Source: Liolophura sinensis
Taxonomy: Eukaryota > Mollusca > Polyplacophora > Chitonida > Chitonidae
Length of the DNA: 64,000 nucleotides
NCBI RefSeq assembly: GCF_032854445.1
Contig: NC_088297.1
Coordinates: 6,261,991-6,325,990, forward strand
Direction: 5' to 3'
Below, in pieces: positions 1 to 64,000 of the stretch. The notes under the pieces were generated by a model, which saw nothing but the letters and a program-made list of their open reading frames with translations, searched no databases and was not told where the DNA came from. How positions within the stretch are numbered: the stretch's first letter is position 1; each line of letters opens with the position of its first letter. The translations under genes and the position numbers were made by a program.

Positions 1-111
1 ATTACAATTTTTGTTGGATGCCATATTTATTTATTTATTTATTTATTTATTTCAACTGGCATATTATTGATGTCTCGATACTCTACCCCCATTGGTTATT
101 TTCCCCTCTAG

Positions 112-230
112 GATTGTTCCAATCTGCCGAACTCCGTCACGATTTCTTACCTAGAGACGACAACGCTGTCTACAGGCTCACTTTACCTGTCCGAGTCACG
201 TGACACAGAAATGACCACGGACCAATTCCA
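112..230 (+). CDS. Candidate internal exon of the upstream membrane-protein gene (partial)
   Basis: A pyrimidine-rich tract ending in AG at 110-111 precedes this segment and a consensus donor GTAAGT follows at 231. Of the three frames, only the one starting with GAT at 112 is open throughout. It encodes about 39 Ser/Thr-rich residues and leaves two bases over at the donor. The next clear exon (914 onward) needs one leftover base, so the two cannot be joined directly in frame. Either a small exon lies between them, or the frame I chose is wrong, or the 112 exon ends the coding region in another frame (TGA at 201-203). I do not recognise the product. Confidence 0.35.
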
Positions 231-261
231 GTAAGTATACGTGCTTTTCACGAGCTCATTC

Positions 262-552
262 AGTGGACTGATTAGGCGGAATATGACAACAATCACTCAA
301 TGACTGATTGGGCGGAATGGGGCAACAATCACTCAATGATTGCTTCGGCGGAATATGACAACAATCACTCAATGACTGAATGGGCGGAATATGTCAACAA
401 TCACTCAATGATTGCTTGGGCGGAATAGGACAGCAATCATCCAATGGTTGATTAGGCGGAATATGTCAACAATCACTCAATGACTGATTGGGAGGAATGG
501 GGCAACAATCACTCAATGATTGCTTGGGCGGCATAGGACAGCAATCAATCTG
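262..552. repeat. 35-bp minisatellite, about 8 copies
   Basis: Diverged tandem copies of a roughly 35-base unit carry the shared words caacaatcactcaatga and attgggcgga. Most copies contain ATTGG, the inverse of a CCAAT box, next to GGCGGA. The array lies in the probable intron between the 112-230 segment and the 914 exon. Confidence 0.85.
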
Positions 553-913
553 TGACCACTCCAGTAGTTAGGCGATAATCCAGTAGTTAGGGCGATAATC
601 CGTGATCGGGATATAAATACGGGAATATCTTAACTATTTTTTTAAGAGGTTTAAAAACCACATTGATGGAACAGAAACGCAGGACATTGTAGTGCGTTAA
701 ATTTGTGGACTTGTTCGTGGCTGTGGTTTGTTCTCTCGGAGTAGCTTCTATTTTTCTATTAAAAGTATATAATCATTTGTAATTCTGCCTTGGTAAAGCC
801 TACTGAGCCTGGTGATGTGAACTAAAATAATAACCATTTATTAATTCATGCAAATGAAGTTTAATGGGTCCGTCCAGTTGAATACGTTAACATGAATCAT
901 TTTTTCAATATAG

Positions 914-1434
914 GTGCAGTTGACCCACCGAACACAGGGGCCAGCTTGGATCGTGACATCATTTGTGATGGCTACTTCAACGCTCAGAACTTCCCGCTCT
1001 TTGTTGCCGTGCTCGTTCTTGGCATTGCTGTCCTTGTCCTTCTTGTCGTGGTCTGTTTCCTGGTCTACCAGCTATACGAGAGGAACGCCCCACGATTGGT
1101 CTTCGGGGAAAGAGATACGATGTTTCAGCCCCTGTCTCCAGTGAGCGAGTTTTCGGGTGGCACCCTCAAATCCACTGAGCCGACGCTGCGCGCGTTCACG
1201 CGAGGTGAGACGTCTACGATGAATCCTAGTGAGGTCAGTACGGACAGAGGCGCATGCTCGCTGGTAGGCGGAGTGGACCGCGCGCAGAATGAAATCGCTG
1301 TGCAGATCTGTCCTCGCGTCAAAGTTCCACCGCCGCCAAAGTTTAATTTCCCGCCTGAATCCAGTTCGGAGCACACTGCGCCTAAGGAAGTGCCCATCCC
1401 AGTGGCTCCACCGCTGACCACCAGCCTCTTGTAG
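914..1434 (+). CDS. Terminal exon of a single-pass transmembrane protein with PDZ-ligand-like C-terminus (partial)
   Basis: An acceptor AG at 912-913 is followed by an open frame of about 173 codons ending in TAG at 1432-1434. The stretch is clearly richer in G+C than its AT-rich surroundings. It encodes a short extracellular part with one Cys (in CDGYFN), one very hydrophobic segment of about 26 residues (LFVAVLVL...VCFLVYQL) and a basic flank (YERNAPR). A cytoplasmic tail of about 110 residues follows, rich in Ser, Thr and Pro, with a VPPPP run and a C-terminus of T-T-S-L-L. The last three residues (S-L-L) fit the class I PDZ-ligand pattern S/T-x-hydrophobic. An ATG at 892 is in frame, but the acceptor next to it makes an exon end more likely than a start. 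The gene continues off the window or into unseen upstream exons. I do not recognise the family. Confidence 0.6.
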
Positions 1435-2280
1435 TCAGCAAAACTGTCGCGTTTTACCATTATAGATGAGTCGCTGTAGATATAGTAGGTCCAGAGTTTT
1501 AGCCCTAGCGATCCTGTGCTTTCATTTAACTCTTGCTACAAAAATGTGTTTGTCCACTAGACTCCCTCCAAAATGCCACGGTGTTGTGCCCCAGCCTGCT
1601 CTTTGAATAAGCTGTTTATCGACAGAGAACTCTCGCGAGAACGATGATAATTAACCTGCATTATAGGCCCCATTAACAGCAATGTGTAGACCCCGTAATG
1701 CAGCGTCCTGGCCAGTGAAGAACAAGGTGAAGGGCCCTAGCAACAAGCAGTTCTATTGGGCCACGAGATACATGGAAGACAAAAGCAAGTATCGCAAGTA
1801 AAAGAAAATGTAAGAAAATTGACAAACTGTTCTGTTACAACTGAAATGTAAAAAATCCGTTAGTTATAATTGAATTTGTTTAACACTGTTCTTTTTTTGT
1901 TAGTGTTAATTTTATATACACAACTGTTTTCTTTTGTTTTTTTTTTGTTTGTTTGTTTGTTTTCTTACTTGATGTAATTTGTTTGTCTTTCTTGCAATTC
2001 TGAAAAAAATGTCCCATAAGTAATTTTTGTTTTTTCGGGACTGGGTATCCGGGGCTTGTGGATCCAGTAAATCGACGATTTGACCTAAAGCAATAGACAT
2101 GTTGAAGATTTAATAGACGATGGGCTTGTGATCCAGGCACGACGAGAATCTATCTATCTGAATTAGACAGCCACAAGCTGCGTCATAAGCTGAACATTAA
2201 TTAATATTAATTGTTGCCACAAAATGAATGTTTAACTTAAAAAGCTACAAATTTCTGCATTAATTCCTTTCCGGTTTCCT

Positions 2281-2600
2281 CATATATTGAGTTCTGACTT
2301 CGTACTGATGCTACTGAACTGAGTTCCGATATACATGTACCAGGTCTCGGGTTTTTGATGTTTAGTTTTGTTGTACTCTTTCTAATATAGTTTCTGTCAC
2401 GAATTTATTAAATTGTTCCCTTTTTATAGGTTCTGAAATAGTACTGATGCCATTGAATTGAATAGCTGGTCTCCGCTTTTTGATGTTATGTGCTGTTTCT
2501 AGTTTCTTCAAATGTATTGAATTATCTTGTTCCTTTAGGTTCTGGCCGGATATCGATGTTATTGAATTCAGTTGTGATAACTGGTCTTCGTGTTTTTAAA
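2281..2600. repeat. Degenerate tandem repeat, about 3 copies of a ~125-bp unit
   Basis: Three diverged copies share, in order, a gttctg word, an actgatgc/atcgatgtt word with attgaatt, ctggtctccg-type sequence with tttttgatgtt, and a T-rich stretch ending in ttgttcc. The divergence is high, so the limits are approximate. Confidence 0.5.
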
Positions 2601-4949
2601 TCATTAACGTATGTGTAATATATATAATTTTTAATTACATATTCATCACTATAATACTTAAGACGGGCCAAGTCTCGTTATTTCAGTGATAGGCGGTGTC
2701 GTTAAAAAAAAAAAAAAGGTCAAATGTATTATGAACGTTGTTAATAGTTTGCATTCTGTTTAATATTAAGTGTGGTGTTCTTGTTATATTATTAAACAGC
2801 GATAAAACACAAGGTCTTGTTTTGTCCGATACCTCAGTGATATGTCTTACTGGGACCTCGCTGGCTCCGACGATTAAAGTACCAGGCCCTCGGCCAGTGA
2901 GGTGTTCGAAGCCAGCTTTCGCCGTTTTGGCTACAGTTTGAAGTCAAATGGACGGTCAGTTGTGGGGATATGGCACGGACAAAGGTTAGAGCCATATTTC
3001 TGATGACATAGATAGGACCAAGATCGTCCCGTTTGTTCTGGGGATATCACAGGGACAATCTCAATAGACGGTGGGGGTGGGAACTGTCTCCACCTAGCTA
3101 CACGCCTCCACCCTCTCTCTGATATTTCATAATAAATCCAGTCAAGTCTCGCACTCTAACAATTTCTTTTCTGGCAGTAGAGCCAGAGCTCTGCCACCTA
3201 TCGCGTGTCCTGCGAATATATTGATCTGGACAAATATATACACGGCTGTATGCGCGCTACATTTTCACTCCTTACAGCAGCCAAGCGCTTCGATGGGTTA
3301 ATGGTTAGAGCGGTGGCATATTTCTCCACCAGGTGGCGCGAGCTTCTGCAGATGACGTAACATGCGTACTGTGCAGTAGAGACTAGCTATAGAGAAGCAG
3401 CATACTTCAAGGGAATGGTCTTCTAGCTGCGCAGCTGTTGTCCAGTCTTGATGGCGCCGGATATCTGCTTCGGGAGGAGAGGTTAGTCATCGTGATCACA
3501 CGCCTCATCAACACGATGCCAGCTTACTTTTGATGCACTGTTCAGTTCGATTTTATGTTTTTTTTTTTTTTCTACCTAGCAATGAAACTTTGGATTTTAC
3601 GATGACCTTTTCTGACCATATTCGGAGCAGTGCAGTGACGTAAAATCAGGGTTTTCCTGTTTAATACACACGCAAGTTGTTGAGAGACTTTCCCACGTAC
3701 ATATGTACGAGTCGAAAGGAAAGAACTGGGGGAAGAAGTTCCCCAGAATTGTGCTGCGGTAGCACGCTAACAACTCGGTCACTTAGTATTTTTTAATCCA
3801 TGAATAACGACCAAGTATCAAAGAAAACCACAACCATTCAAGTGTTCTGAATGTTTTATTTTTTTTCTTCAATATCCCTAAATGCTTAAGATTTAGTAGC
3901 ACACTAGCACATTCCATTTCTACAAACAAATTTCAACCATTACATTTTTTTTTTACTTAACAAATCGATATTGTCATGATTGCATTTGTAGACTGTCAAC
4001 TGTACTTGTATGAAAGATGTCCAGATTTTTCCGCCGACGCATCCTTGTAAAATTTCCATTAAATCAGGTTTTCTGAATTGCGTGCATGTTTGACATCACG
4101 GAAAGGAAATAAGTCAACCACTTTTGGGTGGTCCCTTTCCAATACTTTTAACGAAAGATACAGATGTAAGAGTCAGGTTGCCACAGACACTTAAAAACTA
4201 AAATATTCAGGACAAAATCTGGCGATATTTCATGACGTTTTACCACACAGAATAACAAGACCTGTATTGTAGACTGAAGAAATAATTTTTGTTTACTTGG
4301 GGTTTATGTCGTACTCAATATTTCAGTTATACAATGGCGGTCAGCATCACAGTGGGAGGAAACTGGACTGAGCCCAGACGAAAACCCACTAATACAGAAA
4401 TAGACACCCGCCTGTGACGACTAATTCCAAAAAAATATCAAAATACTTTAAGAGTACAAAAATGTACATGTGGAGATGTTCAGAGAAAAGACTGGGACAT
4501 AATCTTTCACGACTTTCTCCAAAATTTACGCCTTTTGATGAGAATTTATGACTGGGGCATATATTCGTGACTATTCAGGAATTAAGAATTAGCATTGTGC
4601 AGAAAAGCCGAGAAGCTCGCAGACTTCATCAAAGAAGATGATCAACAGTTTTCTACACAAAATTTTCTGTATTTTCAAATTAAGTTGACCCCACAATGTG
4701 AAGCACTTGTTACAGCTCCGAACACCACCAATTTTTAGCATATTTAAACCAGTGTTATTTTTTTCTAGTCTGGCAACTCAATACTTCAAGTTTCAGCACA
4801 TTCAAACATTCAATATTTTTTAATTTAATTTTGCTAAAACACTAGATATGAGTAAAATAATATACGGCATGAATGTCTCGCAAACTCGATAAAATGCAAG
4901 TTTACAAAACTCTATTAAAAATGCAACCTCAGTCCTCAAAAACCTTTCT

Positions 4950-5092
4950 AAATGCCATCCTATTTATTTATTTGACTGATTGGAGTTTTTACGCTGTATT
5001 TCACTTATACAACGGAGGCCAGCAATATGGTGGGAGGAAACCGGGCAAACCTCAGTGGTTGCTGACAGACCTTCCCACGTACACATGCCATT
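4950..5092 (-). repeat. SINE-A, truncated copy
   Basis: It shows the 3' part of the SINE-A family in reverse: a TTTATT tail, then tttcacttatacaacgg, ggccagcaatatggtggg and gttgctgacagaccttccca. The tRNA-like head is missing. Confidence 0.75.
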
Positions 5093-6020
5093 CTAAATTT
5101 CCACCTTTGTCTAATTAGCCACGAATGAAGTGATCACGGAAAAATGCAGGTAACTTACAAAAAACATACTAGACATGCATGAATACAATGGTGTTTGAAC
5201 TAGAAGCTGTGCTTTTTATAAAAACATAATGCGCATTAGCAAATACAAAATAGCACATACTACAAGACAGCACATTCTGAACGGAAAATGAAAAAGTGGT
5301 AAACAAATAAAAAATGAAAAAAGCTATGCCTCCAAGTTCAAAACATCCCATTTGCATCCCAAATTTTGAAGCTCTATCTAATTTTCAATATTTTTTGGAG
5401 ACATCATGTCCACAAGGTTTCTTGAATGAAAGAGGACAAATTCCAAAACCTGAAGAAAATAATAAAGCCCTTAGGTTCGAACTTTAACCAGGTCATATCT
5501 CCAATGTGGAAAACGTGCACCATATTTGGAAGTCCCATCTCGATTAGTTTTTGAGACGTTAGGTCCACAAGAAATAGAACGAGGAGATATTAACTGGAAA
5601 TGGTGTCTTTAAAGTGTCCGTACGCATTTACACCCAAGGGAATTCGAGTCAATGTGGAGATTTCTTATATAATTATAGAACTGAACAGCACTCGGCTCCA
5701 CCACATCTTACATTTACACAGGTAAAATGATGGTTAATCCTGAGTTACAAAATCTACTCTTGACAATAAAGACTTCCACGTACATCTTCCATTGTCCTTT
5801 CCGCTTCACGTGTAAAGATCTGTGCTAAACGCTCACAACTTTTGTCCATTTGCAAAACAATCTCTTATTACTAACACTCACTGCCAACAAATTGACAAAT
5901 ATTTCCTATCAACTGCAGGCCTAACTTACATGAAACTCCACAAGTAAGGAGCTGTACTTGACAGAACAGAGACATATAAGTCTAATGGTATGCACTAGAG
6001 CATAAAGCTAGCCCCTTCTC

Positions 6021-6046
6021 TCCCACCCACCCACCCACCCACCCAT
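6021..6046. repeat. CCCA microsatellite
   Basis: A short run of CCCA units lies directly downstream, in gene sense, of the MSH6 stop codon at 6048-6050. Confidence 0.9.
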
Positions 6047-6047
6047 A

Positions 6048-9000
6048 TCACGACACCCTAATTTGAGACTGCAGGCTTGAAAGCTGGCTCTTCTCTCTCG
6101 TCTTCCACACCGATCTGCAAACAGAAAACAGAAATTTTGTTTTTCAATTTGTCTGGATTGAACATCGCTTGGTCTTTAAACTTTTCACACTCACCGAAAT
6201 GGGAAAAAAAGAAGAGAAAATCAGTTGTGATTGTATTTGTAGGCAAATATCCTTTCCAAAGCAGGGTCTGAACACCCAGGGACATCACCTAAACCCCAGA
6301 CATAGATTTAGGCCCATCAAGACACATCTTACCTTAGCAGCCTCAGGTTATCCACACTTTGTTCAAACTCCTTAGCTTTTCTCTGCGACACCTGGATGAT
6401 CTGAAACATATTGCAACAGGTAACAATTACTTCTATAATCATTTGACTGCTACAGTATGCTTTAGTCCAGAGCGTATTTCATTTTCATATACAGATAAGA
6501 ACTGGCCAGAATCTGGAGAATTTCTCAGCACCTCCTCATTGTATTTATTTATCAGATCGGTGTTTTATGCCATGCTCTCGAATCTTTCACTTATACGAGA
6601 ATGGCCACCATCATGGTTGGAGAAAACCAGACAGCGACAAGGGGAAACCCACGATCATCTGTAGGTTGCTGACTGACCTTCTAATGTACAACCTGAGAGG
6701 AAGGCAGCATGAGCTGGACGGGAACTCATGGCGGCCGCATTGGTGAGAGGCTTCTGCGTCTGGCATGCAAGACCATAGATATGCACCTCATCAGGTACTA
6801 TAGGTAAACAGACAGGGCGATATGACAGCAGAAAGGGTAGCTTTTCACGCACATGAACAATGTGTTAACCAGAACAGGGTAGTTTCGAATTCGAATCTTT
6901 CAGTCGTGAATGGTAAAAATAGTCCTGCTGTATCATATGATGTGGAAAATGTTAGGGCACATGACACCTCTTTCCTCTGGGAACTTCAAGTTCTCTAGTG
7001 TTCAGCTCCTCAATTTTATTTGTCTACTCTTAATCCCTTTTGTGACACTTTTTTCTGACACCCTTGTTATAGTAAATGATCACAAATAGCTGCCTATCAT
7101 TTTTGACAGGTCATGCGATACAGTATAACTCTCTTATTTTTTTCATGAGGAGACTAATTGACACTATTTGGGTAGTATCGTTACTGTTGTATATCCAACT
7201 TAATGCAATATGATATTTGACATTGAAAAATAAAGTTCTTGTCCTAACAAAAAAACTCTTTCAATGTCCTGAAAACATTTCAACAGGATTAAGGTGCATG
7301 TCCTTTCAAGGTCCTGAAAACATTTCAATAGGATTAAGGTGCATGTCCTTTCAAGGTCCCAAAAACATTTCAACAGGATTAAGGTGCATGTCCCTTCAAG
7401 ATACTGAAAACATTTCAACAGGATTAAGGTGCATGTACTTTCAAGGTTCTGAAAACATTTCAACAGGATTAAGGTGCATGTCCTTTCAAGGTCCCAAAAA
7501 CATTCCAACAGGATTAAGGTGCATGTAATTTCAAGGTCCAAAAAACATTTCAACAGGATTAAGGTGCATGTCCTTTCAAGGTCCCAAAAACATTTCAACA
7601 GGATTAAGGTGCATGTACTTTCAAGATACCGAAAACATTTCAACAGGATTAAGGTGCATGTACTTTCAAGATACTGAAAACATATCAACAGGATTAAGGT
7701 GCATGTACTTTCAAGGTCCCAAAAACATTTCAACAGGATTAAGGTGCATGTCCTTTCAAGGTCCTAAAAACATTCCAACAGGATTAAGGTGCATGTACTT
7801 TCAAGGTCCCAAAAACATTTCAACAGGATTAAGGTGCATGTACTTTAAAGGTCCAAAAAACATTTCAACAGGATTAAGGTGCATGTCCCTTCAAGGTCCT
7901 AAAAACATTTCAACAGGATTAAGGTGCATGTAGTTTCAAGCTCCTAAAAACATTCCAACAGGATTAAGGTGCATGTCCCTTCAAGGTCCTAAAAACATGT
8001 CAACAGGATTAAGGTGCATGTAGTTTCAAGCTCCAATGGGGAACACTCGTATAAGAACAACAATGCTACCTACAGGTAGATACTCACTTTAACTAACTTT
8101 GTGTAATAATATTGCTGCATTTTCAATGTAGATTCTATTTATTTTTAGGATGTGGTAGTAGTGCGGGGTGTGAGGGGGGGGGAGGAGGGCGTGAGGGTTG
8201 AATGTAATATACATTAATGGTTAACATAATACAAAATCCAGTCCCTCTCACCTCTTCTGGTAAATTAGCCAATCGAGCAGCATTAAACCCATAGCTCTTT
8301 GGACATGCCCCCTTAACAAACTTGTACAGGAACGTGATGGTTTCTTGGCTTGGGTCTTCGTCATTTTCATTTTCCACCATGCAGGCCATGTGACCGAGGC
8401 GAATATTCGGGTCATGTGAGAACTCCTCCACCAATGAGTGATAGTGCGTGGAAAACAAAGTCCGACATTGCGTCTTTAAGGACAGCTCATGAACGACGGC
8501 GCAAGCGATAGCTGTACCATCATAGGTAGCTGTTCCTCGCCCTGCAGAAAAAACAGGTACATCTCTGGTAAATGTTATCAGGAGTATTTCTATGGAAACA
8601 AAATCATTCCCGCTAAAGAACTATTTGACCCCAAAAAGTTCCAACAAAAACAAAGAAAAACAAGAACAATTAATTAAATTTGTCGCAAACAATTTATCAA
8701 CAACTATTATTTTATCTTGCCTCTTGAAAACAGGCGTTTCGTACTATCAATCATTTAATAATCTCAATAATTTTTCTTTAAAAGTCTATCTTAACATACC
8801 CGATATAAACACAGGTGTCCTGTCACACAATGACATCATGACTAATCAAATTCCAGGTGGTAGTCAGCTATCTTAACATACCCAATATAAATACAGGTGT
8901 CTTGTCACACAATGACATCATGACTAATCAAATTCCAGGTGGTAGTCAGCTATCTTAACATACCCAATATAAATACAGGTGTCTTGTCACACAATGACAT

Positions 9001-12000
9001 CATGACTAATCAAATTCCAGGTGGTAGTCAGCTATCTTAACATACCCAATATAAATACAGGTGTCTTGTCACACAATGACATCATGACTAATCAAATTCC
9101 AGGTGGTAGTCAGCTATCTTAACATACCCAATATAAATACAGGTGTCTTGTCACACAATGACATCATGACTAATCAAATTCCAGGTGGTAGTCAGGAAAA
9201 TCAAGCCAGTCAAGAAAGTCAGGTGTTTGTAGTTTTGAGCGTGAGGAAGATATGAATTTCATGAAAGAAAAAAAAAATATCTGCAGAGGTTGAAATGTGA
9301 AATCTTTTTTATTTATCAGATGGGACGGATTATTTTTTCCGCCAGCTCAAAAGTTTCTTCACCTGTACGCATTTGTATCATGCAGCGATAAACATCATGC
9401 TCCTTTCTAACAAATACAAAACTGCTTTTTGACCAGTTTTGATATACTGAAATTTGGACGGAATATATTTCCAAAATTCCCATGAATATCGCACTTATGT
9501 AAACACACCTGTGGTACGTTACAGGTAACTCTTGTTAATAATTACATGCAACTGTAATGAGATCTTTTTATTTCAACCCCTGTTCATGAATCTGTACATA
9601 TATCTACCAGAAACCAATCCACTTATTTTTAGTAAAACTGAAGTAAAGTGCTTACCCAATTCATCCACCAGGACCAGGGAGTGAGGAGAGGCATGCTGCA
9701 AAATGGCTGACGTCTCACTCAACTCCACAAAAAATGTACTTTCACCTGAAAGGAAAGGACAGTAAGATAACTTCATACAATAATAATTTAGTATGTCTTT
9801 ACTTAGAGTCTAACATCACTTCCACCTGTCTCCTACCAACAAATTATAGTGTAGCCTTCATGGAACACTGTAGTGGGAACACCTGCACTGACACCTCACC
9901 CAGTCACAGAGTATAAACAGTACCCAGTAGAATGGATCCATGTGACGTTGCATTGTCCACATATATGACGTTTCTTGGGTTCTGACATCTCATGGTAATC
10001 TCTCTGGCTGAGCTTGATTGGCTGGCCACCAGCGTACACATGAAATATTCTCGAGTATGCTGTAAAACTCGATCAACGTAAATCTCACGGTAACGTTTAC
10101 CTGCTCGCTCGCCAGGTTACGGGTGCATGTCCAGGTTTTTGAAATGGCCCAGCTTCCCAATGTATCTGGGTATTTGTGGCGTTAGCCTCTCCCTGGTAGT
10201 GCTTTGAGCAAAAATTACGGTGAGTCGATGTTTTAGCACCTGTACACATTTGGTTGATTCACCTTTCTTGTGAAGTGTTTCATCAGGCGTAGCTCGAGAC
10301 TAGTTATATCACAGATAAAGTTTCCACTTGGTGAATATCCGACAGCCAGGCCTAGTGACCCCTGACCCTTGACCCGTACCTGACATGATCCTGTCGCTGG
10401 CCCCCAGCCGGGTGAAGATTCTGTCCACAGGTGTAAGAAGGCACTTCTCAGCAGGTACGTAACAGCCCTGACACAAAAACGACCAATGTAACTTTTGTTT
10501 ATTAGCATGCAGATTTCACTCGAAGTATCGTCTTGCACTTCTTACAATTTATACAAACAACAAATAATGTCTTACGAAATATCTACTTTGTATAACGAGA
10601 AGATCAGAAATTGGTCACCTTTCAACAGTGCAGTTTGTATTTGGCAGGGGAGAGTGGGAAGCATATAGGTAGTCTGAAACACTGTGAGTTCAAGTCCAGC
10701 TCATGCTGGCTTCCTCTCTAGCCGTACATGAGAAGGTCCGTCAGCAACCTGCGGATAATCGTGGGTAGAGTTCAGTTTCCTCCCACTTGCCGCTGTTTGT
10801 AAGCAAACTACATGTATAAAGTGGAATTCATGCCGATTTGTCAGAAAAGAATCTTTGTAGTACAGATATTGTACCAAGTGTCTCACCATCTGAGCGATCA
10901 CAGTTATCAGTCCTACTTGTCTCATCAGTGTTGATTTACCGCCCATGTTAGGACCCGTAACCAAGACAACACTGCTCTCTCCATCCCCAGCATCGGTATC
11001 CATCTCATTCTCCTAGGAATTCAAGGAAAGTTTTGAAACAGAGCCTAATCATTATAGCCCAGTTAGAGAAACCAAGAGAGAAGGCATATATAGGATGTGA
11101 AAAAAGGAATGGCCCAAATAGAATTTCTCATGTATGTTCTCATACATCTTCTCACGATACCTATTTTATTGTTGTTTACACCACACTCATGGATTTTTCT
11201 CTTGTATAACAGTGTTAAGTTTTACTCATGGAGGATACCCCAGGGTGCCCAAGGGTAAACCAACAAAACCTGTGAAGTTCCTGCCTAACTTCCCCCACAT
11301 GTGGCCGACAAACATCCAAACCACAGTGGTGGAAAACAACTTCAACGAATGTTGACTTTACATTGCACCTAAACTGGACACAAAAACATTTATTTTTTTA
11401 AGACGCAATATATTTTGGAAACAAAAAAAAATGTTCTGATCTGCCAGTATTAACAGATGATTTTACACTTATTGTAAAAAACAGAAAGCTAGTCAGTTAA
11501 GATTAGCTTATAGTGCAGATTTATCCAATAAATACAAGAGCCAATGATACAATACTTGTCAAACTCACATCGGCAATGCCGATAACAGTGTCGTTAGGGA
11601 TGAAGTCCCCTCCTCCAAACGTTCGGGTCACACAAGGATGGCGAGCCTCTCTTATTTCTAAAAATGGCTAAAAATATAAATCGAAAGTTAAACAGAATTT
11701 TAAAACTTTTATTTACTTCTTAGGTACATGTACAAGGTTTGCTATCAACTAATGGTGCCCCAGGTACAAGGTTTGCTATCAACTAAACGTGCAATAAAAT
11801 TGCCAAGTGACCCAGTTACAAGGTTTGCTATCAACTAACTGTGTAATAAAATTGCCAAGTGACCCAGGTACAAAGTTTGCTATCTACTAATTTGACTCCT
11901 TCATGATGAAGTTCATGACATTACAAAACTTTTTTCTTTTCAGTTTCGTTAACATTTTAACATAAGTGTGCGGTATACCATGAAAATTAATAAGAAATAC

Positions 12001-12166
12001 ATGTAGATAGGGAAAGGTACCAGCCAAACTCACCTTGGTACCTTTACCAGGGGAGACAACCTCAGGTCGGCAGAGTGGTCCGTCACCACAGTGGCTATAA
12101 TTGGCCAATGAGATGAGAACATCCAGGACAGCCACGCACTGAACAGCTCTCTCCCATATTGTGTAG
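6048..12166 (-). CDS. MSH6: MSH6 exons 27-34: ABC-type ATPase domain and C-terminus
   Basis: Exons at 12034-12166, 11569-11667, 10887-11012, 10380-10467, 9656-9745, 8252-8541, 6333-6400 and 6048-6114 encode residues 1035-1354. Motifs are [25 protein letters not shown], Walker [10 protein letters not shown] (1132-1140), [25 protein letters not shown] (signature region), Walker B LVLVDELG (Asp1211, Glu1212), [12 protein letters not shown], and the switch-His word [10 protein letters not shown]. The segment [26 protein letters not shown] follows, then the helix-turn-helix contact region (KAKEFE). The last 22 residues, after an AG|A split codon, are basic and Ser/Gln-rich and resemble other MSH6 proteins only weakly. 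Confidence 0.93.
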
Positions 12167-15100
12167 CTGAAGAAAAGAATTCACAGAAATTTACATATCA
12201 CTGAAAAATCCTACTTTTTGGGGACCTGGTGAGTGGGATCAAAATCACCAGAGGTCGATTCCAAAAAACCATTTCTGACTAAAGTCCAAATATTTGAAAT
12301 AATATCTTAGAGCTTAGTCTTTCAGTTTTAGAAATCCAAATTTTGTCCACCTTATCAATATTATGTTAAGAACTTATTTTTCCAGTACCAAAAAGTAAGC
12401 ATTGTGAAGAGGTTATAATTTTCAATCAATCAGAAATGGCTTTGTGGAGTGAGCATCAGTCAGAAATGGCTTTGTGGAGTGAGCATCAGTCAGAAATGGC
12501 TTTGTGGAGTGAGCAGCAGTCAGAAATGGCATGCGGAGTGAGCAGCAGTCAAAAATGGCTTTGTGGAGTGAGCAGCAGTCAGAAATGGCTTTGTGGAGTG
12601 AGCAGCTGTCAGAAATGGCTTTGTGGAGTGAGTAGCAGTCAGAAATGGCATGCGGAGTGAGCAGCAGTCAGAAATGGCTTTGTGGAGTGAGCAGCAGTCA
12701 GAAATGGCTTTGTGGAGCGAGTAGCAGTCAGAAATGGCTTTGCAGAGTGAGCAGCAGTCAGAAATGGCTTTGTGGAGTGAGCAGCAGTCAGATATGGCTT
12801 TGTGGAGTGAGCAGCAGTCAGAAATGGCTTTGTGAAGTGAGCAGCCGTCGGAAATGGCTTTGTGGAGTGAGCAGCAGTCAGAAATGGCATTGTGAAGTGA
12901 GCAGCAGTCAGAAATGGCTTTGTGGAGTGAGCAGCAATAAGAAATGGCTTTGTGGAGTGAGCATCAGTCAGAAATGGCTTTGTGGAGTGAGCAGCAGTCA
13001 GAAATGGCTTTGTGGAGTGAGTAGCAGTCAGAAATGGCTTTGTGGAGTGAGCAGCAGTCAGAAATGGCTTTGTGGAGTGAGCAGAAGTCAGAAATGGCTT
13101 TGTGGAGTGAGCAGCAGTCAGAAATGGCTTTGTGGAGTGAGCAGCAGTCAGAAATGGCTTTGTGGAGTGAGTAGCAGTCAGAAATGGCTTTGTGAAGTGA
13201 GCAGCAGTCAGAAATGGCTTTGTGGAGTGAGCAGCAGTCAGAAATGGCTTTGTGGCGTTAGCAGCAGTCAGAAATGGCTTTGTGGAGTGAGCAGCTGTCA
13301 GAACATTTACTGCTGGCATACTCAGTGCAATTTATACACATTTTTCAATTTGAATTTGGAGACAAAACAACATTGGTTGGATTGGCCAGTTTCAGGGATT
13401 CACAAAAAGTAAACTTTTTTCAATCAGTGATTGGCTGAAAATGACCTGGCTGAAGTAAGCAGGCCGCAATGCCATTGGCTGTTGAAAGAGTAGGTTTCTG
13501 AAGACTTTCATGTGTATAGTACAGCAAGAGTGATTACGAAGCCTGTAGCGCAGTATCAATCTTTCTCACAGGAAGATATTGTATAAGTGAAATATTCCCG
13601 AGTACAGAATTAAACACCAATCTTCCGACTAAAAACCAGATCTTGAGCAGCAGGATATTTCTTCATCACAAGCTGGGATCTCCAAGTCTTGACAGGCTCT
13701 TTTAAAACAACCCCGAAGGAGTACAATTACAGAAATAACTGAAGTTGTTATAAACAACTTGAGTGAGTGCTTAGAGTTTAACGTCATACTTAACAGTTTT
13801 CAGTCATATGACGACAAAGCAGTTCTAAGAGTGTATGTAATATGCCTGCTTGTTGCAGGGTGGATTTCCACCGCTCTTTTATCTAATGCTGCTTCACTGA
13901 GACAAATTACGAAGGCAAGTAAGCCGCCCCGCCTGAGCCACTATACTGGTATGGGTCAACCGGTCGCTGCACTATCCCCTTAATGCTGAAGGCCAAGTGA
14001 GGAAGCTACAACTTCCTCTTTTAAGGTCATAGGTGTGACCTGATCCAGTAATTACCCTGGATCTACGACTCCCAAAGGGGACGCTCTAAGAACTGAGCCA
14101 TCGAGGCCGTTATAAGAACACCTTGAACCAGGAATTGAATGAACTAAATCACATACATAAAGGGAATATTTATCTTGTCTGAAGTCATAAAAGAGATTAA
14201 AATATTAACCAGAAAAACAACAAAACCAGAATTTTTGTCCTTACCCTTGATCAAATTTATGAAATATTCTCCTCATGACATCTTTCAAGGCCGCATCTTT
14301 CTTATCTTCAGCATCAGAGAGCTCCGCTAACAGCTCTTCAATCCACTTTGTGCGATATCTCTTCCAGCCTTTCTTCGATGACGTCAGTTCATATTCGTCC
14401 GGAACTTTCTTGGCCACATTTTCGGGGATTTCCATCTGATATCGATTCTTAGCACTTCCCCAGTAAGTAACTGACTGAATATAAGAAACATGTTGCAAAT
14501 CTTCACATCAGAAAACAGACTTCCCATACACCTTCAAAACTACAACAAGTTTCAGCTGTTGGTATTTCTGACTGGAGTTTGAACTGTTCAAAACTGCACA
14601 AACTGGAAAGATTCTTGAAATGCCGATTCTGCCTATTACTCAACCTTTTTGTGCATATTAAAGAGCAACTTTCAATGCCATTTATGGACCTTTGAGATTT
14701 GATTTCTCAGACAAAACTACATCTGTTGGGTTTGGCCAATTTCAGGGCATCACCAATAATTTTATTATGCAGTCAACAATTTATGCCCTCAGAAAGAGCA
14801 TGTATGAACATTTTACAAATATATGAAAAAGTTTGTCAAGTTTGTTTTAAACAGAAGTGATTTTGTTCTTTAGATATTTCAGTGAAGGATGGCCAGTCCT
14901 ACTTACAGCACATTTTGGCCACAGTAAAGCTAAGGAATTTATTAAATTAACTTAAGACCAACTCACTTTTCTCTCTCTCAACCTACCACACCTGACACGT
15001 ACTTCCTAATGGCGAGTCAAAAATGATAAACTGCTCAGAGAATCCTATTTTGACCTTTTGGATTCCATCTCTTGTCCTTATTTGTGAGAGGCTGGAGAGG

Positions 15101-18100
15101 ATTTCTATGACTAACATCACGTCCTCCTCTGTGAGAGACTGGAGAGGATTTCTATGACTAACATCACGTCCTCCTCTGTGAGAGACCGAAGAGGATTTCT
15201 ATGACTAACATCACGTCCTCCTCTGTGAGAGACTGAAGAGGATTTCTATGACTAACATCACGTCCTCCTCTGTGAGAGACTGAAGAGGATTTCTATGACT
15301 AACATCACGTCCTCCTCTGTGAGAGACTGAAGAGGATTTCTATGACTAACATCACAGGAATTCTGCTTACCTGGCAGCCTAGACGTTGTCGTTGTTGTGA
15401 GAGGTAAGCATCCAGTTCTTTCTCAGTTGCTTTGATTTTGCTCTTGGCACTGTCATACTCCTCATCAACACCTGATGTGACAATGAATCAATTATATGGT
15501 TGGGATTTAATGCCATAATTAACAATTTTCCACTTATACAACGGCAGTAAATTTTATACCTGTAGGTGGGGAGCACCAATCTTTGGCGACTTTTTCTACC
15601 GTCTAAACTTTGCAAATAAAACAATGTATGTATGTTTGAAGTTTAACGCCACAATTAACAATTTTTCAATCATATATCACATTATACTGACACTGGGCCA
15701 ACATTCCATGTTGCTAGAACATGAGTGGTGTTTGAAGAAACAATTATACTGAGCCGACTGCCACAAGAGTGTCATCGGCTTCTAACTGTCTCCAAAGGCC
15801 TAATGATTCATCTGATTTGAACTTCACAGGAAACCGGAATGGCTGGGGGAAATCACCAACCTTTCACATGTTACTCTGACAAGCAGGGCCCCCAGGAAAC
15901 CAAACAGAGCGTAGAGGAAACCTGTCAGAGGGAAAAAGAGGAAACCAAGCAGAATTTGGAGGACACCACGCAAAGTCAGGATAAAACCAGCAGAGCCTGG
16001 AGGAAACCAAGCAGAGTAAAGAGGACATGAAGCAGAGCCAAGAGGACACCAAGCAGAGTCAGGGGGAAACCAAGCAAAGCCAGGAGGACATACAGCGGAG
16101 GCAAGGCTACACCAGGCAGAGCCAGGAGGAAACAAAGTAGGGCCAGGACACCATTCAGAGCCAGGAGGACACCAATCCAGAGCCAGGAAGATACCAAGCA
16201 GAGCCTGGAGGAAACCAATGCCCTTCACCAAGTACAGGTACAATGTCCTACAAATATCCTGATGCTGGGCTGGGACAAAGGCTGCAAACAGTTGAATCTG
16301 AACACATGACCTCAACTGGCCAAGGTCAGAAATGAGGTATTTTACACAGCTCATCTATTTATTTCATTGGTGTTTTACATCATACTCAATATTTCACTTA
16401 CCGTACCCTAATTCCTCAACCCTTTTGCATATGAAGGAGCAACGTTCAGTGAAATTTTTGCAAATGTTTAATTTGATTTTGGAGACAAAACTACATTGGT
16501 TGGACTGGCCAGTGTCAGGGCATCACAAAAAGTATAATTTTATCAGTCAACAGAGAATAATGCGTGCAGAATATTGCTTCTTTGGGGCAGATAATTCAAT
16601 TCAATAAACACCTTGAACAAGTTGAAGAATCCCAGTATACAATGGCAGCTAGTATTAAGGCAGCAGGCAACCGCCCAGAGCAGGGGAAATCCATAACCAT
16701 CTGCAGGTTGCTGGCAGACCTTCCCACTTACATGCCAATAATCTGAAGAATCACAGTATACAATGGCAGCCAGTATATGGGCAGCAGGCAACCGCCCAGA
16801 GCAGGGGAAATCCACAACCATCTGCAGGTTGCTGGCAGACCTTCCCACTTACATGTCAAAAGTTTGAAGAATCACAGTATACAATGGCAGCTAGTATTAA
16901 GGCAGCAGGCAACCGCCCAGAGGAGGGGAAATCCACAACCATCTGCAGGTTGCTGGCAGACCTTCCCACTTACATGCCAATAGTTTAAAGAATCACAGTA
17001 TACAATGGCAGCCAGTATTAAGGTAGCGGGCAACCGCCCAGAGCAGGGGAAATCCATAACCATCTGCAGGTTGCTGCAGACCTTCTCACTTACATGCCAA
17101 TAGTTTAAAGAATCACAGTATACAATGGCAGCCAGTCTTAAGGTAGCGGGCAACCGCCCAGAGCAGGGGAAATCCATAACCATCTGCTGGTTGCTGGCAG
17201 ACCTTCCCACTAACATGGACGATTGGAGAACAAGGCCGAACTCAGAGCGACCGCATTGGCCAGACGCCACTGAGTCACAGTGCTGCTATCAAGCTAACCA
17301 TTTAGCCATATTTAAGATTTACCAAGTCTCACATAAAACAGAAGGTGGACTAGTTTTAGTTTGCCTCACCTGAGGTTGGAATGATGACACCATCTTTCTT
17401 TGCTTTGTTGTGATCAAACGCTTCCTGTGTGAATAAAAAGAAAAAAAAAACATAACCTAATACAGAGAATAAACGATGAACCAAAATTTAGTATAAATAC
17501 AACAAAACTCGAACAATGTGTTTATTAAAATTTATTTAATAGATGTTAGATTCGCTTAATATATTAATATTTTTTTATTAATATAAATTTAATCTTATTT
17601 AATACTGTCTATTACAAATTACAATTTTTCCTTCACTTTTGAAAAGAAAATTTTCTCTGTTTCTCAGCAAACATATTAAACTTCTCAGAGTCTTGACTAA
17701 CTGCATACTCTCTTATACAGATCAGCAAACAGTCCTGTAACCTACCGTCTAAACTTTGCACATAGAACAATGTATTTATGTTTGAAGTTTAACTCCATAA
17801 TTAACAATTTTTCAGTCATATATCACATTATACTGACACCGGGCCAACAAGAACTGTTTTCTTGCTCTAACCTCTCAAAGCTGAGTGCCAAACAATACTG
17901 CAGCAAGTACCGTTTTTAGATTTTTTTTGTACCACCCGACAAGTTTAATCCCGGGTCTCCAGACATCAAAGTGGACACCCTAACCAATAAAGCCACCCCA
18001 GCAGTCAGAAAAACACAACAATGCAATACACAGAACATCAGTGAACTCTGAATGGTTCTCTGGGATCATGACCTGCACTCAGCGGTTTTCCTACTCTCTG

Positions 18101-21100
18101 AAGCAAATAAATCCATGTGCCGAAGCTGACAACCCAAGCTGAATTCATCAACAGCACACCACAGTGTTGATCCCATGAATGTGGTTGGTGTATAGGAACT
18201 TCTTTAACAACTTTAACAACTATATTATTGTACACTGGATGTCAGGTAAAGCCATCTCCCTGTCAACAAGGTTGATACCTGCTATAGGATTTGTAATCAT
18301 CCAATACTGTACATGTAACAGTCTCCAGAAACCTACTCTTTTGTTGTTGTTGTTGTGTTGAACTCCTGTCTTTCTCAATAACTAAGATGCTTGTCGACTT
18401 CTGTAAGGTGAATTGTGCATGTTTAAAAAGGAAATTTCTGGGCTTTGAAGATGTAATATGGCTCAGTGAAAGAAGGTAGATGACGTCAGCTTTTGATAGC
18501 TTGATTAAAAGCTTGATTGAAAGCAAGGCAGCACAAAGAATCGAGAAGCTACTTTTTCGCACAACTTACATCAAAGGCAGCTAACTCCTCCTGTATGTCT
18601 GGGAAACAAGCTTCAGGGTTCTCTCCCTTCGCTATCGTGACAGTCTTTCTTAACAGCTTCGACCTGAAGTAAACAGGAGTTTGTTAAATCACTGACTATT
18701 TATGACCAATAGTTCAATGAGGAAACTTGTCCTGAGTCAGCAGTCAGTTCATCGATGATGTTATTTTCAAAATACCAAAAAAATAAAAGAAAATATGTAC
18801 CACAAAGAGATATTAGGCAACATAAATCCTGTTTTGTGTTTCAGAGGCAATCCGTGACAAAAAATCTAAAAACTGAATAAAAATAAAATTGAAAATCTAC
18901 CTTTTTATTTTGTTATGATTTTTATGTTTTGCCAGGCTTTCTGATCAAAGATCTGGCCTTATTAAGATATATAAACTATGATTAAATATTTTTTGCATAT
19001 GTTTCTTAATCAGACTTAAAAAATTCTTTGTTTCAGAGTGCTTTTCTTTTATCATTTTAAGGACAAGCTATTTAACAAACTATACATATTTTGTCAAAAT
19101 CATTCTTAATCACTTACTTAAACTTGTCTGTGTGAGCCTTGAAGAGTTTCACCATACTGAGGACGGCTTTAAACCCACTCAATGTGCACAGAAAATCTTC
19201 AATCTTTCTTTTACTGAAAAACAAATATGTGGATATTGCAAAGATTAATTACATTTAACTTTTGATTATAATTTGTAACTAATTTATTTATTTGATTGTT
19301 GTTCAAGAATGTTTGACTTACTCAATGTCAGTTTTTTGGGTAAAGGAAACCAAAGTGTGCAGGGTGAACTGGTGACCAAGTTTTTGACAAACCTTTAAAT
19401 ATATGACACACAGATAACAAATGTTAGACTCTGCAAGCAGCTTCATGAGTACCCTTGGCAATTAAATGTCACTTGGGGCCATGAACAGTGAGAGCAGGGG
19501 AATCTACAAACTCCTGTCCAAGGCCGGATTTGAACCCTCAATACCTTAATCACATGGCAGGGGCAGGGGGGTTAGCACGCCAGTGCAGCGCAATGACCTA
19601 CGAGCCTCTCACCAATTCAGTCAATGTGAGCTCAAGTCCAGCTCATAATGGCTTCCTCTCTGGCCAAGCTGCAGATGGTCCCGGCTGTCCCACAGGCTCT
19701 GCCCATGTCTGACAGCTTATTTGTACAGGACAATGTCTGTGTCTGACAGCTTATTTGTACAGGACAATGTGCCTGTCTGACAGCTTATTTGTACAGGACA
19801 ATGTGCCTGTCTGACAGCTTATTTTTACAGGACAATGTCTGTGTCTGACAGCTTATTTGTACGGGAAAACGTGCCTGTCTGACAGCTTATTTGTACAGGA
19901 CAATGTCGATGTCTGACAGTTTATTTTTACAGGACAATGTCTGTGTCTGACAGCTTATCTGTACAGGAAAACATCCATGTCTGACAGCTTATCTGTACAG
20001 GACAATGTGTGTGTCTGACATCTTATTTGTACAGGACAATGTGCCTGTCTGACAGCTTATTTGTACAGGACAATGTCCATGTCTGACAGCTTATTTTTAC
20101 AGAACAATGTGCCTGTCTGACAGCTTATTTGTACAGGACAATGTCTGTGTCTGACAGCTTATTTTTACAGGACAATGTCTGCGTCTGACAGCTTATCTGT
20201 ACAGGAAAACATCCATGTCTGACAGCTTATCTGTACAGGACAATGTCTGTGTCTCACAGCTTATTTGTACAGGACAATGTGCCTGTCTGACAGCTTATTT
20301 TTACAGGACAATGTCTGTGTCTGACAGCTTATTTGTACAGGAAAATGTGCCTGTCTGACATCTTATTTGTACAGGACAATGTGCCTGTCTGACAGCTTAT
20401 TTGTACAAGACAACGTCCCTGTCTGACAGCTTATTTGCACAGGACAATGTCCATGTCTGACAGTTTATTTGTACAGGAAAATGTCTGTATCTCACAGCTT
20501 ATTTGTACAGGAAAATGTGCCTGTCTGACATCTTATTTGTACAGGACAATGTGCCTGTCTGACAGCTTATTTGTACAAGACAACGTCCCTGTCTGACAGC
20601 TTATTTGCACAGGACAATGTCCATGTCTGACAGCTTATTTGTACAGGACAATGTCTGTGTCTGACAGCTTATTTGTACAGGAAAACGTCCATGTCTGACA
20701 GCTTATTTGTACAGGACAATGTCCCTGTCTGACGGCTTATTTGTACAGGACAATGTCTGTGTCTGACAGCTTATTTGCAGGTTTGTACTGACCTGTATGT
20801 GACCTCCTCATAGAGAATGGCTCTACTCTCCGGGTGATTCTTTCCCTTCATTGGTAAACCCAAGCTATGAATTCTGGAAAGAGACACATCAATAATGCTT
20901 CACACTCTCAGTTGTTTCACACATATACATGTACATAGATGTTAAGTTTTTTTTTTTCACAATAGGAAATCTGGTGAGATTTACTCTAAATCTTCAATCT
21001 TTTCAACCACGAAAGCACTTTTTTCAGTGGAATTTATGCGTACAATTATTATCCTTTTAATGACAATAAAAATGATTTGTTTGTGTCATTAAAGATGCAA

Positions 21101-24100
21101 GCTTCATAAAACAGTGTATATTATTTCTCAACACTCCACAGTTCTCTCAGAACAATGGTTGCAGAGGTGGTTGAAAAGGTTGAAGATTTGGGTAGTTATT
21201 TAGTCAGCAGGGGAATAAATCAATTCCCTGTCCACAGTTTGGATTAAACTTCCAAGCTTGGCTTGGCTTAATGGTCATTTACATACATGCCATAATAAAT
21301 CTGTGCTCTAATTTAACTGAACCTGTTATAGTAATCCGTACAGGCATGAGGGAGTTTACTTATATTACCACTCACTTGCTCAAAAGCCTCTCCAAGTCTG
21401 GTAATTTTTTAAGTATTTCCGTTGCCTCAACAACCACTTCTTGCCGACCAATCAAATCTTCCACAGCGTCCAGTCGATCATTGATGGATTTGGGGTTACA
21501 CAGAGGAGCACACAACCACTGACGGAACAGCCTCTTCCCTGAAATTGTTAACACAAACAGCCATGAAAGGGTAGTTTAAATTGAACACAATTATTGCTCA
21601 TTGTTTGTTGCGGTACTCAAATATTTTCACAGTGAAGTTGATATCAGATTCCCCTATCAAATCAACTTAAAATCTGTTATTCTTTCTCAATTTTGAAAGC
21701 AAATCTGAAACACGACTTTCAATAATGGATATAAAGATGTTTCCTGTCTTCTCTAGCAAAAGATAAAGCCTTACCGAAAGGAGTAGAGCAGCGATCCAAC
21801 TGTTGACTCAGCGTGCCCTCTTGACCTCTTTCTGACCCCAGGTCAACGATGTCAAGGTTTGTCAAGGTCACTCCATCTATGACCTGTGAGACAGAATTAA
21901 CCGATTTACTTGATTGGTGTTTTATGCCGTACTCAAGATTATTTCACTTATATAACGTCGGCCAGCATCATGGTGTATGGAAGAAAACTGGGCAGAGGGG
22001 AAGTCCACAATTATCCACTGGTTGCTGCCAGACCTTCCCACGTTCGGCAGGAGAGGAAGCCAGCATGAGCTGGACTTAAACTCACAGTGACCATATTGGT
22101 GGAAGCTCCTGTGTCATCGCGCTATGATGGTGTGCTAAGTTCCTCCGCGACGGAGGCCCTCTGTCAGCTGGGATAATTTCATCAGTTATACACAGGAACA
22201 TACCAGAGCCTTTCCGCTTACATGTAGCAGGAAGAAGGTAACAAATTTATCATAGAGACGTGGGCTGATTTATGGACTGAAATTATTTTGATGACAGGAC
22301 AGGCTTTACGAATTACTGGTGGAGGACAAAGGATTAAACCATCTTCACCAGGTACCTGACAAACCTTCAGGGGCTGGGTGTTTAAACCAGTGATCTTCAC
22401 CAGGTACCTGACAAACCTTCAGGGGCTGGGTGTTTAAAAGTTAAGCCAGGCTTAAATCTTAATACCAGTTTTTGTTCTAATACAAAACTAACACAGGACT
22501 TAAATCCAGCTCAAAATTAATGCTTATCTGTTGAAACACTTTTGAACAACCTGGGCCCTGACTTAATTTTATTTTATTCATTTGATTGGTATTTTACGCC
22601 GTACTCAAGAATAATTCACTTATACGACGGCGGCCAGCATTAGGATGGGAGAAAAGCAGACTTATAGGGCCTGCTGATACAGCAAGTTTTTTCATGGTCA
22701 ATGATCTGGTAACCACAGCAAGTCAGCACATTAACCGTCCGATCCAGCAACCAGCCCTACCAGGTCACAACACTTACCATGTGCTGTCTGCCTTTGGTGA
22801 AATCAGCTACAGAGTCCTCCACCTTTTCTGCAGCATCCACGGGGATGTACTTCTCAAACTTCTTCATAGACAGCACTTCATCATCCATCAATGAATACTG
22901 CAAATACCTGCAAGAGTCACCCATACAAATCTGTTCTTGTACAGAAAGAAAACCCAAGGGCTTTACAAATCTGTACTGCTTTACAAATCTGTTCTTGTAA
23001 AGAACGAAAACCAAGAGCTTTACTAATCTGTTCTTGTACAGAACAAAACCCCAAGTGCTTTACAAATCCGTTCTTGTACAGAATGAAAACCCGAGGGCTT
23101 TACAAATCTGTTCTTGTACAGAACGAAAACCCGAGGGCTTTACAAATCTGTTCTTGTACAGAATGAAAACCCAAGAGCTTTACAAATCTGTACTGCTTTA
23201 CACATCTGTTCTTGTAAAGAACGAAAACCAAGTGCTTTACAAATCTGTTCTTGTACAGAACGAAAACCAGAGGGCTTTACAAATCTGTTCTTGTACAGAA
23301 CGAAAACCTGAGGGCTTTACAAATCTGTTCTTGTACAGAACAAAAACCCAAGGGCTTTACCGGAGTCCGCATTTTTCATTCAAAATCATGAGAGTAAGTA
23401 CTTTGTATGCGAGCTTAAACAAATCTATGCCAGGGATATAAATCCCCAACATGAAAAATCACGACGACATGTGCAAGAAAATTCCCAAAATAATGAAACA
23501 GGCCAACATGGGAAGTGTTAAGTCTGTTTAGCATACATACCAAGTGATGGCCCCCAGTGCTTTGAGAGCCAAGTCACACCCGTCCGCTGGCGACAATCCC
23601 AGAGAGTCAGCTGAAAAATTTGTATAAATATTCAGAAGCTGCTCCTGTAAAGACATTCAAACCTACTCCACTTAACACTTAATACAGCTAGAAGGTTAAG
23701 GGAGGGGAGGATGGGGGGGCCTGCGTCATAACACTTAATACAGCTAGAAGGTTAAGGGAGGGGAGGATAGGGGGGGGCCTGCGTCATAACACTTAATACA
23801 GCTAGAAGGTTAAGGGAGGGGAGGATGGGGGGGGTCTGCATCATTACACTTAATACAGCTAGAAGGTCAAGGGAGGGGAGGAGGGGGGGGGCTGCGTCAT
23901 AAGTTATCAGCTATTTCCTCTTGTCACATGGATCTTATTGCTTGAAGGTTGTGGGGGACCTGCAGACTACGCTATCTCTTCTCACACAGATCTTATTGTC
24001 TGAAGGTTGTGGGGGGGCCTGCGGCATAAGCTATCAGCTATTTCCTCTTGTCACATGGATCTTATTGCTTGAAGGTTGTGGGGGACCTGCAGACTACGCT

Positions 24101-27100
24101 ATCTCTTCTCACACAGATCTTATTGTCTGAAGGTTGTGGGGGGCCTGCGGCATAAGCTATCAGCTATTTCCTCTTGTCACATGGATCTTATTGCTTGAAG
24201 GTTGTGGGGGACGTGCAGACTACGCTATCTCTTCTCACACAGATCTTATTGTCTGAAGGTTGTGGGGGGCCTGCGGCATAAGCTATCAGCTATTTCCTCT
24301 CCTAACAACAGCTTAAAACTCAATGGGTTTACCTGTAGTACTTCAAGTTTTCACATTATTTCATACTTTCACAAGACTTTAGATACACACTTTAATCAGT
24401 TATACATTTGATATAATCATTCCTAAACTTTTCACTGGAACCCTTCAGTTAATATTCATTTGCAAGCTGACAATTTTTCACTTTGTAAATCACAGCATTC
24501 AAATCATGGCCTTCACATACTGTATAAATGCCCTACTCTGCTCTCACAGACGGTTTCATTGTGCATCAAGTTTGGCGAAAAAAACAGGGAAATGAAACAA
24601 AAACAGGTTTTTTTTCTTTTGTTTCCTTTGTATTTATCATCAACAACTCACTTTCTGAGATCATCTCCTGAACGACACCTGGCCATTTCACACCTGTGTG
24701 TCCTTCCTCAGTAAAGTAGTCCGCCTCTGCCAGTTTCTTCAGGGTCTTGCTGCTATCCCAAAATTCTGTGCCAGATGTCAAACCTTCCTTTATAACGGAG
24801 GTCAGATTGGAGTTCAGCACCTGATGAGTCCGACTAGTCATTTTCCCACGCTCAAACAGAATCTGTCGGAAAATAAGACAACAAATAATATAACCTTAAG
24901 TTGTTTTTTGGTTTATCTTTGAGCGAGTTTATTTACGCTACAAATCAACGTTCAATGTGAAGGTCTTACAAGGCTCTTCAGTCTGCCATATCAGAGGAAC
25001 TAGAAACACTCTGTCGCTAAGGTCATACCATATCCTCTTACTACATGTATGTCTATAGGCAAAGACAATACTAATATAAAATATATGTCATTTCAAAGGC
25101 CATTAAAACACTGTCATGACGGTCCTGGGATTAAATGGTCAGATTCACACAACCGAATACAATGCATCTAAAACACTGGACTCCACAGTGGTCTTTTCTA
25201 ACCTCATCTGGTGACCAATGGCATCATTTCAAGTGTTGGCCACTGAACATACAGACTACTCCACATTCAATATACATGTATATGCTGGCTTTCTCTCCGG
25301 CCAGACCTTCCAGCAACCTGTGGGTGGTCGTGGGTTTCCCACGGGCTCTGCCCAGTTTCCTCTCACCATAATGCTGGCCGCTGTCGTATACGTGAAATAT
25401 TCTTGAGTACGGCGTAAAACACCAATCAAATAAATAAATAAATATACACATACATATACTGTTGTAAATGCAAATTATTCCAAGAGAAGGAATACAGATG
25501 CAACATTATTTACACTCACTGGAGTCCAAGAGACCACCATAAAATCCTGTCTTAAAGGCATTCTACTCGATGGAAAGACTGAATCAAACCATTTTCCTGA
25601 ACGGGTAAATTTGAGTTATTATTCACGTTTGTGTTTTCTTTGTTTATGAAGTCTTTGGTCTGACTGAATTGTCTGAACCAATGTTCCCATCTTTGAAGTC
25701 AAGAATCTCACACCTTCATCCATGGAAGCGCAGTCCTTCACTTTGACCATCATTAATGATATGCTCAATGGGGCTAACCTCCCTGTCCCTCCAGAAAATG
25801 GCCCTAAATATTTAAGTTTTCACTGGAATTTGATAGAAATTTTTTTTTTTTTAACATCCACAAAGATGTTAAGATATTTTATGAAAGGTGCTCCAAGTTG
25901 CTTTATAACTACTTACCTGCACAGGTGTGTAATGTGCAATCAAGGTACGCAGACGTGACGAGTACCTGTCATCTGAGAACTGACCAATCTGTGAACACAT
26001 AAGCGTAACAAATCAGTTATACATGTACTGGAGGTGAAAACCAAAGTGCACTGAGTAAACCACTGATCCATTAGCAAGTTACTAACAAAATTTCTAAGGC
26101 ATGACCTCTTATTGAGAGCAAGGTACCATCAACACAAATGTACAAAAATTTTTTAGAGGGAGTAACCCACTAGACACAAGGTTTCATTTTAATAATTCTC
26201 AACCCAGTGCACACGGACAACATCTGTTGTTGAAAACAAGATTTCTTGATCCAAACAAGAAACAGGAGTTTAGGTGAACACAACCTAGGCCCCAACAAAT
26301 GCATTTGTTTGAAATGTATAAAAGATTACCAGCAGCACTGTGGTGACAACCCCTGAGGGAAATCTTTATGGGTGTTGATGACAGATATGTGGTTAACGTG
26401 ACAACTGCACAAAATGTATCCACCAGAAATGAAAACTTCATGCAGAAAACAGTTGGAGTTGTAACCTGGACACAAAATCATTTCTATTTACATATACAGC
26501 ATACATAAGGAAAATGAGTATCTGGTTACCCATGACAACCACGGAAATGGACAAATGTGAGTCGCGACACATCGTCATGTATGCATCTATGTATCCACCA
26601 AAAATTAAATCTCTGCGGAAAACTGTTGGAGTTCTAGCCCGACACAAAATCAAATCATTTATGGTATAGTATACATAGGGAAATGGCAATCTGGTAAGCA
26701 TGATAACTGCGGAAATAGACAGATGTGAGTCGCTACACATCCTCATCTGTGTACGTATGTATCCACCAAACATTAAAACAACTGAAAATATGGCTTGGAC
26801 ACGAATATGGACGGAGCGACAGACAGACAAAATCGCTCTAACATAATACAGGGTTCGCACGCCCGACAGCCGTAAAAATTCAAGGACTTTTCAAGTACTT
26901 TCAATTACTTAAAATACAAATTCAAGTACCTCAAACGACAGTCACAATCTCCGCTTTCGCATACAAACTGTGACAACAGGGGCAACTTCAATACTTTTAT
27001 AGGTCATTTCATAAGCGTGGTACAGCCATGCCGTGGCATTCGACCGGTACGCACGTGTTTGTTAACAGCACCACTGTCAGTCACCAGTAGTCCAGGGTGA

Positions 27101-30100
27101 ACTTGCCCATACTGGAGACATCTATACTTCGAAGACACAATCGGCAGTATGCCCGATTGACACTGCTGGTGTTGCGCACAAGCTAGTCCTTGAAATCTGG
27201 GAACTGCAGCCATTCATCACTAAAAAGACAGTTGCCTGGTGTCTCTAATGGTTTTTTCACGCACCAAATCACTCTCAATGACTACAGCGTAAGTTCTTAC
27301 CGCCAAACAAAAAAATGGCGATCTTAGTGTGTAGTGGCGCAAAACTATGACTGCGTACATACCATTGGCGGCCGCTTTAGGCGCATGCACGTTGCCAGTT
27401 GATTCACAGATTCTTACCACCGAATAACTTTATTGACGTGACACACACAAAATCAAGTGCTTTCAAAGACCTCCACATAAAAATGGTCAAATTCAAGGAC
27501 TTTCCAGTCCTTTAATTACCAAAATAAAATTCAAGTACTTTCAAGTTCTTCAAGGACGCGTGCGAACTCTGATAATATGCCCGGCCCAATGGCAGGGGCA
27601 TATAAAAATCCACGAAATTTACTCGTGTGCAGGTAACAACAAAAATTCACTCCATCCAAAGATTCAGCTTGTACAATTTTGGGCAACAAAAAATCTAGAA
27701 ACATATGAGGCGGGCACATGATTTCGCTTGTCTGCGGGCAATCTGGATCTTGTGAGATCCAATGACGTCTACATCAACCAATCAGGGTCCAAGAAATGTC
27801 ATGTGGGTTCATACAAATGGAAGCTGTGACTCAACTTTTTGGGGTCACATGACCTTGAACGTATCATGTGACAGTCTTTCAACACTGTAATCTTCAAAAA
27901 TAGAAAACAAATGTTGCTCATGGGCAGCTAACTGATACTCCGAAACATCTGCTACAACAAATATTGTCCATGTGGGCTTGAGTCTTCAGCCGTAAAAAAA
28001 CAACAACAGCTCCCCTCCACTTTTTCCCTTGCCTTCCCTCCTATTCCCCCCGCCCCCAGAACTCCATTTTAATGTGCAGAACACTCAAAATAACAGCATA
28101 TATAACCAGAAATGTTAAGGCCTTGGAGTCCACAGAATGCAGAGCTCAAATTTAACCGATTAAATGAAAATAGAACGAACTGTATTTCTTTCAGTCAGGT
28201 TAATATTTGTTGAATTCTACAAATGAAATGAGAAGTAACTTTTTTTCATTCTACAACCAATTATATAAAGGCTGTGAACAGAACAGAGATGACTAGCTGC
28301 CAGTGAGTAACTTACATGTACGGTGCCGATGGACGTATCCACAAAACAAACCCCAAATAAGCTCAGGCCATTCTGGGATGCCTCCTGGATAACACACGAA
28401 ACATCTCAATTAACTGTGTGTAAACGATGACTAAATTTCTTGCTTGTTAAACAAACAGCACATTTGTAGTGATAAGTTATACTGATATGCGCTTTTGTTC
28501 ACAACCTTGTCCCAAGCTTTTTCATTCACATGACAATGGTCAGTTTTTATGGCTGGAGGAAACTTACGTATGTACGTATGTTTGTGGTTAAACTTCGTCC
28601 GTAACAATTTTTCAGTCATACGACCACACGGACTCATTAGGTGTGTGTACATATATTGTCTCTCCTTGTGGCGGAGCGAGTCCATGCTACCGAAGTGCTG
28701 CCACCACTGCAGTATCATGCTGAAGACACCAGACATGACACCCCACCCAGTCACATTAGATGGCACTGGGCCAACAGTCCTGTTTCCTTGCTCTAACCTC
28801 TCTGAGTTGAGTGCTCAGTGCCAAGCGTGGAAGCAACAAGTGCCATTTTTAAAGCCTTTGGTATGACCCCACCCAGGATCGCCCGACTTCAAGGCAGATG
28901 CTCCAACCATTAGGCCACCAAAGTGGTCATTTACAAAACTCTAACATCATAAAATGACATCGTGAATAGCCAACTCTGTGTTTCGGTACAGATTGTGATC
29001 AACACACTTACCTTTTCAGCCACCGCCAGCAGGTAGTTGTTCTGAGCCTCACTTGTATCTCAGTGTTTCAGTACAGATTGTGATCAACACACTTACCTTT
29101 TCAGCCACCGCCAGCAGGTAGTTGTTCTGAGCCTCACTTGTATCTCAGTGTTTCGGTACAGTTTGTGATCAACACACTTACCTTTTCAGCCACTGCCAGC
29201 AGGTAGTTGTTCTGAGCCTCACTTGTATCTCAGTGTTTCAGTACAGATTGTGATCAACACACTTACCTTTTCAGCCACCGCCAGCAGGTAGTTGTTCTGA
29301 GCCTCACTTGTATCTCAGTGTTTCGGTACAGTTTGTGATCAACACACTTACCTTTTCAGCCACCGCCAGCAGGTAGTTGTTCTGAGCCTCACCTGTACCT
29401 CAGTGTTTCGGTACAGTTTGTGATCAACACACTTACCTTTTCAGCCACCGCCAGCAGGTAGTTGTTCTGAGCCTCACTTGTATCTCCGTCGATAAAGCTG
29501 AAAGTCTTTGTCCCCTTGGATGTGATCCTACAGATTTCACGCTTCACAACTTTGTCAAATTTGGTAGTTTTTACACCTGGAAGCAGACATAACAATACAA
29601 ATAAAGTTCAAGCCCCTTCATGCTGGCTCCTTCCTTGGTTGTAAGTGGGAAGGTCTGTCAGCAACCTGCGGATGATCGTGGGTTTTCCCTGTTAGTGCCA
29701 GGTTTCCTCCCACTATCACACTGGTCACCGCCCATAAAATGTTCAATGTTCAAAATGACTTTACGTTTGCATAAATTCATAATGCTAAGCTGTTATATGT
29801 GTCTAACAAAGTGCAATGTACATAAGAACATGCGAAATACAAAACTGAAATTCTAACTGTTTCTGATCATTGGAGTGAACACAATACAGATTCGTTATGA
29901 TCACCTTGAAGGTACTGGCACATTTCCTCAATGGAACAAGGTACACACGATTTGTAAAATAAAATGAAAAATAAGAGTAAAAAAAAGCCTCCAGCTCTAA
30001 ACTTACTAGTTTTACACCTTTCCGCCATCATTTCGGGCGTTTCTGTTTGTTCTATTCTGGCAACCTTGTAGCCTTTCTGTATGAGCGTGTCAGCATAGCG

Positions 30101-33100
30101 ACCATAAGCGATCTCCGGGAAGCCAGAGTGAGCATAGTCTCCCTAACACAGACAACAAATCAGCATAAAGTCTTATTATCTAAAACTCAGGACAAAATAA
30201 TTAATGTACTAATATGTGTATGTATACATAATATATGGATCATCTTCATAACTTACACGTACTTGTTACATAGCCAACAATAAACAAAGTCTCTGTGTGT
30301 CAGGCAATTTGCACAATGGGTTGGGGAAGACAACTCTCATTTTCTAAAGACTAGATAAATTTATTTAATACTGACAGTGTGATTAACATATAAGTTGTAG
30401 ACGGTACACTGATATTTGAATTCATCAGCCTACCTTGATGCAGGCCAAATTTTGAGACCGTTCATAGTTTACATGTATGGGTAGGTCACATGACAGACCC
30501 CCAAATCATAAAGCCGTCTTAGACTTTAGTCAGATTTTGTAATAAGTTAACTGTGGTGGAGGCAGATTTAAATAAAATCACTAATTTTCACTTTTATCAA
30601 GTCTAAGACAAATATATGTATTAAAATAAAAATGTATAAGGTAATTAGGTCACAATTTTAGCACAGTGAATTGTTTTGAAGCAACAACTAAATCTGTCTT
30701 AAGTCAAGGACAGCTTCATGATCAGGAGCCTGGATCTTTCATAAGCCTTGAGGTACATTCATTGCTTGTCCTTATATAAATTGTAGATGACACTAAGGGA
30801 CTGTCTCCACAAATCATGTGCCTTCAAATAGCACAAAAATTTTGTCTGCGATATTGCAAACAATTGGTGTTGGGACGATAATTTGAAACAGTCGCAGACA
30901 CAGTTATTTGAAACAGGACTTTAGTTTTTACAACAGAGCAGGCTGAAAGCAGTCCTCAGACACAGTTGGGGGAAACGAAAGCAGACAATGGCAATTACGC
31001 CCTTGAACAGGAAGATTGCATGCTTTGAGAGAGAGGGGGAGGGAGAGCTCGACCATCGCTTAACCTTAATATGTCAACTTAGACATTCAGAGGCATTTCC
31101 ATCATGTGGCTAAACACCAGACTTTCTTGCTCCAGTCTGATACTGCAACGGGACATTCTGTGACTGAAAACTTACCGTAACTATATCACGGGCTCATTGC
31201 GCTCTGCACAGGTTATTCTCCATGCCATTATGTTAATTCGTCAGAATCACGCACACATGTAACGACAACCCTGTATGCTGTTGATTTACACAACTTAAAT
31301 GCGCAAGTTCCTTTCTGAAACTCATGTCTATGCCTATAATATTTTGTTTGAAGTCACTGTTTCAGACACAACGTATATGAAAGTAGGAACAAGGTTGAAA
31401 ATAAAGTTCATCGAGAAAGGGAAAGATGTTGCGGACGTGCAACTACAACAAATTTGTTGCTGAATGTTAGACTTTGTGACCTCATATATTGTGCTATGAT
31501 TTTTTTGCACTCAAAAGACAAAACAGACGAGAATTTAGATTAACGAAGAATTGGGTTTTATCGACGTGTTACAGGGTTTTGTTACTTTCCTGAACGAACC
31601 ATACAGTGTCATTATTCCCGGAATATGGGTATTATTTTATAATAAATGTCTGTTGATTAAAGATTTTACACAAAAAAATCCCATGCCCTCCAGTGGATAC
31701 GAGACCCTTCCACAGCCCCAGGGTGAACCCACGAGACCCTTCCACAGCCCCAGGGTGAACCCCCTTCCTCCTCTCAGAAACCTACAGGGATCAGGCTGAA
31801 GTAATTTAAATACTTATTAGCAGCAAAAACACACAACACACAAAAATTGTTCTATGATTCTCAAATTCAGTCAATCCTGTGAAGACTTGAAACATATCCC
31901 TATATGTATTACGAAATTATGATTTTAATACTGTGTATCGTTAATCCTGTATATTTTATTTATTTCTTAATCTTGGCAGTTTTAAAGTATTCACCAATAA
32001 ATGCATGTACATCACCATAAAAACAGTCACACTAGTTTTTGCCCATTTTTATTATTTTCTCGGACAAATCATAGCTATTTAAAATGTAACCCATTTCAAA
32101 TACTTTGCTGAAATTATTTGTCAAATGTAAAGGACTAATATTTAGATTCGAATCCCGGGGATGGTGAATTCTCCATGCCAAAAAAAATGGACTTTTTCTC
32201 CTCGAGAAAGTGTGGACTGTTTACCTTTTAGGTATTCTCACTTATGAGGGAAAATATACTCGTTTTTATTCCACGCCCACATGGCGCCTGTCCCCTTCCT
32301 TTTCTCCCCTGTACTCCTAGTCAACACACGCATATTGTGAGAACAAATATGTTAGCTCAAACAACAGGTGTAAGTTTGAATCCTATATGTCAATCGTAGA
32401 ATACAAGAGGGAAGTACACGATTTATGGGGGACAGTCCCTAACAGACACATAAAAGGACAAAATCTGAAAGTCTAAAATCATTGTGAACAATTTCATGAC
32501 CATTTCGACTTACCTTCATGTAGATCAGACCTAATTCATTGACAGCGATAGCCGCATCCATGTGGAACAACTCATAAAATTTTCCCATCTGAAATAAACA
32601 GAACATACGGTAAATGACCTTAAGTTTCGCACCTGAGAAACTGTCGGCAAGATGACAAAAGAGTGATTAGCCCCTCGCCCGTTTCGTTACCCTGCATGGC
32701 GCTTAGCAGCTCTGGGTGCAAATCCTGGCCACGTCGGTCAAGTCACTGACAGTGAGGTGTGCAGGTCTCCCGACTAGTAGGTATACATGGACATCTCTCA
32801 GGTGACGTCTACTACAAACCTTGAAATTCCAAACACTGTCTCAAAGTATGACCACGCCACACAGGGAATGTACATGCACAATATGCACTGCAGATGAACC
32901 GACTGTTTGGGATAGGCCTCTGTGGAAGTCCTCTCACACCGTTATCTGGTGAACAATTATCTACTGAGAGCCCTCATTATGCAACCAATGTGTGGGGTTT
33001 CCACAAACCATGACGATTTACTGTTAGACCTTTTTGGTACCACTTTGTGCGAGTCTGGCATATCAGGAGACAGGATTTGCTTGGGGGATCACATCAGGAG

Positions 33101-36100
33101 TTAGCGCAACACCGTCACTGACTTTATATCAAAATGAAATGCATTGTTTCATGATTTCCTGAATACAGTTTTTCCCACAGGTGATTTACGTGTCACCCAC
33201 GGCAGGTGCGATTATTGTTTTACCTTTCGCCAGCAAATATCATGTCATCAATGGGTAGACACGTGGAAATTTCGCGTCCTGTGATCGTAAGTGGCTCATA
33301 TTTACATGTAGATAAAACCAATCTGTAGGACTCAAATTTCATCTGCGGGGACTTGATTAGTATTAAGTATTCATGTTTATGAAATATGGGCAAAAGCTGA
33401 AAGCCTTTCAAATTATGCCTGAACTAACAAGAAATGTTCAGCCGCAGTGGTACAAACGCACGTACATGTATGTAAGTGTCGCTTTGATTACAGTTTGACA
33501 CCTTCCTGTCCCTCTGCTGGTCGGCCTAGTTTGCAAGTATTGATCTGCAGTGTGCTAACTTCTGCTACAGCTTTGTATATGGCATAGCCCTGTAGTTTGA
33601 AAATGGATACTTAACATGACACTCCAAATGTGCAAAGGTACTGGGTGGTTATGCTTTATATCCACAGAGTTTTCTGAGAAATTCCCATTTATCACAAAAT
33701 AACGATAATAAAACAATGAACCTGATGCGAAGTGCATGTGTAAAAATTATTATGATTAAAACTGAGGAAAACATGAACTGTTGGAGGTAGGAGCATAGAC
33801 TAACTGCTAAGGGCAAAACTTTGGGTCATTTACAGTAATCAGCTCCACTGATGTCAACTTCGCAAAAGCAAAATAGAAACTAATATTTATTTATTTATTT
33901 GATTGGTGTTTTACGCCGTACTCAAGAATATTTCACTTATACGACGGCGGCCAGCATTATGGTGGGTGGAAACCGGGCACAGCCCGGGGGAAACCCACGA
34001 CCATCCACAGGTTGCTGACAGACCTTCCCACATATGGCCGCAGAGGAAGCCAGCGTGGGCTGGTCTTGAACTCACAGCAACTGCATTGGTGAGAGACTCC
34101 TGGGTCATTACGCTGCGCTAACACGCTAACCAACTGAGCCACGGAGGCCCCTAAAAACTAATAAAAGTTCACTATATTTAAAATCAACCACATTATAAAG
34201 TTTCTTTCACTTCAAATTTGTCTTCATATCAAATACACAAATGTCTGGCTGTACAAGCTGTAAACTGTTTGAAATGATAGTTATCCCGACTCTGTAGTTT
34301 GGACAGATCACAACTGTAACCACTCACCTTAAAAAATAAAACTGTGTCAAAATGAGCTCGTTTGATTTCCCACCACTGACGCATGGCCTACAAAAATACA
34401 AATCTTATTCCAAAAGTGGACTGTTGTTCATAAACAGCAAGCATGATCAAGCCAGTTAATTATTCATCTTGCTGGTAATCGATCAGTTTGAAAAATACAG
34501 CGTTTCACCTAAGTTTGGTTTATACAAGTGACACATTTTTGCTCGATTCATCTACATTCTTGGGCCAATTATGAGTTTCAGTTAACTTTGATTAATTTTT
34601 TACCAAGAAAACTTTATTATTGTCAACAGAAGTGTCATTTAAAGGATTAGTGTCCAGACTGATAATTTATTCATAATTAGCTTTCCCTGCATATACTGTT
34701 ACATATATATATAATATATGTAAAAATAAATAAATATATATATAAAAAAAAATATTCAATCAAAGTACATTCATCCGAGTAGAAAGGCATTAAAATCACT
34801 AGATAATGAGGCTGGGTTTATGCATTTTTTCCGCCAACACTTGGTAGTCTCCGCCGAATGACGTCATACAAGTCCAACCATCAACAGCTGTCAGACCTTC
34901 ACCATTTAGTTTAGCATTAAAAAACCACACAAGTGACAACAAGTATATCAAATTTCTCCACGAAATGGTCGTCAAAGAACCCTGGATTTTTTTCAAGTTT
35001 CCAGACAACTTGAGCATGGATTCACTGCACAAGAAAGAAGGGTCTTATCCCCACCAAACACAACCAAATATTTGCCAGGCAGGCAAGAGCTGGGATAAGA
35101 AATCCTTGCGGGAAGCTAAATTTTAACAGCACAGAGGAAAAATCTAGCTTTAAATAGATGCATATAAACTCTGGTGAGATGGCTTGGTGGGTGTAAAACA
35201 AAGCCAGAGTTCATCAAATTTACTCATCACAGATCGAGAACAAGTGACATCTCTTTGAATACTGCTCAGGGTAGGTGCGAAAGCAATCTTACAGAGTGAT
35301 AATCCATCCTCCAGTGTTTTAATCTCTGATCCAGATACCGAGGATTAGCGAAACAAGAGGATTAAAGACACTTTTCAAAACACATGTACCTGTTTAACAT
35401 GCCAGAGGAAAATTGAACAGTTAGAAGAGGTTTTTTCAGTATTGCCTTGATTAAATGCACGAAAATTAATTGCCTGCGAACCCATTTTTGAAGTAAATCC
35501 ACTCGGGAAATACAATGATATTTATTGTGAAGCGGACAGAAGGAAAGAATAGTAAAAATTAAATCTGATATACACACGAAATGTAGACCTACAGTGTAAC
35601 ACAGGATAAAGCTACAGCTAACCAGTCCGCATTGCAAGAGCGATTGAAAATGCCTGGACAAAGTTTAAATTCAACGTCTGAAAACTCTAAAGTCTGAGCA
35701 GAGAAGCCTGTGTCATAAACTGTAACTTCAACATCGTCCACTGCAGGTTCAAACTGATACAACAGTGTAATTGCTTTTGCCTAGTTAGAATCCATCTTGA
35801 AAATCACATCATTTTGATACAAATTCTCAGGTTATTTAGGCCAGCTAGACTTGGATTGGCCATCTATGACATCACCCGCTGAGAGTTTACCTTACGGCCG
35901 GCTGGAGATTGGCTAGGGTAGTAAACGTATTGTTTTTGGTGTACTTTAAGTCATAATTACATTTCTCAGAGGCCCTCCTGGTAACACACTGTTAAACAGG
36001 TTATAATCTTTATACTTAGGACAAGTAGCTAAATCTGGACACTAATCCTTTAAGGCCTTCATGTGCTTGTGAAAGTGGGTTATTACAGGTCAAAGTTCAG

Positions 36101-39100
36101 GTGAAAACATGATCCTGTCATTCTGCAATTTTTTCTCATGTTTGTAAGGTGTTTATTCAAGCACATTCTGATGCCATTATACTGTGAAGATTGATAACAT
36201 TATACTTTTCGTGAAGCCCTGAAATTGGCCAGTGCAATGAGTGTAGTTTCAAAATATGTATTAATTGCAAAGAAAGTTGCTCTTTCATATGCGAAAAGGT
36301 TGAGCAATTAGGGCAAATGTATTTATAGTTTTTACACTTCATTCTGCTGGAAGCACACTTATTTTCACTTACAGGTGTTGTGTCTTTCAGGAAGGAATCC
36401 GGAATGTAGAGAGTTCTGGGATCATATTCAGGGTCTGTCCGCAATCTTCTGTCCTTGTCCCTGAAACAATAACCTTCAAATGTAACAAACACACATGTAG
36501 ACTGGTATACCCATACCTGCATACAGCTTTCAAATAATTTTTACTTTGGTTCCATTCACTGCTGAAGAGAAATATTTTTTTTCTAACTCTTTTAAGGTCA
36601 TCCAAGCACTTGCTTTGACCACTTTTGTTTTTTATTCTCCTTCTCTGTCTTGACTTCTTTTTTTGCGTCTGACTTCTTATTACACCAGCCCCAACAGCAC
36701 AGCTTAAAGAGCATCCACTTTTGGGGGCGGTGGATCCAGTGTCAATCTTGGGTCGCGTCACACCTATGACTTTGAAAGAGGAAGTTGTAACTTAGTGTAA
36801 TGACTGGTTGACCTGTTATCAGTATAATGGCTCCTGGTGTGGCAGATTACTTCTCTTCGGTAAGGCGCCTTAGTGAAGCAGCACTACATAAGGAGGCACA
36901 TTACATGCACTCTAAGGATTCCTTCGTCATCATATGACTGAAAAATTGTTAAGTACGACGTTAAAACCCAAGCACTTTTACTACACCCTGTACAATGTAC
37001 CCTGCCATGTAAATAACTCTTCAGTTTAATATGGTCTCTCCCCCAAAGTATTCCAGGTGTTCTGCAACTTTGTCCAGAATTCTAAGCATTGTTTAAAGAT
37101 CACTGCCTCAAACATTTAAGTATGAGAGAATACCATTTGTCACCACACCTGTGTGAACAACAAAAATGCCTTGATTAAAGTTTTGATGGAGCAAGACTAA
37201 CAAATTACTCCAGCGGATACCTAAAGTGACAATATGTTTACTAATTTTTCTGTTAGATGATTTTTTTTTTTTGGGATTGGTGTTTTACGCCGTATTCAAG
37301 AATATTTCACTTATACGACGGCGGCCAGCATTATGGTGGGTGGAAACCGGGCACAGCCCGGGGGAAACCCACGACCATCCACAGGTTGCTGGCAGACCTT
37401 CCCACGTACGGCCGGAGAGGAAGCCAGCATGAACTGGACTTGAACGCACAGCGACTGCATTGGTAAGAGACTCCTGGGTCATTACGCTGCGCTAGCGCGC
37501 TAACCAACTGAGCCGCAGAGGCCCCTGTCTGTTAAACCTTATAAAGAAAGTTAACAATGTTGTAATGCACGTCCTCTACCAATTTTGTCCAAAATTAATG
37601 AATTGGTCCAAAAACTCGAACCGGATCCAAGTTTCAATCTACAGCGAACTAAAAATAAGACAAAAAACAGCCATATATTTGACATTTAGATTTACAACTT
37701 TGTAACGATGAAGTCCTGTATGAAGTTTCCACTCAATGCAATGAATTGTTATGGACAACTGTTTGTTGACAGACTGAGAAGTAAATCCATCGTCAGTTAG
37801 AGGAGAATCATCGCGTTGTTGCTTTCCTTTGAACCTCACCTGATCTTGTCTGGCTTCAGGAACTCCAGCTGAAGATGCTTGAAAACAGTTGTTGTCTCCC
37901 CTTCAGGGCTTGAACTCTTCAGGGAGAAAAAAAAGAAAAGAAGCCTGTTAAAAATATTTCTTTATTTTATTTATTTGATTCGTTTAATTTATTTATTTGA
38001 TTCGTAATAAATTTATTTATTTTATTTAAAATTTATTATTTCATTTTTAATAATTTATTATTTTAAAATTATTTTATTACGCTGTAATATAGGAATATTT
38101 TACTCATAAGACAGCAGCGAGCATTATGGTAGGAGGAAACCAAGCAAGCCACAACCATCCACAGGTGGCTGGCAGAATTTCTTATGTACAGCCAGGGAGG
38201 CAACCTGCATGAGCTGAACTCACAGCGACCACATTGGTGAGAGGCTCCTGGGTCATTACGCCACCCAATAAGTCACAGAGGCTCCTCATTAAAAAAAAAG
38301 CTACAGGTAGGACCAAGCATTTTTCAGAAAGTGTAAAATGAAAACTTTTAAACGCTTCAAAAAGCTTGTTTCTTGAGGCGAAAGCATCTCTGTAGCTGTA
38401 ATCTGAGAAAGTCTCACCATTTCTGGTGCCGAGAAAGAGGCCAATTTGGACTTTGTTTTAGCTCCGACTGTTGGGGTAAATGATGGGGAGCAGTTGGTGT
38501 TTCGGCGAGGAGTTGACGAGGCAGAAAACGACTCAAGACTTTCCTGGGAGGACTTTTTCTCAGATTTTGTGCCTGCTGATCGTTTCCTCTTTCTCGAATT
38601 CTGCATAAATAAAATAATATGGTTTATACGATATCACATGCATTCATTGGTATCAGATATATGTACAGTGTTTCGATTGGGTGTTACTTTTTAGGATTTT
38701 CTATCCACGATAAAAGACATTTAAAGTAGGATAAAATATGGCGACCTAATGTAACATCACATCACATTCTTTAAACATATTTTCCTTCATTGTCTTCAAA
38801 AAATTTTGAAAACAGTTATTTCCTGTAAAACCATCGCTCAGCCACAGTGCTGCCAAAGTGAGATGCTTTGCATGACATCGCTCAGCCACAGTGCTGCTTC
38901 ACAGACACCTGGCATGACCGTTCAGTCACAGTGCTGCCTCACTGAGACACCTGGCATGACATCGCTCAGCCACAGTGCTGCCTCAGTGAAACACTTAGCA
39001 TGACATCGCTCAGCCACAGTGCTGCCTCAGTGAGATACTTGGCATGACATCGCTCAGCCACAGTGCTGCCTCACTGAGACACCTGGCATGACATCGCTCA

Positions 39101-42100
39101 GCCACAGTGCTGCCTCAGTGAGATACTTGGTATGACATCGCTCAGCCAAAGAGTACCAACACTACACCGTACTAGTATATATTTTGTCTTTCGCAGTATC
39201 CCCAGTGACAAGGCAACAGAATTGCACAGTTTGAAGTCAGATAAAGTCTCATTTGCTAAATCCAAATCACATTCAATGGTCTGATTGAGTGGTTTTGGAA
39301 CACTTAGACTGAACCAGGTTCTGTCCATTCAGGAAAACCAAAAAGCTGGTAGAATATACCACAAATATCCAGGCAAAGCCAGCGGTGAAAGTAACAGTGT
39401 GTCTAGTAGTCCCGGTCTGGCGTACTATTCACAGCAATGTCTCAGTACCTAATATTGCTATCTGTAGTCTTGTAATTTTTTGTATTTCCAGATGTGTGTG
39501 GACAGGGCTTTTGTCCAGAGTGGGAGAGGGAGAGGTGGGGATGGGGTGTGGGGGTGAAGGAAAGAGGCAGATCGACAATCACAGCAAAAACCCGGAGGAG
39601 AATCTTGGGGCCTGTAAGCCCCACACTCCTACACTGCCAGAAACAAGATCTGGCCATACATATTTTAAAATGTTGATCCACGTTATCAGTGGTCTTTGTA
39701 TCATTATTCATGCCTTTATAAAATTTATGGTCACTTTACAAAATTCCATGTCACACATGGTTGTCTCAAGCGGATGTTCACGCTCTGCAAAACTTTAATT
39801 TCTACTACCTTGACTGGAGAGTCCACTTCCGATGCTGATTCAGGTGACGAGACTTCATTTTCATCCACCCCACTGCTTCCACTATCACTTTCACTATCAT
39901 CATCAGAGGGGGGTTTGAATTCATCGCCTGTCAATCAAAATATATCAAAGGTCACAACAATGCTACAACTGGACAGTCCAGAAAAAGGGATAAACCTTTA
40001 CAAGAAATCTTTATACATTTTAGTAATTCTTTTTTTAGATTGCTTTTATATGAAAATAAATGAAGACAGACGCTTGGATTCTAAATTCTAGACCGTGCCT
40101 TGATGGTACATGTACTTGTTATGTCACATCAAATATTTTTTTTTTCGTTTTCATATTTGGCCCAAATTTTTTCCATTTTGGGTCTGGGTCATTATGGAAC
40201 CTCAGCTGTTTTACAGTTAAAACCTAACATTACACACCTTGTTACAATGTGTGTATGGGAAAATAAGACCTCTAAACACAAGTTAGTTGGAGAGCCAATC
40301 CGAGTTAAGAGTCAGAATGTGTAATGTTGCATGAGGGACTTTTTGTCTGTTCTGCTACAGGATTGTTCACTGGAGGCCAGACAGTACACCACTCTGCAGG
40401 ACTATTTGACAGCAGAACTGGTTCATAAAGCCTTCCTTACAATTCAGATATCCAGCCAGATTTTACTACAGAATCCCGTATATACAATTCACAACACCCC
40501 TCTTGGAGAATGCCACAAAGGATTGAAGATTTGCCGTAATCGACATATATACAGTGACAGAAACTAAATACTATGACGGTGTACAGGGGTGGGATTTAGT
40601 GGCCCGTTCGCCATGAGCTAAGGCTGAGATTCAAATCTACTACGTTCACAGGAAAAAGGCCTTTAAAATCTGAACTGCAAGATTTACTCAGGCACTTAAA
40701 TACTGTCAGCATTTTGAAAGATGAGCGGCCCTCGCTCATAGAAATCTATGTAGCATTTCGGGTATCAAACGTTCCTCCACACCAAAGACTTCCACTTAAC
40801 CACGCACACTGAAAGTCGGCTAAAATGTATTAAAAAGCTATAAACATCCTGATCCAGAGCATGATAAACCCCACCTGATTCGTCACTGTCTGCTGCTACA
40901 ACAATTCGGCGTCGTTTGGCTGGCTTTCCATTCCTCTGTCTTGTTCGTCTTCGGTTTTTTTCAGCCTTTAAAAAAAAAAAAAAAAGCTCACAATTATTAT
41001 CATTACTGTCCTAAAGTAATAAAGTTGCTTTTATGATTAGCATTTAACACTCTACCAAATATGGTGATCAGGTTAAGATGGATGAGACCTGACTGCTCAG
41101 AACAAGCCAGTGTCCTTCGTCAAGAACACTTTAAGCAGAAGTAGAAGTAAAAGCTGGATTTGAAACTTTGACCTCACTTGTTAGGGTCATTTGTCTGCAG
41201 GGGTACCAATCCTTTGATCTCATTTGTTTATCTTCAGACTGGCCAACAGTTTGACCTCATTTCTTTTGTCTGCCGGCAGACCAATCCTTTGATCTCATTT
41301 GTTAGAGCCATTTGTCTGCAGGGTGACCTATCCTTTGACCTCATTTTTAAGGCCATTTGTCTGCAGCTAGAGCTATACTTTAGCTCTACCTGCAAAACCA
41401 GCCAAAGACCACTTAGTAGTACTAGATTCTGATCACACTGATATCTTCACACAATTGTGATTGTGCCTTAAAAACTAGTCATATAAACATTTCCATCTTA
41501 AACAAGAAATAAATTACCATATTTCACTTAAAACTTAACATGTTTCATATGACTTTCTTTTTGATTCGTCCAACTTGTAACTCCACCTGTGTTTTCTGAA
41601 AAATAAAGTGCTGGCATGAAAAGTATCATTTTTAAGGCATCATGTTCTTGTGAAGGACCAATTTTATACACCAAACATCAGGTGAAATAGACGGTCATCT
41701 TTCAATTCCAATTAATGCAGTTCTTAGTTGTCTTTGTACTTCTGGGAAAACTATGATTCACTAATTTCAATATATTGGGGGTCTCCATGGCTCAATCAGT
41801 TAGCGCGCTAGCGCAGTGTAATGACCCAGGAACCTCCTACCAATGCGGTCGCTGTGAGTCCAGCTCATGCTGGCTTCCTCTCCAGCGGTAAGTGGAAAGG
41901 TCTGTCAGCAACCTGCAGATGGTCGTGAGTTCCCCCCAGACAGTTTCCTCCCATAATGCTGGCCGCTGTCATATAAGTGAAATATTCTTGAGTATGGTGT
42001 AAAACACCCATCAAATAACATATATCAAAATATTGCTCTGTTTAAAGCTAACACTCATTTGGTTAAGAACACAAACTGATATATGGAAAGTATGTCAATA

Positions 42101-45100
42101 AAACCATTCCTAACTTACGTCAAATATTTGAAATACAATTTTATAAACTTTTTTGGGTGTTCGTAATTAAAAGTTTGATATCCTCACAAATTTTATCTGA
42201 AAACGTCAAAATATCAATTTCCAATGCCAAAATCTAAGCGTTGTAATGAGGTTCAAAATTTTGATCATGAGAAGTGATCAAAGGCTTTATGGAATCGGCC
42301 CTAGAACAATTTAGAAGCTTGGTACACATGTACTTACAGACTCTGGTCCACCTGCCGAAATGACAGACAAGTTCATGCTGTTTTCTTTACTATTGTCGGC
42401 CGCTGCCAGCAACTCTTCTGCAAAAAGCCAGTAACAACACACATACAAGTATGTTCACGACGAGAGACCCATGGTAAAGACAAGTCATCGTAAAATCAGA
42501 CAATTTATTTTTTTCATGGCTGCTTAACAGACAAAACAGCAGATGCTAGATCTAGACGTGGCCGCCATGGTCTCGGGCCTCTTAACTTGTCTCCTCCCAT
42601 GGAAATATTTAATCTGCATTCCTCAATACAATTGTTTTAGGTTTGGGTTAGAATCATGTTGTGTATACTCTACATATAGAGAGTGCATGTGTATTAAGTA
42701 TTGTTGGAGACAAAAACCGAGACGGAGTGTTTGTGTTTTCTGACATCACTTCCTGCCTCATCACCGTGACTCTAGTGACCTTGGCGTTGTTCAAAATTTC
42801 TGTACAAAGTTTGCTATTTGCAGCAGTGATGTAAAGCAAAAGGTAGAGAATGACGCTCTGTAAGGGGTATGCAAACACCTCTGAGTCACAGTGAGCCAGC
42901 ATTTTCCCATCTGAGCCTGTGCGTGAAGCCAATAAGGGTTATAAGAGCAAGCACAGCTGACTAACCATCAGACATTGTCATCTCCATCCCTTCCCCATCC
43001 TCATCATCCGACGGGTCCAGGACCACCACCAAGTTCTCACGATCAGCGACAGACATTGACTGGGCTTTGTCTGCTTCTGTAGCAGCCTTTTGGCATTTCT
43101 TATCCCATGTGAAAAATTGACCACCTTGTTTGCATTGTTTATCATCACTCCCAGCAAAGGGTTTCACGAATCTGCAAATAGAAGAAGTATTATTAGCGAG
43201 GCATACCAGGCACTGCTTACAAAAAAAAAATATACTCACTTGACTTGTTAGAATGTTGTCTTAAATCTCCATGATTACTTATACCAGCACTCAGTTTGGA
43301 CGCATGTAGCTCACTAGCCGTAATCATTTCTTTCCTAAAGACACCAACCAGACAGTAATCCCAATGTTCTGTCCAGGCAACCAAAGGGAAAATCTGTTTC
43401 TTGAAATATTTGAAAACAATATATTAAGACTTGGCTCTTTTTGAGTGATTGAGCGCTTGGTGTTTAACGTCGTACTCAACAATTTTTCAGTCATATGATG
43501 ACGAAGGAATCCTTAGGGTCCATGTACGTGTAATGTGCCTCCTTGTTGCAGGACGGATTTCCACCGCTCTTTTATTTAGTGCTGCTTCACTGAGACGACT
43601 TACCGAAGACTAGTAAGCCGCCCGGCCCGAGCCATTATACTGATACGGGTCAACCAGTCGTTGCGCTATCCCCTTTATGCTGAACGCCATGCAAGGAAGT
43701 TACAACTTCCTCTTTTAAAGTCTTAGGTGTGACTCGATCAAGGATTGATCCTGGATCTACCGGTCCCGAAGCGGACGCTCTACCAACTGTGCTATCCGGG
43801 CTGGTTGGCTCTTTTTGAGCATCATGGGGTGATTCCTACATGTACATATGAATTGTAGCTCTCATACAAATGATTTTATTTCAGGGCAAAACTTCACAGG
43901 GAGGGAAAGAGTTGCTTATTGGTTGACACAACAGGGAGGCAAGAATCCTGCATTCCAGGTGTGTAGTATCTGGATGTGTTTTTGACAGGAAAAAAAAAAC
44001 CTAACTAATAAAGAAATAAATTAAACCTAAATCTTTATCCTGCACGAACTAGATTCAGTTGATCTCAGTGAACTTACTTGCTTTTGACCCAGGCGCGGGA
44101 TGGCGGGTCATCGAAGAACTGGACATGAACCTGAGGAGATTTGCCCCCTTTTTTACAGGTCCCCTGGGTCGGGTGATTACAAACTAGGCTTGGCCACCAG
44201 GGGTAACCCTCAAGTTTGGCCCATACAACATCAAACAGAGATACACCTACAACAAGCAAATTCAGTATACACCATGCCAAAAATTATATGCAAAATGTGT
44301 CATCTGGAGGGCCACAAAATGTACGTGCATACCAGTTTTCATTAAAATTTACTGTAATTCTTCAACCTTTTCGCCTGTTTGTCAAGTGTTTTATTAAAGC
44401 ATTATTCTGTCTTGGAGGATTAAAATATCCTTTATATGAAGCTCTGATACTGGTTAATCCAACCAATGTAGTTTTGTCTCCAAAATTAAATTAAACATGT
44501 GAATAAATTTCACTAAAAGTTCCCCTTTCATATGCAAAAAGGTTGAAGAATTAGGGTCTAGGGAACCAGCTATACAACATGGACAGCAACGAAAACCACA
44601 AAATTCATAAAATATGTTAATCTTATGCATGTGGTTTTCAAACTTTATTCAATTCTCCATAAGGTGAACTTGCACGCAATTTTTCTGTACAAAAATCAGA
44701 GGAGATTTGGACTTTGGTTGTTGATCAGACAGATCGCAACCCAATAGCAACAAATACATTTATTTATTTATTTGATTGGTGTTTTATGCCGCACTCAAGA
44801 ATATTTCACTTATACGACGGCGCCCAGCATTATGGTGGGAGGAAACCCAGGACCATCCACAATTTGCTGGCAGAACTTCCCACTTACAACCGGAGAGGAA
44901 GCCAGCATGAGCTGGACTTGAACTCACAGCGACCGCATTGGTGAAAGACTCCTGGGTCATTACGCTGTGCTAGCGTACTAACCGATTGAACCACGGAGGC
45001 CCTACCCAACAAATACATGGTGCGTCAGTCGGGGACTTTTTTTTATTCTGCCTAATGAAAACATAAGGGTTTTAAAGAAAAGAAACTGAGAGAAAATGAA

Positions 45101-46806
45101 AATAGAAATTATTTCACAAGCCAAATAAAAACTGTAGAGTAGAGTGGTTTTTTCTGTAGGGTCATCTGGGTTACCCCCAACAAACATATTCTTAATGACT
45201 AACTTAAATGACTGAAAAATCAACAGAAAGGTTGATACTTCCTATAGGCTTCGTTATCATCCTTGCTTTAGTGTACAAATAAAAGTCTTCCGAAACCTAC
45301 TCTTTGACATCCAATTGCACTGCGGTCCGCCTACTTCTGCCAGGTGTTTTCAGCCAATCATTAATTCATGAATATGTGTGTGTTTCCCTGTTTCGAAGCA
45401 AACGCATGTACGTCTGAATCTGATTTATTCCTCGACACGACATTATACAACACCAATAAGCAGTGCTATTAACGGTGACTGATGTGCTTTTATTGAAACA
45501 AACAGGCAGCTGAAAGTCACTGTGCTATCAGGCAATACCAGTGAGAGAGCAAGAGGCCAAACGGCCGATGGATGTAACCTATGTTGTTGTTCTTTCGCCA
45601 CTAATTTCTATCACACCTATTTTGCCACAAAATGAATCATGCATATTTATGAGGGAAAGTTCAGGGCCTGCTTGCACAAAGCGATTGTAGCTACAACTGA
45701 CTGCAGACCCTACAGTTAAGCTTACAGCTGATTGCACAAAATAATTTAAGCCACTTGCACAAAGAAAGTGTGAGGCAACCGTAATTTTTGCAGTTACAAT
45801 CTCAACCGCAGACCAAATTTGATTCTTACATGAAGGTGGCCTGGGTAACTGGACAATGTATCGGTCAATGACTTTTCTTGCCTTCATTCTCTACATCATA
45901 ATTATTCAGTGGTTAACAACAACAACATGTGAAAAAGTGTTCGGAACATCTGTTTAAGCCAATTACATTGCACCTTTTTGCAAACCGAGTAGAAAAGTAC
46001 TAACAGTCTATCTAAGGGAAGTATCTGTGACATTAAATTAACTTTAATTTTGGGGCGATTATAAATATTTACTGCAGGATGGACAGAGCGGCATGGACTG
46101 TATTCTATGCTTTCAGATAGATGTATTATTTAAGGAAGATAGGTTGCTGCTGACAGATTAAATATTAAACAGTTTACCAAGTTTGAAATCCATGCCATGT
46201 TTTTTTTGAGAGGTGTTGATGGACTCCATGTTACGATGAATGTCAGAATTTTAAAACAGCACACTGGATGGACTAGTCTGACTGCTTTTCAGCATTTCCT
46301 TCAAAGTCGATAGTCATGCTCAGTGAACTGGGATAAGGTAAAGGTAAGGTAAGGTGATAATGATTTACAAACAATGGTTATTTATTTTTCGTACACGGTG
46401 TTTTTATGCCTATTTTAAAGTATATACTTTTTTAGCTGTTTGACGTGTAAAGGGAGATAACTTCGTGTGCCTGTGAACCCTACCCAACAGCCCCTAGTTT
46501 CGGGCTAAAGTGAACTCATCTAAAGACTGTATGTTTCCTGACACCACGGCCTAGTTTCCAACGAATGTTTATATGTTCTAAAACCATTGAAGGCCATTCT
46601 GATTTACCATCAAGTTGATGATGAACTTTGTTGTCTATCACATTCTCAATTTTGGAGACTTTCTTTGGCGGACTTTTCTTCCCATTTTTCGCTGAATTCG
46701 GCGATCGTTTCGGTGTCAACACGTCCGGCTTTGGGGTGGCATCTTTCTTCTTCTGTGCAACAGGGCTTTTGTTAAAGTACGAGAATAAAGTGTTCACTTT
46801 AGACAT
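6048..46806 (-). CDS. MSH6: DNA mismatch repair protein MSH6 (MutS homolog 6), complete, 34 exons
   Basis: MSH6 pairs with MSH2 to form MutS-alpha, the nuclear ATP-dependent sensor of base mismatches and small loops. I joined these GT-AG exons (minus strand, high to low): 46806-46608, 44246-44078, 43171-42966, 42417-42338, 40965-40875, 39927-39809, 38600-38418, 37916-37840, 36460-36373, 34387-34328, 32588-32514, 30142-30007, 29576-29437, 28384-28316, 25988-25917, 24862-24652, 23610-23541, 22907-22778, 21883-21775, 21538-21376, 20873-20793, 19213-19118, 18663-18570, 17424-17370, 15471-15371, 14474-14245, 12166-12034, 11667-11569, 11012-10887, 10467-10380, 9745-9656, 8541-8252, 6400-6333, 6114-6048. 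All phases agree and give 1354 residues; human MSH6 has 1360. Residues seen: PWWP 82-85, F428-Y429-E430, Walker [10 protein letters not shown] 1132-1140, Asp1211-Glu1212. The start ATG lies directly before the PIP-like box, as in the family. The weakest joint is the short last exon. Confidence 0.96.
6538..6770 (-). repeat. SINE-A copy, diverged
   Basis: Reverse-oriented SINE-A in the neighbourhood of MSH6 exon 33: TATTTATTTAT tail, ggtgttttatgcc, tttcacttatacgag, then gttgctgactgaccttc and the head part cattggtgagaggcttctg. The outermost tRNA-like end is lost. Confidence 0.75.
7256..8035. repeat. 45-bp minisatellite in MSH6 intron 32, about 17 copies
   Basis: The unit is 45 bases with the constant word caacaggattaaggtgcatg followed by tcctttcaaggtcc(t/c). 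Copies differ at a few positions. Because 45 is a multiple of three, frames stay open on both strands (up to 177 codons on the minus strand, a 15-residue repeat). I regard these frames as accidental. Confidence 0.95.
8787..9196. repeat. 82-bp tandem repeat in MSH6 intron 31, 5 copies
   Basis: Five nearly identical units start at 8787, 8869, 8951, 9033 and 9115, each with tatcttaacatacccaata, aaatacaggtgtcttgtcac and aaattccaggtggtagtcag. The first copy differs from the rest by several substitutions. The near identity suggests recent amplification. Confidence 0.95.
10663..10800 (+). repeat. SINE-A, truncated copy in MSH6 intron 29
   Basis: Forward orientation: gagttcaagtccagctcatg (B-box-like region), ctggcttcctctctagccgt, caacctgcggataatcgtgg and gtttcctcccact. 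Both ends are missing. Confidence 0.75.
11722..11890. repeat. Short tandem repeat in MSH6 intron 27, about 4 copies
   Basis: The word gtacaaggtttgctatcaac recurs four times, spaced about 40-57 bp, with gtgcaataaaattgccaagt between the later copies. Confidence 0.85.
12431..13305. repeat. 30-bp minisatellite in MSH6 intron 26, about 29 copies
   Basis: The unit is cagaaatggctttgtggagt followed by gagcagcagt. Scattered substitutions (tgcgg, tgaag, catcag) vary between copies. The 30-base unit gives long open frames on both strands (about 255 codons plus, 226 codons minus, both ten-residue repeats). These lie inside an intron of a gene with conserved flanking exons, so I do not call them genes. 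Confidence 0.96.
13750..14115 (-). repeat. SINE-B copy (tRNA-derived)
   Basis: Reverse-oriented member of the second SINE family: gtgcttagagtttaacgtca, cagtcatatgacgac, the central gatttccaccgctctttta, gaagctacaacttcctcttt, and at its 5' end a tRNA-like head with gatccagtaattaccctgga. It lies in MSH6 intron 26. Confidence 0.85.
14245..20873 (-). CDS. MSH6: MSH6 exons 21-26: lever and clamp domains
   Basis: Exons at 20793-20873, 19118-19213, 18570-18663, 17370-17424, 15371-15471 and 14245-14474 encode residues 816-1034. Words seen include [51 protein letters not shown] and [21 protein letters not shown] with [14 protein letters not shown]. The last group matches the clamp region that encircles DNA. 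The donors of exons 21 and 25 lie within about 10-20 bp of a 34-bp and a 47-bp tandem array. Confidence 0.93.
14625..14845. repeat. Short inverted-repeat element (family D) copy
   Basis: It shares tcaacctttttgtgcatatt, aaagagcaactttca, agacaaaactacatctgttg and ggccaatttcagggcatcac with copies near 13335-13420, 16405-16590, 36123-36325 and 44346-44560. The terminal inverted repeat is only partly kept here. Confidence 0.6.
15084..15354. repeat. 47-bp tandem repeat beside MSH6 exon 25, 6 copies
   Basis: Units starting at gtgagag (15084, 15131, 15178, 15225, 15272, 15319) carry gaagaggatttctatgacta and acatcacgtcctcctct. The last unit ends about 17 bp from the end of exon 25 (15371), so the intron side of that donor is largely array. 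Confidence 0.95.
15594..15800 (-). repeat. SINE-C fragment and flanking shared segment
   Basis: The sequence from taccgtctaaactttgca through atgtttgaagtttaacgcca and atttttcagtcatatatcac is repeated at about 17745-17850. The match includes sequence ahead of the SINE tail, which points to a local segmental copy or a longer element. Confidence 0.55.
15890..16218. repeat. 21-bp degenerate minisatellite in MSH6 intron 24, about 15 copies
   Basis: The unit gaggacaccaagcagagcca varies in most positions. The strand bias (purine-rich on plus) and the 21-base period give open frames, including about 176 codons on minus (hydrophobic, Pro/Gly-rich). I see no coding support beyond this. Confidence 0.85.
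16405..16590. repeat. Short inverted-repeat element (family D) copy
   Basis: It starts with accctaattcctcaaccctt and gcatatgaaggagcaac, then ttggagacaaaactacattg and ggccagtgtcagggcatcac, as in the copies at 36123-36325 and 44346-44560. Confidence 0.65.
16619..17220. repeat. ~122-bp tandem repeat derived from a SINE-A fragment, 5 copies
   Basis: Five copies begin at about 16619, 16741, 16864, 16987 and 17107. Each holds cagtatacaatggcagc, gcaaccgcccagagcagggg, accatctgcaggttgctggc and agaccttcccacttacatg. The last two words are the middle of SINE-A in reverse orientation, so a piece of a SINE has been amplified in tandem. Confidence 0.9.
17745..18005 (-). repeat. SINE-C copy (tRNA-derived)
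   Basis: Reverse orientation: atgtttgaagtttaactcca, ttttcagtcatatatcac, cttgctctaacctctcaaag, then the head region with taatcccgggtctccagaca (B-box-like) and aagtggacaccctaaccaat (A-box side). It matches 28560-28922 in order. Confidence 0.75.
19560..19710 (+). repeat. SINE-A, truncated copy in MSH6 intron 21
   Basis: Forward orientation: ggttagcacgccagtgcagc, gcaatgacctacgagcctct, ctcaagtccagctcataatg and ggcttcctctctggcc. It breaks directly into the 34-bp array. Confidence 0.75.
19707..20781. repeat. 34-bp minisatellite in MSH6 intron 21, about 31 copies
   Basis: The unit is gtctgacagcttatttgtac followed by aggacaatgt and a variable tetranucleotide (gcct, ctgt, ccat, ccct). The array ends about 12 bp from the end of exon 21 (20793). 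Variant tetranucleotides recur in blocks, for example around 20341-20460 and 20505-20640, suggesting duplication of multi-unit segments. Confidence 0.96.
21376..24862 (-). CDS. MSH6: MSH6 exons 16-20: connector and lever domains
   Basis: Exons at 24652-24862, 23541-23610, 22778-22907, 21775-21883 and 21376-21538 encode residues 589-815. Recognisable words, in order, are [81 protein letters not shown] and [13 protein letters not shown], each close to its vertebrate counterpart. Introns 16 and 17 contain tandem arrays; that of intron 17 starts about 18 bp from the exon 18 acceptor. Confidence 0.94.
21900..22161 (-). repeat. SINE-A, near full-length copy in MSH6 intron 18
   Basis: Reverse orientation from ttgattggtgttttatgccg to gcgacggaggccct. 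The head reads, on the minus strand, as a degenerate tRNA-like sequence. Internal words ggccagcatcatggtg, gttgctgccagaccttccca and gccagcatgagctggactt are present. Confidence 0.85.
22327..22440. repeat. 52-bp tandem duplication in MSH6 intron 18
   Basis: Two copies of atcttcaccaggtacctgac and aaaccttcaggggctgggtg follow one another with almost no change. Confidence 0.9.
22570..22675 (-). repeat. SINE-A, truncated copy in MSH6 intron 18
   Basis: Reverse orientation: ttcatttgattggtatttta, cgccgtactcaagaataatt, acgacggcggccagcatta, then it stops after gatgggagaaaagcag. Confidence 0.8.
22925..23360. repeat. ~40-bp minisatellite in MSH6 intron 17, about 11 copies
   Basis: The unit is gggctttacaaatctgttct followed by tgtacagaacgaaaaccc(g/a)a, with one- or two-base length changes between copies. 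It begins about 18 bp from the acceptor of exon 18, so the branch point and pyrimidine tract must lie in or beside the array. Confidence 0.93.
23675..23900 (+). repeat. ~57-bp G-rich tandem repeat, 4 copies (G-quadruplex-like)
   Basis: Copies start at 23675, 23731, 23789 and 23846 with acacttaatacagctagaag. Each contains four G runs of the form GGGAGGGGAGGATGGGGGGG on the plus strand, which is the template strand of MSH6. Confidence 0.9.
23905..24300. repeat. ~126-bp tandem repeat in MSH6 intron 16, about 3 copies
   Basis: The unit is itself a dimer: gatcttattgcttgaaggtt and gatcttattgtctgaaggtt, each followed by gtggggg. Larger copies are marked by agctatttcctcttgtcaca. Confidence 0.9.
25277..25442 (+). 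repeat. SINE-A, 3' half in MSH6 intron 15
   Basis: Forward orientation with an intact tail: tgtgggtggtcgtgggtttc, gcccagtttcctctcaccat, aatgctggccgctgtcgtat, gtgaaatattcttgagtacg, gcgtaaaacaccaatcaaat and AAATAAATAAAT. Confidence 0.85.
25917..34387 (-). CDS. MSH6: MSH6 exons 10-15: mismatch-binding domain I and start of connector
   Basis: Exons at 34328-34387, 32514-32588, 30007-30142, 29437-29576, 28316-28384 and 25917-25988 encode residues 405-588. They contain RQWWEIK, then [13 protein letters not shown] with the Phe-Tyr-Glu motif (F428, E430). In MutS proteins that Phe stacks on the mismatched base. [16 protein letters not shown] and [14 protein letters not shown] follow, closing domain I. 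Exon 14 ([10 protein letters not shown]) and exon 15 ([16 protein letters not shown]) begin the connector domain. The boundary between exons 12 and 13 is fixed by a one-base phase and gives the same spacing as human MSH6. The donor of exon 13 is copied six times in the following intron. Confidence 0.93.
26390..26810. repeat. ~170-bp diverged tandem repeat, about 2.5 copies, in MSH6 intron 14
   Basis: The word gtatccaccaraaat(t/g)aaa recurs at about 26418, 26592 and 26759, with gacaaatgtgagtcgcgaca and ctgcggaaaactgttggagt between. It ends about 40 bp before the transposon relic at 26849. Confidence 0.7.
26849..27571 (-). mobile_element. 723-bp DNA transposon relic (hAT-like), with inverted ends and 6-bp target duplication
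   Basis: The ends are cagggttcgcacgc (26849) and its inverse gcgtgcgaactctg (ending at 27571). Inside each end are further mirrored words rich in ttcaagtactttcaa. ATAATA is present directly outside both ends (26843-26848 and 27572-27577). On the minus strand, around 27220-27090, a broken frame resembles the N-terminal zinc-finger region of transposase-like proteins: [11 protein letters not shown], a stop, then AYCRLC and [11 protein letters not shown], another stop. The pattern 'W-L-x-x-P-x-F', C-x-x-C and 'M-G-K' is typical of hAT-type or BED-like finger starts. The finger's His ligands and the whole catalytic part are absent. Family assignment is an inference. Confidence 0.75.
28560..28922 (-). 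repeat. SINE-C copy (tRNA-derived), longest
   Basis: Reverse orientation: the tail side is tatgtttgtggttaaacttc and ttttcagtcatacgaccaca. The head on the minus strand reads GGTGGCCTAATGGTTGGAGC (A-box-like) and then GGCGATCCTGGG (B-box-like). It is located in MSH6 intron 13, ending shortly before the exon-junction array. Confidence 0.8.
28981..29486 (-). repeat. Six tandem copies of the MSH6 exon 13 / intron 13 junction (85-bp unit)
   Basis: Units start at 28981, 29066, 29151, 29236, 29321 and 29406. Only the last copy joins the full exon 13. Each copy holds the last 48 coding bases of the exon (encoding [16 protein letters not shown]), an intact donor AAG|GTAAGT, and about 35 bases of intron. 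Substitutions (cagattg/cagtttg, ttcagt/ttcggt) alternate so that copies 2-3 resemble 4-5, suggesting a 170-bp step. The unit is not a multiple of three; use of a distal donor would shift the frame and reach a stop soon after. Confidence 0.95.
29607..29737 (+). repeat. SINE-A, truncated copy beside MSH6 exon 13
   Basis: Forward orientation: gttcaagccccttcatgctg, gtaagtgggaaggtctgtca, gcaacctgcggatgatcgtg and ggtttcctcccactatcaca. It lies within about 30 bp of the exon 13 acceptor. Confidence 0.75.
30506..30721. mobile_element. 216-bp inverted-repeat element (MITE-like)
   Basis: The left end (30506-30537, tcataaagccgtcttagact...) and the inverse of the right end (30690-30721) match over about 32 bases with a few mismatches. 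There is no coding content. It sits in MSH6 intron 11. I could not define a target duplication. Confidence 0.65.
33886..34154 (-). repeat. SINE-A, full-length copy with target duplication
   Basis: Reverse orientation from the TTTATT tail through ttgattggtgttttacgccg, actcaagaatatttcactta, tacgacggcggccagcatta, gttgctgacagaccttccca and the head ending cagcggaggcccc-like (ccacggaggcccc). The direct repeat aaactaata flanks it (33877-33885, 34155-34163). The minus strand holds a Pol III A-box-like TGGCTCAGTTGG. Confidence 0.9.
34690..34760. repeat. AT-rich simple sequence
   Basis: Mixed TA, TAA and poly-A tracts (atatatataatatatg, aataaataaatatatatata) lie in MSH6 intron 9. Confidence 0.85.
36123..36325. 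mobile_element. Family D inverted-repeat element, copy beside MSH6 exon 9
   Basis: Reverse relative to 16405: cgtgaagccctgaaattggc, cagtgcaatgagtgtagttt, gttgctctttcatatgcgaa and aaggttgagcaattagggc. It ends about 48 bp below exon 9. Confidence 0.65.
36373..42417 (-). CDS. MSH6: MSH6 exons 4-9: disordered N-terminal linker
   Basis: Six small exons encode residues 192-404: 42338-42417, 40875-40965, 39809-39927, 38418-38600, 37840-37916 and 36373-36460. The sequence alternates basic stretches (an [16 protein letters not shown]-type run in exon 5 and NSRKRKR at the start of exon 7, both like nuclear localisation signals) with acidic Asp/Ser/Glu runs (DSDES in exon 5 and [11 protein letters not shown] in exon 6). 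Ser-Pro-Val-Lys ends exon 6, as in vertebrate MSH6 (SPVK). Exon 7 contains a FSAPE motif also found in human (FSAPQ). Exons 8-9 carry the segment leading into MutS domain I ([16 protein letters not shown]). Identity to known proteins is low here except in these short words, so exons 4 and 5 rest mainly on phase and composition. Confidence 0.85.
36730..36975 (+). repeat. SINE-B, partly deleted copy
   Basis: Forward orientation: tggatccagtgtcaatcttg, gaggaagttgtaacttagtg, gactggttgacctgttatca, tgaagcagcactacataagg, cgtcatcatatgactgaaaa and gtacgacgttaaaacccaag. The segment that holds cggtggaaatccgtcc in other copies is missing. Confidence 0.8.
37259..37527 (-). repeat. SINE-A, full-length copy in MSH6 intron 8
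   Basis: Reverse orientation with a T-run tail, gattggtgttttacgccgta, gcccgggggaaacccacgac, gttgctggcagaccttccca, and a tRNA-like head ending gcgctaaccaactgagccgc. A possible 7-bp flanking repeat tctgtta is present on both sides. Confidence 0.9.
38066..38286 (-). repeat. SINE-A, diverged copy in MSH6 intron 7
   Basis: Reverse orientation with attacgctgtaatataggaa, gagcattatggtaggaggaa, caaccatccacaggtggctg, gcgaccacattggtgagagg and ctcctgggtcattacgccac. It is preceded by a long A/T tract (37960-38065). Confidence 0.85.
38832..39150. repeat. ~44-bp tandem repeat in MSH6 intron 6, about 7-8 copies
   Basis: The unit is atcgctcagccacagtgctg followed by cctcactgagacacctggca and tgac, with variants in the tga(g/a)a(c/t)ac part. 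Confidence 0.9.
41180..41370. repeat. Short tandem repeat in MSH6 intron 4, about 4 copies
   Basis: The words catttgtctgcagggg and caatcctttgatctcatttg recur with irregular spacing of about 45-60 bp. Confidence 0.8.
41777..42018 (+). repeat. SINE-A, full-length forward copy
   Basis: It starts with ggggtctccatggctcaatc (A-box-like TGGCTCAATCAG), then gttagcgcgctagcgcagtg, gcggtcgctgtgagtccagc, gcaacctgcagatggtcgtg, cataatgctggccgctgtca, gtgaaatattcttgagtatg and the tail aacacccatcaaataa. It gives the family's whole order in plus orientation. Confidence 0.9.
42616..42866. repeat. Dispersed repeat, paired with 62870-63095
   Basis: About 230 bp share, in order, gaatcatgttgtg, agacaaa..gag with agtgtttgtgtttt, acatcacttcct, catca(c)cgtgac, tttctgtacaaa and cagtgatgtaaagc with the copy at 62870-63095. 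No coding or inverted-repeat structure was seen. Confidence 0.7.
42966..46806 (-). CDS. MSH6: MSH6 exons 1-3: PIP-like box and PWWP domain
   Basis: Exon 1 (46608-46806) encodes residues 1-66. It begins with a PCNA-binding-like box whose L, F and Y-F positions are kept, but the usual Gln is Val4. A Lys/Pro/Ser-rich linker follows. Exon 2 (44078-44246) encodes most of the PWWP domain, which in vertebrate MSH6 reads histone H3 lysine-36 methylation. The [11 protein letters not shown] core is at 75-85, followed by VQFFDDPP. Exon 3 (42966-43171) completes the domain ([17 protein letters not shown]) and ends in an acidic run ([13 protein letters not shown]). Introns 1-3 hold SINE-A (44760-45006), SINE-B (43446-43804) and inverted-repeat elements. 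Confidence 0.92.
43446..43804 (-). repeat. SINE-B, full-length copy with perfect 15-bp target duplication
   Basis: The direct repeat ttggctctttttgag lies at 43431-43445 and 43805-43819. On the minus strand the element begins with a tRNA-like head, CCGGATAGCACAGTTGGTAG (A-box-like) and GGATCAATCCTTG-type B-box region. It then runs GAGGAAGTTGTAACTTCC-like sequence, gatacgggtcaaccagtcgt on plus, and ends in gtttaacgtcgtactcaaca. It defines the length of the family at about 359 bp. Confidence 0.95.
44346..44560. mobile_element. Family D inverted-repeat element, most complete copy (MITE-like)
   Basis: The left end reads tgtaattcttcaaccttttc gcc (44351 onward). The right end is aaaaggttgaagaattaggg, its inverse, giving terminal inverted repeats of roughly 20 bases. 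Internal words (ggttaatccaaccaatgtag, ttttgtctccaaaattaaat, tttcatatgcaaaaagg) match the other copies. Confidence 0.75.
44760..45006 (-). repeat. SINE-A, full-length copy with 12-bp target duplication
   Basis: Direct repeats caacaaatacat flank it (44748-44759 and 45007-45018). It reads in reverse from ttgattggtgttttatgccg to ccgattgaaccacggaggcc. One internal block (the gggcacagcccgggg part) is deleted. Confidence 0.93.
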
Positions 46807-46960
46807 TTTCTTGCGGTCTGCACTAAAGTCCTAATTTCCCCTTCGACGTCCAGACATCTCCCGCGCTAACCTCATTGTCACACCGGATGTTTATGCGGAT
46901 CGTTCACTTTTCTCGCTGGGGGCGTCAGGCTATTCCATTTTGTTGAATCAAACATGTATC
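46807..46960 (-). promoter_or_regulatory. Probable MSH6 promoter / 5' UTR
   Basis: The sequence upstream of the MSH6 start is the only CpG-containing, G+C-richer stretch nearby. It includes a ctcccgcgct block (46858-46867) that resembles an E2F-type element and a gacgtc palindrome (46845-46850). E2F control is known for mammalian MSH6; its relevance here is an inference. No TATA box was seen. Confidence 0.4.
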
Positions 46961-47094
46961 GATCTTGGCACCTAACTCGCGTGTTCAGCTTTAAAGTTGT
47001 TTTGGTAATTATTCTTTAATTATGCATATGTGCAAAATAGCTATACAAAAGTACATTTCTTTTGTACATTTGCAGAATTTATTTACAGGTACTT

Positions 47095-47222
47095 GACTCA
47101 TTTGATTTGTGTGTGACGCCGTACTATAGACGCCCAGTACATTTGGGTGGGAAGACACCGACAATTAAACCTGGGGTGACGACCCTCCATAGATTGCTAG
47201 CTGTCAGACCTTCCCATTACGT
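47095..47222 (-). repeat. SINE-A, strongly diverged fragment
   Basis: Traces only: tgacgccgtacta, gggtgggaagaca, agattgctagctgtcagacc and ttcccat, in the right order. Confidence 0.55.
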
Positions 47223-47769
47223 TCCATATGTAAAATAAATGCTTAACCTGAAATTCGTTGCCCACGTACATGTAGGCCAATAGGCCTATGTGTAAATTTT
47301 TGCACAAAGAATTTTGTACTGCTTTGTAAAATTATTTATAGGCTTATGCACAATAAATTTCTACATATATACAAATCAATTGCACAAATGTACAAAATAA
47401 ACCGAAACTTCCAGAAAAAGGTATAATTAAAGAAAGTGGCCCGATCATTGCAGCAGGAAATTAAATCCAGGAGTCACTAGATATAAACGTTGGCAATCAG
47501 GTATACATGTACAGTATATGTTAGTCTTAGGATGTAGGCCTACGGATGTGTGCTGCCCTAACCTTATACGTAAGTACAGCGAATCTCCGATAATTTTATG
47601 GAATCTACTCACCAAATAATCAACCTGCTCTACTAAGTTCGCGAAAAATTAAATGAAATTTAACTTTTTTGTATACTAAAGCTCGAACGGCATGATCGAT
47701 TACTACTATGTGGTGAAAACTTCCATAAAATTACATGTGATCTACTGTGCGCAGGGACACATGCAGTTC

Positions 47770-47926
47770 TTATTTGTTTATTTGATTGGTGTTTTACGCC
47801 GTACTGAAGAATATTTCACTTATACCACAGCGGCCAGCATTATGATGGGAGGGAACCGGGTAGAGCCCGGAGGAAACCCACGACCATCCGCAGGTTTCTG
47901 CAAGACCTTCCCACTTAAGGCACGAG
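47770..47926 (-). repeat. SINE-A, 3' half
   Basis: Reverse orientation: ttatttgattggtgttttac, gccgtactgaagaatatttc, cggccagcattatgatggga, gggtagagcccggaggaaac and caagaccttcccactta. The head is missing. Confidence 0.85.
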
Positions 47927-48439
47927 ACATATAGTTCTTACTACATTTTTATGATTCCTATAAAAGTCGCCATAGGCCTATTTAAAGTACATATACATAC
48001 AAATTAATGGAAGTTTTGTGAGCTGAGTAATTCAGATACATGTGTATGTTTGCTAATATATGTAATTTATTATTTTTCACGGTCACCGTTCCTGACTGCC
48101 TATAAAACAAACAAAAATAACTGCTGTGTATAGATCGGGCTGTAATATTTCATTACCTGAGTTTCGCTGGATTTTTATCTTGTCAACTATGTGTACAAGT
48201 AAGATTCTTAAAACACAGCTGCAGATTTGATGCTGATATATGAAATGCTGATGCTGATGATGAAAAGATAATGTCGTACGGATATCTCATGATCAATATG
48301 GCTTCAGGAAACATCGCCATACAAAACATGCTTACACCTCCTTTACAACATTCATTCTGCAAAGCGAATCCAAGTACTTTAATAATACTCCTGCGTTTTT
48401 AGATTCATCGAAAGTTTCTGATGCTATGAATGACTCTGT

Positions 48440-48592
48440 TCTCCCGTGGGGTCTGCTAGCAACTTGCGGATGTTCGTGAGTATTCCCCCCTGACTTTGCC
48501 GGATTTCCTTCAACCATAATACCGGTCGCCGTCGTGTAAGTGAAATATTCTTGAGCACCGCGTAAAACACCAATCAAATAAATAAATTCTTC
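48440..48592 (+). repeat. SINE-A, 3' half
   Basis: Forward orientation: ctgctagcaacttgcggatg, ttcgtgagtattccccc, accataataccggtcgccgt, cgtgtaagtgaaatattctt and accgcgtaaaacaccaatca, with an AAATAAAT tail. Confidence 0.85.
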
Positions 48593-49284
48593 ACTTTATC
48601 TCGACAACAAGCTGTTACGTCTGAGGGCATCAAGTTCTCTCATCATGTATTTATACTGATATTATATGGTGTACACAGGTCTACCCTAGGGTGCAGTATT
48701 GATTCCCATTCTTTTGTTATTTTTTAATGACATTATTGACATATCCAATATTCTGAAATTCGTACATAACGGACGACACCATGCAGTGCTTGTTCGTCCG
48801 TTCCATCGTACACTTATCAAAGGAGAGCTTCACGGCATTTTATAATGGCTTTGTGTCAATCGTCATTCTCTTGTTCCCGCGAAGAAGACGTTATCAACGC
48901 TTTGCGCTTCCTTAGTCTTCTCTACCTGGAAATACAGGTGTAATGAAACTACGCCAACACACTTTGGGGAAGCACATACAGTGAAAACAAATAATTTGTT
49001 AATTTTAACAAAAAGTCTGTTGGCTGAGTGATGTATTATGATGTTATTGTAACATAATACTATGTCATATTCAACATAATATCCTGTTAGTCTAATGGAA
49101 TCTTTAGTTCTATATAATTAAATAATAATTTTTTTTGAGTGAAACAAACTTATCTGCAGCCACTTGTTCAACTTCAAAATCGTGTGATGTTTGCATATAA
49201 TATCCTTTTTACGGACAGACTAGAACACAACCCCCCAAAACTTTAGGTGTCAAATAAAGATCCCAATTCCTTGACTAGATCAAC

Positions 49285-51605
49285 TCTGGCTCCTCTCGTC
49301 TTCCCGTGCTTGTCTTCTGATTACTGACCCGCGAAACCTCTTCTCGTCTTCCCGTGCTTGTCTTGTGATTACTGACCCGCGGAACTTCTTCTCGTCTTCC
49401 CGTGCTTGTCTTGTGATTACTGACCCGCGGAACCTCTTCTCGTCTTCACGTGCTTGTCTTGTGATGACTGACCCGCGGAACTTCTTCTCGTCTTCCCGTG
49501 CTTGTCTTGTGATGACTGACCCGCGGAACCTCTTCTCGTCTTCCCGTGTTTGCCTTGTGATTACTGACCCGCGGAACCTCTTCTCGTCTTCCCGTGCTTG
49601 CCTTGTGATTACTGACCCGCGGAACTTCTTCTGGTCTTCCCGTGCTTGCCTTGTGATTACTGACACGCGGAACCTCTTCTCGTCTTCCCGTGCTTGTCTT
49701 GTGATTACTGACCCGCGGAACCTCTTCTCGTCTTCCAGTGTTTGCCTTCTGATTACTGACCCGCGGAACTTCTTCTCGTCTTCCCGTGTTTGCCTTCTGA
49801 TTACTGACCCGCGGAACCTCTTCTCGTCTTCCCGTGTTTACCTTGTGATTACTGACACGCGGAACTTCTTCTCGTCTTCCCGTGCTTGTCTTGTGATTAC
49901 TGACCCGCGGAACCTCTTCTCGTCTTCCAGTGTTTGCGTTGTGATTACTGACCCGCGGAACTTCTTCTCGTCTTCCCGTGCTTGTCTTGTGATTACTGAC
50001 ACGCGGAACCTCTTCTTGTCTTCCCGTGCTTGTCTTGTGATTACTGACCCGCGGAACCTCTTCTCGTCTTCCAGTGTTTGCCTTGTGATTACTGACCCGC
50101 GGAACCTCCTAACGTCTTCCCGTGTTTGCCTTGTGATTTCTGACCCGCGGAACCTCTTCTCGTCTTCCCGTGTTTGCCTTGTGATTACTCACACGCGAAA
50201 CCTCCTCTCGTCTTCCCGTGCTTGTCTTGTGATTACTGACCCGCGGAACTTCTCCTTTTCTCCCTGTGCTTGCCTTGTGATTACTGACACGCGTAATTTC
50301 TCGTTGTCTCCCCGTACTTGTCTTGTGATTTCTGACCCGCGGAACCTCTTCTCGTCTTCCCGTGTTTGCCTTGTGATTACTCACGCGCGAAACCTCCTCT
50401 CGTCTTCCCGTGTTTGCCTTGTGAATACTGACCCGCGGAACCTCTTCTCGCCTTCCTGTGTTTGCCTTGTGATTAATGACCCGCGGAACTTCTCCTTTTC
50501 TCCCTGTGCTTGTCTTGCGATTACTGACCCGCGTAACTTTTTCTCGTCTTCACTTGCTTGTCTTGCGATTACTGACCCACGGAACTTCTCCTTTTCTCCC
50601 TGTGCTTGCCTTGTGATTACTGACACGCGTAATTTCTCGTTGTCTCCCCGTACTTGTCTTGTGATTTCTGACCCGCGTAACTTTTTCTCGTCTTCACTTG
50701 CTTGTCTTGCGATTACTGACCCACGGAACTTCTCGTTGTCTCCCCGTACTTGTCTTGTGATTTCTGACCCGCGGAACCTCTTCTCGTCTTCCCGTGTTTG
50801 CCTTGCGATTACTGACCCGCGGAACCTCCTAACGTCTTCCAGTGTTTGCCTTGTGATTACTAACCCGCGGAACCTCTTCTCGTCTTCCCGTGCTTGTCTT
50901 GTGATTACTGACCCGCGGAACTTCTCCTTTTCTCCCTGTGCTTGTCTTGCGATTACTGACCCGCGTAACTTTTTCTCGTCTTCACTTGCTTGTCTTGCGA
51001 TTACTGACCCACGGAACTTCTCGTTGTCTCCCCGTACTTGTCTTGTGATTTCTGACCCGCGGAACCTCTTCTCGTCTTCCCGTGTTTGCCTTGCGATTAC
51101 TGACCCGCGGAACCTCTTCTCGTCTTCCCGTGTTTGTCTTGTGATTACTGACCCGCGGAACCTCTTCTCGTCTTCCCGTGCTTGCCTTGTGATTACTGAC
51201 CCGCGGAACCTCCTCTCGTCTTCCCGTGCTTGCCTTGTGATTACTGACCCGCGGAACTTCTTCTCGTCTTCCCGTGTTTGCCTTGTGATTACTGACCCGC
51301 GGAACTTCTTCTCGTCTTCCCGTGTTTGCCTTGTGATTACTGACCCGCGGAACCTCTTCTCGTCTTCCCGTGCTTGTCTTGTGATTACTGACCCGCGGAA
51401 CCTCCTATCCTCTCCCCGTGCTTTTCTTGCGATTACTGAACCGCGGAACTTCTTCTCGTCTTCCCGTGCTTGTCTTGTGATTACTGACACGCGGAACCTC
51501 TTCTCGTCTCCCCGTGCTTGTCTTGTGATTACTGACCCGCGGAACCTCTTCTCATCTTCCCGTGCTTGTCTTGCGATTACAGACCCGCGTAATTTTTTCT
51601 TGTCT
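49285..51605. repeat. 48-bp minisatellite, main block, about 48 copies
   Basis: The unit is cttgtgattactgacccgcg followed by gaacctcttctcgtcttccc and gtgcttgt. In the second half, blocks of variant units recur (markers acccgcgtaactttttctcg at 50527, 50671 and 50959, spaced 144 and 288 bp, i.e. 3 and 6 units), showing higher-order structure. Because the unit is 16 codons and lacks stops, one plus frame runs for 766 codons and a minus frame for 420. I see no start context, splice support or conserved partner, so I do not call a gene. Confidence 0.96.
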
Positions 51606-51619
51606 TCCCTTGCTTGTCT

Positions 51620-51948
51620 CGGGACCGGTAGATCCAGGATCAATCCTTGGTCGAGTCACACCTAAGACTTTAAAAGAGGAAGTTGTAACTTCCTCGCTTG
51701 GCGTTCAGCATGAAGGGGATAGTGCAACGACTGGTTGACCCGTATCAGTATAATGGCTCGGGCGGGGCGACTTACTTGCCTTCGGTAAGTCGTCTCAATG
51801 ATGCAGCACTAAATAAAAGAGCGGTGGAAATCCGTCCTGCAACAAAGGAGGCACATTACACGTACATGCACCCTAATGATTCCTTCGTCGTCATATGACT
51901 GAAAAATTGTTGAGTACGACGTTAAACCCTAAGCACTCACTCACTCAC
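51620..51948 (+). repeat. SINE-B inserted inside the 48-bp minisatellite
   Basis: Forward orientation from cgggaccggtagatccagga to gtacgacgttaaaccctaag and a cactcactcactc tail. It lacks about 35 bases of the tRNA-like head. The array word tcccttgcttgtct (51606-51619) is repeated as tcccttgcctgtct (51949-51962), a 14-bp duplication with one difference. Confidence 0.92.
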
Positions 51949-52277
51949 TCCCTTGCCTGTCTTGTGATTACTGACCCGCGGAACTTCTCGTTGTCTCCCC
52001 GTACTTGTCTTGTGATTTCTGACCCGCGGAACTTCTTCTCGTCTTCCCGTGCTTGTCCTGCGATTACTGACCAGCGTAACTTTTTCTTGTCTTGTCGTGC
52101 TTGTCTTGCGATTACTGACCCACGGAACTTCTTCTCATCTTCCCGTGCTTGTCTTGGGACTACTGACCCGCGGAACCTCTTCTCGTCTTCCCGTGCTTGT
52201 CTTGTGATTACTGAACCGCGGAACCTCTACTCGTCTTCCCGTGCTTGTCTGGCGATTACTGACCCGCGGAACTTCCG
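51949..52277. repeat. 48-bp minisatellite, distal block, about 7 copies
   Basis: It continues the array in the same unit and orientation on the far side of the SINE, ending at gacccgcggaacttccgttg. Confidence 0.93.
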
Positions 52278-53645
52278 TTGTGTTTGGCGGCTAATATACG
52301 AATATATGTTTTGACGCAAATAAATTATTATTTTCTATATCTTAAACTGGATACCATCTACATCGTTTACCCCATTGTTTTTTACAACGTTTTATTCCGC
52401 AAACTACCATCATTTAACACAATTCTACAGGAACCTAAAAGCTAAATTTTCAGTGACCTTTTTGTTTTTCGAATATCGTACCAATGATCGAATGGAATAT
52501 AAACTTTTTAAACTTTTTTATAATATTATAAGGATTAAGCCGTGTGTTCGGACCCTGTTCTTACGACATCAAGCTTTCTTAGAAACCTGCCGTAAGGCGG
52601 TGGTTTACTCCCACTCGGACCAAAACCCGACCACCGGCACAATGGTGAAAAATAAGTTCAGTGTTCAACGGTCAGTGTAAAATTTAAAAAACAAACAAAC
52701 TATTTTTCAATATCCTGAACCCAAGGAATAAAATTCTTTGTTAACAACAACATTTCTACATGAGTCAGACAAGTTATTTAATGCATAGCGCCATGACATC
52801 ATCATTTCAACCACCATTGCGACCTGCCGGTTTGAGTGAGTTAAAGCGTTGGGCGGATTTCAATACTGTTTCATCTGAAATATAAGGGTTTTTGACACAA
52901 AGTTAAGGTATCAAAGGTTTTATAGTACTTAACTTTCAGCAAGTTATATATAGCGGAATCCTGTTCTGAAGTTAACACAGTGACAGATGAGATATGGTTC
53001 AGCCCAATAAAAAGGCACAGATATACCCTCACACAAACATATCAATGCATGGAATCAATACTAGTGCTTTCTGAACTCTTTCGGATGACGGTATTTTATG
53101 TCTATTTATTTATTTCCTTGATGTTTAATCCCTTATTCGGGAACGTTTCACTTACAAGACGACGCAAAAATTTGCGCACTTCCCTTTGTCAGGCATATGA
53201 CGAACTTATCTAGACATAAAACAATAGCCAGTTTAGCCAGGGCCGGACTCGAACACGAGACCGTTTGGGGTGAAGGTTTGGAGAACTTCCTCCAGAGCCA
53301 CGATTCCTCACACATGCAGTGTAGAAAAGTATGTTTGATCTTTGCTGGTGAGTTGGTGGTTTGCATGTTCGACCTGATTGTAATTGGGCTGCTGTTATAA
53401 GGTATAAGCGGGTCGTCACAGAGGTGCTTGTCTATCAGTTACTGTACATGTACCACACACGAGGAGTGGGCCCAATCCCGGTCTAAGCTTTGTCGACAAT
53501 TGGCGGTCGTCAACGCTCATGTGGCCGTTTGAATATCCCACGTTCAATAAAGACCTATTTTATATCTGTATGTCATACGGAGGAAAGCTCGTCAGTAAAC
53601 TGTCAAAGGTCGGTGGTTTATATTTGGAAAAAGTGGCGTACCCTG
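52278..53645. other. Intergenic stretch without recognised gene
   Basis: AT-rich sequence with only short frames. A weak SINE-like trace lies at 53100-53275 (tttatttatttccttgatgt, tttcacttacaagacgacgc, ggccggactcgaacacgaga). Nothing else was recognised. Confidence 0.5.
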
Positions 53646-53650
53646 CTGCT

Positions 53651-54052
53651 GATTTAGCACACAGTGGCCATACACAACAGGTGTAACAACTGACCAAAGC
53701 GTATCAGACGTACATCCATGTATCTTGCAGTTGATTTAGCACACAGTCTATATACAACAGGTGTCACAACTGATCAAAGCGTATCAGACGTACATCCATG
53801 TATCTTGCAGTTGATTTAGCACACAGTGGCCATACACAACAGGTGTCACAACTGATCAAAGCGTATCAGACGTACATCCATGTATCTTGCAGTTGATTTA
53901 GCACACAGTGGCCATATATAACAGGTGTCACAACTGATCAAAGCGTATCAGACGCACATCCATGTATCTTGCAGTTGATTTAGCACACAGTGACCATATA
54001 TAACAGGTGTCACAACTGATCAAAGCGTATCAGACGTACATCCATGTATATT
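53651..54052. repeat. 82-bp tandem repeat, 5 copies
   Basis: Copies begin with gatttagcacacagt at 53651, 53733, 53813 and about 53895 and 53977. Each has caacaggtgtcacaactgat, caaagcgtatcagacgtaca and tccatgtatcttgcagtt. The period equals that of the array at 8787 but the sequence is unrelated. Confidence 0.93.
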
Positions 54053-54800
54053 TTATTCAGAGAAAAACTGGTATTATTTATGTTAACGTGCACTATTTTG
54101 ACAGTGCCACTTCCAGACCTCTATATAAAGCATGCGCATTCAGTTAGATTTGCTGACTTTCACTAGATTCACAAAGGAATATAGTTAGAGTAAACCATTA
54201 GGTATAGGTTCGTCTCAATTTTGAAATATAAATGTAGAAATTAATATATGCAACTAATTTTCGAGCAGATATATATAGCGGTCAAACAAGGGCACATTAC
54301 CTATTGTACAGAAACATATACATACACTTATATATACACAAACACAGTATGACAGATGCATATATAAAGAATATATAACTTCTTGATCAGCCTATAGTTA
54401 AACATTTTTCGTAGTATGAAGCAAGAGAAGAATAATTACATGGTCATTTTATGGTTGGCTCGTATGATTTACCTAACCCCGACATTGTTCCAATTATTCA
54501 TTTAATATGTTCCCATCTTCTGTTTCATGACACCAACAAAAATACTCTTGCACATAAACGCATTCAGTGGCGAATACACAAATCGATTCAAAAGCAGACT
54601 GTCTCAATCTGCACTTCATCAAGATCCACTAAATGGACTTTCATTGAGGAAAATACAAAACTGACGGGAACCGGGTTCGAACCTACCTTTTTTTAAAGCA
54701 GAAATATTTATATGCATGTTGGAAGAATTACAGTTATAATTACATGCTTAACTCAACAGGAAACCGTGAAAAGTCAACAATGACAGATATCTAATACATG
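54053..54800. other. Intergenic stretch without recognised gene
   Basis: AT-rich; a short frame of 81 codons on plus at 54451-54696 has no support. A ggttcgaacc palindrome at its end resembles a B-box, perhaps a decayed tRNA-type repeat. Confidence 0.45.
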
Positions 54801-54808
54801 TATTTAGA

Positions 54809-55705
54809 GTGTATGTACACACGCACATTTGTCACACAGTGATATATGTGTATGTACACACACACATTTATCACACAGTGATATATGTGTATGTACACAT
54901 GCACATTTGTCACACAGTGATATATGTGTATGTACACACGCACATTTGTCACACAGTGATATATGTGTATGTACACACGCACATTTGTCACACAGTGATA
55001 TATGTGTATGTACACACGCACATTTGTCACACAGTGATATATGTGTATGTACACATGCACATTTGTCACACAATGGTATATGTGTATGTACACACGCACA
55101 TTTGTCACACAGTGATATATGTGTACGTACACACGCACAGTTGTCACACAGTGATATATGTGTATGTACACACGCACATTTGTCACACAGTGATATATGT
55201 GTATGTACACACGCACATTTGTCACACAGTGATATATGTGTATGTACACACGCACATTTGTCACACAGTGATATATGTGTATGTACACGTGCACATTTGT
55301 CACACAGTGATATATGTGTATGTACACAAGCACATTTGTCACACAGTGATATATGTGTATGTACACAAGCACATTTGTCACACAGTGATATATGTGTATG
55401 TACACACGCACATTTGTCACACAGTGATATATGTGTATGTACACACGCACATTTGTCACACAGTGATATATGTGTATGTACACACGCACATTTGTCACAC
55501 AGTGATATATGTGTATGTACACAAGCACATTTGTCACACAGTGATATATGTGTATGTACACACGCACATTTGCCACACAGTGATATATGTGTATGTACAC
55601 ACGCACATTTGTCACACAATGATATATGTGTATGTACACACGCACATTTGTCACACAGTGACATATGTGTATGTACACATGCACATTTGTCACACAGTGA
55701 TATCA
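54809..55705. repeat. 39-bp minisatellite, about 23 copies
   Basis: The unit is gtgatatatgtgtatgtaca followed by cacgcacatttgtcacaca. Copies are almost identical; the main variable site is the base after tgtacaca (c, t or a). The unit has a near-palindromic core (tgtgtatgtacacaca). The 13-codon period leaves several frames open on both strands (up to about 328 codons plus, 300 minus), which I take as accidental. Confidence 0.96.
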
Positions 55706-56136
55706 GGGCATAACTTTTCCAGTTATATAAAACATATAGTCACACTGATTCCATATAACATTCCACAGAGCTGCACAGATTGTACTGGCATCTAACAACT
55801 CCCACAGTATTAAGAATTACCATGTCGGAAACACCCGACTTGTTCGAAAATAATCGAGCTTATGTACGGAAATACACGACGTGAAAGTGTCTCAGAGAAG
55901 ATCCTACTATTGTTGCAGGAACTCAGAGGCAATTTTATGAAAGAATTGTAGAACGCGAAGGAACACATATAGTATAAACTGTATAAACTGCATAAATTGA
56001 TAACCACTACAACGAAAACTTAATGTAAAATTATGATTAATTGATTTTCCATTTAGCAGCCATGACAGGTATACATTCTCTTTTAGCATGTATTTTTAAC
56101 ACTAGAAAGATTTATAACTATACATGTTTTTGTGTC

Positions 56137-56142
56137 TTTATT
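56137..56142 (-). promoter_or_regulatory. Candidate polyadenylation signal of the tetraspanin gene
   Basis: AATAAA on the minus strand about 200 bp beyond the stop codon, the first canonical hexamer I found downstream. Confidence 0.5.
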
Positions 56143-56343
56143 AAGATTTTTTGACCTAATTGCGCAGAAAAAACTACACAAAGAACACAAATTTATGGAA
56201 ACCCATTTAGGCCTTAACTGCATGCTGCGTTGATGTCATGCATGCATTGAGCGGTCTGGATTCCTATGCTGGGGCTGCGAGTTATACAAGGTCACATCTA
56301 CACACTGACAAAAGATGAAAAGTTTCTGGGAACCTTTCTGGAA

Positions 56344-59300
56344 CTAATGTTCATAGTCTTTCCTATTCTTCCCACCACGGCAGACACAACAGGCTAAAGC
56401 GATTCCCAGGAACTGAAAAAAGAAAAGAAAATCAGATTTCGATTTAATATCAAATGTCTTGTCTTTGAATTCGCAAGTGTAAATTTGTAGTCATTGAAAA
56501 TTTGCGTAGGAAAATATCATTAATGTCTGTTTAACAACGCATATATATATGTCAGAGGATGTATACGGTGTCAGAGGATTTACCGCTAGCTCACCAGTGA
56601 GGTCGTGGGTTCGAATCCAGCTTTCGCTGCTTCGACTGCGTCTCTAAGTGAATGGGTTAATCAGGTACCTTTTGAGGCCGATGGTTAATTATGATCACTC
56701 CACTTACTCCAATAATCCTTACCGACGTCTTATAGATGAAATATTCCTAACTACATCCATACAAAGGTAAGCGGCATGCAAGCAAATCGACCAAATCGGT
56801 CTGGTACGGCAAGGAGGAGAGGTACGATAACAAAGTGCAAATTTCAAAATTTCAGCACAATTCTGTAAATTTCCAAGTCAGAAATACAAAACTTGCACTC
56901 ATGAAAGTTATATGGCCATAAAAGCCATAAAAGAGATGGTTGCTTAGCAATAATCTGTATTGCATTAAATAAGTGTTATCATGAATTAGAATGGATAATT
57001 GTTAAGCCGTGGTATTACGTTAAGTGTGGCAATATCATACGTGAATCCTGGTTGAGAGCACACGTATTACTCTAGCTGTCATTAACACTAACATGTTATA
57101 AGTAGCGGAATTATTGGGCTGAACATTTGTTACATATGTGTTTAACTGATTGGTGCATAACTGCGTGCTCAAGAAATTTTCAGAAAGCTACATTTGTGAT
57201 GCAGTGATTTTCCTCATTCTGCAGTGTCTAACGCTAAAAAAGTTATTTCAGTGTGCCTGGAGCAGGCTACCAATTCTTCGATTTTTTGAGTTATATATTG
57301 CTTCAATGGATTCTTGCTATATAACAGGAAAAGAAAAGTAAAACAGAACTGAGAAAAGAAACAGCCTTACGAGTGTGTCAGCAGCCACACTCACAGCTAT
57401 AGTCATTTTCACTTCTTGAGGTGCACAGTTTTTTGCACTGGGGTCGATTTTAAGCTTTACCATGCGAGGTCCTTCAAATAGGCCAAAATGTTACTTTTTG
57501 AACAATATGTGTAAACGAAAATTCTTTTAGTTGTGTCATACTTTGACCAAATATGTCCTCTCTATATGGTTAACCAATCAACGTCGATTATGGCGTGAAG
57601 AATGTCTTACCTGTAAGAATGCGATTCCGACCCCGACGCCAATCATTATACCTGTGTGTGACATCAACGTGTCCTTTACGCCTGTAAAGCAGCCCTGAAA
57701 CACGTATGCAGAGATGAGAAAAACGGCTGTTTGAAGTTGTAAAGTCTCGAAAGGGAATAAAATCAGGTGATCGATTTACCCAACCTGAGAAACGATAGTT
57801 TCACCTCGCAGATACTCAAAAGTTTCGAGAAAATCAACTATTTGGCTATTTCATCTACATTTCAATACCAATAAAAGGAGTATATCACATTTTCACCTTA
57901 ACTTTCCGACAACAAAATGCCTTTATGCATGGTTATATAATGCAAATACATCCGAAAAATCGGGTCCATCCGTGTTTACCAAACATTAATATATACAAAA
58001 GACATCCTCTGCAATCTCTATTGCAATTCACCTTTTCCAAGCCGGGAAATGAATGTAAGTAAGCCTTACTTCCATATGTAAATTGCCATCGGGACTGTCG
58101 CCGTTTTCTGCGTCTAATTGGCACTGTTCCCGATCTTTCGGTTCGGGATTCAAAGGATCGTTGTTCTTTAGCTCGCAGCATGTATCAGGGACATATGTCT
58201 GTTGATGGAAAACCAGGACGTTCATTGAATCTCACAAATATTACTGGTACTTTGCCTGGTCAAGGGATCATGAAACAATATTAGACTTAAGTCAGTACTT
58301 TATTCATTATATTTGGCATGTTCCTTTCCGTTGTTTTACCTGACATTTGTTCTACAATAACTTACCCATGTCAGAATTTGCGTTTTCAAGCAAAATTTTT
58401 ACCGTGTAAAAAAAGGAAGAACAATTTTAGAGCGACTTTCTATATTACACCTATATAAGCTGTGAAATATCCCTAAAATATTTGAATATGTTTTAGGATT
58501 TAAAAAAATACTTGAAATGAGTTCTGACTGTTGTGAAAATGTGGTTTGTCTTATTGTATGTTAAATGTGATGACAACACAGCATTTACGGTAATTCTAAA
58601 TTAGAAAAGTCAAATAAATTACAGTCAGCATCACTGCACTTTAGTTATTTTTTTGCCTAATTCTGCTTAATCTATGGTGCTAGGGAGTGTGTAATCTGCT
58701 ACTGTTTAATCATTTGCATGAACAGTTAGAATAAAACCCTGGCTGAGGAAAAATGACAAGTGGCCAAATTTCACATGTTACGTGTGGGCTACTGCCAAAC
58801 TGCGACGCTGCTCTGATTTTTTCTCACTGTACTCTACATCTTTATTATATTTAACAGAACAGATCCTGTAACCTCAGCCAGGAGAGCAACGACTACTCCC
58901 ACGCTTGCATGGTCCACAGTTACTGTGTTCAGCAATTTAACACTAGAGTTTTCTGTCTGATTAATTTCTTATCAGTAAAATATAACTGTTGGCATCAAAA
59001 GTACGCTTTCACTACCTTTATATGATTCGGAAATAGTTTCATTACAGACCAAACTTGAAAATGCAGTTTTAGATGTACTAATATTTTGTGCTGAGCTATC
59101 CTATTAACCGTTCTTTAGCTTAAAAATCTGATTGTTTCCTGCTATTTATTTCATAATTGTTTAACTCCATGCTGGATTTTTTTTTCACCTGGTATTAATG
59201 CGATGGAGTTCTCTGAAGATGGAGGAAACCGGAATGCCTGTGGTTAACTACCAATATTTGGCAAGTTATTAACCAAATTTTCCACATGTGACGTGTAGAT

Positions 59301-62300
59301 ATTCACATCATATCGGTGGAAGACAAGCGGTCAAACCGCCACACGTGGGCGTCATCACCCAGTTATTGCTACCATCACCCTCCAAACAGCGTGAGCGGGG
59401 GAGCTCACAAATTCCATGTTCAAGGCTGGGATTGAACCTCCATCTTGACGGTTGATGAAAAAAGTCTTCTCGATCAAACATATAACCTACTAACAAAAGC
59501 TGCATAAAAGTTAAGAGTTCAACACGATCACTTACCGAAGGGGTAGAGAAATTTACCACTCTGTAATCCGTGTAATTGTAAGCGCCGCAGCAGTTAAACT
59601 GCAATAAATATAGTAACAGAGGTTAATACAGAAATCACTGAGTTAATTAATTGACGATGTCGGTTCATTCTTAACGTTGGAATGTTGGCCTTAGACCACT
59701 CAATTTTACTGGAACCGTGATAAAATGGGTTTTCCGGTAAGTTTCCGGAATCTGATCGTATTTATCTTGTGGTATCCTTTTGTTTAGGATTGTGAGATAT
59801 GTCGCTTGGAGCCAATAACACCACGTGGTATATGTGACGTCATACACTGATTGACAGATCGACAATTTTAAAAATAGCCAATTGGTGAATTAAAAGGGAG
59901 AAAAATCACATACCCAGACTTGAACATAATCCCACGCGATGGCGAGGGCGTTCCCCTCGGTAGTATTTGTCTTTGGCTTATAATCGGAGAAGGTACTATT
60001 CAAACTTGTCCCTAGCCCATCAACAACCTGAAATCAAAGTCACACAGACTGGGTAATCATAAATCCGTCAAGTTTTGTCTAACAATTTCAGAAACCATCA
60101 TATTTCAAAACAGCATTTTGGGGATATCTGAGTTGTTGAACAGTATGACATATGACATACACCATGCGTTAAGGGACGACATCGTGAAATAATTGAAGTT
60201 ACTTGTGGCATAGTTTCTGGTTTCAAGAACGCCAATATTTTGGTTGGCTTCTAATTTCCCTTTAAAGCACGTGGTTCGAAATTTCTTTGAGTTAATTTTT
60301 CTATTGACGTAATTGGTATTTTTAATCATTTTAAAAAGTTTCATTCGGTTGTTTGATTATACCCACCTCATTTCTGTAGACGGCTGCAAGGATTCCAGCA
60401 GCTAACTCTCCTGCAAATATCACTACCAGAAAGACGATGTACTGAAAAGACAAAAATGATAGAATCTCAATGCAAGGCAAGAAAGAAAGAAACCCATTAC
60501 CGTGCGACAGCAACGAGGACCAATTTTTGTAAACGTACTCGCTGCTTTTTTAGAATGTTTTCCTCATTTTCAATGACATACCGATCCCAGCAGGCACTTG
60601 TTCTCCGTTGCAGCTCCACAACAACCAAGGAAGCCGATGAGGAAGACGAAGCTACCGATACCTATGAGGACATATGCAGCTGTGTACAGTGTCCCGTCAA
60701 CCGTCACGTCCAGGAGCTTGGACAGCTGTTCGATGTCCTTATTCACTTTAATCCAGATACCTACTCCCAAGATACCTGCGCCAGAGATCTAAGAAGAAAA
60801 AAATCCAAATTTTTATTTATTTATTTATTTGATTTCCCTCCCTAATAACCAACATAATGCTGGTCGTATAAACGAAATATTCATGATTTATATAATATAA
60901 AGGGGTACGGTGTAAATCTCCAATGTAATAAATAAATTATCGTTTAAAGTCATAGGCCTACAGAAGAATTTTTCACTTATACGACATTGGCCAGTTTTTT
61001 CTGTCGTCTTGATTTACAAGCATTATTCTGTCCACTTGTGGAATGGTTTAAAGGTTTAAGATATGGTAACGACAGACAAGCAGCTAAAATAATGACCAAA
61101 GTGAAGTCTGATTGCCCTGTTTATATACCTTCACTTGTTATATCTTTAGCTATTGTCTGGCGATATCTCTAAGCCAATCAGAATCCAGACAATATGATTC
61201 ATAAAATATATTATAGTCTAATTTGGATTACTAGCGATATAATATATGGCTATTAGGTTTATGTGGTTCTTTAGTTTATTTAATTATCTCATTAAACAAG
61301 TTGTTTTTACCCTGTATTCTGAGAAATATTCACTTATACGACGTCGGTGAGCAATATGGTGGGAGGAAACCAGGCAGAGCCCAGGGGAAAACCAAGGCCA
61401 TCCGCAGGTTGCTGACAGGAACAGGAATCCAGCATGAACTGGACTTGTGTCACCTTTAAAACTGCTGTTGTATTTTAACTGTAGGATCGTAGCAGATTCA
61501 GCATGATTGTATACTTGGGATAGTAGCATTTTAAGGCTTTCGGCAATAATATGACACGGGGATGGGCGGTGTAAGATTGGGGGGGAGGGGGGGGGATAGC
61601 GTCCAGCTTACTGGACCTTCGCCGTCGTGTGTAAGTGAATCATGTCCCAGTTTACGTCGTGAAACACAAATCAAGGAAATAAATAGGAGGATACAAGTTA
61701 TATTACAATTATGGCAATATGAAGACTATAGTGAATATATCTAGAACTTGATATACTATGATTGTAGCATGATTAGAGTAGTAACAACAGTTAAATAAAA
61801 GCTATTGTAGTAATAGTAATATTATTATTGTGGAACTAATATGACTATTGCAGTAAAAGTATGGTAGCAATATGAACATTGTAGCAATATGAGCATTGTA
61901 ACAATATGACCATTGTAGCAATATAAGCATTGCAGCAATATAAGCATTCTAGTAATATGAGCATTGTAACAATATGACCATTGTAGCAATATAAGCATTG
62001 TAGCAATATAAGGATTCTAGCAATATGAGCATTGTAACAATATGATCATTGTAGCAATATAAGCATCGTAGCAATATGAGCATTGTAACAATATAAGCAT
62101 TGTAGCAATATGAGCATTGTAGCAATATGAGCATTGTCGCAATATGAGCATTGTAGCAATATGAGCATTGTAACAATATGACCATTGTAGCAATATAAGC
62201 ATTGTAGCAATATAAGGATTGTAGCAATATGAGCATTGTAACAATATGATCATTGTAGCAATATAAGCATCGTAGCAATATGAGCATTGTAGCAATATGA

Positions 62301-62567
62301 GCATTGTAGCAATATGAGCATTGTAGCAATAACAACATAGTAGCAATGGTAACATTGTATCAGTATTAGCATAGTATAATTATTAGCATTGTATAATTAT
62401 TAGGGATTATCAGCATTGCAGCAATACTCAAATAACACAAACATTGCATGTGATTGTAGCAATATCAGGATTATAACAACAGTCACTGATTCCTTTGTAC
62501 TTACCACAAAAATAATGTTGTATAAAAACAGAAGATATTTGGCACACTTTCCTCCACATGTTTCCAT
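56344..62567 (-). CDS. Tetraspanin family protein, complete, 8 coding exons
   Basis: Tetraspanins are four-pass membrane proteins that organise partner receptors and integrins at the plasma membrane or in endosomes. Exons (minus, high to low): 62567-62505, 60788-60582, 60441-60367, 60027-59914, 59598-59536, 58198-58070, 57694-57611, 56412-56344. All joints are GT-AG in phase 0, giving 267 residues, typical for the family. Seen in order: METCGGKCAKYLLF with cytoplasmic cysteines, TM1 (about 10-34), small loop, TM2 (57-80) ending GCCGA, TM3 (91-113), large loop with CCG (156-158), PDTCC (178-182), Cys200 and Cys219, TM4 (about 229-256), and a short tail with CCVC and a C-terminal KDYEH. The six loop cysteines fit three disulfides. 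Possible N-glycosylation sites are NST, NTT, NYT and NFS. The exact subfamily (CD151/CD9/CD63-like) cannot be settled by eye. Confidence 0.93.
60808..60940 (+). repeat. SINE-A tail-like fragments in tetraspanin intron 1
   Basis: An ATTTATTTATTT run is followed by cataatgctggtcgtataaa, cgaaatattcatgattt, gggtacggtgtaaatctcca and aataaataaat, the order of a SINE-A 3' end. Confidence 0.65.
61305..61450 (-). repeat. SINE-A, truncated copy in tetraspanin intron 1
   Basis: Reverse orientation: gagaaatattcacttatacg, agcaatatggtgggaggaaa, ccaggcagagcccaggggaa, catccgcaggttgctgacag and tccagcatgaactggacttg. Confidence 0.8.
61575..61602 (+). repeat. G-run
   Basis: Two or three G tracts (attgggggggaggggggggg). 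A second G run lies at about 63205-63220. Either could fold into a quadruplex or be an assembly-sensitive homopolymer. Confidence 0.8.
61855..62340. repeat. 17-bp AT-rich minisatellite in tetraspanin intron 1, about 28 copies
   Basis: The unit is attgtagcaatatgagc with variants (taacaatatgacc, tataagc). It extends weakly in both directions (61780-62480), with longer-period blocks recurring about every 190 bp (tataaggattctagcaa / tataaggattgtagcaa). Minus-strand frames of 112-129 codons arise from it and are not credited. Confidence 0.9.
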
Positions 62568-62593
62568 TTTTAAATCACTTGGATACTAGAACT
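62568..62593 (-). other. 5' UTR end and probable acceptor of the tetraspanin first coding exon
   Basis: On the minus strand, TATTTTTTTTTTTAG directly precedes TTCTAGTATCCAAGTGATTT and the ATG. This strong acceptor implies a non-coding exon further upstream, at higher coordinates. Confidence 0.55.
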
Positions 62594-62869
62594 AAAAAAA
62601 AAAATAAAAAAGTGAAAATGCATTTGGCAAGAAACCGTCATTTCTTTCACATGTGGCTCACATATTCCCATCAGCTGAGATAGGTAAATGTTTATGTCTT
62701 GTTTGTAAGTGACAACGAACATAGAGAAACGAAGACCACATACTCCTTACAGCGCATGTGCCGCTCCCTACGCTCGCCTTGGCATTTTGAGCCTTCGCGA
62801 CGCATGTAGGCTTGTTCTGGTTAAGCCTCATCACTGGGGTAATTCCGCGGAACTATTTAATCAGCGTTC

Positions 62870-63095
62870 AGCCATAAAATTGTTTCAGGTAGTGCTTAGA
62901 ATCATGTTGTGCGTACTTTAGAAGGGATGTTTATCAAGTATAAATAGAGACAAAGGTTGAGACACAGTCTTTGTGTTTTTTTTACATCACTTCCTCTCTC
63001 ATCACTGTGACCCCAGCTATTCAATATTTCTGTGCAAAATTTGGTGTTGGTGGCAGTGATGTAAAGCGAACGTAGAGAGCGACGCCCGCGCTTTA
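62870..63095. repeat. Dispersed repeat, paired with 42616-42866
   Basis: The same order of words as the copy in MSH6 intron 3 (gaatcatgttgtg, acatcacttcct, tttctgtgcaaa, cagtgatgtaaagc), in the same orientation. Confidence 0.7.
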
Positions 63096-63516
63096 AAGAT
63101 CATGGGAAGACCATTTAAGAGTTTGTTCAAGCACTCTCGTCCACTGACTATCCCCAGTGCCCACCGCACAATCGGGGGTGGGGAAGAGAGCTAACGGAAA
63201 GTGGGGGGGGGGGGGGAGCAGAATCTGGAGTATTCCATATTAAAGGCTCGGTATGAATCACCTCATCCCTGATATAAAAATAATGCAAATTAGCTAAATT
63301 TCAATAAAACCTTTGACGAGCGAATGCACTTGGGCACTGGGCAAACGTTTTAGATGTACCTCCAGGTCTATGTTATGGTTAAGAGGCTGGAATAAAAAAA
63401 ATCCACCATCATCACCTGTCGAAATGTTTACACACACTGTATAAGCACACTGTCTAGAAATCGATTGGTACACGAGTGTCTGATAAGCGATGCCTACGTG
63501 ACACTTTTTATGTGTC

Positions 63517-63541
63517 TATATATCTATCTATCTATCTATCT
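63517..63541. repeat. TCTA microsatellite
   Basis: About six TCTA units. Confidence 0.9.
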
Positions 63542-64000
63542 CAGGCACACGTTGCGAATATAGTTCTAGTATACTATTTAAACAGGCCTTAAGTAAGAAT
63601 TGTCGCCACTCGCTTGAAGTGTTTGGCTGAGGTTATACACCCGCTAAGCGGTTAATGCTTTAGTCCCGATGTCTGTATTATGTTACAGCTAACCAGCCCA
63701 CGTAATCGCCCACCTAACACATCAAGCGAATGGTGATACCTACCTATAATAATGACGCTATTATTCGTGCGTGAGTTGTATATTTTGCGTTTTGTCCCAT
63801 TTTTGACGGACAGTTCTTAGGTCATTTTCCTGATTATAGAATCGTTATGTAGTAGAAAATGGTTTCCACATGGGTTAAACCTTCTCACCTGTTTCTCCCA
63901 AGTGGAAACCTAAGAAAAAGTTACAAAAGTTAAGAGAAAAGGAAAATGTCGTACATCGGCCACCGTAGAAAAAAGTTAGACTTTGTCAGACATGTACAGT

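Follow-up and report, generated by a model that had tools for sequence, protein, structure and literature searches.

It has long been asked whether the splicing machinery, faced with equal sites, makes its choice across the exon or across the intron; built minigenes and surveys of alternative sites have addressed the question. A gene of the chiton Liolophura sinensis poses it in natural form. In the stretch of DNA analysed (the window, 64,000 nt, C3:6261991-6325990), one exon of the mismatch-repair gene MSH6 ends in a tandem array that presents its donor junction six times. This raises the questions of which donor is read and of how such an array comes to lie at this junction.

The gene runs on the minus strand. 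Translated, 29434-29580 gives a 43-residue match to human MSH6 (PDB, E value 9.9e-11), and tblastn, guided by a human MSH6 sequence, places MSH6 exons between 34.4 and 6.3 kb of the window. The gene model joins 31 hand-chosen exon cores by simple splice-site scoring, the N-terminal cores, up to 44.3 kb, having been added by eye. Most links have good splice sites and the gene is otherwise open; two links farther upstream have poor scores (PWWP2 to K-rich and KRKR to QASS), exon 1 is unplaced and one exon may be missing. An earlier reading of the window from its letters (the sequence-only reading) had named the array exon MSH6 exon 13. The gene is confirmed by the human match; the number is not secured, the exon being the 11th of the 31 chosen cores. 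It and its neighbours are placed as follows.

30007..30142, minus strand: preceding MSH6 exon
29437..29576, minus strand: MSH6 exon with the repeated 3' end, 140 nt, entry phase 1, exit phase 0, from the human MSH6 match and the splice model
28316..28384, minus strand: following MSH6 exon, starting at 28384 in phase, its acceptor common to all donors

The introns flanking the array exon measure 430 nt before it and 1,052 nt after it in the splice model. A separate short repeat, GGTGTAAAA(A)CTA, is common to the 3' end of the preceding exon (30007-30018) and the start of the array exon (29565-29577). Its copies sit near both ends of the 430-nt intron and are possibly the trace of an older duplication, or chance.

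The repeat of the exon-intron junction, first noticed at 28981-29486, is real and extends over 28974-29486, where TRF reports a period of 85, 6.0 copies and 96% matches. The sequence AAGGTAAGT occurs six times within 28900-29620, on the minus strand and at an exact spacing of 85 nt.

28974..29486, minus strand: MSH6 junction array, six 85-bp units, each with exon 3' end, donor and intron start
29402-29486, minus strand: array copy 1
29317-29401, minus strand: array copy 2
29232-29316, minus strand: array copy 3
29147-29231, minus strand: array copy 4
29062-29146, minus strand: array copy 5
28974-29061, minus strand: array copy 6

Each 85-bp unit holds the last 47-50 nt of the exon, the donor AAG|GTAAGT and 35-38 nt of intron; the exon end is thus repeated as had been read, with 47-50 in place of the exact figure of 48 coding bases. 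The recurring exon part is 50 nt long, and its outermost three (GAG) also stand at the intron end of the array. Copy 1 is the only one fused to the exon, again as read. Copies 2-6 repeat the 50-nt exon 3' end with two changes in copy 2 and one in copy 4, and all six 9-nt donors are identical. Six of the 88 aligned columns vary, none of them inside the 9-nt donors, with 3 of 50 among exon-derived columns versus 3 of 38 among intron-derived ones. The near identity of the copies is likewise confirmed at 0-4 pairwise differences per 85 nt; unit 2 is the most divergent and unit 6 retains the unique intron edge. A 170-bp alternating pattern had also been proposed. Units 3 and 5 are indeed identical, with unit 4 three differences from either, but the pairs 1-3, 2-4 and 4-6 differ by 2-3 bases and the pattern is weak.

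The triplet GAG is common to the exon, to the joint between units and to the unique intron beyond copy 6, which suggests a duplication through short homology. A tandem duplication that chanced to span the donor junction would probably have started between GAG triplets lying 50 nt into the exon and about 35 nt into the intron, and slippage or unequal exchange would then have expanded the array to six units. We infer this route, and the near neutrality of the product, from the structure of the units.

In the assembly searched (609,464,459 bases in 632 contigs), an 801-base query, 28900-29700, finds the array locus as one match. No dispersed copies of the 85-bp unit were found beyond this locus by the search, which skips very common words. 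The other 42 matches listed, on many contigs and at 75-93% identity, touch only about 29604-29693, a dispersed repeat that we take to be perhaps a SINE. An assembly error, or a wrong copy number, comes to mind since tandem repeats are prone to mis-assembly and one amphioxus array of this type was aberrantly assembled in the genome draft (PMC3087553). The published assembly, however, was built from HiFi reads with a mean of 8,347 bp at 14x, with haplotypic duplicates purged (PMC11068029). Such reads far exceed the 513-bp array, and the units differ from one another at six columns, which makes this explanation highly improbable.

The donors that compete for the acceptor at 28384 are the following.

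29428..29439, minus strand: donor 1, AAG|GTAAGT, the only one joined to the full exon, first intron base 29436
29343..29354, minus strand: donor 2, first intron base 29351
29258..29269, minus strand: donor 3, first intron base 29266
29173..29184, minus strand: donor 4, first intron base 29181; 255 extra nt, frame kept, stop still met
29088..29099, minus strand: donor 5, first intron base 29096
29003..29014, minus strand: donor 6, closest to the next exon, first intron base 29011
29387..29395, minus strand: extra strong donor CAG|GTGAGG in copy 2, first intron base 29392

The sequence-only reading was right that the machinery meets six identical donors, and partly right about the cost of a distal choice: the same TGA, 15 codons beyond the true exon end, is met from all five distal GTAAGT donors, although the frame shift that it expected does not occur at donor 4. 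On a simple matrix of our own, CAG|GTGAGG at 29392 scores 11.1 versus 12.6 for AAG|GTAAGT, and CAA|GTGAGG within the exon (29477) scores 8.0; use of either also ends in a stop.

The explanation favoured here, at a probability of roughly 0.7, is that the array is a tolerated minisatellite of the kind called mirages in amphioxus and that its exon-side donor wins through recognition of the exon as a unit. Recognition of the 140-nt exon would run from the exon's own acceptor to the closest donor, so that 29436 is used, and the five downstream donors would sit in the intron and be spliced out unused. Alternatively, rare transcripts from distal donors may arise, meet the stop after 15 codons and probably be degraded. 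Equal donors 85 nt apart, between introns of these lengths, lead one to expect under an exon-centred rule that donor 1 dominates.

Experiments with built genes point the same way. When two identical CAG/guaagu donors competed at a distance of 52 nt in minigenes whose introns were 365 nt long, only the upstream one was used, and among human events with near-equal donors 60% prefer the upstream one, as do events with long flanking introns (PMC9225289, accessible text). These minigenes resemble the MSH6 array in having identical strong donors at one exon and long flanking introns; they differ in being built, with two donors 52 nt apart, whereas the array is natural, with six donors 85 nt apart. 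When all human competing-donor events in the same source are pooled, about 60% prefer the downstream donor, which would favour 29011 and counts against the favoured explanation. This bears on a proximity rule centred on the intron, by which 29011, the donor nearest the next exon, would be used, MSH6 would be truncated and the allele would yield little of it. The preference over all events speaks for such a rule; near-equal donors and long introns shift the preference upstream, exclusively so in the minigenes (PMC9225289), and the remainder of the MSH6 gene looks intact. The proximity rule is therefore very unlikely to govern this exon. Elements between competing donors can also shift the choice, according to reporter evidence (PMC1877881, as far as its accessible text goes).

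The copies themselves could be put to use in two ways. In the first, a share of transcripts would take a distal donor, gain the TGA and be destroyed, and copy number would set MSH6 output. Six equal donors, with an early stop certain from each distal GTAAGT site, give this idea its appeal, and noise or dosage control had been proposed from the sequence. It finds no support in the extra copies, which carry no sign of selection and whose differences are too few to decide on it, nor in the fact that unrelated genes carry the same kind of structure; the exclusive use of the upstream donor in minigenes with identical donors and long introns (PMC9225289) also argues against it. Dosage tuning is thus unlikely, if less so than the proximity rule.

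In the second, the inner copies would serve as in-frame mini-exons, from GCTCAG|AAC to the donor, each adding 10 residues, as a nascent gain of introns. Every 85-bp unit does contain a 30-nt in-frame stretch between GCTCAG and the donor, and an intron-gain model has been proposed for mirages (PMC3087553). Against this, no good acceptor lies within the MSH6 array by the simple score: the best acceptor-like site reaches 0.1 versus 4.2 for the exon's own acceptor on the same type of matrix, GCTCAG|AAC falls below the listing cut-off of -1.5, and the implied introns would be only 55 nt. Recursive splicing, or mini-exons through inner acceptors, was rejected on these weak scores, and we regard this use of the copies as very improbable.

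The favoured explanation places the array in a known class, to which the sequence-only reading gave no name. Amphioxus mirages are minisatellites that span exon-intron boundaries (PMC3087553) and, according to the accessible parts of the two papers that describe them, leave regular splicing undisturbed (PMC3087553; PMC3902484). They occur in Adh3, in the globins BflGb6 and BflGb9 and in TnC, with similar imperfect repeats in PGBD5 (PMC3087553, PMC3902484). As far as its sequence allows a comparison, the MSH6 array has the structure of a mirage: tandem repeats cross the exon-intron boundary, splice signals stand in all six units, and unit size is comparable (10-72 bp in Adh3 mirages, 150-160 bp in those of the globins; PMC3087553, PMC3902484). 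In mirages the inner units are near-identical and more alike than those at the edge; in the MSH6 array units 3 and 5 are identical, but unit 2 is the most divergent of all. The host is a mollusc and not a cephalochordate, and the genes are MSH6 and others. Normal splicing and length instability are both reported for mirages (PMC3087553, PMC3902484), whereas the MSH6 array is known from the sequence of one assembly.

Two further systems are looser relatives. Human internal tandem repeats at exon-intron boundaries are, like the MSH6 array, minisatellites that overlap the boundary; those described in the accessible text of PMC2812944 lie in recent segmental duplications and give rise to new introns or to alternative transcripts, unlike the extra MSH6 copies, which appear silent in an existing intron at one array locus. 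Donors of the GYNGYN type (PMC1779574) are competing donors at one exon, as in the MSH6 array. At 85 nt, and with their context copied, the MSH6 donors fall outside the spacing that defines such tandem donors. GYNGYN donors overlap within a few nucleotides. For molluscs, our literature search found no report of junction-spanning arrays or mirages, though such reports may still exist. Abalone TSSK1 has a minisatellite in its intron 3, described without stated junction spanning in the accessible text (PMC6905558), and tandem repeats are reported in the first intron of an earthworm metallothionein (PMC12783039).

The chiton genome holds other arrays of this kind. Around other MutS-family genes, 140 kb were examined in four pieces; arrays of period at least 10 make up 22.8, 23.3, 1.8 and 63.4% of these pieces and 18.6% of the window. 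Of the 12 MSH2-5 exons tested, a single one, in MSH3, carries an array that spans its junction; there a 78-bp unit is repeated 63.6 times at C8:41748745-41753702 across an acceptor junction. A neighbouring exon matches Msh3 best (E 6.4e-19), and the exon beginning at 41753667 matches MutS_V (1.1e-8). The units contain both the acceptor TTTTAAT.TAG|G and a diverged version of that exon's start, and the acceptor core is found by exact pattern at 57 places, including the real site and a smaller adjacent array, all scoring 2.5. The exon-centred rule predicts that the last acceptor would be used here.

Further features of this MSH3 region (C8:41747747-41753702) are a 4.3-unit array of the same 78-bp unit at 41747747-41748081 and a second exon copy at 41748046, in which no frame stays open. 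Units of 78 bp preserve the frame of the exon, and for 859 codons ahead of the real exon that frame is open; the remainder of the array has 32 stops in it. In MSH2, one of the 12 tested exons has a non-spanning array from 13 nt inside the intron and one has a single weak edge flag. The names MSH2, MSH4 and MSH5 are provisional assignments made with guide sequences. The MSH2 introns at C1:94020001-94036430 are filled by long arrays, a 43-bp unit x184 and then a 70-bp-based array; the 43-bp array starts 13 nt into the intron that follows the ATP-binding-loop exon.

Arrays also lie close to splice sites elsewhere in the window. Within an MSH6 intron, a 40-bp array at 22924-23360 stops 17 nt short of an acceptor (first exon base 22907) and contains acceptor-like AACAG sites, and a 47-bp array at 15083-15355 starts 15 nt past an MSH6 donor (first intron base 15370), which it excludes. 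Both were rejected as splice-site copies, since neither includes the site. On the plus strand, a 48-bp array of 48.5 copies at 49275-51662 has an open frame of 796 codons.

Genes outside the MutS family carry junction arrays as well. A Myosin_head profile search gave 81 matches at 30 loci, one of which (L037, C12) has an array across the donor CATCAG|GTATG, with eight exact copies mostly 66 nt apart; at three other loci arrays lie near an exon, crossing not being demonstrated. A search for three strong donors at gaps of 20-50 nt gave 1,399 matches versus 395 for the reversed motif. At gaps of 51-80 nt the donor motif gave 1,966 matches on 33,494 single sites (5.9%). Its controls gave fewer: the reversed motif 305 on 24,251 (1.3%), one shuffled motif 868 on 23,312 (3.7%) and that shuffled motif reversed 863 on 26,757 (3.2%). 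Such matches cluster in arrays and their counts are dominated by long ones, so arrays were counted by eye among the first 100 places listed in each search: 15 versus 5 reversed at 20-50 nt (C1 up to 12.15 Mb), and, at 51-80 nt, 13 versus 1 reversed (up to 6.95 Mb) and 12 versus 6 shuffled (up to 5.65 Mb). Acceptor-like trios at gaps of 30-60 nt number 415 on 41,825 sites (1.0%) versus 98 on 25,555 for the reversed pattern (0.4%). Donor trios are likely enriched, on few arrays and to a degree that depends on the control; proof that arrays are preferentially seeded at donors was not reached.

The 5' side of all 15 arrays from the first 100 listed matches at 20-50 nt was inspected. Four of them have their first donor at the end of an open exon that shows homology:

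ankyrin, Pfam 5.4e-8
SNF2 domain, 8.4e-6; best solved relative a 'helicase-like protein', 1.7e-16; the gene is presumably Mot1/BTAF1-like
Fe-hydrogenase C-terminal domain, 1.8e-12
2-oxoglutarate dehydrogenase, solved structure 3.5e-20; Pfam E1_dh 0.02, under its cut-off

For the other 11 of the 15, nine of them judged from open frames only, no coding exon was demonstrated (L050 is almost all array across the inspected piece and L060 has no Pfam hit), which counts against the favoured explanation. In the myosin gene and in these four, as in MSH6, the array lies on the intron side of the exon. In the same five donor arrays outside MSH6, read-through meets a stop within 1-49 nt, nothing out of the ordinary for intron sequence. 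MSH3, the myosin gene and the four genes found by pattern are evidence that this kind of junction array recurs across the chiton genome, and its presence at junctions of unrelated genes fits a tolerated by-product.

A bolder proposal is that hundreds to thousands of junctions in this genome hold donors or acceptors in tandem, as a genome-wide class of arrays that arose independently of amphioxus mirages, is seeded at splice junctions preferentially over other places by a process coupled to transcription or splicing, and persists through exon definition, only the exon-side copy being read. This is tentative, and we hold it to be doubtful. One result counts against the favoured explanation of a tolerated array. 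Extra copies, at least two within 1.5 kb, occur at 1 of 60 modelled MSH6 junctions versus 592 of 4,000 random positions in the gene span; the binomial P for this deficit is about 8e-4, with positions that in reality are not independent. Junctions are kept mostly array-free, as exon constraint would also predict. Arrays over MSH6 junctions are thus mostly avoided and may not be harmless.

The overall interpretation of the sequence-only reading is partly supported, and its view that the array is of value as a natural test of donor choice stands. As far as the literature was searched, the kind is already known from amphioxus, and what is new is the animal group, a mollusc, and a mismatch-repair gene as host; the recurrence within the chiton genome is the interesting part of the finding. 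Six MSH6 donors and about 64 MSH3 acceptor units form a natural graded series in conserved genes, and RNA-seq from digestive gland, foot, gill, gonad and heart of the animal is published (PMC11068029). Should splicing always take the exon-side copy, the series would lend strong in vivo support to exon-centred choice. If the favoured explanation is true, mirages would extend from lancelets to a mollusc, and the splice junctions of mismatch-repair genes could bear repeats without obvious harm. If the genome-wide class were also true, the chiton genome would amount to a large natural experiment in splice-site competition.
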